37,994 bases of DNA from Bacillus marasmi. GTDB lineage: Bacteria > Bacillota > Bacilli > Bacillales > Cytobacillaceae. The stretch covers positions 1-37,994 of the forward strand of contig NZ_LR656189.1 in assembly GCF_902168435.1 (NCBI RefSeq), in the 5' to 3' direction. The notes under the pieces are model-generated. The model made no database searches. It saw only the letters and a program-made list of their open reading frames with translations, and was not told the origin of the DNA. A program made the position numbers and the translations under genes. Of this stretch, positions 1 through 37,994 are shown piece by piece; the stretch's first letter is position 1, and each line of letters opens with the position of its first letter.

Positions 1-5
1 TAATA

Positions 6-123
<118 letters not shown>

Positions 124-142
124 TGTTTTAAACTTTTACTAT

Positions 143-217
143 TCCGCAGTAGCTCAGTGGTAGAGCAATCGGCTGTTAACCGATCGGTCGTAGGTTCGAG
201 TCCTACCTGCGGAGCCA
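143..217 (+). tRNA. tRNA-Asn (GTT)
   Basis: Complete cloverleaf with anticodon GTT, T-loop GGTTCGAGTCC and encoded CCA. First tRNA behind the 5S, as in the B. subtilis trnD array. Confidence 0.96.
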
Positions 218-222
218 TTTTT

Positions 223-314
223 GGAGAGCTGTCCGAGTGGCCGAAGGAGCACGATTGGAAATCGTGTAGGCGGGTAACCCTGTCTCAAGGGTTCAAATCC
301 CTTGCTCTCCGCCA
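223..314 (+). tRNA. tRNA-Ser (GGA)
   Basis: Class II tRNA of 92 nt with a long variable arm, acceptor GGAGAGC/GCTCTCC, anticodon GGA and encoded CCA. Confidence 0.95.
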
Positions 315-335
315 TAAAGATTGTTAATAAAATAT

Positions 336-410
336 GGCCCCTTGGTCAAGCGGTTAAGACACCGCCCTTTCACGGCGGTAACACGGGTTCGAATCCCGTA
401 GGGGTCACCA
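336..410 (+). tRNA. tRNA-Glu (TTC)
   Basis: 75-nt cloverleaf, anticodon loop CTTTCAC giving TTC, T-loop GGTTCGAATCC, encoded CCA. Confidence 0.95.
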
Positions 411-422
411 TTTCTTGCTTAT

Positions 423-498
423 GGAGGATTAGCTCAGCTGGGAGAGCATCTGCCTTACAAGCAGAGGGTCGGCGGTTCGAGCCCGTCATCCTCCACCA
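423..498 (+). tRNA. tRNA-Val (TAC)
   Basis: 76-nt cloverleaf, acceptor GGAGGAT/ATCCTCC, anticodon TAC, encoded CCA. Confidence 0.95.
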
Positions 499-524
499 TA
501 AACTTTAATATAAATTTTTACCGT

Positions 525-598
<74 letters not shown>

Positions 599-601
599 TA
601 T

Positions 602-678
602 GGTCCGGTAGTTCAGTTGGTTAGAATGCCTGCCTGTCACGCAGGAGGTCGCGGGTTCGAGTCCCGTCCGGACCGCCA
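602..678 (+). tRNA. tRNA-Asp (GTC)
   Basis: 77-nt cloverleaf, acceptor GGTCCGG/CCGGACC, anticodon GTC, encoded CCA. Only 3 nt separate it from tRNA-fMet. Confidence 0.95.
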
Positions 679-683
679 TTTAT

Positions 684-759
684 GGCTCAGTAGCTCAGTC
701 GGTAGAGCAATGGACTGAAAATCCATGTGTCGGCGGTTCGATTCCGTCCTGAGCCACCA
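684..759 (+). tRNA. tRNA-Phe (GAA)
   Basis: 76-nt cloverleaf, anticodon GAA in loop CTGAAAA, encoded CCA. In the B. subtilis trnD array a tRNA-Thr follows here; in this window only a 27-nt AT-rich spacer follows. Confidence 0.95.
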
Positions 760-786
760 CTAATGTTTTAAACATTAAATAAATAT

Positions 787-871
787 GGAGGGGTAGCGAA
801 GTGGCTAAACGCGGCGGACTGTAAATCCGCTCCCTCAGGGTTCGGCGGTTCGAATCCGTCCCCCTCCACCA
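787..871 (+). tRNA. tRNA-Tyr (GTA)
   Basis: Class II tRNA of 85 nt with a long variable arm, anticodon GTA, encoded CCA. Confidence 0.95.
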
Positions 872-884
872 TTTTTATTTTCAT

Positions 885-958
885 AGGGGTATAGTTTAAA
901 GGTAGAACGAAGGTCTCCAAAACCTTTGGTGTGGGTTCAATTCCTACTACCCCTGCCA
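885..958 (+). tRNA. tRNA-Trp (CCA)
   Basis: 74-nt cloverleaf, acceptor AGGGGTA/TACCCCT, anticodon CCA in loop TCTCCAAAA, encoded 3' CCA. Confidence 0.95.
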
Positions 959-970
959 ATTTCTTATAAT

Positions 971-1047
971 GGCGATTGTGGCGAAGTGGTTAACGCATCG
1001 GATTGTGGTTCCGACATTCGTGGGTTCGATTCCCATCAGTCGCCCCA
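971..1047 (+). tRNA. tRNA-His (GTG)
   Basis: Anticodon GTG. The extra 5' G at position -1 (971) pairs with C73 (1044), the histidine identity element. CCA is encoded. Confidence 0.95.
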
Positions 1048-1060
1048 TTTTAAAAAATAT

Positions 1061-1135
1061 TGGGCTATAGCCAAGCGGTAAGGCAACGGACTTTGACTCC
1101 GTCATTCGTAGGTTCGATCCCTGCTAGCCCAGCCA
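1061..1135 (+). tRNA. tRNA-Gln (TTG)
   Basis: 75-nt cloverleaf, acceptor TGGGCTA/TAGCCCA, anticodon TTG, encoded CCA. Confidence 0.95.
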
Positions 1136-1138
1136 TAT

Positions 1139-1213
1139 GCGGAAGTAGTTCAGTGGTAGAACACCACCTTGCCAAGGTGGGGGTCGCGGGTTCGAATCCC
1201 GTCTTCCGCTCCA
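1139..1213 (+). tRNA. tRNA-Gly (GCC)
   Basis: 75-nt cloverleaf, anticodon GCC, encoded CCA. A second glycine tRNA with anticodon TCC stands alone at 14251. Confidence 0.95.
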
Positions 1214-1229
1214 AGAGCATTTTAATAGT

Positions 1230-1304
1230 GGCGGCATAGCCAAGTGGTAAGGCCAAGGTCTGCAAAACCTTTATCCACCGGTTCGAATCCGGTTGCCGCC
1301 TCCA
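1230..1304 (+). tRNA. tRNA-Cys (GCA)
   Basis: 75-nt cloverleaf, acceptor GGCGGCA/TGCCGCC, anticodon GCA, encoded CCA. Confidence 0.95.
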
Positions 1305-1341
1305 ACTTTAATTACATTACTATTTTATATAGTGCTTATGC

Positions 1342-1430
1342 GCCGGGGTGGCGGAACTGGCAGACGCACAGGACTTAAAATCCTGCGGTAGGTGACTACC
1401 GTACCGGTTCGATTCCGGTCCTCGGCACCA
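1342..1430 (+). tRNA. tRNA-Leu (TAA)
   Basis: Class II tRNA of 89 nt, acceptor GCCGGGG/CCTCGGC with one G-T wobble, anticodon TAA, long variable arm, encoded CCA. Confidence 0.95.
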
Positions 1431-1448
1431 TCTAAAAATTAATACTAC

Positions 1449-1529
1449 GCCGGTGTGGCGGAATTGGCAGACGCGCACGACTCAAAATCGTGTTCCTCTG
1501 GAGTGTCGGTTCGACCCCGACCACCGGTA
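1449..1529 (+). tRNA. tRNA-Leu (CAA), integration target, CCA not encoded
   Basis: Class II tRNA with anticodon CAA (loop CTCAAAA). The acceptor GCCGGTG pairs with CACCGGT and the discriminator is A1529. TCA follows instead of CCA. Bases 1475-1529 lie inside a 56-bp sequence that recurs perfectly at 6907-6962. An element has therefore integrated into the 3' half of this gene and restored it, leaving the other 3' copy at the far end. Confidence 0.93.
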
Positions 1530-1530
1530 T
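1475..1530 (+). repeat. attL: 56-bp direct repeat inside tRNA-Leu
   Basis: It runs from the anticodon stem through the 3' end of the tRNA, identical in all 56 bases to 6907-6962. The two copies diverge at 1531 (C) and 6963 (A). The anticodon stem-loop region is a common crossover place for tyrosine integrases. Confidence 0.93.
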
Positions 1531-1562
1531 CATGACACTGCTTGCCAATGCAGTGAAATCAG

Positions 1563-1593
1563 CGTTTCTTACACTATGTAAGGAACGTTTTTT
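1563..1593 (+). terminator. terminator brought in just inside attL
   Basis: A 10-bp stem (CGTTTCTTAC with GTAAGGAACG, one G-T pair), a 5-nt loop and a run of six T. It lies 34 nt after tRNA-Leu on the element side, so it now ends the rRNA-tRNA transcript and shields the integrase from read-through. Confidence 0.85.
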
Positions 1594-1677
1594 ATTTATC
1601 TCCAATACGATTCTTACAAAAATATCGTGTACATAAAATCGTGTGCGTACCCCTGTCATAAACAAGGAGGAATTTAT

Positions 1678-2652
1678 ATGGCAAGGCGTACAAACGAATT
1701 ATCTATTGAGGAATTATCAATCATTAACACAACAAAAGTAATAAAGGAGATTGATTTCCAAACGGCACTTTCTTTATTTGTTGATGATTGTCTAATCAGA
1801 AATTTAAGACCTCAAACAATCCAATACTACAGAAATGAATTATCAGTTTTTTACAAAATGCTAAGGGAAAAAGAGTTTAATCCTGCACCTGCAAACATAA
1901 CAAAAGACCAAATAAAAAGTATTATCTTGCACATGAAAGAAAAAGGATTACAAACAGTAACAATTAACACACGTTTAAGAGCCATTAGAGCATTTTTCAA
2001 TTTTTTGCATCGTGAACGGCATATTAAAGAAAATCCATTAAATAACATCAAATTACTAAAAGACCGTAAAAAAGTTGTTGAAACCTTTACAAATGAACAA
2101 CTTCAAACGCTTTTTAATCAGCCGAATTTACGCTCTTTTGTAGGTGTAAGGGATTATACTTTTATGCTATTACTACTTGAAACAGGCGTGCGTGTGAGCG
2201 AATTAGAAGGAATTTGTGTTCAAGATATTTTGTGGAATGAATCTAAACTCCATATAAGGAATACAAAGACGTATAAAGAGCGGATCGTTCCTATTCAGTC
2301 AAAAATGAAAAATCAATTGCAGAAATATATTCAGATACGTGGAGTAATGGAAACAGATGCTTTGTTTGTTACGCTTGACGGTGAGAAGATGTCTAAAAGA
2401 CAATTCCAAAACAGGGTAACATTTTACGGGAAGCAAGCTGATATAAAAGGGGTTAGATGCTCCTGCCATACCTTTAGGCATACATTCGCAAAATTGAGTG
2501 TAAAAAACGGTGCAGGGTTATTTGAATTACAACAGATTTTAGGGCATACAAGTATGGAAATGGTCAGAGTTTATGTCAATTTATTTAGTGATGATATAAT
2601 GGATAAACATAGAGCCTTTTCACCACTGGTAAATCTTGAAGTAAGAATGTAG
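1678..2652 (+). CDS. int: tyrosine recombinase / integrase
   Basis: Phage-type integrase, 324 aa from the ATG at 1678, which has AAGGAGG 7 nt upstream; a longer reading frame starts at 1627 but has no such site. The N-terminal SAM-like core-binding domain spans about residues 27-125 and the catalytic domain about 140-320. Visible active-site residues are R172 (in TGVRVSEL), H264 and R267 (HTFRHTFA), H290 (ILGHTSMEMV) and the nucleophile Y299. The family cuts and rejoins att sites through a 3'-phosphotyrosine. Its place 149 nt from the tRNA-Leu attachment site makes it the integrase of this element. It has XerC/D-like size and no long DNA arm-binding domain. No excisionase gene is seen. It is followed by its own terminator. 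Confidence 0.93.
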   Translation: MARRTNELSIEELSIINTTKVIKEIDFQTALSLFVDDCLIRNLRPQTIQYYRNELSVFYKMLREKEFNPAPANITKDQIKSIILHMKEKGLQTVTINTRLRAIRAFFNFLHRERHIKENPLNNIKLLKDRKKVVETFTNEQLQTLFNQPNLRSFVGVRDYTFMLLLLETGVRVSELEGICVQDILWNESKLHIRNTKTYKERIVPIQSKMKNQLQKYIQIRGVMETDALFVTLDGEKMSKRQFQNRVTFYGKQADIKGVRCSCHTFRHTFAKLSVKNGAGLFELQQILGHTSMEMVRVYVNLFSDDIMDKHRAFSPLVNLEVRM

Positions 2653-2684
2653 TCAATCAAAAGTAAAGGAATATTTAAACTAGT

Positions 2685-2716
2685 GCATTACTTTTAACAA
2701 GGAGTAATGCTTTTTT
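2685..2716 (+). terminator. terminator after integrase
   Basis: 8-bp perfect stem GCATTACT/AGTAATGC with a 10-nt loop and six T. It separates the integrase from the 399-aa gene, so the latter needs its own promoter. Confidence 0.85.
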
Positions 2717-2800
2717 CTTATTTCAAGGAACAGTTCAGATTTATCTTGATAAGGATTATAATATAACAATAAAAGATACTTTATCACTAAGGGGTAAATT

Positions 2801-4000
2801 ATGAGATTTTTAATTGAATATAAAGATTTTGGTACTAAAGAAGAAAAAAATAAATCATTAATTCTACTTGATACGTTTTTAAATGAACATTTTATTGGAG
2901 AATTTCACGGATTTACTTTTGAAAGTATATTAATTCGATTTATAAACAATGCACCTCCAAAGAAGAAGTTTAAATTAAAATCTCTTTATAAAATAATTGC
3001 AGAGGTAGAAATTGAGGGGAACTTCACTAATAACGTAAAGTTAAACATTCATGATTTTCAACATGGACTGTTAAAAGTTGAAGAAGCCATTAACAAGGTT
3101 TCACAGATAGAGGTTAATGAACTAGATTTTAATAAAGATAAGTTATTGAATAGCCTTAATAATATTATTGATATTGCTCCACAAACTGATGAAGAATTAA
3201 AAAATTATGCCAAAAAAGAAAAAGAGATTAATTTTTTGAATACAGTCAAACGTGTTGATAGCTTGATATATTCCTACAAGATTAATCCTAGACCATTGTT
3301 GAAACGAATAATTGGTGTTAGATTATATGACCATTTTGAACGGAATACATTAGCACCTTACGATTATATTTACTCTCAACTTTTTAGTAACTTATTGAGA
3401 AGAGCCGAAGTAATGTCACCTGACTACGATGAGATTTATTTCAGTATCGCTGAAACAATGGAACAAGCCAAACAATCGATAGCTATTGACGAATTTTTTA
3501 AATACACATATTCCACATTAAATTTATCAGAGTATAACCAAGTAGATGACGAAGCTAAAGCAAATATGGTGTTCCATTCAATGTGTGAAGGTCTAAGGCT
3601 GATTGCTGACTTTGACCATTTAGAAAAAGAGAAAATTGAAGGTGTAATAGAGTATATTGCTAAAAATGGAATTGATATGGAACTTATTTATGCTACAGCA
3701 CAAAATAAAGACTATCTTGCCGAAATCGTGTACCATGTTCCACGAAGTCATCTTACAAAGGCTGAATTTAAACTAAGACTAACGGAATTTAATACTAATA
3801 AGACTGGAATTATAGCTATAGATAAGTTAGATATTTATTATGCACCATATAGTATAGGTAAAATACAATTAAAGAAAAATGAAATTGTTATTAAGGGCAG
3901 AAATAGTCTAAGGGCAGAAGTTTCTCGTGAAATAGATAAATTGCCTTCTGAATATCGATTTAATATAAAAGAAATGTTATACGGTAACTCTTCTGTTTGA
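2801..4000 (+). CDS. 399-aa protein of unknown function (element cargo)
   Basis: I do not recognise this protein. The ATG at 2801 has AAGGGGT 5 nt upstream. The sequence is soluble-looking, rich in Lys, Glu, Ile and Asn, with no signal peptide or membrane segment. An N-terminal part (about residues 1-100) looks beta-rich. Residues about 120-300 look helical. The C-terminal part (about 320-399) again looks beta-rich. I see no Walker, nuclease, helix-turn-helix or zinc motif that I would trust. It lies between the integrase and the serine recombinase, isolated by terminators on both sides, which is where cargo such as anti-phage genes is often carried in such elements. That role is only inference from position. 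Confidence 0.7.
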   Translation: MRFLIEYKDFGTKEEKNKSLILLDTFLNEHFIGEFHGFTFESILIRFINNAPPKKKFKLKSLYKIIAEVEIEGNFTNNVKLNIHDFQHGLLKVEEAINKVSQIEVNELDFNKDKLLNSLNNIIDIAPQTDEELKNYAKKEKEINFLNTVKRVDSLIYSYKINPRPLLKRIIGVRLYDHFERNTLAPYDYIYSQLFSNLLRRAEVMSPDYDEIYFSIAETMEQAKQSIAIDEFFKYTYSTLNLSEYNQVDDEAKANMVFHSMCEGLRLIADFDHLEKEKIEGVIEYIAKNGIDMELIYATAQNKDYLAEIVYHVPRSHLTKAEFKLRLTEFNTNKTGIIAIDKLDIYYAPYSIGKIQLKKNEIVIKGRNSLRAEVSREIDKLPSEYRFNIKEMLYGNSSV

Positions 4001-4073
4001 AAAAAAGGTGCATTTCAAAATATGGAGTTATGCTTTATTCAGTCACGGTGCTTTAATTCACATCAGATTAACT

Positions 4074-4094
4074 AAAAGACCATATGGTCTTTTT
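4074..4094 (+). terminator. palindromic terminator after the 399-aa gene
   Basis: AAAAGACCATATGGTCTTTT is a perfect 20-bp palindrome followed by further T. As a hairpin it has a 7- to 8-bp stem with a tiny loop; it could serve both strands. Confidence 0.65.
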
Positions 4095-4167
4095 CTTTTG
4101 GTTAAAAGGTCAAATAGATTACCGACTGTTTAGATAGACCATGACCTAAATGAACAATTTTATTGCT

Positions 4168-4277
4168 CCTTATTTGTGTTCAAATAAAGTTATTTATGTA
4201 ATTTTTGGACAAAATGTATATTAAGTTATAGACTTTAAATGAACATATTGGTAAAATATACATAACAACAAATAAGG
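4168..4277. promoter_or_regulatory. inverted repeat and promoter upstream of the serine recombinase
   Basis: CCTTATTTGT at 4168-4177 recurs inverted as ACAAATAAGG at 4268-4277, where it overlaps the ribosome binding site of the recombinase gene. Between them lies a possible promoter, TTGGAC (4205-4210), 16 nt, TTATAG (4227-4232). Small serine resolvases often bind inverted sites upstream of their own gene, both as res site and operator. That this pair does so is inference. Confidence 0.45.
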
Positions 4278-4287
4278 GGCGTTCAAA

Positions 4288-4863
4288 ATGAGCAAAGGAA
4301 AATTTATAAGTTATGTCAGGGTATCAACAGTCGAACAAAATGAACAAAGACAGGTAAAAGCAATTGAAGAAAGAGCCAGCATTGACAAATGGTTTATTGA
4401 GAAAGTAAGTGGAAAAGATACGAAAAGACCACAATTACAAGCCATGCTCGACTATATGCGTGAAGGGGATACCATTATCATTAATGACTTTTCACGACTT
4501 GCTAGGAGTACAAAGGATTTACTTGAATTAGTGGAGTTAATGCAAGAGAAGAACGTTACTTTGATTTCTCTAAAAGAAAATATTGACACTTCAACGCCAC
4601 AGGGAAAACTAATGCTTACAATGTTAGGGGCAATAAATGAATTTGAAAGAATGAATATGCTGGAACGCCAACGTGAAGGAATCGCAATCGCAAAAGCAAA
4701 TGGCAAGTACAAGGGAAGAAAGGCAATTGAAATAGACGAGAAATTCAAGGAATTATATGAGAAATATATGGCACGTAAAATAAACAAAACACAATTTGCC
4801 AATGAACTAGGTGTTAGCAGAACAACCTTGTACAAGTTAATTGAGGAATACGATGCAAATTAA
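4288..4863 (+). CDS. small serine recombinase (resolvase/invertase family)
   Basis: 191 aa from ATG 4288 with AAGGGG 8 nt upstream. The catalytic domain fills residues about 1-140. Ser13 in YVRVSTVEQ is the expected nucleophile, with the DFSRLARST helix and the GAINEFERMNMLERQREGI E-helix following. The C-terminal 45 residues form a helix-turn-helix (NKTQFANELGVSRTTLYKLI). Length and layout are those of Tn3/Tn552-type resolvases and DNA invertases. Such proteins resolve multimers or flip short segments. Having it beside a tyrosine integrase in so small an element suggests a former plasmid that needed dimer resolution. No second crossover site was proven; the inverted pair upstream is a candidate. 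Confidence 0.92.
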   Translation: MSKGKFISYVRVSTVEQNEQRQVKAIEERASIDKWFIEKVSGKDTKRPQLQAMLDYMREGDTIIINDFSRLARSTKDLLELVELMQEKNVTLISLKENIDTSTPQGKLMLTMLGAINEFERMNMLERQREGIAIAKANGKYKGRKAIEIDEKFKELYEKYMARKINKTQFANELGVSRTTLYKLIEEYDAN

Positions 4864-4903
4864 AAAATTTTTTATAAAATTCTTCTTTTATCAAAGTGTA
4901 AAT

Positions 4904-4988
4904 AAAAATCGCTCTAAAGACATACTTTTGATCGGGTCTAATAATTTAATGACCAATTGAAAAATGTCCTTAATAGAGCGATTTTTTT
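4904..4988 (+). terminator. long hairpin after the serine recombinase
   Basis: Perfect 13-bp arms AAAAATCGCTCTA (4904-4916) and TAGAGCGATTTTT (4974-4986), extended inward by AAGACAT against ATGTCCTT with a bulge, then T. The loop of over 40 nt is larger than usual for a terminator, so this could also be a structured RNA. Confidence 0.6.
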
Positions 4989-5034
4989 ATTATCACATTT
5001 TGTTTTAAAAGTCAATAATATCGTAAGAGGAAAA

Positions 5035-5064
5035 TTCGACAAATGTACAAAAAAATGCTATAAT
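5035..5064 (+). promoter_or_regulatory. sigma-A-type promoter in the origin-like region
   Basis: TTCGAC at 5035-5040, an 18-nt spacer and a perfect TATAAT at 5059-5064. The transcript would meet the hairpin and T-run at 5082-5120 almost at once. Confidence 0.6.
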
Positions 5065-5081
5065 ATAAGAGTAAATAGTTG

Positions 5082-5120
5082 ACAGATTGATATTTTTAGT
5101 GTTAATCTGTTTGTTTTTTT
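5082..5120 (+). terminator. attenuator-like hairpin right behind the promoter
   Basis: ACAGATT (5082-5088) pairs with AATCTGT (5104-5110), followed by TTGTTTTTTT. Starting about 18 nt after the -10 box, it would give an RNA of about 50 nt or act as a transcription attenuator for the 388-aa gene. Confidence 0.6.
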
Positions 5121-5128
5121 GGAGGTGA

Positions 5129-5360
5129 GGGAATGTCTTAAAGTAAAGGTTATTTATCAAAATACATACATAATAAATGGTTGGTCTTGTACTTTGACAA
5201 GCAATGCAAAACTGCTGTCGCAGATTTCGCATTGTTGCGACCAAAGTACCAAAGTCGCTGAACATACTTAGATGTTGATTGAGTTTTAGGGGAATGTCTT
5301 AGGATAGGAACTTGGGTATTAATATATATTTCTTTTTATACTATCCGAGTTCCTATCCTT
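5129..5360. other. hairpin-rich, origin-like region
   Basis: Three structures lie before the 388-aa gene. First, a 12-bp direct repeat GGGAATGTCTTA (5129-5140, 5290-5301). Second, a long imperfect hairpin over 5183-5256, with inner arms CTGC/GCAG and outer arms AATGC/GCATT and ACTTTG/CAAAGT. Third, a perfect 12-bp inverted repeat AGGATAGGAACT (5301-5312) and AGTTCCTATCCT (5348-5359). No protein gene fits. Such clustering is typical of plasmid origins or rep-control leaders; that assignment is inference. Confidence 0.5.
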
Positions 5361-5390
5361 AAATGAAATGAGAAAGGGTAATTGAAAACA

Positions 5391-6554
5391 ATGACAAATT
5401 ATAATGATGAAATGATAGTAACGGTTGCAGAATTTGCAGAAATGTTTGGAACAGAAAAATGTAAGGAATACTTTGCAAAGTATAAAAAGTTGGGTGGACA
5501 TAAAGATTCAACTATCACTACTGCTAAACAGAAATGGCATATTGTTGAAGTTGTGAAAATTGATAAGAAAAATAGGTACAGACTAGCAGGTAAAAGAGAG
5601 GAAGAAATTGAAAGGAAACAATTACAAAACTATTCTAATTGTGGTCAAGACCAAATGCCATATAAAGAAATTCTTCAAAATTTAATCTTGATTTATTTGA
5701 AAAATCCTAACAGGAAACCATCGACAACCTATAGGGTGCTTGCCCGTGATTTAGAAGTCATGAGTGATATATTATTTTTTGCATCTGAAAAAGTAACTAT
5801 TGATGAACAGAAAGCTTATTATAAAAATCTTGACGATAAATATAAAAAATATGGATATGTGATGTTTTGGGATGCAGTTAATAAAGAAACACAAAGAATT
5901 AGGAAACATATAGAATCAGTGTTGAAAGACATGAAAGAAAAAGGAATCATTAGACACATGGATGTTGTAAATGCAGTTAGTCTAGATAAATATGAAAGGG
6001 AAATACATAATCCGATAATCGTAAGTGAAGTTGGTAAGATTGATAAAATGTTAAAAAGTTTACGTGAAAAACATGAGGTTACAGCTACAGACATTAGATA
6101 TAAACCTAAAAGTACATCAGTTTTGGCTTATAAAGAAGATGAATACAACTATCTGCAGTCGCTTGGGTATGAATATGTGTATGATGCTGTTTACATTGAT
6201 TTAATTGCAACAGATAGAGAGATTCAGAACTATATGAAAGATTCACTTGTAACTGATTTCAAAAAGGAACATTTAGCATTTGCGTACCAAAAAGCCGTGG
6301 CAAGAGAAAATTCATTCTTTAATGATATTGTTAGAGTTAAAGACAATCATAAACTCCATAAATTACTTGGAGGTAAAAAGAAGTCAGAAGTTTTAAAAGG
6401 AACACTTACAGCTTATGATTCAATTCTTATTGATGAATTATTGAGTGATGGGATTAAACAAGAAAAATTCGGTAAAACATATGCTACCAACTACAAAGAA
6501 TCGCTAAAAGCCATTCAGGATGTTTTAGACGAGGATGAAAACATAAATAATTGA
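5391..6554 (+). CDS. 388-aa protein, possible replication or DNA-binding protein
   Basis: I do not recognise the family. The start is unclear: ATG 5391 lies 12 nt behind AAAGGG, and TTG 5382 lies 3 nt behind it; I use the ATG. The protein is highly charged and mostly helical, without signal peptide or membrane segment. The first 75 residues (VTVAEFAEMFGTEK, KWHIVEVVKIDKKNRYRLAG) read like a small DNA-binding domain followed by a basic helix. The stretch about 140-230 is a Lys/Glu-rich helical region. It sits directly behind the hairpin-rich region with a promoter and attenuator upstream, which is how plasmid Rep genes are placed. That is the only support for a Rep role. Confidence 0.7.
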   Translation: MTNYNDEMIVTVAEFAEMFGTEKCKEYFAKYKKLGGHKDSTITTAKQKWHIVEVVKIDKKNRYRLAGKREEEIERKQLQNYSNCGQDQMPYKEILQNLILIYLKNPNRKPSTTYRVLARDLEVMSDILFFASEKVTIDEQKAYYKNLDDKYKKYGYVMFWDAVNKETQRIRKHIESVLKDMKEKGIIRHMDVVNAVSLDKYEREIHNPIIVSEVGKIDKMLKSLREKHEVTATDIRYKPKSTSVLAYKEDEYNYLQSLGYEYVYDAVYIDLIATDREIQNYMKDSLVTDFKKEHLAFAYQKAVARENSFFNDIVRVKDNHKLHKLLGGKKKSEVLKGTLTAYDSILIDELLSDGIKQEKFGKTYATNYKESLKAIQDVLDEDENINN

Positions 6555-6906
6555 TAAGGTTTTGGAATTTTTGATTAACCTTATATGAACACAAAAACAC
6601 AAAACATATAATGCTAATCAAGCATTTCAAACACGAAGCAAACTAAGATCAATCGGGGTGCTTATAACCAAATAAAGCAAGTGGGTTTTATTAAAGCGTT
6701 ATAGCACTTCCACTCCTGCAATCAGTGTTAAAAACAGTACCGTATGAAACATGAGAAAATACTCTTTATTAACAGTATTTTAACGTGCGTTTTTTCTGAC
6801 ACGTTATGATATAATAGGAACATAAATTGACAGGTCGTATGACACGATTTTAAGAAATGTTGGATAAATAGCATAATACCAATGGTTGAAGGGTTCAGAC
6901 GTTCAA
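6555..6906. other. non-coding right end of the element
   Basis: No open frame with a ribosome binding site is visible. A weak hairpin AAGGTT/AACCTT follows the 388-aa gene. A TATAAT at 6810-6815 lacks a convincing -35 box. The region ends at the right attachment repeat. Confidence 0.5.
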
Positions 6907-6962
6907 GCACGACTCAAAATCGTGTTCCTCTGGAGTGTCGGTTCGACCCCGACCACCGGTAT
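6907..6962 (+). repeat. attR: 56-bp copy of the tRNA-Leu 3' end
   Basis: Identical to 1475-1530. It contains the anticodon stem, variable arm, T-arm and acceptor 3' strand but no 5' half of a tRNA, so it is a scar and not a gene. Native chromosomal sequence resumes at 6963. Confidence 0.93.
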
Positions 6963-6979
6963 AAAAAAAGATTGAAATG

Positions 6980-7014
6980 ACGACGATCTACATTGATGTG
7001 GGTCGTCGTTTTTT
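6980..7014 (+). terminator. displaced native terminator of the tRNA operon
   Basis: ACGACGA (6980-6986) pairs with TCGTCGT (7003-7009), followed by T. It lies 18 nt behind attR, exactly where the tRNA operon terminator would sit before integration. Confidence 0.8.
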
Positions 7015-7117
7015 CGTTTATGTACGCGATTCGGGCGTTAAAAGTCGTGCGAGTGAGAACGAATATTCCTAGTAATGGGTAGGGTAAACTTATGGAAAAT
7101 CACGTGGAGGATTAATA

Positions 7118-7417
7118 ATGGTACGTTATATTAACGCTAGTTTTATCGCAAGTAAAGACGATGATTTTAAAGGTGTCACCGAACCGGTTATCTTACTGGC
7201 GCCGGACATAACGCTGGAAATTGACGAAACTGTTGATGAATGGATATTGCGTAAGTTAGACCAGCCGGTTGCTAACGACGAGGAATTCGTTGTAATTGAT
7301 ATTTGCAACAGCAACTCCTTACACCTCGGATTTATGAACGACATACAGCCGTTATTGCCGATAGAATCGTTCGAAAATGCATCATTCGTGGATGTAATTA
7401 GAGCACTATTAAAATAG
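7118..7417 (+). CDS. 99-aa hypothetical protein
   Basis: The ATG at 7118 has GGAGG 9 nt upstream. The protein is small and acidic, without membrane segments, with a core such as ITLEIDETVDEWILRKLDQP and a run of Asp/Glu. I do not recognise it. It reads like a small phage or accessory protein, but that is impression only. It lies outside the 56-bp repeat, so it is not part of the present element. It is followed after 13 nt by a second, broken small frame, and the pair may be leftovers of an older insertion at the same tRNA. Confidence 0.6.
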   Translation: MVRYINASFIASKDDDFKGVTEPVILLAPDITLEIDETVDEWILRKLDQPVANDEEFVVIDICNSNSLHLGFMNDIQPLLPIESFENASFVDVIRALLK

Positions 7418-7430
7418 GAGGGCTTATAAA

Positions 7431-7580
7431 ATGAGACAACAAAGTGTATTTTGAGGTGTCTCTGTGGGCATACTTTCGTTAATTGAGTTTAAATTTGGCA
7501 GTTTTCAAGGTTGGTCAGAAATACCGAGAGAAACATTCGATCAATTTACTGTGATATTTTTACCACTGTTTCATATGTAA
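7431..7580 (+). pseudogene. 49-codon frame broken by TGA at codon 8
   Basis: AGGAGGG lies 9 nt before ATG 7431, but codon 8 (7452-7454) is TGA. The same frame then stays open for 41 further codons to TAA 7578-7580, including ILSLIEFKFGSFQGWSEIP. Either a Trp codon has mutated to stop or the frame is accidental. The strong ribosome binding site argues for a decayed gene. No family recognised. Confidence 0.45.
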
Positions 7581-7635
7581 AATATAAAGTTTTTTTAGAT
7601 AACGGTTTTCTATTTAGTTTATACGGTTGTTGTCG

Positions 7636-7672
7636 ACGTTTCCTCTTTTGAAGAGGGACGTTTTCTATTTTT
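7636..7672 (+). terminator. terminator
   Basis: ACGTTTCCTCTT and AAGAGGGACGT form a stem with a 3-nt loop, followed by a T-rich tract. Ends transcription from the small genes at 7118-7580. Confidence 0.7.
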
Positions 7673-7696
7673 TCCCATCCATATTTATCAAGTAGT

Positions 7697-7735
7697 CCTG
7701 AAACTATCCATATTAAATAGTTTCAGGGCTTTTTT
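7697..7735 (+). terminator. strong terminator before the lut leader
   Basis: Perfect 10-bp stem CCTGAAACTA/TAGTTTCAGG, 11-nt loop and six T. With the one at 7636 it insulates lutABC from upstream transcription. The remaining 216 nt up to lutA hold a TATAAT at 7910-7915 with no good -35 box; a LutR-type operator was not identified. Confidence 0.85.
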
Positions 7736-7951
7736 GTTTCATTCATTTACTATATTGACATAAAAAAATCAGTCTACAAAGTGGTCTTTTATAAAGATTC
7801 ATTAATACTTATACGAAATGTTTTTCATATCTGTGGCATATAAAGGTCGATATTATGAACTTTTTAGATTATTATCCAAATTCGATATACAGGAAAAATA
7901 TTATTTTTGTATAATGACATAGATAGTTACTAAATCAAAGGGAGATATGAA

Positions 7952-8668
7952 ATGAAAGTAACATTATTTACAACCTGTATTGTTGATTTTATGGCCATGA
8001 ATGTTGGAAAAGCTACCGTTGAATTACTTGAAAGTCTGGGGCATGAGATCGATTATCCTAAGAACCAAACATGTTGCGGGCAACCTACGTATAACACTGG
8101 ATACGTAGAAAAAACGAAAAACACAATGAAGCATTTTATCGAAACATTTGAACATGCTGAAGTGATTGTTTCACCTTCAGGTTCTTGTGTTTATTTTGTA
8201 AAAGAATATCCGCATCTTTTTGCTGATGATAAAGAATGGAAAGAAAGAGCGGAAAAAGTTGCGGCAAAAACTTATGAATTATCTCAATTTCTCATTGAAG
8301 TGATCAATGTAGATGACTTTTCTGCGAAACTACCAGGAAAGGCTGTTTACCACCACAACTGCCATACATCAAGATTTTTAAAAGTGAAAGAACAGCCAAT
8401 GAAACTTCTTTCCAAAGTAGAAGGTCTAGAATTAATAGATTTCCACAATTCCGACAAGTGTTGCGGTTTTGGTGGTACTTTCTCCGTTAAAATGGGCGAT
8501 ATTTCAGCTGAAGTTGCTGATGAAAAAGCAAGATACATCATGGAAGCCAACCCTGATTATTTGATTGGTGCTGACTTCGCTTGTCTAATGAATATTGGCG
8601 GACGTTTAAGTAGACTTGGATCAAATATCAAAGTAATGCACATTGCTGAAGTGCTAAATTCTAAATAG
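7952..8668 (+). CDS. lutA: L-lactate utilisation protein LutA (CCG-domain Fe-S oxidoreductase subunit)
   Basis: 238 aa, the usual length. LutABC together oxidise L-lactate to pyruvate in the cytoplasm. Two cysteine-rich CCG domains are visible: [11 protein letters not shown] around residues 40-50, and HHNCHTSR near 130 with KCCGFGGTF near 170, as in heterodisulfide-reductase-like and GlpC-like proteins. AAAGGGAGA precedes the ATG at a good distance. lutB starts 13 nt after its stop, so this is the first gene of a three-gene operon closed by a terminator behind lutC. In B. subtilis the operon is controlled by the GntR-type LutR and by SinR; neither regulator gene is in this window. Confidence 0.95.
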
Positions 8669-8681
8669 AAGGAGAGCCAAA

Positions 8682-10109
8682 ATGGGAATTAAGATTAATG
8701 ACCAAAGTTTCGAGAAAAATCTTGAAAAGAATCTAAACAATGATTTCATGCGTGCTGCAATGGTAAAGGCTCAAGATTTAATTAATAAAAATAGAAAGAA
8801 CGTGCTTTCTCAATTAGGAGATGGTAATTTCCGTGAGTGGCAGAAACTTTCAGGAGAAGTGCGTGGACACGTTCTTGAAAACTTAGATTACTATTTATAT
8901 CAGTTTTCTGAAAACGTTGTCAAAAATGGCGGTAACGTATTTTTTGCCAAGGATGCTAAGGAAGCCTCTGAGTATGTTACTAATCTAGCAGTTGAACGAG
9001 GCGTTAAAAAAGTTGTAAAGGCTAAATCAATGGTTACAGAGGAAATTGGACTTAACCACCATTTGATGGATGCTGGAGTAGTTGTAAAAGAAACTGACTT
9101 AGCTGAATACATTTTGCAATTAGATGACTGGAATCCACCATCCCATATGGTAGTGCCATCATTACATTTAAATAAAACCCAAATTCGTGATGTGTTCGCT
9201 AAAGAAGGATATACTGGCGAAGATGTTCCAGAAGACTTAGCTGCATTCGCTCGTGCTTCGCTGCGTAATGAGTATGTTACTGCTGATATGGGGATTTACG
9301 GATGTAACTTTGCGATTGCTGAATCTGGAGCGATTTCATTAATCAGTAATGAAGGAAATATCGATTTATGTACAACAGCACCCCCAGTACAGGTAGCTGT
9401 AATGGGTATGGAACGTATTTGTGCGACATATGAAGATGCAGATATCTGTATTAGCTTATTAGCTAGAAGTGCAGTAGGGGCAAAAAGTACCAGCTATACA
9501 ACATTCGTAAACGGAATCACTGATGAAGGTGCTGCGGATGGTGCTAAAGAATTTCATGTGGTAATCGTTGATAATGGACGTTCTAAAGTATTAAAGTCCC
9601 AATTCAAAGAAGTATTACAATGTATGCGCTGTGCTGCATGTTTAAATGTCTGTCCAGTATATCGACAAGTTGGTGGACACTCTTACAATGCTATATATTC
9701 CGGACCACTTGGCGTTGTATTAACACCACTACTTGCCGGCTATGATGATTTTAAAGAACTTCCATATATGTGTTCACTTTGTGGTGAGTGTACAGAAGTT
9801 TGTCCATCTAATATCCCGCTGCATTCATTAATTCATGAGCACAAGCGTGTGTTAGCTGAAGAAAAGAAGGTCTCTGCATTCTGGGGTGCGAGTATGTCTG
9901 GAGCAGGTATGGTTTTAAGCCGTCCTTGGATGTACAAGCTAGGAACAAGTGTAGCACCTTTAATGACTAAACCATTAATGGAAGATGGAAAAATTAAAAA
10001 AGGTGTTAGTATTCTTAAAGGTTGGACAGACAAACGGGACTTGCCAGCATTAGAGAAAACACGTTTCAGAGATTGGTATGAATCAAGAAGTAAAGGAGGA
10101 AATAAATAA
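8682..10109 (+). CDS. lutB: L-lactate utilisation iron-sulfur protein LutB
   Basis: 475 aa, the family length. The N-terminal two thirds is the LUD (LutB/LutC) domain. Two 4Fe-4S motifs follow: CMRCAACLNVCP near residue 313 and CSLCGECTEVCP near 363, a ferredoxin-like electron-transfer module. The protein works with LutA and LutC in lactate oxidation. AAGGAGAG precedes the ATG. Its TAA stop overlaps the lutC ATG by one base (TAATG), so the two are translationally coupled. All cluster cysteines are present. Confidence 0.96.
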   Translation: MGIKINDQSFEKNLEKNLNNDFMRAAMVKAQDLINKNRKNVLSQLGDGNFREWQKLSGEVRGHVLENLDYYLYQFSENVVKNGGNVFFAKDAKEASEYVTNLAVERGVKKVVKAKSMVTEEIGLNHHLMDAGVVVKETDLAEYILQLDDWNPPSHMVVPSLHLNKTQIRDVFAKEGYTGEDVPEDLAAFARASLRNEYVTADMGIYGCNFAIAESGAISLISNEGNIDLCTTAPPVQVAVMGMERICATYEDADICISLLARSAVGAKSTSYTTFVNGITDEGAADGAKEFHVVIVDNGRSKVLKSQFKEVLQCMRCAACLNVCPVYRQVGGHSYNAIYSGPLGVVLTPLLAGYDDFKELPYMCSLCGECTEVCPSNIPLHSLIHEHKRVLAEEKKVSAFWGASMSGAGMVLSRPWMYKLGTSVAPLMTKPLMEDGKIKKGVSILKGWTDKRDLPALEKTRFRDWYESRSKGGNK

Positions 10110-10819
10110 TGGTAAAAGGACAAGTTTTAAATAGAGAATCATTTATTTCCAACCTTTCAAACATAATTGGTCGCCAGTTGCCGAAAGAGGTTGTGCATCC
10201 TGAATTATCAAGCAAACCTCAGCATGAAATTTATAAAGGCTATACTCAGGCCCAGTTAGCTGAAGAATTCCATAAGAATGCTCAAGTTAATAAAGCGGGT
10301 TCGGGTGGTAAGATTGATTCCTTAATTATCGAGAAAAAAGATCTTGCAAAAACTGTAGCAGAAAAACTAGTTGAGCATGGAAAAGGTCCTATTATCGCTT
10401 GGAACGATGAGCGTTTTGCACAATGGGGCCTAGAAGATGCGCTGAAAGATGCATATGTTTGGACTGATGAAAAGGGCCGTGAAAATGTAGATATGGCCTT
10501 GAATGCATCCTATGGCGTGTGTATTAGTGATCTTTCACTTGCTGAAACAGCATCTTACACTGTTATCGACAAGTTAGGAAAAGGAAGATCGTCAAACTTC
10601 CTGCCTTTAAATTATGTTTGTATCGTACCGCAAAGTACAATTGTTCCTCGTTTAACACAAGGAATGCAAAGACTTCATGAATTGTCAAAACAAGGGATAA
10701 ATCCTGCAGCCATAAACTTCATTTGTGGCTCAAGTAGTTCCTCTGACATTGAGTTAAACAAAGTATGGGGCGTTCATGGGCCAATTCGTTTAACTTATAT
10801 CATTGTTTCTGATTTATAG
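10109..10819 (+). CDS. lutC: lactate utilisation protein LutC
   Basis: 236 aa, a single LUD domain, the smallest member of the LutABC complex. Conserved stretches include SDLSLAETAS and INFICGSSSSSDIE near the C-terminus. The start overlaps the lutB stop. The ribosome binding site AAAGGAGG lies within the lutB 3' end. Last gene of the operon, followed 7 nt later by a perfect terminator. Confidence 0.95.
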   Translation: MVKGQVLNRESFISNLSNIIGRQLPKEVVHPELSSKPQHEIYKGYTQAQLAEEFHKNAQVNKAGSGGKIDSLIIEKKDLAKTVAEKLVEHGKGPIIAWNDERFAQWGLEDALKDAYVWTDEKGRENVDMALNASYGVCISDLSLAETASYTVIDKLGKGRSSNFLPLNYVCIVPQSTIVPRLTQGMQRLHELSKQGINPAAINFICGSSSSSDIELNKVWGVHGPIRLTYIIVSDL

Positions 10820-10826
10820 TAATTAT

Positions 10827-10869
10827 GAGTTCCAAATTCCTTATTAATGGGTTTGGAACTCTTTTTTTT
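10827..10869 (+). terminator. terminator of lutABC
   Basis: Perfect 10-bp stem GAGTTCCAAA/TTTGGAACTC with eight T. Confidence 0.9.
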
Positions 10870-11014
10870 GTAAATTTATAATGGCTTATATTTAAAGGTA
10901 GTTTTTGGATATATTTTCCTATATTATTAGATTTTTCGGCAAAAAAACCTATTTAATTCTCATAACATCAATGATATTGTTATTTATGACAATTTTTTCA
11001 GAAGGATGGGAAAC

Positions 11015-12142
11015 ATGCAAAAACCACTTTCATTTGCTTTAGCATCGATGTTATTACTAACGGGATGTGGTATTAACACAGCGGTAGCAAAAATGGAGCA
11101 AACCGAGGCAACAACTGATGCTACAAAAGTGAATCTCCATCAGGAGAATATTGAGTACTCAGGCGTAAAAAAGGAAGCAAATTTTCAACCAAGAGGTGTG
11201 ATTACAACTACCCCAGTAACCTATAATTCTATCAACACAATGATTTCTACGACGGAATTATGGAGTAATGTTGAGCAAATCAGTTATCATATATGGCGAA
11301 CTGCGGATGGAAAAGAAAGTATGAAAACATTCTCCTCAAGTGATAGTGAGAGTAATTTTTCGCTCCAGTTTGATATAAAAGAATTCATGTCGAAACGAGG
11401 CGAATACCAGGTTGAGGCATACAGTGTAAATGCTGATGGAATTGAGAGTATGATAGCTCAATCAAGTTTCACTTTTCAGCAGCGTGTACCGATTTTAATG
11501 TACCATGCTATCGATGATTACCGAGGCAATGGCTTAAAGGAGTTGTTTGTTACACCAGCAAACTTCGAAAAGCAAATGCTCTATTTAAAAGAAAAAGGCT
11601 TTACTTTACTTACCTTTGAGCGATGGGATGAAGTAAATAAAGTAGATAAGCCAATATTAGTTACTTTTGATGATGGAATGAAAAACAATCTGAATGCCTT
11701 TCACATACTTCAAAAATTAAAAGATGAAACCTTTCAGCCAACAGCAACTGAGTATGTAATTGCGGGAGCAATAGACTCTGATCCTGGTATGCTGACTTCA
11801 GCGGAAATAAAAGAAATGGTGGATTCAGGAATTTTCTCTGTCCAAGCGCACACGATGTCACATGCAAATCTTCCGGAAACAACGGACTACGAAAGTGAGC
11901 TTGGTAGGGCGAAAGTGAGCATAGAGCAGGTGACAGGTAAGCCTGTAATAGCGATTGCCTATCCATTTGGGAAATATGATGAAAAAGTTGTGCAAGAGTC
12001 GAAGAAGTATTATCGTTTTGCGACAACGACAAAACCTGGACAATTTATCGAAAAAGGTATAGAAGACGAATTCCTCGAGATGCAGAGAGTACGAATCTCT
12101 TACTCAACTACAATGAATCAATTTGCAGCTTTAGTTGAATAA
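11015..12142 (+). CDS. lipoprotein polysaccharide deacetylase
   Basis: 375 aa from ATG 11015; the in-frame ATG at 11006 overlaps the AAGGA site and is too close. The lipoprotein signal ends in the lipobox LTGC, so the protein is likely anchored outside the membrane. Residues about 50-150 resemble the GBS-Bsp-like/Ig-like domain found beside wall-active enzymes. The NodB homology domain follows from VPILMYHAID (about 160). TFDDG puts the catalytic Asp and a metal Asp at 219-220. HTMSH holds the metal ligands H279 and H283. YPFG is also present. The family removes acetyl groups from peptidoglycan or surface glycans; the substrate here is not known. Monocistronic, followed by a 14-bp terminator. 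Confidence 0.9.
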   Translation: MQKPLSFALASMLLLTGCGINTAVAKMEQTEATTDATKVNLHQENIEYSGVKKEANFQPRGVITTTPVTYNSINTMISTTELWSNVEQISYHIWRTADGKESMKTFSSSDSESNFSLQFDIKEFMSKRGEYQVEAYSVNADGIESMIAQSSFTFQQRVPILMYHAIDDYRGNGLKELFVTPANFEKQMLYLKEKGFTLLTFERWDEVNKVDKPILVTFDDGMKNNLNAFHILQKLKDETFQPTATEYVIAGAIDSDPGMLTSAEIKEMVDSGIFSVQAHTMSHANLPETTDYESELGRAKVSIEQVTGKPVIAIAYPFGKYDEKVVQESKKYYRFATTTKPGQFIEKGIEDEFLEMQRVRISYSTTMNQFAALVE

Positions 12143-12148
12143 TCAAAA

Positions 12149-12181
12149 CAAAATGGAGACGGTTCAGCCGTCTCCATTTTG
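12149..12181. terminator. bidirectional terminator
   Basis: Perfect 14-bp stem CAAAATGGAGACGG/CCGTCTCCATTTTG with a 5-nt loop. It stands between the deacetylase (+) and the GerP-like gene (-) and can serve both. Confidence 0.85.
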
Positions 12182-12242
12182 TCTAGCTGCAATATTTTTG
12201 GTATTGGAGATACCAAGCATAACAGAGCATTTTTCGTAAGTA

Positions 12243-12497
12243 TTAAGGTTCGTTAATAACTGTTTCTTCTTCTGTTTCCTGTGTATCAAGCTGCTGATCA
12301 CTGACATCTGGATCATAATAATTTACAATTGATATGCCAGTTGTTGTATATACCCATGCGCCTTGATTTTTTGACCCACCACCTGATGGATCTTTTACGG
12401 CATTTTTAGGTGAAATACAATGTGTATAACCAAAATGAACTGTACCGCCAGTTATTTGTTGTATTTCTATACTTCCAAAAATTGACGTCATCATCAT
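12243..12497 (-). CDS. GerPA/GerPF-family spore germination protein
   Basis: 84 aa. The sequence has the GerPA/GerPF signature: IEIQQITGGTVHFG, then ISPKN, a Gly/Ser-rich turn (GGGSKNQG) and YYDPDVSDQ. These small proteins help germinants pass the spore coat. In B. subtilis the gerP operon has six genes; this one stands alone, so it is a paralogue outside gerP. Three ATG codons stand in a row; AGAAGG lies 5 nt before the first and 8 nt before the second, so either may be used. The acidic tail (TQETEEETVINEP) is longer than in GerPF. Confidence 0.88.
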   Translation of the reverse strand: MMMTSIFGSIEIQQITGGTVHFGYTHCISPKNAVKDPSGGGSKNQGAWVYTTTGISIVNYYDPDVSDQQLDTQETEEETVINEP

Positions 12498-12639
12498 AAC
12501 ATCCTTCTCTGCTTAGTTATTATTACTAAAACAATATATTCCAGAGTCGATAAATTGGAACTTGTTCCACACCCAAACGAAAAGAGCTGGGACAGAACTA
12601 AATTGTCCGCTATTAATACCAAATGATATTTATGGAAGA

Positions 12640-12912
12640 CTATATTAAGATTCAGTATTGATTTTCATGTAGGGAATGAGAACAAATAGGCGGAGAATTT
12701 CCCTTTATTGTATGTAAGGGGGGCTACATGAGTTGATATAAGAGGAGAATTTCCGCTTAAACACTCCAAAAAAGACAAAATCCAGTGATTTTTATGAAAT
12801 AAGCGGAAATACTCCCGTTATTTTTAAGGAAATATGGGTATTTCCCAAAATAAGCGGAATTCTTCCACTTATTTTCAAACCCAAGGAAATCAACATTTGG
12901 GTTAACAGACCC
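12640..12912. repeat. MITE-like dispersed repeat, copy 1
   Basis: About 273 bp that align along their length with 29071-29344: TTCAGTATTGATTTTCATGTAG at the left, AATAAGCGGAA...CGTTATTTTT in the middle, GGTATTTCCCAA, and AATCAACATTTGGGTTAACAG at the right. The ends are imperfect inverted repeats (TGTTGATTT against its complement). No gene inside. This explains most of the 560-nt gap between the GerP-like gene and the next one. Confidence 0.75.
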
Positions 12913-12984
12913 ACATGCAAAAAAATTTGCACATCAATGTTATCCACAGTTATTTCAGGGTAGTGCATATTGTAAAAAGGAATA

Positions 12985-13045
12985 AAAAAACGAACTATTA
13001 GGAAATTCTAAGTTAGAATTTGGCATAATAGTCCGTTTTTTTTTC
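12985..13045. terminator. bidirectional terminator with long stem
   Basis: Arms AACGAACTATTA and TAATAGTCCGTT enclose a second perfect palindrome AAATTCTAA-G-TTAGAATTT, with A-runs on one side and T-runs on the other. It serves the minus-strand gene at 13061. Confidence 0.85.
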
Positions 13046-13060
13046 TTTAGCTGAATTACC

Positions 13061-13249
13061 TTAAAAATTGGGATTATTTAAATTATCATGAGTATGCTCT
13101 AAATATTGTTCTTTTAGTATCCGTTCTGATTCACTTGCATTTTTTAGACCTTCATCCGGGTCGAATTGAAGGTTTTTCTTTTTTGCAATAAGATCAACCA
13201 CAAAGCCAAACAGGAGTAAGCCAACTATAAAGATTAGCAGAAACCACAT
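13061..13249 (-). CDS. 62-aa small membrane protein
   Basis: GGGAGGG lies 7 nt before the ATG. Residues 2-20 (WFLLIFIVGLLLFGFVVDL) form one membrane helix; the remainder is a charged cytoplasmic or extracellular tail with SESERILKEQYLEH. No family recognised. A good terminator follows. Size and layout are typical of conserved small Bacillus membrane proteins. Confidence 0.75.
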   Translation of the reverse strand: MWFLLIFIVGLLLFGFVVDLIAKKKNLQFDPDEGLKNASESERILKEQYLEHTHDNLNNPNF

Positions 13250-13376
13250 CGGTATTCCCTCCCTTTTCTTTAATTATAGCAGTGAACAGTATTAAATTCT
13301 CATGCTTTTTTTATTGGTCGCTATTCCAAACATTATTTTTTACAAAATAATTATACCAATTCACGGAAAACAATTG

Positions 13377-13406
13377 TTGTTTGAAAAGTAAGAATTTTGT
13401 TATAAT
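13377..13406 (+). promoter_or_regulatory. promoter candidate for the 171-aa gene
   Basis: TTGTTT (13377-13382), 18 nt, perfect TATAAT (13401-13406), about 105 nt before the TTG start at 13511. Confidence 0.5.
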
Positions 13407-13510
13407 TAAATACAATATTTTACAAGCAGAGTTTTTATAATAGTTATCAGACCCAAATGACAATTTAAATTGGTATAGTATTTTACATATGGGAGAGAGG
13501 AGTATGGGAC

Positions 13511-14026
13511 TTGAAAAAGTATGTAATAATAGCATTGAGCGTTATTGGTATTGCTTTAATTAGTGCTTATTTATACAACGGTAAATGGGGAACAGATTCA
13601 AGTTCGAAACCTGTTGCAACACAAGCGGAGCAGGATAAGGCCAAGCAGGAGCTAGATAAAAGCTTTGAAACGGCTACTCCAACAGGTGAAATGCGTGATT
13701 ATGCGGGGATGTCGGAATTGGAGCTATTGGATGAGATTCATGGGATGACGCATCAAAAGGTTATGGCGGATCAAAAGTGGGGGTCCTCTGAAATTACAAA
13801 GGATAAGGTAGAGATGATATATGAAGTTGTAAAAAGTAAGAAGGCTAGTGAGATTCGCTCGATGCTGATAGATATTCTTGAACCGTGGGTAAAAGGTGAT
13901 TTTAGCAATGCAGTCGAGGATCACAATCGTATTTGGAATTATAAGGATGGAAATATTGGCGAAGCTACGCGCTTATTAACCCCGATTGAAGAACAGGAAT
14001 ATATTGATAAGACATTTAAAAAATAA
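13511..14026 (+). CDS. 171-aa membrane-anchored protein, DUF6241-like
   Basis: The TTG start at 13511 has AGGAG 8 nt upstream. Residues 3-22 are a single N-terminal membrane helix or uncleaved signal. A Ser/Lys/Gln-rich linker follows, then a helical extracytoplasmic domain from about residue 60: MSELELLDEIHGMTHQKV, then LEPWVKGDFSNAVEDHN. This resembles the Bacillus family I know as DUF6241, of unknown function; that match is from memory. The gene has its own promoter candidate and a terminator 4 nt behind the stop. Confidence 0.75.
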   Translation: MKKYVIIALSVIGIALISAYLYNGKWGTDSSSKPVATQAEQDKAKQELDKSFETATPTGEMRDYAGMSELELLDEIHGMTHQKVMADQKWGSSEITKDKVEMIYEVVKSKKASEIRSMLIDILEPWVKGDFSNAVEDHNRIWNYKDGNIGEATRLLTPIEEQEYIDKTFKK

Positions 14027-14030
14027 ATTA

Positions 14031-14061
14031 AAAAACTATCAAGCTACATTGATAGTTTTTT
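14031..14061 (+). terminator. terminator
   Basis: 12-bp arms AAAAACTATCAA/TTGATAGTTTTT with a 6-nt loop. Confidence 0.85.
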
Positions 14062-14146
14062 CTGTGTAATGCGTTTTTTATATGCTAACTTAGAGAAATG
14101 TCGAATATTCTTCGGACATAAAATCGACAAAAAGATGATAAAACCC

Positions 14147-14175
14147 TTGACGCACCATTGAAAACTTTGTATTAT
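14147..14175 (+). promoter_or_regulatory. sigma-A promoter of tRNA-Gly
   Basis: TTGACG (14147-14152), 17 nt, TATTAT (14170-14175). Lies about 75 nt before the tRNA. Confidence 0.75.
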
Positions 14176-14250
14176 ATAGAAGTTGGTTCTTTGAAACGAC
14201 ATTTTACAACAAAGCAAATGTTTTTCATCGACAAAAACTGACAAAAATTT

Positions 14251-14324
14251 GCGGGTGTAGTTTAGTGGTAAAACCACAGCCTTCCAAGCTGTTGTTGTGG
14301 GTTCGATTCCCATCACCCGCTCCA
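14251..14324 (+). tRNA. tRNA-Gly (TCC), single gene
   Basis: 74-nt cloverleaf, acceptor GCGGGTG/CACCCGC, anticodon TCC in loop CTTCCAA, encoded CCA. It is transcribed alone from its own promoter and ends at the terminator 14 nt downstream, unlike the large array at the left. Confidence 0.95.
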
Positions 14325-14337
14325 TTACATAGTGTTC

Positions 14338-14382
14338 AACGCAGTGTTTCGTTTCAAAGAGAACGAAGCATTGCGTTTTTTA
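14338..14382 (+). terminator. terminator of tRNA-Gly
   Basis: Arms AACGCAGTGTTTCGTT and AACGAAGCATTGCGTT with G-T pairs, 8-nt loop and six T. Confidence 0.85.
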
Positions 14383-14387
14383 ATTTT

Positions 14388-15059
14388 TTAGCATCCTATT
14401 AGATTGTATTCAGCTTCTCCACTGTGGAGCTGCACAAACATCTTCATGAGTGATTGTGTGAGTCGCGTGGCTTTTTCTTCCTCTATCGTATGTCCGAGGT
14501 AGATTATTTGGAGCGCCTCAGTCGTATCTGATGTGACAGCTGTCCGGGCTGAATCAACGAATGGACTACCAAATGGACCAAGATTATCGGCAGACAGTAT
14601 TAGTTTATCCACAGAATTTTCTCTACCGTTTAAGCCTAAATAGCCTTCGTTTTCTGTACCAATACGTATCTTCACATTACCATTTATTTTTTCCAAATCA
14701 TATATACCAATCGGCAGCTGGTATTGGAGCGAAAAGAAGTTGTTCACATCAATGGCGCTGTGAACTGACTGAAGATAATTTTGTTTTTGTACTCTACGAT
14801 ATAAAGCCTCAGCTGAGTGACGATAGCGATTAGGATCCTTTCCAAAACTCTTAAAGATTTCACGCCATTCCTTAATTCCAGGTAGCATAGTGACGCTTTT
14901 TCCTTCCGTAAAATCAAAATATATAGATTCCTGGAATAGCTGTAAGCGGCCTTTAAGCATTTGCGGCGATTCACCAACGGTTATTTGTTTATAATGGATA
15001 ATACCAACCTTAAAATCAGGAATTGTCGAGCATATTTCAGGTGACAATTGTACTTCCAA
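14388..15059 (-). CDS. B3/B4 domain protein (PheRS-beta-like tRNA-binding/editing domain)
   Basis: 223 aa from the TTG at 15059. The first in-frame start, GTG 15068, is itself part of the GGGAGGTG ribosome binding site, which sits 6 nt from the TTG, so the TTG is the better start. The body matches the B3/4 domain of the phenylalanyl-tRNA synthetase beta chain: EWREIFKSFGKDPNRYRHSA, then VNNFFSLQYQLPIGIYDLEKI, then DSARTAV near the end. Free-standing members of the family may edit mischarged tRNA or bind amino-acid-like ligands; the role in Bacillus is not settled. The gene is divergent from queG. Confidence 0.85.
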   Translation of the reverse strand: MEVQLSPEICSTIPDFKVGIIHYKQITVGESPQMLKGRLQLFQESIYFDFTEGKSVTMLPGIKEWREIFKSFGKDPNRYRHSAEALYRRVQKQNYLQSVHSAIDVNNFFSLQYQLPIGIYDLEKINGNVKIRIGTENEGYLGLNGRENSVDKLILSADNLGPFGSPFVDSARTAVTSDTTEALQIIYLGHTIEEEKATRLTQSLMKMFVQLHSGEAEYNLIGC

Positions 15060-15150
15060 GTATTTCACCTCCCAAAGAGATTAAAAATAGATTATCATAG
15101 TTAAGATTATAGACTTAATAACTTTGTTTATACAGAAAGGAGGGTTTAGG

Positions 15151-16290
15151 ATGGATGTCCAAGCATTAAAACTCGAAGTGATTCAATACAGTAAAGAAAT
15201 CGGGATTGATAAAATTGGCTTTACTAATGCATCACCTTTTGGAGAATTGAAAAACAGATTAATCCGCCAGAGAGAGTTAGGCTATCAATCCGGTTTTGAG
15301 GAACCAGACCTTGAAAAACGGACCAATCCTGCCCTTCTTTTACAAGAAGCAGCATCGATCATTTCGATTGCTCTCGCGTATCCAGTAAAAATGCGGAACC
15401 GCGTTCAAAGCAAAGCCGGAGAACGACGGGGCTTTTTTTCGCGAGCATCATGGGGACTAGATTATCATCTTGTCTTAAAAGAACGATTGCAGCTGTTAGA
15501 GAAATTTATAATAGAAAAATACCCGGAAGCTATTTGCCGGGCGATGGTCGATACTGGAGAATTAGCAGATAGAGCAGTGGCGGAGCGAGCAGGGATTGGC
15601 TGGAGCGGAAAAAATTGCTCGATTATCACACCGGAGTTTGGATCTTATGTTTATTTAGGTGAAATGATTACCAATATTCCGTTTGAACCAGATAAGCCGC
15701 TGGAGGATCGCTGTGGTGAATGTCGTAAATGCTTAGATGCATGTCCAACGGGTGCATTGGTTCAAGCTGGGCAAATCAATGCAAATCGTTGCATTTCTTT
15801 CTTAACGCAAACGAAGGATTTTATTCCAGAGGAGTATCGAGATAAGATTGGTAACCGAATCTATGGCTGTGACTCCTGTCAAACCGCCTGCCCTGAGAAT
15901 AAAAGAATTGATTTTCACCTCCATTCGGAAATGGAGCCGGACCCTGAACAGGTAAAGCCGTTATTAAAGCCGATTTTGACAATGAGCAATCGTGAGTTTA
16001 AAGCTAAATTTGGATCATTGGCAGGGTCATGGCGTGGTAAAAAGCCAATTCAGCGCAATGCAATGATTGCCTTGGCGCATTTTAAGGATGAAAGTGCCGT
16101 ATCTGACCTAATTCAAGTGTTAAAGAAGGATGACCGACCAGTAATGCGTGGGACGGCTGCCTGGGCGCTGGGGAAAATCGGTAGTGTTGAAGCAAGGCTT
16201 GCCTTAGAAAAGGCTCAACAAGTTGAGCAGTCTGAAGAGGTAATAATTGAAATCAATAAGGCGATTGAAAATATTGTAAGGGTGGACTAA
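15151..16290 (+). CDS. queG: epoxyqueuosine reductase QueG
   Basis: 379 aa from ATG 15151 behind AAAGGAGGG; an upstream TTG in frame has no such site. QueG reduces epoxyqueuosine to queuosine in tRNA, using cobalamin and two 4Fe-4S clusters. VDTGELADRAVAERAGIGWSG near residue 131 carries the family catalytic Asp region. The clusters are at CGECRKCLDACPTGA (about 188) and CDSCQTACPEN (about 240). The last 80 residues form a HEAT-like repeat (AVSDLIQVLKKDD, TAAWALGKIG) as in Bacillus and Streptococcus QueG. It is the yhbA homologue of the B. subtilis yhbA-yhbB-cspR order, which is kept here. Confidence 0.95.
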   Translation: MDVQALKLEVIQYSKEIGIDKIGFTNASPFGELKNRLIRQRELGYQSGFEEPDLEKRTNPALLLQEAASIISIALAYPVKMRNRVQSKAGERRGFFSRASWGLDYHLVLKERLQLLEKFIIEKYPEAICRAMVDTGELADRAVAERAGIGWSGKNCSIITPEFGSYVYLGEMITNIPFEPDKPLEDRCGECRKCLDACPTGALVQAGQINANRCISFLTQTKDFIPEEYRDKIGNRIYGCDSCQTACPENKRIDFHLHSEMEPDPEQVKPLLKPILTMSNREFKAKFGSLAGSWRGKKPIQRNAMIALAHFKDESAVSDLIQVLKKDDRPVMRGTAAWALGKIGSVEARLALEKAQQVEQSEEVIIEINKAIENIVRVD

Positions 16291-16311
16291 TAAAATTGGT
16301 CCATCCTTTTT
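16279..16311 (+). terminator. terminator overlapping the queG stop
   Basis: AGGGTGGAC and GTCCATCCT form a 9-bp stem with an 11-nt loop and five T. The left arm lies in the last codons of queG. Confidence 0.75.
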
Positions 16312-16346
16312 CATGTATTAAGAAGGACAATAGTACCTTTATTGTC

Positions 16347-16449
16347 ATACGGACAAAAATGAAGAGTTTGAGGTTAGAGCATCAAAGTGTCCGTATAAGA
16401 GCTTCATACGGACAAAAAAGAAGAGTGAGAGCGTCAAAAGTGTCCGTAT
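16347..16449. repeat. two tandem palindromic repeats (ATACGGACA...TGTCCGTAT)
   Basis: Unit 1 is 16347-16396 and unit 2 is 16406-16449. Each has ATACGGACA at the left and TGTCCGTAT at the right, with a related middle (GAAGAGT, GAG, GCxTCAAA). A smaller hairpin GACAATA/TATTGTC precedes them. They fill the gap between queG and the next gene. Confidence 0.7.
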
Positions 16450-16573
16450 AAAAGGATAAAATAGTGTACTCTCTAGCTCAATTGACATAAATAACAAATC
16501 GCGGAATGTTAAAGAGTCCCTCGTGATAATTTCATGTTGCCCTCATATGTATGATATGAAGGGAGTGACTGCG

Positions 16574-17461
16574 ATGCGGGGAGAGCTTCAACAGTTATTG
16601 GAAGCCAGGGTTAAACAATGTGTCAGTCAGCAGCGGAGCAAGCAGGACTGTCCAAAAATCGACCGAAAAAAAGCGAGTATGGCAAAACGAGAAGCCGAAA
16701 TTGTGAAAGCAAAAGCAAAGGGCCTAATTACACATGTGAATGAACATGAAGGAATGAAAGATGTCACTTATTCGGTGCATTTTCAATATTTAATCAGACA
16801 ACATGATTTGCTATATATTGAAGAAGAAGTTGAGATGCGGAAGGCAACTTTTATGCAAAACGAAATAATGGAAGAATTTGAACTAGAACCACCAATTAAA
16901 GCGACAAACCTGGATTCTCACAGAGTGTCACATCCAAATGATAAACATGTGAATCCAGAGTATTTACGGGCCTATACCTATGATCGCCTTAAAGCGGTTC
17001 AGTACGCTGAACGGTGGTGGAATAGCTATAATCCGGCCTATATAAAAATTGAAAACAATGATTGTACGAATTTTATATCTCAATGTCTCAATCAAGGTGG
17101 CGCACCGATGCGTGGCTATCCAAATCGAACAAGAGGTTGGTGGATTCGAGGGCAAAATTATAGCTGGAGCTGGACGGTTGCCCATGCGCTAAAATTGTAT
17201 TTAGACAGTTCAAAGACAGGACTAAGGGCGAAGCGTGTGACAAGTCCGGAGCAATTGTTATTAGGTGATGTGATTTGCTACGATTTTGAAGGCGATGGAC
17301 GCTTTAATCATAATACGATTGTTACCGGTAAGGATGCAAATGGAATGCCGCTTGTGAATGCACACACATATAACAGCCGCCAGCGCTATTGGGCATATGA
17401 GGATTCAAGCGCTTATACACCAAACATAAAATACGCTTTTTTCTCGATTGTCGATGGGTAA
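16574..17461 (+). CDS. yhbB: YhbB-like amidase-domain protein
   Basis: 295 aa from ATG 16574, which has AAGGGAG at a proper distance; an upstream frame from 16523 lacks one. The N-terminal half is charged and without signal peptide. From about residue 125 the putative amidase domain follows: AYTYDRLKAVQYAERWW, then NNDCTNFISQCL with the candidate nucleophile C164, GWWIRG, then GDVICYDF and FNHNTIV with candidate H246. This is the Cys-His pattern of NlpC/CHAP-type folds. Function is unproven; cell-wall or spore-peptide hydrolysis is plausible. Position between queG and trmL equals B. subtilis yhbB. Confidence 0.85.
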   Translation: MRGELQQLLEARVKQCVSQQRSKQDCPKIDRKKASMAKREAEIVKAKAKGLITHVNEHEGMKDVTYSVHFQYLIRQHDLLYIEEEVEMRKATFMQNEIMEEFELEPPIKATNLDSHRVSHPNDKHVNPEYLRAYTYDRLKAVQYAERWWNSYNPAYIKIENNDCTNFISQCLNQGGAPMRGYPNRTRGWWIRGQNYSWSWTVAHALKLYLDSSKTGLRAKRVTSPEQLLLGDVICYDFEGDGRFNHNTIVTGKDANGMPLVNAHTYNSRQRYWAYEDSSAYTPNIKYAFFSIVDG

Positions 17462-17468
17462 ACTTGTC

Positions 17469-17496
17469 TTGAAACAAACCTACCGAGTGGTATAAT
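17469..17496 (+). promoter_or_regulatory. promoter of trmL
   Basis: TTGAAA (17469-17474), 16 nt, perfect TATAAT (17491-17496), 33 nt before the trmL start. Confidence 0.65.
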
Positions 17497-17529
17497 AGCA
17501 CATGTACATTGAACTTAGAGGTGAAGAAC

Positions 17530-18003
17530 ATGGGTTTGCATGTTGTTTTATATCAACCTGAAATTCCAGCTAATACAGGAAATATTGCCCGTACATGTGC
17601 GGCTACTAATACAACGCTTCATTTAATTCGGCCACTGGGCTTTTCAACTGATGATAAGAACTTAAAGCGGGCAGGCTTGGACTACTGGGAGTTTGTAAAA
17701 ATTGTTTATTACGATTCACTAGATGAATTTTTCGAAAAAAATGAGGGCGGTCACTTCTTCTACCTAACGAAATATGGAGTAAATCCTCATACAAAGTTCG
17801 ATTACAGCGATCGGAATGTGGACTATTACTTTATGTTCGGTCGAGAGTCAACGGGGTTACCAAAGGACTTAATCGAGAAAAATAAAGATTTTTGCCTGCG
17901 CATCCCTATGAATGATACTGTTCGATCCCTGAACCTATCAAACACCGCAGCCGTCTTAATATACGAAGCACTACGCCAGCAAGACTATCTAGATTTATTT
18001 TAA
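17530..18003 (+). CDS. trmL: tRNA (cytidine(34)-2'-O)-methyltransferase TrmL
   Basis: 157 aa from ATG 17530, with GAGGTG 8 nt upstream; an upstream TTG at 17509 is less likely. SPOUT-class enzyme that methylates the wobble ribose of tRNA-Leu(CAA) and tRNA-Leu(TAA), both of which are encoded at the left of this window. Motifs: QPEIPANTGNIARTCA at the N-terminus, FGRESTGLP near residue 112 and RSLNLSNTAAVLIYEALR at the knot near the C-terminus. Family length is about 155-160. Known as cspR in older B. subtilis annotation. Confidence 0.95.
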   Translation: MGLHVVLYQPEIPANTGNIARTCAATNTTLHLIRPLGFSTDDKNLKRAGLDYWEFVKIVYYDSLDEFFEKNEGGHFFYLTKYGVNPHTKFDYSDRNVDYYFMFGRESTGLPKDLIEKNKDFCLRIPMNDTVRSLNLSNTAAVLIYEALRQQDYLDLF

Positions 18004-18050
18004 TTAAAACACCGGGATCTACTTTGCAGAAGGAAATTAATTTGTTAAAG

Positions 18051-18094
18051 AGCAAATCATGCTGATTTTTCAAGTCGGCTTGGTTTGCTTTTTT
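18051..18094 (+). terminator. terminator of trmL
   Basis: AGCAAATCA and TGGTTTGCT pair at the base; GCTGATTT and AAGTCGGC extend the stem with wobble pairs; six T follow. Confidence 0.8.
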
Positions 18095-18104
18095 ACTATG
18101 ATTA

Positions 18105-18222
18105 TTGTCTAGCGCCAGCGCCTAGGGACTCGGGGTCACAAGTCAAGCCCTTCCGGAAATCAGGATTTCCTGCAGTGCTCGTCTTGTGCCTGTCGCCCCT
18201 GTGCAAGGCGCTTGCGCTTTCC
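18105..18222. repeat. GC-rich dispersed repeat with inverted ends
   Basis: It begins TGTCTAGCGCCAGCGCCTAG and ends GGCGCTTGCGCTTTCC. The ends are inverted (GCGCCAGCGCC against GGCGCTTGCGC), with inner hairpin GGAAATC/GATTTCC. I recall very similar TCTAGCTCCAGCGCCTAG...GCTTTCC elements scattered in many Bacillaceae genomes. GC content is clearly above its surroundings. It lies just before the nitroreductase gene and is partly read through by a spurious longer frame. Confidence 0.65.
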
Positions 18223-18269
18223 TGCATTATTTTGATTTAATAAAAATAGTGCAAAAGGAGGAAGGGAAA

Positions 18270-19019
18270 ATGAACCAAATTATAGAAACAATTTTGAACC
18301 ACCGTTCGATTCGAAAATTTGAAGATAAGCCGCTTACGCAGGAGCAAATTGAGAAAATTATATCCAGCGCTCAAGCAGCTTCCACCTCAAGTTACATACA
18401 AGCGTATACCATCATTGGAGTTACAGACCAAGAGAAGAAAGACAAACTTGCTGAGTTAGCCGGTAATCAAGCCTATGTTAAAGAAAACGGCATTTTTCTT
18501 GTGTTCTGCGGAGACTTACATCGTCATGAAATCGCTGGGAAAATGGAAGAACGTGATGTAACAGAATCACTTGAAAGCACTGAAAAGTTCATGGTCGCTT
18601 TAGTTGATGCAGCTCTAGCAGCTCAAAATGCCGCAATTGCCGCTGAGTCAATGGGATTAGGATTATGCTTCATCGGGGGTATACGAAATAATTTACCAGA
18701 AGTGCAAAAACTATTGAAAACTCCAGACCGAGTCATTCCATTGTTTGGGGTAGCCATCGGGCACGTAGCAAAGTCGACTGACAAAAAGCCACGCTTACCG
18801 ATGAGCAATATTTATCATGAAAATGAGTATCAGCAAAATGAGGAGCAGTTTGTTGCTGAATTAACCGAGTACAATGAGGTCATTTCTAGCTATTACGAAG
18901 CGCGCACAAAGGGTAAACGCAAGGACCGCTGGACTGAGCAAATGGCCAACATGCTCGAGAAAAAATCAAGAATGTACATGAAAGAATACGTTCAAGCTAA
19001 TAAATTTGATTTAAAATAA
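18270..19019 (+). CDS. oxygen-insensitive NADPH nitroreductase / flavin reductase
   Basis: 249 aa from ATG 18270, with AAGGAGGAAGGG upstream; the frame is open to 18186, but that part is the repeat. FMN-dependent NfsA/NfrA-type enzyme. HRSIRKFEDKPL at residue 11 binds the FMN phosphate. AAQNAAIAAESMGLGLCFIGGIRN near 115-140 is the family core. The C-terminal RWTEQMANMLEKKSR region is typical of NfsA/NfrA1. It reduces nitroaromatics, quinones or flavins with NADPH; the physiological substrate is open. B. subtilis has yhbD-yhbF here instead, so this is a local replacement. Confidence 0.9.
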   Translation: MNQIIETILNHRSIRKFEDKPLTQEQIEKIISSAQAASTSSYIQAYTIIGVTDQEKKDKLAELAGNQAYVKENGIFLVFCGDLHRHEIAGKMEERDVTESLESTEKFMVALVDAALAAQNAAIAAESMGLGLCFIGGIRNNLPEVQKLLKTPDRVIPLFGVAIGHVAKSTDKKPRLPMSNIYHENEYQQNEEQFVAELTEYNEVISSYYEARTKGKRKDRWTEQMANMLEKKSRMYMKEYVQANKFDLK

Positions 19020-19032
19020 TCCAAATAAAAAA

Positions 19033-19059
19033 AGCAGCTAATCAATAGCCGCTTTTTTT
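19033..19059 (+). terminator. terminator
   Basis: AGCAGCTA/TAGCCGCT stem with a 5-nt loop and seven T, behind the nitroreductase. Confidence 0.85.
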
Positions 19060-19065
19060 ATTTTC

Positions 19066-19158
19066 TTACTTTGTTACCCCTGGCTTGTCATTATAACCTG
19101 CTGTGAAAATTGCGGATAAGAACGCAAGTGTTACCCCAATGATTAAGATAGTACCCAT
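19066..19158 (-). CDS. 30-aa small membrane peptide
   Basis: The frame reads MGTILIIGVTLAFLSAIFTA, then GYNDKPGVTK and stop. Residues 3-20 form one membrane helix, and a short charged tail follows. GGGAGGG lies 10 nt before the ATG. The convergent nitroreductase terminator ends 6 nt from its stop. Small one-helix proteins of this size are common in Bacillus, often made during sporulation. I do not know a name. Confidence 0.6.
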   Translation of the reverse strand: MGTILIIGVTLAFLSAIFTAGYNDKPGVTK

Positions 19159-19278
19159 GTTAATAAAACCCTCCCATCCTAAAAAACAGATTTAATCAAG
19201 CCTTATTATAGCCTATATCCACAAAAGTGTGAATAATAGTTCAAATTTTTTCTAAACAATAATCCTTTCACGTGATTA

Positions 19279-19308
19279 GGCATGTTCATTTGTACTTTGG
19301 CATAGGAT
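19279..19308 (+). promoter_or_regulatory. possible sigma-E/sigma-K promoter of prkA
   Basis: CATAGGAT (19301-19308) resembles the CATA-type -10 box of the mother-cell sigma factors, with GGCATGTT 14 nt upstream. The motif GCATAGGAT recurs before yhbH at 27748-27756. B. subtilis prkA is sigma-E dependent, which fits. Confidence 0.45.
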
Positions 19309-19349
19309 TATATTAGTCGTCTCTGAAAACGCTAGTGAGGGAGGTCCTT

Positions 19350-21245
19350 ATGGATATATTAAAAAAAATTGAGAACTATCGTGTTGAGGAAGAGAAGCTG
19401 AAGTGGGAAGGGACGTTTGGGGAGTATTTGGAGCTTGTTAGAGAGAAACCATGGGTAGCACAATCTGCCCATTCGAGAGTTTATAATATGGTCAAGGATG
19501 CTGGTGTGGAAGAGGTTAATAATCGGAAGCACTACAAATTTTTTGATAATCAATTGTTTGGACTTGAAGAGCCACTTGAAAGACTTGTTGAAGAATATTT
19601 CCATCCAGCAGCAAAACGCTTAGATGTTCGTAAACGGATCCTTTTATTAATGGGGCCAGTCAGTGGCGGGAAATCAACATTAGTCACAATGTTAAAACGA
19701 GGCTTGGAAAAGTACGCTCGTACTGACCGAGGAGCCTTATTTGCTATCAAAGGTTGCCCAATGCATGAGGATCCGCTACATTTAATTCCACACCATTTAA
19801 GACAGGATTTCTTTGAGGAATACGGAATCCGAATCGAAGGAAATTTATCACCGCTTAATATGATGCGTCTCGAAAAGGAATATGGCGGACGAATAGAGGA
19901 TGTCCTTGTTGAGAGAATCTTCTTCTCTGAAGACAAACGTGTCGGAATTGGAACTTTTAGTCCATCTGATCCAAAGTCACAGGATATTGCGGACTTAACT
20001 GGTAGTATCGACTTTTCAACAATTGCCGAATATGGTTCAGAGTCAGACCCGCGCGCTTATCGTTTCGATGGAGAATTGAACAAAGCGAACCGAGGCATGA
20101 TGGAATTCCAGGAAATGCTAAAGTGTGATGAAAAATTCTTATGGCACTTATTATCTTTAACGCAGGAAGGTAATTTTAAAGCAGGTCGTTTTGCGCTGAT
20201 TAGTGCGGATGAACTGATTGTGGCGCATACAAATGAAACCGAATACCGTTCATTTATTTCTAATAAAAAGAATGAAGCGTTACACTCACGTATCATCGTA
20301 ATGCCAATTCCGTACAACTTAAAGGTTACCCAGGAAGAGAAAATTTATGAAAAGATGATTCATGAAAGTGATGTGGCCAATGTCCACATCGCACCACATA
20401 CTTTGAAGGTTGCGGCAATGTTTACGATTTTAACGCGCCTGAAGGAACCGAAAAAAGGTGATATTGATTTAATCAAGAAAATGCGCCTTTATGATGGTGA
20501 AAATGTGGAGGGCTTCAATTCAGCCGATGTCGCAGAATTGAAGAAGGAGTATCCTGATGAAGGGATGAGTGGAATTGATCCGCGTTATGTGATTAACCGA
20601 ATTTCTTCAACTATCATTCGCAAGGAAATCCCTTCTATTAATGCATTGGATGTATTGCGTTCATTGAAGGAGGGGCTTGACCAGCATCCTTCGATTACAA
20701 CTGAACTCAAGGAACGCTATTTGAATTTTATCTCTTTGGCACGGAAAGAGTACGATGATATCGCCAAGAAGGAAGTTCAAAAGGCGTTTGTATATTCCTA
20801 TGAAGAGTCCGCAAAGACATTAATGGATAATTATCTCGATAACGTTGAAGCGTATTGCAACAAAGCGAAGATGCGCGATCAGCTTACCGGCGAAGAAATT
20901 AATCCAGATGAAAAGCTAATGAGATCGATTGAAGAACAAATCGGTATTTCTGAAAATGCGAAAAAAGCATTCCGCGAGGAAATCCTGATTCGTATTTCAG
21001 CATATGCACGAAAAGGAAAACGGTTCGACTACAATTCTCATGACCGTCTTCGTGAAGCGATTCAAAAGAAATTATTTGCTGATTTGAAGGATGTCGTGAA
21101 AATCACAACTTCTTCGAAAACTCCAAATGAGCAGCAATTGAAGAAAATTAACGAAGTAGTTGCAAGACTCGTTGATGATCACGGTTATAATACGACATCG
21201 GCCAATGAATTACTGCGCTATGTCGGAAGCTTATTGAATCGCTAA
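19350..21245 (+). CDS. prkA: serine protein kinase / AAA+ protein PrkA
   Basis: 631 aa, the same length as B. subtilis PrkA. GGGAGG precedes ATG 19350 by 6 nt; a GTG at 19335 is not needed. The AAA+ core carries Walker A GPVSGGKST (about 102-110). The C-terminal part from about 410 is the PrkA kinase-like domain (ISSTIIRKEIPSINALDVLR). In B. subtilis it is made early in sporulation under sigma-E and affects sigma-K-dependent events. A later report describes protease-type activity for the family, so the kinase label is not secure. Usually directly followed by yhbH; here 6.6 kb of other genes lie between. Confidence 0.96.
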   Translation: MDILKKIENYRVEEEKLKWEGTFGEYLELVREKPWVAQSAHSRVYNMVKDAGVEEVNNRKHYKFFDNQLFGLEEPLERLVEEYFHPAAKRLDVRKRILLLMGPVSGGKSTLVTMLKRGLEKYARTDRGALFAIKGCPMHEDPLHLIPHHLRQDFFEEYGIRIEGNLSPLNMMRLEKEYGGRIEDVLVERIFFSEDKRVGIGTFSPSDPKSQDIADLTGSIDFSTIAEYGSESDPRAYRFDGELNKANRGMMEFQEMLKCDEKFLWHLLSLTQEGNFKAGRFALISADELIVAHTNETEYRSFISNKKNEALHSRIIVMPIPYNLKVTQEEKIYEKMIHESDVANVHIAPHTLKVAAMFTILTRLKEPKKGDIDLIKKMRLYDGENVEGFNSADVAELKKEYPDEGMSGIDPRYVINRISSTIIRKEIPSINALDVLRSLKEGLDQHPSITTELKERYLNFISLARKEYDDIAKKEVQKAFVYSYEESAKTLMDNYLDNVEAYCNKAKMRDQLTGEEINPDEKLMRSIEEQIGISENAKKAFREEILIRISAYARKGKRFDYNSHDRLREAIQKKLFADLKDVVKITTSSKTPNEQQLKKINEVVARLVDDHGYNTTSANELLRYVGSLLNR

Positions 21246-21270
21246 GTAGTTTCTTCTGATTCGTTAAATA

Positions 21271-21303
21271 AAGCAAGTGGGGAAATGCCTCACTTGCTTT
21301 TCT
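21271..21303. terminator. bidirectional terminator between prkA and the 96-aa gene
   Basis: 12-bp arms AAGCAAGTGGGG/CCTCACTTGCTT with one G-T pair and a 6-nt loop; A-rich and T-rich sides serve both converging genes. Confidence 0.8.
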
Positions 21304-21325
21304 GTGTTTCAAGAACGCGACACAA

Positions 21326-21616
21326 TTATTTTTTCTCCGATTCTTCTTCGCCATTGAGGCTTATTTTTTTGCAGCCCACATACAAGCAAGAATAGATTTC
21401 AACACCTTTTTTAGCTTTGGCAAGCCCCTTTAAGTATGGAGTAACTAAATCTTTAAAGTCTGACGAAACCCCTTCTTCCTCCAAAATTCCGTATACGTAC
21501 AATTTTTTCTCGTCAAAAAGAAGAGCAACATTCCCTACCGCTTTACTATTTGAGTCCACTACATTCAGAACTTGAAAAGTCGATGTAATCACTTCAGGTG
21601 AAAAATAAATTTGCAT
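21326..21616 (-). CDS. 96-aa hypothetical protein co-transcribed with the MFS gene
   Basis: Starts at ATG 21616 with GGAGG about 9 nt upstream; the TTG at 21625 is too close to that site. A small soluble alpha/beta protein: QIYFSPEVITSTFQVLNVV, then VALLFDEKKLYVYGILEEE, and a helical middle. It has two Cys near the end (YSCLYVGCKKI) and an acidic tail. No family recognised. It begins 15 nt behind the MFS transporter stop on the same strand, so the two are one operon. Confidence 0.75.
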   Translation of the reverse strand: MQIYFSPEVITSTFQVLNVVDSNSKAVGNVALLFDEKKLYVYGILEEEGVSSDFKDLVTPYLKGLAKAKKGVEIYSCLYVGCKKISLNGEEESEKK

Positions 21617-21631
21617 TTTATTCAACTCCTC

Positions 21632-22876
21632 CTATGAGAACTGTAATTTATCGAACAAGCTATCCTTTGAGTCAGTTGGTTCCTTTTTCTTAACGTGAAT
21701 CAGAGTGAGACATAATAGTCCTGCAAATAATGTCAACCCAGCTGTTGTTAAAAACATACCAGTGCGCGACCATTCCATTAATGTACTGAATATTGGTGGT
21801 CCGATGGCCACTCCCAAAAATCGAACAGAACCATACAGGGAAGTTACAAATCCTCGCCTGTCAGTTGGAACAGAACCTGTAATAAAGCTATTAATACAGG
21901 GGAGCACAAGTCCTGTCCCAATACTGCTTACAACGAGTACAGCGATAAATGGAACTAATTTTTCAAAGAAGACTAAGCTTGCAAATGATGCAGTCATTAA
22001 CAAAGTCCCCAAAACAATCAGTGATTTCATTAATCCCATTTTCTTTCCGATTTTACTACCGGTAATATATGAGGTTGTTGTCATCACTAATAATGGAATT
22101 GCTAAAATCCCACCCTTTGGAATCCCATCGATTCCATGGTCCTTCTCTAAAATATCGGAAATATAAAAAAGAATACCAAATAATGCAAATAAACAGGTGG
22201 CACCGGTAAAATAAGCTGCAAATAACCACCGACCTTCATTTTTAAACACTGAAACAAGCCCTTTTACATACTTTCCTAATGGTGGTGGTTCCTTTTCCGC
22301 CTTTTTTTCTTTTATGAAAAAGATTGTGAGTAATACAGAAATTAGACAAAAAATAGGAAAGGCAAAAAATGCTGCATACCAAAATAACAGGGCAAATAAA
22401 GAACCTAAAATGGGACTTATTACCTTTCCGAAGCCATTCGAGGCTTCCACAAGCCCGAGCACCCGGCTCTGTTTTGCACCTTTAAATAAATCCCCCGTCA
22501 AAGCCATTGCAATGGGTGCAGTCCCTGCAGCGCCAATTCCCTGCATGACTCGCCCGGCAAGTACCCACATATAAGCGTTGGAAAACCAGGCAGATGCAGC
22601 TCCTGCTAATAGGCCACCACTACCGTACAAAATTAGGGCAGGGATAATAACCGCTTTTCGTGAAAATCGGTCGGACAAATATCCTAAAATCGGAATTGAA
22701 ATTGCCGCAGCAATCGAAAATACCGATATAATCAGGCTTACTTTAAATTGGGAGACATCTAGTTCAGTCTTCATTTTTGGTAATAGCGGAATAAGCATCG
22801 AATTTCCGAGAACCAAAATCATAGGGATTGAGCCTATAGCTAAAATTGTCCACCCATTAGGTTTTTTTGTTGCCAA
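21632..22876 (-). CDS. MFS transporter, 12-TM (YitG-like drug/anion exporter)
   Basis: 414 aa from the TTG at 22876, 7 nt behind AGGGGTGG; a longer frame to 22981 has no such site. Twelve hydrophobic segments. The MFS loop motif [13 protein letters not shown] lies between helices 2 and 3. [18 protein letters not shown] in helix 4 resembles antiporter-type motifs. It looks like the Bmr/YitG drug-efflux branch. It is divergent from comA. In B. subtilis the sulfolactate genes yitC/yitD also neighbour an MFS gene (yitG), so transport of sulfolactate or a precursor is a reasonable guess, not shown. The upstream box CATATACTA (22961-22969, minus strand) resembles a sporulation -10 element. Confidence 0.88.
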
Positions 22877-22960
22877 GTAATGTCCACCCCTAACTTTAAT
22901 GATGAAAGCTTTCCTATTGTTTGATAGGGTGGATGAGTTTATACATGAAGATTTGCCAGA

Positions 22961-22969
22961 TAGTATATG
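22961..22969 (-). promoter_or_regulatory. possible sporulation -10 box for the MFS gene
   Basis: On the minus strand the sequence is CATATACTA, matching CATA-N3-TA of sigma-K/sigma-E promoters. The -35 region (GTGTAAAT about 13 nt away) is only a weak match. Confidence 0.35.
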
Positions 22970-23042
22970 GAAAACGCCCATTATTTACACATTTACCCAG
23001 TATTTGAATAGTCTATTTTAGAATATTGAGGAGGCGTTTTCC
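22969..23042. promoter_or_regulatory. 10-bp inverted repeat spanning the comA leader
   Basis: GGAAAACGCC (22969-22978) and GGCGTTTTCC (23033-23042) are perfect complements 54 nt apart. The right arm overlaps the end of the comA ribosome binding site and stops 3 nt before the ATG. It could be an operator shared by the divergent genes or an RNA stem that hides the start. Confidence 0.5.
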
Positions 23043-23045
23043 CTA

Positions 23046-23813
23046 ATGGAATTTTTAAATTTACCAAAAAGAACTACAGGGCGGAGAAGCTATGGATTAA
23101 CATCTATAGTTGATTTCGGTACTCCGATTGGGGAGCTTAAGAATATCTTAAATGATTATTCAAGCTATATTGACATCGCTAAGATTGGCATTGGTACCGC
23201 ATATGTAACTCCAAATATTAAAGCGAAGATTGAGCTTTATAAACAATTTAATGTCATCCCATATTGTGGAGGTACGCTTTTTGAAAAAAGTTATTTACAA
23301 CAGAAAATCCCACAATATATACGGTATTTAAAAATATTAGGAATTGATTGGGTCGAAGTTTCTAATGGAACAATAGACATTCCCCTCGAAGAACGCCTCT
23401 CCCTCATTTCAATTTTGAAAAAGGATTTTCATGTAATGTCTGAAGTTGGCTCTAAAGACTGTAATAAAGACTTTCCAGTAAGCAAATGGAAAGAAGAAAT
23501 TCAAATACTCCTCGATGCTGGTTGTGAATATGTTATTACTGAAGGTAGAGATTCTGGAACTGCGGGCATTTATGGAAAAAATGGAGAGGTAAAGTCAGAC
23601 TTAATCCAAGAATTAGTTAAAGATATCGATTATAAAAGGCTTATTTTTGAAGCACCTACAGCTAAGCATCAAATGTATTTTATCCAACAACTTGGAGCAA
23701 ATGTAAATTTAGGGAATGTAAAAATACAGGATGCTGTAATTTTGGAAGCGCAGCGGCAAGGACTGAGGAGTGAAACCTTTTACTTGGAGGATTCCGAATG
23801 CACATTACGCTAA
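23046..23813 (+). CDS. comA: phosphosulfolactate synthase ComA (YitD)
   Basis: 255 aa. Adds sulfite to phosphoenolpyruvate to give (2R)-phospho-3-sulfolactate; a TIM-barrel enzyme first known from coenzyme M synthesis and present in B. subtilis as YitD. Recognised by KIGIGTAYVTPN, IPYCGGTLFE, WVEVSNGTIDIPL, EVGSKD, and DAGCEYVITEGRDSGTAGIY. GAGGAGG lies 11 nt before ATG, a long spacing, and overlaps the inverted repeat of the leader. Bacilli do not make coenzyme M; the known product in spores is sulfolactate. The next gene overlaps its end by 16 nt. No ComB gene is adjacent. Confidence 0.93.
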   Translation: MEFLNLPKRTTGRRSYGLTSIVDFGTPIGELKNILNDYSSYIDIAKIGIGTAYVTPNIKAKIELYKQFNVIPYCGGTLFEKSYLQQKIPQYIRYLKILGIDWVEVSNGTIDIPLEERLSLISILKKDFHVMSEVGSKDCNKDFPVSKWKEEIQILLDAGCEYVITEGRDSGTAGIYGKNGEVKSDLIQELVKDIDYKRLIFEAPTAKHQMYFIQQLGANVNLGNVKIQDAVILEAQRQGLRSETFYLEDSECTLR

Positions 23814-24325
23814 TTCGCCATCTCCCCACAAAATGGAATAAAGACAATAAGCTACAGGGGAGAAAGGATATTGAGATTACCGAGGTAAGTGAAGACTTTC
23901 AGAAAAAAATTGAAGCAAACAAGCTTCTCCTAAAAGCATTTGCACCGTTTGATATAGTTCTGGCTAGCACATTAAAGCGGACTCACCAAACTGCAAAACT
24001 ATACGGATATGTTCCGGAAACGGAAAGTTTGCTTGATGAGCTGGATTTTGGACCATTTGAAGGAGTTTCTAAGGAGAAATTAATGACTGTTCATAACGGG
24101 AAATGGATTGATTCACCAAGAGAATTGGTCCTCGGGGAAAGTTTGGTTGATTTTGAAAAACGAGTCATTTCCTTTTTGGATAAATATCAAGATTACACTA
24201 ATTTGTTAATTTTCGGTCACGGCTCGTGGATTCGTGCCATCGTTTCCTATCATCACTATGGTGATATAAATAAAATGAATAAAATGATCGTCGAAAACAA
24301 TCAATGCATTACCTTGCGATTTTAA
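23798..24325 (+). CDS. histidine phosphatase family protein, candidate phosphosulfolactate phosphatase
   Basis: 175 aa of the phosphoglycerate-mutase-like histidine phosphatase family. RHLPTKWN holds the nucleophilic His8; the usual RHG/RHA is RHL here. QGRKDIEIT, ASTLKRTHQTAKLYG, ELDFGPFEG and the second active-site His in IFGHGSW follow. All catalytic Arg, His and Glu positions are present. ATG 23798 lies inside comA, with GGAGG 7 nt before it, so translation is coupled to ComA. No ComB (YitC-type) phosphatase is encoded nearby, which makes this the likely enzyme for phosphosulfolactate to sulfolactate. That role is inference from context. Confidence 0.88.
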   Translation: MHITLIRHLPTKWNKDNKLQGRKDIEITEVSEDFQKKIEANKLLLKAFAPFDIVLASTLKRTHQTAKLYGYVPETESLLDELDFGPFEGVSKEKLMTVHNGKWIDSPRELVLGESLVDFEKRVISFLDKYQDYTNLLIFGHGSWIRAIVSYHHYGDINKMNKMIVENNQCITLRF

Positions 24326-24363
24326 TATGTTTGTTGAGCGAGAAGTAGAAGGGAGGGGTCGGT

Positions 24364-25083
24364 TTGAGCGATGTTTTGACGTATGAAACCTGGAACGAGG
24401 ATAAAGTAAATGAAATCTTGGGTAAGCATCAGGACTACTTAGACATAATAAAATGGGCCTATCAAGAATATGGCGAGGCAATCGTCTATTCATGTAGCTT
24501 TGGGGCTGAAGGAATAGTTCTAATAGATATCATCTCGAAAATAAATAAACGTGCCCGAATTGTTTTTCTCGATACAGGTCTGCATTTTAAAGAAACATAC
24601 GAATTAATTGAGCAGGTGAGAAAGCGTTATCCCGAACTGCAAATAGAACTGGTAAAACCAAAGATGTCGTTGACACAGCAGGCGAAATGGTATGGTGAAG
24701 AGCTTTGGAAGGATAATCCAACTTTATGCTGTCATATGAGGAAAATTGTACCGCTCACAGAAGCGTTGGCTGATGCAAAGGCGTGGATATCTGGATTAAG
24801 ACGAGAGCAATCCCCTTTGCGCAGCAAAACTGAATATATAAATCATGATCATAAGTTTAAAAAGATCAAAATATGCCCGCTTATTCATTGGACATGGGAA
24901 GAGGTTCGCCTTTACCTGGAGCTTAACAAGCTCCCTTATAATCCACTCCATGATCAAGGCTATCCGAGTATAGGTTGTGCACCTTGTACATCCAAAGTAA
25001 CGGATACTAATGATTCTAGAGCAGGAAGATGGGCTGGCTTCAAGAAAACAGAATGTGGCCTCCACCTAGACGGCAATGAATAA
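24364..25083 (+). CDS. cysH: APS/PAPS reductase CysH (4Fe-4S type)
   Basis: 239 aa from TTG 24364 behind GGGAGGGGT. Reduces adenylylsulfate or PAPS to sulfite with thioredoxin. YSCSFGAEGIVLIDII near residue 42 is the nucleotide-binding loop. LCCHMRK (C122, C123) and CAPC (C206, C209) are the four ligands of the 4Fe-4S cluster. ECGLH gives the catalytic C231. The cluster type is that of APS reductases, and the B. subtilis enzyme accepts both substrates. Operon with comA in front and sat behind. Corresponds to YitB of the B. subtilis yisZ-yitD group. Confidence 0.94.
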   Translation: MSDVLTYETWNEDKVNEILGKHQDYLDIIKWAYQEYGEAIVYSCSFGAEGIVLIDIISKINKRARIVFLDTGLHFKETYELIEQVRKRYPELQIELVKPKMSLTQQAKWYGEELWKDNPTLCCHMRKIVPLTEALADAKAWISGLRREQSPLRSKTEYINHDHKFKKIKICPLIHWTWEEVRLYLELNKLPYNPLHDQGYPSIGCAPCTSKVTDTNDSRAGRWAGFKKTECGLHLDGNE

Positions 25084-25115
25084 ACACTATAGATAATAAT
25101 TAGGAGGAAGAAACG

Positions 25116-26270
25116 GTGAGTGTCAGTCAAGCGCATGGCGGAAAGTTAGTGCATCGTTTTGATGCTAGTATCAAAATAGATCCAGCACTAAAGGAAGTTA
25201 AACTCGATAGATTGGAATTGAGTGATTTAGAGTTGCTTGCTAATGGTGGTTACAGTCCACTCGTTGGGTTTATGTGTAAAGCGGACTATGACTCTGTCGT
25301 AAAAAAAATGAGACTTGCAAACGGTCTACCATGGTCAATTCCTATTACGCTTTCCATTGATCATAAGCAGGCACCGGATTTGAAAATAGGTGAAAAAATA
25401 AAGCTAACCCATAATGGGACCGTTTACGGTTTGATGAATATTGAAGATATTTATATTCCTGATAAAAAGCTTGAAGCGGAAATGGTGTATCGGACAACGG
25501 ATCTCGCGCATCCTGGTGTTAATAAGCTGTTTGAGCGAAAAGCCGTGTATTTAGGCGGTCCGATTACGATGATGAAGCTGCCGGAAAAGGATTTTGCAGA
25601 GTATCATTTAACACCGCAGCAAACAAGGGAGATTTTTACAAAGCTTGGCTGGCAAACAGTCGTAGGTTTCCAAACTAGAAATCCGGTCCATCGTGCCCAT
25701 GAATATATCCAGAAATCAGCTTTGGAGCTGGTGGATGGCTTGTTTTTAAATCCGCTTGTCGGTGAGACAAAGGCCGATGACATCCCTAGCCACATCCGTA
25801 TGAAAAGCTATCAGGTATTACTAGAAAACTATTATCCAAAAAATCGAGTATTTTTGTCTGTTTTCCCAGCAGCAATGCGTTATGCCGGGCCGCGAGAGGC
25901 AATCTTTCATGCCCTCGTTCGGAAAAATTATGGTTGCACACATTTTATCGTTGGCCGAGACCATGCCGGAGTAGGTAATTATTACGGAACGTACGATGCT
26001 CAAAAAATCTTTAGTAGCTTCCAAGAAGGAGAATTGGGAATCCAGCCATTGTTCTTTGAACACAGCTTTTATTGTCATAAGTGTGGGAACATGGCATCGG
26101 AAAAAACCTGTCCTCACGATTCAGAGTATCATGTGATTTTATCAGGAACGAAGGTCCGTAGTATGCTGAAAAATGGTGAGCAACCACCGAAGGAATTTAG
26201 TCGACCAGAGGTTGTTCAAGTATTAATTGAAGGAATGCAGGAAGTGTATATAAAAAATTTAAGGGTGTAG
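25116..26270 (+). CDS. sat: sulfate adenylyltransferase Sat
   Basis: 384 aa from GTG 25116 with AGGAGG upstream. Makes adenylylsulfate from sulfate and ATP. The active-site motif [12 protein letters not shown] starts at about residue 185 and GRDHAGVG lies at about 280. [15 protein letters not shown] near 315 is the C-terminal cysteine motif of many bacterial Sat proteins. The length is that of the single-domain bacterial form. cysC follows with a 3-nt gap. Corresponds to YitA in B. subtilis. Confidence 0.96.
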
Positions 26271-26273
26271 AAG

Positions 26274-26873
26274 ATGGAGAGACAAAGGAATATCGTTTGG
26301 CACCACTCTACTGTCACAAAAAAGGGCCGTCAGCAATTAAATGGGCATAAAAGCTGTGTGTTGTGGTTTACCGGTTTATCGGGCTCTGGAAAATCAACCT
26401 TGGCAAATGCCGTTGATCATGCCCTATATAGTCAAGGTTATCAAAGCTATGTTTTGGATGGCGATAATATTCGCCATGGCCTGAATCGTGATTTAAGCTT
26501 TGGAGCTGATGATCGAAAGGAGAATATTAGACGCATTGGTGAAGTAGCAAAGCTGTTCGTTGATAGCGGCCAAATTGTTTCGACCGCGTTCATTTCACCA
26601 TTTCAGAATGATCGTGAGCTAGTTCGTAAAATGTTTGAGGCGGATGAATTTATTGAAATCTATGTAAAATGCCCAATCGACATTTGTGAAGATCGTGATC
26701 CTAAAGGGCTTTATCACAAGGCTCGTAAAGGAGAAATAGCTGATTTTACTGGGATATCCTCGCCTTACGAGGCGCCATGCCAGCCGGAGCTAATGATTGA
26801 AACGAATAAGTATTCTATAGATAATTCCGTTGGCAAGATCTTGCAATATTTAAGGGATAAGAAGATCCTCTAG
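26274..26873 (+). CDS. cysC: adenylylsulfate kinase CysC
   Basis: 199 aa. Phosphorylates APS to PAPS. P-loop GLSGSGKST at residues 34-42, [13 protein letters not shown] near 60 and the FISPF motif near 100, with [14 protein letters not shown] and [10 protein letters not shown] near the C-terminus. Starts 3 nt behind sat. Corresponds to YisZ. It is the last gene of the plus-strand operon; a short hairpin follows. No sulfite reductase gene is in the group, so the sulfite is not meant for cysteine synthesis here, or not only for it. Confidence 0.95.
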
Positions 26874-26880
26874 GGTCTTC
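26861..26880. terminator. hairpin between cysC and the YitE-like gene
   Basis: GAAGATCC/GGGTCTTC stem with a TCTA loop, partly in the cysC 3' end; the following tract is only moderately T-rich. It lies between converging genes. Confidence 0.55.
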
Positions 26881-26881
26881 T

Positions 26882-27502
26882 TCATTTTATTTTTCTTAAT
26901 CCATAGGCAATAAACGGAATTTGGTTGAAGCGAAGTTTATAAATGTAATCTATGATGCTTGTTGAAAAATACTGACAGATAACCGCAAATACGACGATTT
27001 TATAATTAATGACGAGAGCGGTCAGTATAAAAATAATGAAATTAATCCACATCATTACCTTACCTGGCCGCCAATTTTTATAGGATGCAATCATGAGCGC
27101 TGGAATGACCATACCACCACTAGAGGCTCCGGCGCGGATAAGAATTGCTACACCAAATCCGAAGAAAATACTCCCAGCTGCTAAATCTAATAGCAAATGA
27201 ACATGAAGATGCGGTATATGAGAAGTGAAGTAGCTGACGGTAGTAGAGGTGGTAGCTACAGAGAAAATGGTCCTAAGCGTCCATGTGTATCCGAAATAAT
27301 TTAGCGCAAATAATAGAAAGACGATATTTGCTAGCCATAAGGAAAATCCAAGTGGTAAATCAAAAAAATGATTGAGCAAAATAGCGATTCCCGCGGCACC
27401 TCCGGAAGGAATTGAATGTGGAAACAAAAACAGCGACATCGCCATGCCCTGGAGTATAGCGCCACCTAATAAGCATAAATAAATGAAAACAGATCGTTTC
27501 AT
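26882..27502 (-). CDS. YitE-like membrane protein (YitT/DUF161 family, short form)
   Basis: 206 aa from ATG 27502; a TTG at 27517 is also possible and neither has a clean ribosome binding site. Five to six membrane helices. The family motifs GMAMSLFLFPHSIPSGGAAGIAI-like and GVAILIRAGASSGGMVIPALM-like are present (residues about 20 and 115). It lacks the C-terminal DUF2179 soluble domain of full YitT proteins and has about the length of B. subtilis YitE, which belongs to the same yisZ-yitG neighbourhood. Converges on the comA-cysC operon. The family is often linked to small-molecule transport, but no substrate is known. Confidence 0.82.
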   Translation of the reverse strand: MKRSVFIYLCLLGGAILQGMAMSLFLFPHSIPSGGAAGIAILLNHFFDLPLGFSLWLANIVFLLFALNYFGYTWTLRTIFSVATTSTTVSYFTSHIPHLHVHLLLDLAAGSIFFGFGVAILIRAGASSGGMVIPALMIASYKNWRPGKVMMWINFIIFILTALVINYKIVVFAVICQYFSTSIIDYIYKLRFNQIPFIAYGLRKIK

Positions 27503-27850
27503 AACATTTGAAACCAAGCCTTACAAAAATTACGAATGCAGCCCAAGACCATCAGCCTCCTTCTCCTTGTCCATTTTATGTTGAAGAAAATACAAATATG
27601 AGTTGTTCAACAGAGGTTTGGAACTTATTGATTGGAAGCGAAGTGCTGGAAGTGTAAAGATATAACTCATCAGAAGTGGTGCTTGTCTAAATGTGCTAGG
27701 ACAATGAATCATTTATAGCAAGAAATAGTAAATTATTTTTATTTTTTGCATAGGATAAAGTAATCCACATTTCTATTATTTTTAAGCACACTCTGGATAT
27801 TGTATGTTATGGATTAAAAAACGTGAATCAATAATAAAGGAGGGGTAAAA
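27503..27850. other. intergenic region with yhbH promoter candidate
   Basis: No gene with a plausible start is seen in 350 nt. CATAGGATA at 27749-27757 matches the CATA-N3-TA box of sporulation promoters and shares GCATAGGAT with the prkA leader. Confidence 0.45.
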
Positions 27851-29026
27851 TTGACCGAAAAAGATAATCAGCAGTATATTGTTTCCAAAGAAGATTGGTC
27901 CCTCCATCGAAAAGGCCATGACGATCAGCAACGGCACCAGGAAAAGGTCCAAGAGGCGATTCGTAATAACCTTCCAGAATTAATAACCGAAGAGAGTATC
28001 ATCATGTCAAATGGTCGTGAAGTTGTTAAAATTCCGATTCGTTCTCTTGATGAGTACAAAATCCGTTATAACTATGATAAAAACAAACACGTCGGGCAAG
28101 GGGATGGAGAAAGTCAAATTGGTGATGTAATCGCCCGTGATGGATCAAGTGCGCAGAAAGGCCCGGGGAAAGGGCAAGGAGCAGGAGACCAGGCTGGAGA
28201 GGATTATTTCGAAGCAGAGGTAAGTCTAATGGAATTGGAAGAAGCTTTATTCAAGCAGTTAGAGCTTCCGAATCTGCAAAGAAAGGAACAAAACGAAGAG
28301 CTTGTTGAAAACATCGAGTTCAATGATATTCGCAAAACGGGTTTAATGGGGAATATCGATAAAAAGCGGACGATGATGACGGCTTTTAAACGGAATGCGA
28401 TGCAGGGTACACCAGGGTTCCACCCAATTTATCGTGAAGATTTGAAATTTAAAACTTGGAACGAAGTGGTGAAACCGGAATCGAAGGCCGTTGTGCTTGC
28501 GATGATGGATACGAGTGGTAGCATGGGGATTTGGGAGAAATATATGGCTCGCAGCTTCTTCTTTTGGATGACCCGTTTCTTACGAACAAAGTATGAAACT
28601 GTTGAAATTGAATTTATTGCACACCATACCGAGGCAAAGGTTGTTTCAGAAGAGGATTTCTTTACAAGAGGGGAAAGTGGAGGCACAATTTGTTCCTCAG
28701 CGTACCGGAAAGCGCTTGAGCTTGTGAATGAGAAGTATGATCCAAAACGCTATAATATTTATCCTTTTCATTTTTCAGATGGTGATAATTTAACTTCAGA
28801 TAATGCACGTTGTGTAAAACTTGTTGAAGAGCTGATGAAGGTTTCCAATATGTTTGGTTACGGAGAAGTCAATCAGTATAATCGCCATTCCACTCTAATG
28901 ACTGCCTACAAAAATATTAAACAAGAGGAATTCCGCTACTATATTCTCAAGCAAAAAGCCGATGTTTTCCATGCGATGAAAAGCTTTTTTAGACAAGAAG
29001 AGGACAATGGAAAAATGTATGCATGA
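27851..29026 (+). CDS. yhbH: sporulation protein YhbH (UPF0229)
   Basis: 391 aa from TTG 27851 with AAAGGAGGGG 6 nt upstream. The N-terminal half is charged, with a Gly-rich linker (about 95-120). From about residue 215 there is a von Willebrand A-like domain whose metal site DTSGSMG lies at about 220-226. [11 protein letters not shown] and HFSDGDN follow. YhbH works with PrkA and, in many bacteria, SpoVR; E. coli yeaG-yeaH-ycgB is the parallel trio. In B. subtilis it is expressed in sporulation next to prkA. Here the sulfolactate genes separate the two. Function is unclear. Confidence 0.94.
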
Positions 29027-29030
29027 CCAA

Positions 29031-29070
29031 AAAACGACAGGGGCTACCTGTCGTTTTTTTTTTTTTTTTT
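29031..29070 (+). terminator. terminator of yhbH with 17-T tract
   Basis: Perfect 11-bp stem AAAACGACAGG/CCTGTCGTTTT with a 5-nt loop and 17 consecutive T. The MITE-like repeat begins directly after the T tract. Confidence 0.9.
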
Positions 29071-29344
29071 GGCTTTGTTAAAGTTCAGTGTTGATTTTCG
29101 TGTAGTTATGAGGATGAATAGACGGAAAAATTCCGCTTATTGTGGCTAGGAGAGGCAAAATGTACTGAAATAGACGGAAAAATTCCGTTTATCTATTCAA
29201 AGTAGGACAAAATCCCATGATTTTGACAAAATAAGCGGAGAATTTCCGCTTATTTTTTAGGAAATAGGGGTATTTCCCAATTTAGACGGAATTTTTCCGC
29301 TTATTTTCAAATAGAGGAAACCAACATTCAGGTTTAACAGAGCC
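29071..29344. repeat. MITE-like dispersed repeat, copy 2
   Basis: 274 bp related to 12640-12912. The ends are imperfect inverted repeats: GGCTTTGTTAAAGTTCAGTG at the left and the complement of GGCTCTGTTAAACCTGAATG at the right. Inside are palindromes of the type AATAAGCGGA...TCCGCTTATT and GACGGAAAAATTCCG. T-runs flank both sides (17 T left, 9 T right), as if it had entered the terminator T tract with a target duplication. No coding capacity. Confidence 0.78.
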
Positions 29345-29435
29345 TTTTTTTTTGATATAAAAATTATTTCTATGCGAAAATATTAAATTTCAATGTCAAC
29401 ATCTAATAAAATGTCATTTAATTGTCATTAAAAAG

Positions 29436-29508
29436 AATTTTCAAAAATTATTTTATTATAATATATAGACTTAAAGTTTAAGATTTTGTACAATGTTTTC
29501 AGAATATT
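29436..29508 (+). promoter_or_regulatory. two CodY-like boxes upstream of livH
   Basis: AATTTTCAAAAATTA (29436-29450) and TGTTTTCAGAATATT (29494-29508) each match 12 of 15 positions of the CodY consensus AATTTTCWGAAAATT. A TATAAT lies at 29457-29462 between them. CodY represses branched-chain amino-acid uptake in Bacillus, so the match fits the operon. Confidence 0.5.
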
Positions 29509-29677
29509 ATTTTTTATCAGTATCCATTTTTTACAACTAAGGAAAAAGAGGGTGGCAACGGAGTAAATTTACAGAATATTTTGATTTTAAAATAAGATTA
29601 AAGAAATGGGGAAACTCTCCATTTGAAAAATTAGAAGACATATAACAAATGCAAAAAAAAGAAAGGAGAGTGCGAAA

Positions 29678-30556
29678 ATGGAAATTTTTCAGCAGCTTGT
29701 TAATGGAATTTCGCTTGGGAGTATATATGCGCTGATCGCGCTCGGTTATACGATGGTTTATGGCATCGTTAAACTAATTAACTTTGCCCACGGTGATGTG
29801 TTTATGATTGGTGCATTTATTGGTTTTTATTCTATTACTATTTTAGATTTAAGCTTTTTTCCAGCATTGCTAATATCAATGGCTGCCTGCGCTATTTTTG
29901 GAGTATTAATTGAGAAAATAGCCTATAAGCCACTGCGGAACGCTACAAGAATAGCAGCTTTGATTACAGCTATTGGTGTTTCTCTTTTAATCGAATACGG
30001 ATTGATTTATGTTCGGGGGGCGCAGCCGGAAGCGTATCCTGGTGATGTGCTACCAGTAAAGAATATTGACGTTTTCGGTGTTTCCATCAGTAGCCAATCT
30101 TTGTTTATTTTAGGAATATCAATTGCTTTAATGATTATTCTACAGTTTGTTGTTCATAAAACGAAAATCGGTAAAGCGATGCGGGCGGTATCATTCGATT
30201 CAGAAGCGGCACAATTGATGGGAATTGATGTAAATCGAACGATTTCTGCTACGTTTGCGATTGGTTCAGCCCTCGCTGGTGCTGCCGGAGTTATTTTCGG
30301 GACGTATTATATAAAAATTGAACCGTTAATGGGGATTATCCCGGGATTAAAAGCTTTTGTTGCCGCGGTATTAGGCGGAATTGGAATCATACCTGGGGCA
30401 ATGGTTGGTGGATTACTGCTTGGATTAATTGAATCATTGGTTAGTGCATTAGGCTATTCTTTATGGCGCGACGGTGTTGCATTTATAGTCCTTATTCTAA
30501 TCTTAATTTTCCGTCCATCAGGCTTGTTCGGTAAAAACGTACGAGAGAAAGTATAG
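29678..30556 (+). CDS. livH: branched-chain amino-acid ABC transporter permease LivH
   Basis: 292 aa with AAAGGAGAG before ATG. One of the two membrane subunits of a Liv-type importer. About eight hydrophobic segments. The N-terminal NGISLGSIYALIALGYTMVYG and INFAHGDVFMIGAFIG are typical of LivH, and MGIDVNRTISATFAIGSALA marks the coupling region facing the ATPases. First gene of livHMGF. No periplasmic-type binding protein gene precedes it; a 330-nt non-coding leader with CodY-like boxes does. Confidence 0.93.
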   Translation: MEIFQQLVNGISLGSIYALIALGYTMVYGIVKLINFAHGDVFMIGAFIGFYSITILDLSFFPALLISMAACAIFGVLIEKIAYKPLRNATRIAALITAIGVSLLIEYGLIYVRGAQPEAYPGDVLPVKNIDVFGVSISSQSLFILGISIALMIILQFVVHKTKIGKAMRAVSFDSEAAQLMGIDVNRTISATFAIGSALAGAAGVIFGTYYIKIEPLMGIIPGLKAFVAAVLGGIGIIPGAMVGGLLLGLIESLVSALGYSLWRDGVAFIVLILILIFRPSGLFGKNVREKV

Positions 30557-30571
30557 GGAGGGGGAATAGAG

Positions 30572-31525
30572 ATGGTTTCGATAAAAAGAACAAAAGGTTT
30601 TTGGCTTTCGATGGTTCTGGCTGTAATTATTTATTTCGTTGTTCAGTTTTTAATTACAGGACAATATATGAATTCGTATCATACAAATACACTGTTTACG
30701 ATTGCGATTAACATTATGCTGGCGGTAAGTCTCCATCTTGTAATCGGGATTACTGGACAATTTTCAATAGGACATGCCGGATTCTTAGCGGTGGGGGCCT
30801 ACACATCAGCGATTATTACAATGAAGCTAGGATTACCATTTCCACTCGCTATACTTCTTGCCGGCTTTGCAGCCGCAATCGCAGGACTTGTTATCGGGAT
30901 TCCAAGTTTGCGACTTAAAGGTGACTACTTAGCAATTGCTACACTTGGCTTTGGAGAAATTGTAAGGATTACACTTTTGAATATTCCTTATGTCGGTGGC
31001 GCTGCAGGAATGCAGGTCTCCAGCATGACGAATTGGACTTGGGTGTTTATTAGTTTGGTGGCTACGCTTGTTGTGATTACCAATTTTACAAATTCAACCC
31101 ATGGACGAGCTTGTATATCGATTCGTGAAAATGAAATTGCGGCTGATGCCATGGGAATTAATACAACCTATTATAAGGTTATTGCTTTTGCACTTGGAGC
31201 ATTTTTTGCTGGGGTTGCTGGGGCACTTTATGCTCATAATTTTTACATCATTCAACCGACGAATTTTGGTTTCTTAAAATCATTTGATATATTAATTTTT
31301 GTCGTTTTAGGTGGGTTAGGTTCGATGTCTGGATCTGTAATTGCCGCGATTTTGTTAACAATTGTCTCTACCTTCCTGCAAGAATATCCGGAAACGCGAA
31401 TGATTATATATAGCTTTGTCTTAATCGTAATGATGATTTATCGTCCGCAAGGCTTAATGGGAACGAAGGAATTAACGTCATTTTTTAAAAAGCATCAAGG
31501 TGTTGAAGGGGGGGCCAAACAATGA
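30572..31525 (+). CDS. livM: branched-chain amino-acid ABC transporter permease LivM
   Basis: 317 aa, second permease. About nine to ten membrane segments. FSIGHAGFLAVGAYTSAI near residue 65 is the LivM counterpart of the LivH motif, and IRENEIAADAMGINTTYYK is the coupling helix region. GGAGGGGG precedes the ATG, 15 nt behind livH. The stop overlaps the livG start (ATGA), so livM and livG are coupled. Confidence 0.93.
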   Translation: MVSIKRTKGFWLSMVLAVIIYFVVQFLITGQYMNSYHTNTLFTIAINIMLAVSLHLVIGITGQFSIGHAGFLAVGAYTSAIITMKLGLPFPLAILLAGFAAAIAGLVIGIPSLRLKGDYLAIATLGFGEIVRITLLNIPYVGGAAGMQVSSMTNWTWVFISLVATLVVITNFTNSTHGRACISIRENEIAADAMGINTTYYKVIAFALGAFFAGVAGALYAHNFYIIQPTNFGFLKSFDILIFVVLGGLGSMSGSVIAAILLTIVSTFLQEYPETRMIIYSFVLIVMMIYRPQGLMGTKELTSFFKKHQGVEGGAKQ

Positions 31526-32304
31526 CAGCTCCATTATTAAAGGTCGATCGCGTCGGAATTCAATTCGGTGGACTTAAAGCCGTCTCTGAAACAAACGCCG
31601 AGCTGAATAAAGGGGAATTGGTTGGATTAATCGGACCAAATGGTGCAGGCAAAACAACCTTTTTTAATCTGCTAACTGGCGTATACGTACCAACCGAGGG
31701 TGCGATTACCTTTAACGGTGAACGATTGAATGGATTGAAGCCATACCAGATTACCCGAAAAGGCATAAGCCGAACCTTTCAAAACATTAGATTATTTAAT
31801 GAATTATCGGTTCTTGATAATGTAAAGGTTGCCTACCATTCAAATGCTAAGCATGGTATTTTTAGTTCGATTTTTCGCTTACCGTTTCATTTTAAAGGTG
31901 AGCGGGAAATGGAGGAAAAGGCAATTGAGTTTTTGAAAATATTTAATCTTGATGACTATAAATATGAAAAAGCAAAAAATTTACCATACGGTCAGCAAAG
32001 GCGGCTTGAAATTGCCAGAGCTCTTGCTGCACAACCACAGTTGCTATTACTAGATGAACCTGCAGCAGGGATGAATCCTCAGGAAACACATGAATTAATG
32101 AATTTGATTGCTTTTATTAGAGAAAAATTCGATTTAACCGTGCTTTTAATTGAGCATGATATGCAGCTCGTTATGGGGGTTTGTGAACGGATTTATGTGC
32201 TGGATCATGGTCAATTAATTGCACAAGGCACTCCTCTTGAAATCCGCAACAATCCAAAAGTCATTGAAGCGTATTTGGGGGAGGAGGTTCCAGAGAATGC
32301 TTAA
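31522..32304 (+). CDS. livG: branched-chain amino-acid ABC transporter ATPase LivG
   Basis: 260 aa. Walker A GPNGAGKTT, LivG-type long insertion with ISRTFQNIRLFNELSVLDN, family signature LPYGQQRRLEIARALA, Walker B LLLLDEPAAGM and switch His in LIEHDMQ. The C-terminal extension (GTPLEIRNNPKVIEAYLG) is typical. The start overlaps the livM stop and its end overlaps livF by 8 nt. Confidence 0.94.
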   Translation: MTAPLLKVDRVGIQFGGLKAVSETNAELNKGELVGLIGPNGAGKTTFFNLLTGVYVPTEGAITFNGERLNGLKPYQITRKGISRTFQNIRLFNELSVLDNVKVAYHSNAKHGIFSSIFRLPFHFKGEREMEEKAIEFLKIFNLDDYKYEKAKNLPYGQQRRLEIARALAAQPQLLLLDEPAAGMNPQETHELMNLIAFIREKFDLTVLLIEHDMQLVMGVCERIYVLDHGQLIAQGTPLEIRNNPKVIEAYLGEEVPENA

Positions 32305-33004
32305 AATTGATTCAATTAACGTTTATTACGGAAATATCCAAGCCCTACAAGGTGTGTCCTTAGAGATTAATCAAGGTGAAATCGTAACTTTAATCGGTGC
32401 TAATGGTGCAGGAAAAAGCACATTACTAAAGACGATATCTGGCTTATTGAAACCTAAACAGGGCGAGCTATTATACGAAAATGTCTCGATTGCCGGTAAA
32501 CCCGCCCAAACGATTGTAAAACGCGGAATCTCTCACGTCCCAGAAGGACGACGTGTGTTTGCCAACATGAGCGTCGAGGAAAATTTGGAACTTGGGGCAT
32601 ATTTAAGAAAGGACAAGGCCGGGATAGAAGAGGATTTTGAAAAAGTATATCAGCTATTCCCACGCCTTAAGGAGCGCAGTAAGCAAATGGCTGGTACCTT
32701 ATCTGGTGGAGAACAGCAAATGTTAGCAATGGGCCGTGCGCTAATGGCAAGACCTAAGCTATTACTTCTGGACGAGCCTTCGATGGGACTTGCTCCAATA
32801 TTAGTTAAGACCATTTTTGATATTATTAAACAAATCAATAAGGATGGCACGACGATTTTGTTGGTCGAGCAAAATGCCAATATGGCATTATCGATTGCCC
32901 ACCGTGCCTATGTAATTGAAACCGGAAAAGTTGTATTATCGGGAACTGCGGAAGAGCTAAATGCCAGCGACCAAGTGAAGCAAGCCTACTTGGGTGGACA
33001 TTAA
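32297..33004 (+). CDS. livF: branched-chain amino-acid ABC transporter ATPase LivF
   Basis: 235 aa from ATG 32297, inside the livG end, with GGGGAGGAGG upstream; a longer frame from 32219 would overlap livG much more and adds no family sequence. Walker A GANGAGKST, signature LSGGEQQMLAMGRAL, Walker B LLLLDEPSMGL, switch His position occupied by Gln (VEQNAN) as in LivF proteins. Last gene of the operon; a terminator follows 16 nt later. Confidence 0.94.
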   Translation: MLKIDSINVYYGNIQALQGVSLEINQGEIVTLIGANGAGKSTLLKTISGLLKPKQGELLYENVSIAGKPAQTIVKRGISHVPEGRRVFANMSVEENLELGAYLRKDKAGIEEDFEKVYQLFPRLKERSKQMAGTLSGGEQQMLAMGRALMARPKLLLLDEPSMGLAPILVKTIFDIIKQINKDGTTILLVEQNANMALSIAHRAYVIETGKVVLSGTAEELNASDQVKQAYLGGH

Positions 33005-33020
33005 TAGTGGAATTTTAAAA

Positions 33021-33044
33021 GGTCAGCTTACTGCTGGCCTTTTT
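33021..33044 (+). terminator. terminator of livHMGF
   Basis: GGTCAGC/GCTGGCC stem with a 5-nt loop and five T. Confidence 0.8.
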
Positions 33045-33113
33045 GGTTTGGGTAAAATAGTTATTGAACAACGGTATATGCAAAACAGTGTTACTAAAAA
33101 AACATTATTAATA

Positions 33114-33142
33114 TTGACTTTAGCTGCAAATCGTCATATAGT
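33114..33142 (+). promoter_or_regulatory. promoter of the marR-mmpL operon
   Basis: TTGACT (33114-33119), 17 nt, TATAGT (33137-33142). The start point would fall just before the palindrome at 33155. Confidence 0.65.
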
Positions 33143-33154
33143 TTAACACGTGAA

Positions 33155-33173
33155 TAGTTCAATTGTTTAACTA
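33155..33173. promoter_or_regulatory. MarR-type operator candidate
   Basis: TAGTTCAATTGTTTAACTA has arms TAGTTCAA and TTTAACTA, 7 of 8 complementary. GTTTAAC recurs at 33141-33147. It lies just downstream of the -10 box, a usual place for autorepression by the MarR protein encoded 23 nt later. Confidence 0.55.
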
Positions 33174-33195
33174 AATTCTGCAAGGGTGTGAGACA

Positions 33196-33657
33196 TTGTA
33201 TAACTCTAAGATCCAAGAATTAATCAACAGGTACATTCGAGTTTCATTTTCAGTAACAAAAAAGGCTGAATTTCTCATCAAAGATCAAATTGGCTCAGAC
33301 CTAACCTATGACCAACATTATACACTTCGCTATATTCGGCAAAAGCAAAACTGTACTTCGACTGAATTAGCCGAAATCTTTGCTGTCAATAAAAGTGCAG
33401 TCACAGCCATCATTACAAGGCTTGCTGATAAAGGATTAATTGATAGGACCCGTGATGAGCGAGACCGTCGTGTCGTGTACTTATCACTTACGGACAAGGG
33501 GGATGCCCTTTTTAATGAATGTGAAGAGCGTGTTCATCAGTTAGTTGAAAACATCATGACCCAATTTAACGATGAGGAAATTAACTCATTCATAAATACT
33601 TATGAAAAGCTGGAAAAACTCCTTGATAATGCGAAGGAAGGCAGGATGACGGAATAA
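33196..33657 (+). CDS. MarR-family transcriptional regulator
   Basis: 153 aa from TTG 33196 with AAGGGTG 8 nt upstream. Winged helix-turn-helix: STELAEIFAVNKSAVTAIITRLADKGLI is the recognition unit (about 55-85), and RTRDERDRRVVYLSLTDKG is the wing with the conserved DxRxxxxxLT pattern. N- and C-terminal helices form the dimer interface. Such proteins repress neighbouring efflux genes and release DNA on ligand binding. The MMPL gene starts 3 nt after its stop, and a palindrome lies over the promoter, so it very probably represses this operon. Ligand unknown. Confidence 0.92.
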   Translation: MYNSKIQELINRYIRVSFSVTKKAEFLIKDQIGSDLTYDQHYTLRYIRQKQNCTSTELAEIFAVNKSAVTAIITRLADKGLIDRTRDERDRRVVYLSLTDKGDALFNECEERVHQLVENIMTQFNDEEINSFINTYEKLEKLLDNAKEGRMTE

Positions 33658-33660
33658 ATT

Positions 33661-36600
33661 ATGAGAGCGATTGTTAAAGGAAGATGGTTTGTACTACTAG
33701 CATGGATTGCAGTGACTGCGGTCTTATTTTTGTCTGCGCCAAACATGGCCAAACTGGTTGCTGATAAAGGCGATTTGGTTGTTCCTGAGGGATACTCCTC
33801 CTCTTTAGCGGCAGAAATTTTGAATGAGATACAGGACGGAAATGAATCTACAGTTGCCCTTGTTTTTCATGGGGAAGAAAAGCTAACAAAGAGTGAATTA
33901 GCCGAAGCTAAGGAAGCAATTACTCTTTTAGAGAAGAATAAAGATGAACTAGGGATTACTGAAATATTGTCTCATTTTAACGAAGAATCATTAAAAGATA
34001 CTCTAGTATCAGAGGATGGCACAACGATTCTAACGAGACTAACTGTAGATATGGGTGATCGTGAAGATAAAGAGGTATCGCAAGCACTGTACGAAACGCT
34101 CGAAGATGTCGAGCTAGAACACTACTATACTAGCAATTGGTTAGTAAATGAGGATCTAAATACAAATGCGCAGGAAGGCTTAAAGAAAACAGAAGGAATA
34201 ACGGTTGTGTTTATCTTAATCGTACTTCTCCTTGTATTCCGTTCGGTTGTAGCGCCGTTTGTACCGTTAGTAACAGTTGGATTTACCTATTTAGCATCGC
34301 AATCCATCGTTGCTTTTTTAGTCGATAAAATCAATTTTCCGATTTCCTCATATACACAAATATTTTTAGTCGCTGTACTATTTGGAATCGGAACAGATTA
34401 TAGTATTTTGCTGTTAAGTAGATTTAAAGAAGAGATGTCTAATCACGAAAGCATTACTGATGCGATTGTTGAAACCTATCGTACTGCCGGTAAAACGGTT
34501 TATTTTAGCGGACTTGCAGTTATGGTCGGTTTTGCTGCAATTGGTTTTTCTACCTTTAAGCTTTATCAATCAGCTGCTGCAGTTGCAGTGGGTGTTGCGC
34601 TATTAATGGTGGCGTTGTCGACAATTGTACCATTTTTCATGGCGGTGCTTGGTCGTAAGCTTTTTTGGCCAGCCAAAGGTCAACTCGAGCATAAAGACAG
34701 TAAGCTGTGGGAGATTGTTGGAAAATTCGCTTTAGCCAAGCCGGTTGTTTCATTACTGATTGTAGCGGCTGTTACAGTTCCATTTTTAGTAACGTATGAT
34801 GGTACGCTTTCCTACAACTCATTAACTGAAGTTGGCGACAAGGCCAATTCTATCAAAGCGTTTAATATGATTGCTGATGGCTTTGGTGAAGGACAAGCGA
34901 TGCCGACGCAAATTGTTATAAAAAATGATGAGAAAATGGACTCAAGCGAATACATCGGTTTGGCTGAGAAAATTAGTCAGGATTTGCAGAAAATTGATGG
35001 TGTTGACACAATACGTTCTGTCACTAGACCGATGGGAGAACCTCTCACAGATTTATTTGTCGCCAAACAGGCAAATACACTGCAGGACGGAATTGCCAAA
35101 GGAAATGACGGTATTAAGCAAATTAAGGATGGTTTAAGTGAAGCGGAAACGGAGCTTACTAAATCACAGCCACAGCTCGAAGAAGCAACAACAGGAATTG
35201 GAGAGCTAGTGAATGGCACATCTAAGCTAGCAGATGGCGTTGGTCAGCTTCAAACAGGCTTAACCCAGATTGAAGATGGAATGAAGAAAGGTTCGATGGG
35301 TAGTGCTGAAATCAAGCAAAACCTACAACTTATAAAGACAAAAGCGGAAGAACTTGCAAGTGGTAGTGAACAGTTGTTAGCAGGATACCAGGATGCAGGT
35401 TCAGGACTATCTTTCTTTCTATCACAATATCAAAAAATCGAGACTAGTTTACAAGACATTTCTGGGAAGTTGAATGCATCTAACGAGCTTTTTGCGAAAC
35501 TTGAGAAAAGTCATCCAGAATTAAATGCGGAAGAAAAGGATTATCAAACGTTAAAAGGTAATATTTTGTATTCACAGGCAGTAACAACAGAATTACTTAA
35601 AGGGATCAATGAGCTAAATACAAACTTTGCTGGTGCTATAAAAGGTATTCAGACTGCAAATGATAAGCTTGCATTGGTTGTTTCGGGCCAAAAGCAGTTG
35701 AATGAGGGGATGGCTCAGCTGATAATTGGTATTGGCCAACTTCAGACTGGACTAGATGCTGCTGCTAATGGTCAAGGTCAAGTTATCGGCAATCTTTCAC
35801 AGTTTTCAAATGGTTTGACGACTCTCAATGGAGGTCAACAGCAGCTCTTGGATGGTTTTTCAGGGCTTGGCGGCCAAATGACCCAACTAACTGATGGTCT
35901 AGGACAAGGTGTAACCGGATTAACGGAGATTCATGATGGTTTAGCTTCGGCTAATGATTATTTAACGGATTTAGCTAAATCGGACCAAGCTGTTACGGGT
36001 ATGTATATCCCAGATGAAGTGTTAACAAGTAAGGACTTTGCGCAAGTATTAGATACGTATTTATCAGCTGATCGGAAAGTGATGACGATTGATGTTGTGT
36101 TCAATTACAATCCATATTCAAATGAAGCAATGGCGCAAGTTGATGATATTAAAGAAACAGTTGAAAAAGCAACAAAGGGTACAAAGTTAGAAAATGCGAA
36201 AGTAGCTGTTGGTGGAATAACGAGCACAAACACAGATTTAAGTGCGATGTCTGACGCAGACTATTCTCGTACTGTTGTATTCATGATGATTGGGATTTCA
36301 ATCATTTTAATTATCATGTTACGTTCGTTTATCATGCCACTTTATTTAATTGCCTCTTTGATCATTACTTATTACACATCAATGGGGATTACCGAAGCGA
36401 TTTACGTAAACCTATTAGGCTACGAAGGAATTAGTTGGGCTGTTCCATTCTTTGCTTTTGTTATTCTAGTCGCATTAGGGATTGACTACAGCATATTCTT
36501 AATGGATCGTTTCAAAGAGTATCATGAGCTAAGCGTAGTTGAGGCGATGCTGTTGTCGATGAAGAAAATGGGAACAGTCATTATTTCTGCGGCAGTCATT

Positions 36601-36780
36601 CTTGGTGGAACATTTGCGGCGATGATGCCAGCGGGTGTTATGTCATTACTCCAAATTGCCACGATCGTACTGATTGGTTTGTTCCTATATGCATTAATTA
36701 TTTTGCCATTATTTGTACCAGTCATGGCAAAGCTATTCGGCAAAGCCAACTGGTGGCCATTTTTGAAAGGTAAATATTGA
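33661..36780 (+). CDS. MMPL/RND-family transporter with YhgE-like extracellular helical insert
   Basis: 1039 aa. One N-terminal membrane helix (about 7-27), an extracellular domain, five helices with GTDYSILLLSRFKEE at about 243, a very long extracellular insert (about 400-860), then five helices with ALGIDYSIFLMDRFKEY at about 938. The two GxDYS motifs are the proton-relay sites of MMPL/YdfJ proteins. The insert (about 470-770) is a coil of repeated LxxG steps such as GVGQLQTGLTQIEDGM and GIGQLQTGLDAAANG, like the YhgE/Pip family. It likely exports lipids, surfactants or toxic compounds. Translated from a weak site 3 nt behind marR, so probably coupled. Confidence 0.93.
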   Translation: MRAIVKGRWFVLLAWIAVTAVLFLSAPNMAKLVADKGDLVVPEGYSSSLAAEILNEIQDGNESTVALVFHGEEKLTKSELAEAKEAITLLEKNKDELGITEILSHFNEESLKDTLVSEDGTTILTRLTVDMGDREDKEVSQALYETLEDVELEHYYTSNWLVNEDLNTNAQEGLKKTEGITVVFILIVLLLVFRSVVAPFVPLVTVGFTYLASQSIVAFLVDKINFPISSYTQIFLVAVLFGIGTDYSILLLSRFKEEMSNHESITDAIVETYRTAGKTVYFSGLAVMVGFAAIGFSTFKLYQSAAAVAVGVALLMVALSTIVPFFMAVLGRKLFWPAKGQLEHKDSKLWEIVGKFALAKPVVSLLIVAAVTVPFLVTYDGTLSYNSLTEVGDKANSIKAFNMIADGFGEGQAMPTQIVIKNDEKMDSSEYIGLAEKISQDLQKIDGVDTIRSVTRPMGEPLTDLFVAKQANTLQDGIAKGNDGIKQIKDGLSEAETELTKSQPQLEEATTGIGELVNGTSKLADGVGQLQTGLTQIEDGMKKGSMGSAEIKQNLQLIKTKAEELASGSEQLLAGYQDAGSGLSFFLSQYQKIETSLQDISGKLNASNELFAKLEKSHPELNAEEKDYQTLKGNILYSQAVTTELLKGINELNTNFAGAIKGIQTANDKLALVVSGQKQLNEGMAQLIIGIGQLQTGLDAAANGQGQVIGNLSQFSNGLTTLNGGQQQLLDGFSGLGGQMTQLTDGLGQGVTGLTEIHDGLASANDYLTDLAKSDQAVTGMYIPDEVLTSKDFAQVLDTYLSADRKVMTIDVVFNYNPYSNEAMAQVDDIKETVEKATKGTKLENAKVAVGGITSTNTDLSAMSDADYSRTVVFMMIGISIILIIMLRSFIMPLYLIASLIITYYTSMGITEAIYVNLLGYEGISWAVPFFAFVILVALGIDYSIFLMDRFKEYHELSVVEAMLLSMKKMGTVIISAAVILGGTFAAMMPAGVMSLLQIATIVLIGLFLYALIILPLFVPVMAKLFGKANWWPFLKGKY

Positions 36781-36801
36781 TTGTAGGCATAATCATTGAT
36801 T

Positions 36802-36841
36802 AAACCAGGCTATCCATTGAATTGAGTAGCCTGGTTTTTTT
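36802..36841 (+). terminator. terminator of the marR-mmpL operon
   Basis: Perfect 11-bp stem AAACCAGGCTA/TAGCCTGGTTT, 14-nt loop and a T-run. Confidence 0.9.
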
Positions 36842-36908
36842 ATTTTGAAGATAGGTATTCACTATGCATATTTTTGATAACAAAAGGGTTAATGAAGGAT
36901 TGTGATCT

Positions 36909-37012
36909 GTCACTAATAAGGACTATTGGTAACAAAATAGAGTCCGCCAAAAGAGAAAGTTTTACCAATGTGGCTTATTGGTAACAAACTAGGCTGTTTG
37001 TGTCTCGGAATC
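36909..37012. repeat. two degenerate hairpin units in register with the 52-bp array
   Basis: Units 36909-36960 and 36961-37012 share ATTGGTAACAAA exactly 52 bp apart. Each has a palindrome (CTAATA/TATTGG; ACCAAT/ATTGGT) centred within about 1 nt of the array hairpin position. The second unit ends in TTTGTGT and CTCGGAATC, which are array spacer sequences. The hairpin arms are different from those of the array. Confidence 0.6.
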
Positions 37013-37867
37013 GGTCACGTAGACAAGCTCTATGTGCCCAGTTTTGTGTTTATGCCTCAGATTTGGTCACGTAGACAAGCTCTATGTGCCCGGTTTTGTG
37101 CTTATGCCTCAGATTCGGTCACGTAGACAAGCTCTATGTGCCCAGTTTTGTGTTTATGCCTCAGATTTGGTCACGTAGACAAGCTCTACGTGCCCGCTTT
37201 TGTGTTTTAACCTCGGAATCGGTCACGTAGACAGTCTTTACGTGCCCAATTTTGTGTTTCAACCTCGGAATCGGTCACGTAGACAAGCTCTACGTGACCG
37301 GATTTGTGTTTATGCCTCGGAATCGGTCACGTAGACAAGCTCTATGTGCCCGGTTTTGTGTTTATGCCTCGGATTCGGTCACGTAGATAAGCTCTATGTG
37401 CCCGGTCTTGTGTTTATGCCTCAGATTCGGTCACGTAGATAAGCTTTACGTGCCCAATTTTGTGTTTCAACCTCGGAATCGGTCACGTAGACAAGCTCTA
37501 CGTGACCGGATTTGTGTTTATGCCTCGGAATCGGTCACGTAGACAGGCTTTACGTGCCCAATTTTGTGTTTCAACCTCGGAATCGGTCACGTAGACAAGC
37601 TTTACGTGCCCGGATTTGTGTTTATGCCTCGGAATCGGTCACGTAGACAAGCTCTACGTGCCCGCTTTTGTGTTTTAACCTCGGAATCGGTCACGTAGAC
37701 AGGCTTTACGTGCCCAATTTTGTGTTTCAACCTCGGAATCGGTCACGTAGACAAGCTTTACGTGCCCGGATTTGTGTTTATGCCTCGGATTCGGTCACGT
37801 AGACAAGCTCTACGTGCCCGGTTTTGTGTTTTAACCTCGGAATCGGTCACGTAGACAGGCTTTACGT
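37013..37867. repeat. 17-unit, 52-bp tandem palindromic array
   Basis: Units start at 37013, 37065, 37117, 37169, 37221, 37273, 37325, 37377, 37429, 37481, 37533, 37585, 37637, 37689, 37741, 37793 and 37845. The period is exactly 52 in every case; the last unit breaks off after 23 nt. Each begins GGTCACGTAGA, loop of 5, then TCTACGTGCCC or a variant, followed by a 25-nt spacer ending CTCGGAATC or similar. The left arm is the same in all 17. As 52 is not a multiple of 3 and GTAG stops recur, it is not coding. No database family known to me. Confidence 0.95.
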
Positions 37868-37994
37868 TGTCAAGTCCATATTCTTGTGTAAAAACCTGTA
37901 ACAATGTTTTTCGCATAAATCTTCATCTTGATTAGTGGACTATACATATTTCGAATTTACGTTGAGGGGCGGGTATGATAGCCTGTATGGCAAG
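37868..37994. other. unrelated sequence interrupting the array, possible IS end
   Basis: At 37868 unit 17 gives way to TGTCAAGTCCATATTCTTGT and unique sequence. A possible start, GAGGGGCGGGT followed by ATG at 37972-37974, lies at the window edge, with seven codons visible. A 5' TGT end, short leader and a gene start would fit the left end of an insertion sequence, but the window stops too soon. Confidence 0.35.

Follow-up and report, generated by a model that had tools for sequence, protein, structure and literature searches.

A 52-bp palindromic satellite array in Bacillus marasmi and its relatives: class membership, unit anatomy and orientation along GC skew

The 17-unit tandem array at positions 36995-37867 belongs, with near certainty, to an already described class of 52-nt satellites that keep a constant length in Bacillus relatives. 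The arrays of this type that we compared have a common anatomy, a held spacing, shared arms with diverged spacers, a polarity relative to GC skew, and a gene context in which convergent gene pairs are preferred and divergent ones avoided. To explain these observations we propose a model that supposes binding of a protein, cooperative assembly, a polarity caused by replication, and a function.

In the passages cited here, Subirana and Messeguer (IJMS 2021; PMC8161180) describe constant-size, variable-sequence 52-nt tandem repeats of Bacillus. Across 176 genomes they count 1886 arrays at 51-53 nt and a further 781 at 20-21 nt, and they report species-specific families, several per length, many noncoding arrays per genome and partial conservation among strains. 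A single repeat often holds both a short signal sequence and its reverse, B. mesonae appears in their Table 1 and its record NZ_KV440949.1 in Table 2, and the class is deemed enigmatic, having two lengths, no common sequence and unknown function, for which a nucleoid protein or a small RNA are the ideas offered (PMC8161180). The same record was matched in our own scan of 84,980 species. The initial annotation knew no described Bacillus element of this kind; the 2021 publication supplies one, defined by a length of 51-53 nt and at least four repeats, and the present array has 16.8 copies of 52, is free of ORFs of 80 aa or more, and is partly conserved, as judged from one close relative of another species. 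An earlier paper on the class by the same authors reportedly appeared in J Bacteriol in 2020. As far as our searches reach, the 9-9-9 anatomy, the polarity, the gene context and the empty site described below are new, and that earlier paper may cover some of them; in the text of PMC8161180 the terms palindrom-, convergent and intergenic are absent and strand orientation is undiscussed.

The array, its flanking units and the element that splits it

The window, that is, the whole stretch of 37,994 nucleotides analysed, is the entire contig C22 of a draft genome of 4.64 Mb in 46 contigs. Its features around the array are these:

33661..36780, + strand: upstream gene, MMPL-family transporter of 1039 aa (ORF; PF03176 MMPL, E 1.9e-97)
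about 36803-36842: terminator-like hairpin after the MMPL gene, CCAGGCTA..TAGCCTGG plus a T run, read directly
36908-36934 and 36960-36986, + strand: two flanking units with another palindrome word, read from the sequence
36995..37867, + strand: main array of period 52, with sixteen whole palindromes and a cut seventeenth unit; the 27-bp palindrome is GGTCACGTA-N9-TACGTGCCC, with a 25-bp spacer after it
37860..37867, + strand: 8-bp duplicated target CTTTACGT in the last palindrome, at the element junction (contig-end sequences)
37868..37994, + strand: end of a repeated element and of the contig, in a 127-bp overlap with C41

At its start the contig carries a 5S rRNA followed by 14 tRNA genes (1-1529), and a further tRNA lies at 14251. 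The hairpin at about 36803-36842 is absent from the list of the terminator consensus scan.

Tandem Repeats Finder gives 36995-37867 a period of 52 with 16.8 copies, 87% matches and 0% indels; GGTCAC arms (n = 17, the first at 37013) occur one per 52 bases and all 15 scored centre-to-centre distances equal 52, so that the 17-unit array without indels stands as initially described. The same description made each unit a hairpin. The unit is an inverted repeat and perfect copies exist, for example 37273-37299, with a single-strand DNA fold of -10.9 kcal/mol that none of 200 shuffles equals, but at the third position of the arm T faces C in most copies (GGTC...GCCC), and a mismatched copy at 37325-37351 folds at -4.7, with 4 of 200 shuffles as good. 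On the + strand, where GC skew is positive in this region, the GGTC arm precedes its partner. Both a coding repeat and an Rfam RNA were rejected, the former in agreement with the initial annotation, since the ORF list holds no ORF of at least 80 aa inside the array and the Rfam scan of the array no family at its gathering score. The two flanking units have the palindromes TGTCACTAA..TTGGTAACA (36908-36934) and TTTTACCAA..TTGGTAACA (36960-36986), set 52 bp apart and 53 bp ahead of the first main unit, and units of their type also follow the second part of the array, on C21 at 373-451.

The array ends at 37867, with its 17th unit cut, because a repeated element, probably an insertion sequence, starts there; the last 127 bases of the window are identical to C41:1-127 on the opposite strand. 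The start of C21 holds the apparent other end of the element, which also begins C27, then the remainder of the cut unit and then four whole units, and the junctions read CTTTACGT/TGTCAAGTCC in C22 and GGACATAATC/CTTTACGTGCCC in C21, with the target CTTTACGT common to both. We infer that C22 and C21 join across one copy of the element, in which case the window array is probably the left portion of a longer array reaching from the MMPL transporter gene to a 364-aa gene that has no Pfam match. The element ends are TGTCAAGTCC and GATTATGTCC, at the starts of C21 (1-127), C27 and C41 (L020, L037, L033). A second array, split between C27 and C41, has the same two element ends within the same arm, at target CGCTACGT. 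The same element thus seems to have been inserted twice, in arms of two different arrays and with the 8-bp duplications CTTTACGT and CGCTACGT, and because of this double occurrence the palindromes of these arrays may be a preferred target.

Distribution and shared anatomy

The main array is not isolated, as at least ten further arrays are present in its own genome. A search of that genome found period-52 relatives on C17, C19, C21, C23 (three), C25, C27 (two) and C41 (two), C13 carries another related array, and nine arbitrary 20-kb stretches yielded five more arrays of 51-52 bp with different words. The words CACGTA, TCATAG, GAATCAA and CTCATG all occur at 51-52 in this genome, one length with several sequence families. 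Among 193 genomes of the family, 24 match the pattern CACGTA..TACGTG..CACGTA with free gaps, against one match in one genome for the reversed control. Order-wide the pattern is found in 5 of 299 genomes including the own genome; two belong to family f20, with a spacing of 51 throughout among the matches listed, and each of the two remaining genomes has a single match, as many as the control gives in each of the six genomes where it matches. The scan of 84,980 species returned 77 stretches, from Neobacillus species, Mesobacillus foraminis, Oceanobacillus salinisoli, several Bacillus sp., Paenibacillus sp. BSR1-1, one Bacillus MAG and one proteobacterial MAG, the single match of the last being likely chance; the repeat rows of period 45-60 in these stretches fall at 52 (n = 72), 51 (12), 50 (1), 53 (1) and 60 (2). 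A phage or plasmid origin was rejected, the array having no match at E 1e-5 among 50,697 records of phages and 72,556 of plasmids, and the 12 viral-contig stretches, with one match each and scattered length, being taken as chance.

A position-only sample of 68 stretches (1.36 Mb, 22 family genomes including the own) contained 51 noncoding tandem repeats, of which 22 have period 52, 2 have 51, 20 have 20-22 and 7 another period, while the periods of the 17 repeats within longer ORFs are without exception divisible by three. An array of 51-52 bp was present in 11 of these 22 genomes, with 40 to 300 kb examined per genome. Elsewhere in the order, a sample of 18 stretches covered 16 genomes in 13 further families; one stretch had been picked for its array. 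In this sample such arrays occur only in the f20 genomes G340 and G364, with none in two other f20 genomes or in the 12 genomes of the remaining families.

Several further arrangements were seen. CACGTA-type arrays at 51 rather than 52 occur in G340 and G364 (f20; L288, L291) and in N. massiliamazoniensis (L075, L077, L079, L081, L114, L142), where the palindrome is shorter by one base and the spacer unchanged at 25. Two or three adjoining 51/52-bp arrays with different words lie at L169 5658-6661 (C41 about 22.7-23.7 kb), and adjoining arrays with different palindrome words also at L077, L079, L114 and L119. The second noncoding class, of period 20-22 bp or two helical turns, is also in print (PMC8161180); examples are L175 7776-7957, L177 8126-8219 and 15191-15277, L182 8816, L185 3777, L295 4972-5619 and 11653-12191, and others, and these arrays have no A/T strand bias (A over T in 19 of 32). 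At L162 10157-11084 (C23 about 254-255 kb) a long repeat of 54/84-bp period over an ORF, probably coding, adjoins a 52-bp array.

The shared anatomy of the unit is KGTC-nnnn-W/N9/W-nnnn-GACM followed by 25 bp, that is, a 9-bp arm, a 9-nt loop, a 9-bp arm and a 25-bp spacer. It derives from 120 arrays, of which 103 with an odd-length palindrome and at least 7 of 11 pairs form 24 sequence clusters at 55% identity with one consensus each, not fully independent since the CACGTA word occurs in two, and the other 17, whose palindrome is of even length (as in many 51-bp arrays) or does not reach 7 of 11 pairs, did not enter the clusters; the arrays L071-L147 and L160-L170 had been selected by the CACGTA word or by similarity to the window, the position-only choice being the 68 stretches above. 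The cluster consensuses pair at 75-100% at distances 5-13 from the centre and at 12-58% elsewhere, a level inflated because the centre was chosen by pairing at 3-13, with the edges 4/5 and 13/14 not imposed. In the outer arm, position 2 is G in 44 of 48 arms, position 3 is T in 34 and position 4 is C in 37, and the loop-adjacent position is always A or T. The inner positions between KGTC and W use all four pair types, yet remain paired, and positions 6-9 covary between clusters with 75-88% paired. The 9-9-9 palindrome reaches significance in 12 of the 27 published consensus repeats and falls short of it in 15, so the layout may fail for some species.

Across 13 CACGTA-type pieces of the own genome the arms are 94% identical, the loops 52% and the spacers 40% (26% expected); part of the arm identity arises by construction, the pieces having been picked by word, and two element-split arrays are counted twice. 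Spacing is 52 in 146 of 158 own-genome distances and in 520 of 639 overall, with 51 in 100 more and 51-53 in 630 of the 639. A length of 52 (or 51) is thus retained in many species though the spacers of different arrays are barely alike, which supports the proposal in the initial annotation of a selected spacing in an ordered DNA array. Neither finding named there as refuting it was made: spacing does not vary freely, and arrays of the type extend to other genomes.

Gene context and orientation

Both neighbours are resolved for 74 arrays: 30 of these have convergent neighbours and 3 divergent ones, against a background, among all gaps above 60 bp in the same loci, of 118 and 144 of 721; a recount under a stricter ORF filter finds 37 and 4 among 89. 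The arrays prefer convergent pairs and avoid divergent ones, and in tandem settings the array is closer to the upstream 3' end in 32 of 48 cases. In the close relative G013, in which the next gene has 93% protein identity, the same gene pair is separated by a terminator-like hairpin and a short gap with no array, so single arrays come and go.

Many units are asymmetric, with KGTC on one arm and KGGC on the other, and this permits an orientation to be scored against GC skew, which we use as a proxy for the leading strand and which was measured without the array and 150 bases on either side. Symmetric-arm arrays, arrays with less than 3000 bases of flank and, where stated, those with a skew magnitude of 0.02 or below were omitted. 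The KGTC arm comes first on the skew-positive strand in 39 of 41 arrays, in 42 of 46 without the skew threshold (4 informative arrays being opposed), in 13 of 13 from the own genome, and in 37 of 39, from 12 genomes, after merging element-split arrays. The set is mostly one word, CACGTA clusters contributing 37 of 41 and other words 5 of 5. As GC skew is partly a gene-strand effect, the polarity was re-scored with third-position skew averaged between + and - genes (25 of 27) and, separately, with the skew of intergenic DNA only (35 of 39). Flanking tandem gene direction also predicts orientation, in 15 of 19, but arrays follow the skew where tandem genes are opposed to it (arms 2 of 2, A-rich spacer 7 of 7) and between convergent genes (arms 12 of 13, A-rich spacer 18 of 23).

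The spacers share this trend: their AT skew on the leading strand is 0.295 versus 0.018 in other intergenic DNA, the A-rich spacer strand is the leading one in 58 of 73 arrays, and A runs lie in mid-spacer in 41 arrays and T runs in 13, one array having both and 36 having neither. In the window array it is T that the spacer is rich in on the leading strand; this array departs from the A trend and conforms to the arm trend. A check of the polarity on new stretches (400 kb and 160 kb) was underpowered: seven arrays were scored, none informative for arm asymmetry, and where the skew magnitude exceeds 0.02 and the A/T bias is clear A lies on the leading strand in 4 of 4 (1 and 3), the array L306, with a skew of -0.005 and the opposite sign, having been omitted. 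With GC skew as proxy, the arrays would thus point, with few exceptions, in the direction of DNA copying.

A model for the arrays, its alternatives and related systems

We tentatively favour a model in which the arrays are polar protein-binding arrays in duplex DNA with five helical turns per unit. Each 52-bp unit would be one double-stranded operator, an imperfect 9-9-9 palindrome KGTCnnnnW-N9-WnnnnGACM, recognised by a putative sequence-specific protein, probably dimeric, whose preferred inner word varies by genome. The five-turn spacing would place the bound proteins on one face of the helix and allow their cooperative assembly, and the frequent inequality of the two half-sites (KGTC against KGGC), together with an array that lies along the replication direction, may make this assembly polar. 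Arrays in the 3' flanks of genes would most likely organise nucleoid structure or topology, or be read by a machine moving with or against the fork. We favour this model for the shared arms, the drifting spacers of fixed length, the five turns, the unequal half-sites and the skew-wise orientation, and we count for it the retention of one word at many loci while spacers drift. Against it stand the inner-arm covariation, which is as expected of a hairpin, and the make-up of the polarity set, mostly one word and with gene direction also predictive; the T-rich spacer of the window array and the 15 published consensus repeats whose palindrome is not significant count against it too, and gain or loss at a locus and the patchy occurrence (11 of 22 genomes) sit badly with an essential role. 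A bolder version, possible but doubtful, has the satellites as genome-wide polar nucleoprotein tracks of fork-oriented phased operators with a fast-evolving reader protein and a genome-specific word, a role comparable to that of other replication-oriented chromosome signals, but played by phased arrays.

The main rival is a selfish REP-like element, in which the hairpin is copied as single-stranded DNA of the lagging-strand template by a transposase-like enzyme measuring 52 nt, the polarity being strand-specific insertion and the gene context purging from promoters. We regard it as unlikely, and it keeps its place as main rival for the covarying inner arms, the gain or loss at a locus, with the empty site in G013, and the polarity with GC skew; the scarcity of arrays between divergent genes (3 of 74, where gaps give 144 of 721) also agrees with it. 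IS200/IS605 elements prefer the lagging strand and offer a parallel. It leaves unexplained why one arm word is retained while spacers change, and neither an unpaired GTAG nor an unpaired CGTC tag is found: GTAG lies inside the stem in the window word, and the 24 cluster consensuses have no common unpaired tag. PF01797 (Y1) is present in 165 of the 193 family genomes, whether or not arrays are known from them, the own genome has two weak Y1_Tnp matches (best E 3.3e-11), and G061 carries 51- and 52-bp arrays with no Y1_Tnp match, so a RAYT/Y1 protein as necessary partner is not supported.

An improbable alternative is a function at the RNA level, in which transcribed arrays of hairpins and A-rich linkers would serve as a sponge or a stabilising 3' UTR. 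The 52-nt repeats of B. coagulans are transcribed and seen in RNA-seq, according to the passages cited here of PMC8161180 and its companion PMC8625621, and both the A-rich spacers on the leading strand and the proximity to upstream 3' ends in tandem cases agree with transcription into such RNA. The skew is nevertheless followed against tandem genes and within convergent pairs, the window array lies behind a terminator-like hairpin, and two-unit RNA folds have z scores of -1.36 and -1.05, with 18 and 23 of 200 shuffles as good. Near-pairs in 403 distinct units show no preference for G.T (G.U in RNA) over A.C (94 versus 108) and hence give no support to a strand-specific hairpin. A terminator array, which would have a GC stem with an immediate T run in most units, was rejected as well: 2 of 17 units were flagged as terminator-like, against 1.6 sites in shuffles of the 1295-base region. 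The chain of RNA hairpins or terminators that the initial annotation allowed finds no support in these counts or in an orientation that tracks skew over gene direction where the two disagree.

Equally improbable is a neutral satellite, arising by slippage between hairpin-prone repeats of orientation-dependent stability, with 52 inherited from one ancestor. Homogeneity within arrays, higher-order periods of 104 and 156 and the gain or loss at a locus agree with it, and template switching can perfect palindromes; it does not account for a period of 51-52 across genera with spacers near random (40% against 26%), for one arm word common to many loci, or for noncoding repeats in two sharp period classes.

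The shared palindrome layout and the strong polarity along GC skew argue against the RNA idea in print and open an enigmatic class to specific tests, namely which protein binds the duplex and whether fork direction matters. Compared with known systems, the main array is like the published 52-nt class in its period, its noncoding nature, its many loci and its several words per genome; to that description the present analysis adds the 9-9-9 layout, the polarity, the gene context and the empty site. CRISPR arrays are likewise regular palindromic repeats, but the present spacers are near-copies of one another rather than unique and the loci are many per genome, and a CRISPR was accordingly rejected here as in the initial annotation. 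REPs in general avoid divergent promoters. REP and BIME elements resemble the present arrays in this, in being short extragenic imperfect palindromes, in clustering and in lying in gene 3' flanks; the present arrays differ in being regular direct 52-bp repeats, lacking an unpaired tag and occurring also in a genome without a Y1 transposase match. The tag is part of the REP superfamilies GTAG and CGTC, which the cited passages of PMC3733652 describe as short extragenic imperfect palindromes with an unpaired tag, often clustered. The CIRCE operator of HrcA is a 9-9-9 inverted repeat of 27 bp found as single copies in promoters, and the present units, which have the same 9-9-9, 27-bp layout, differ from it in sequence and in forming arrays at gene ends.
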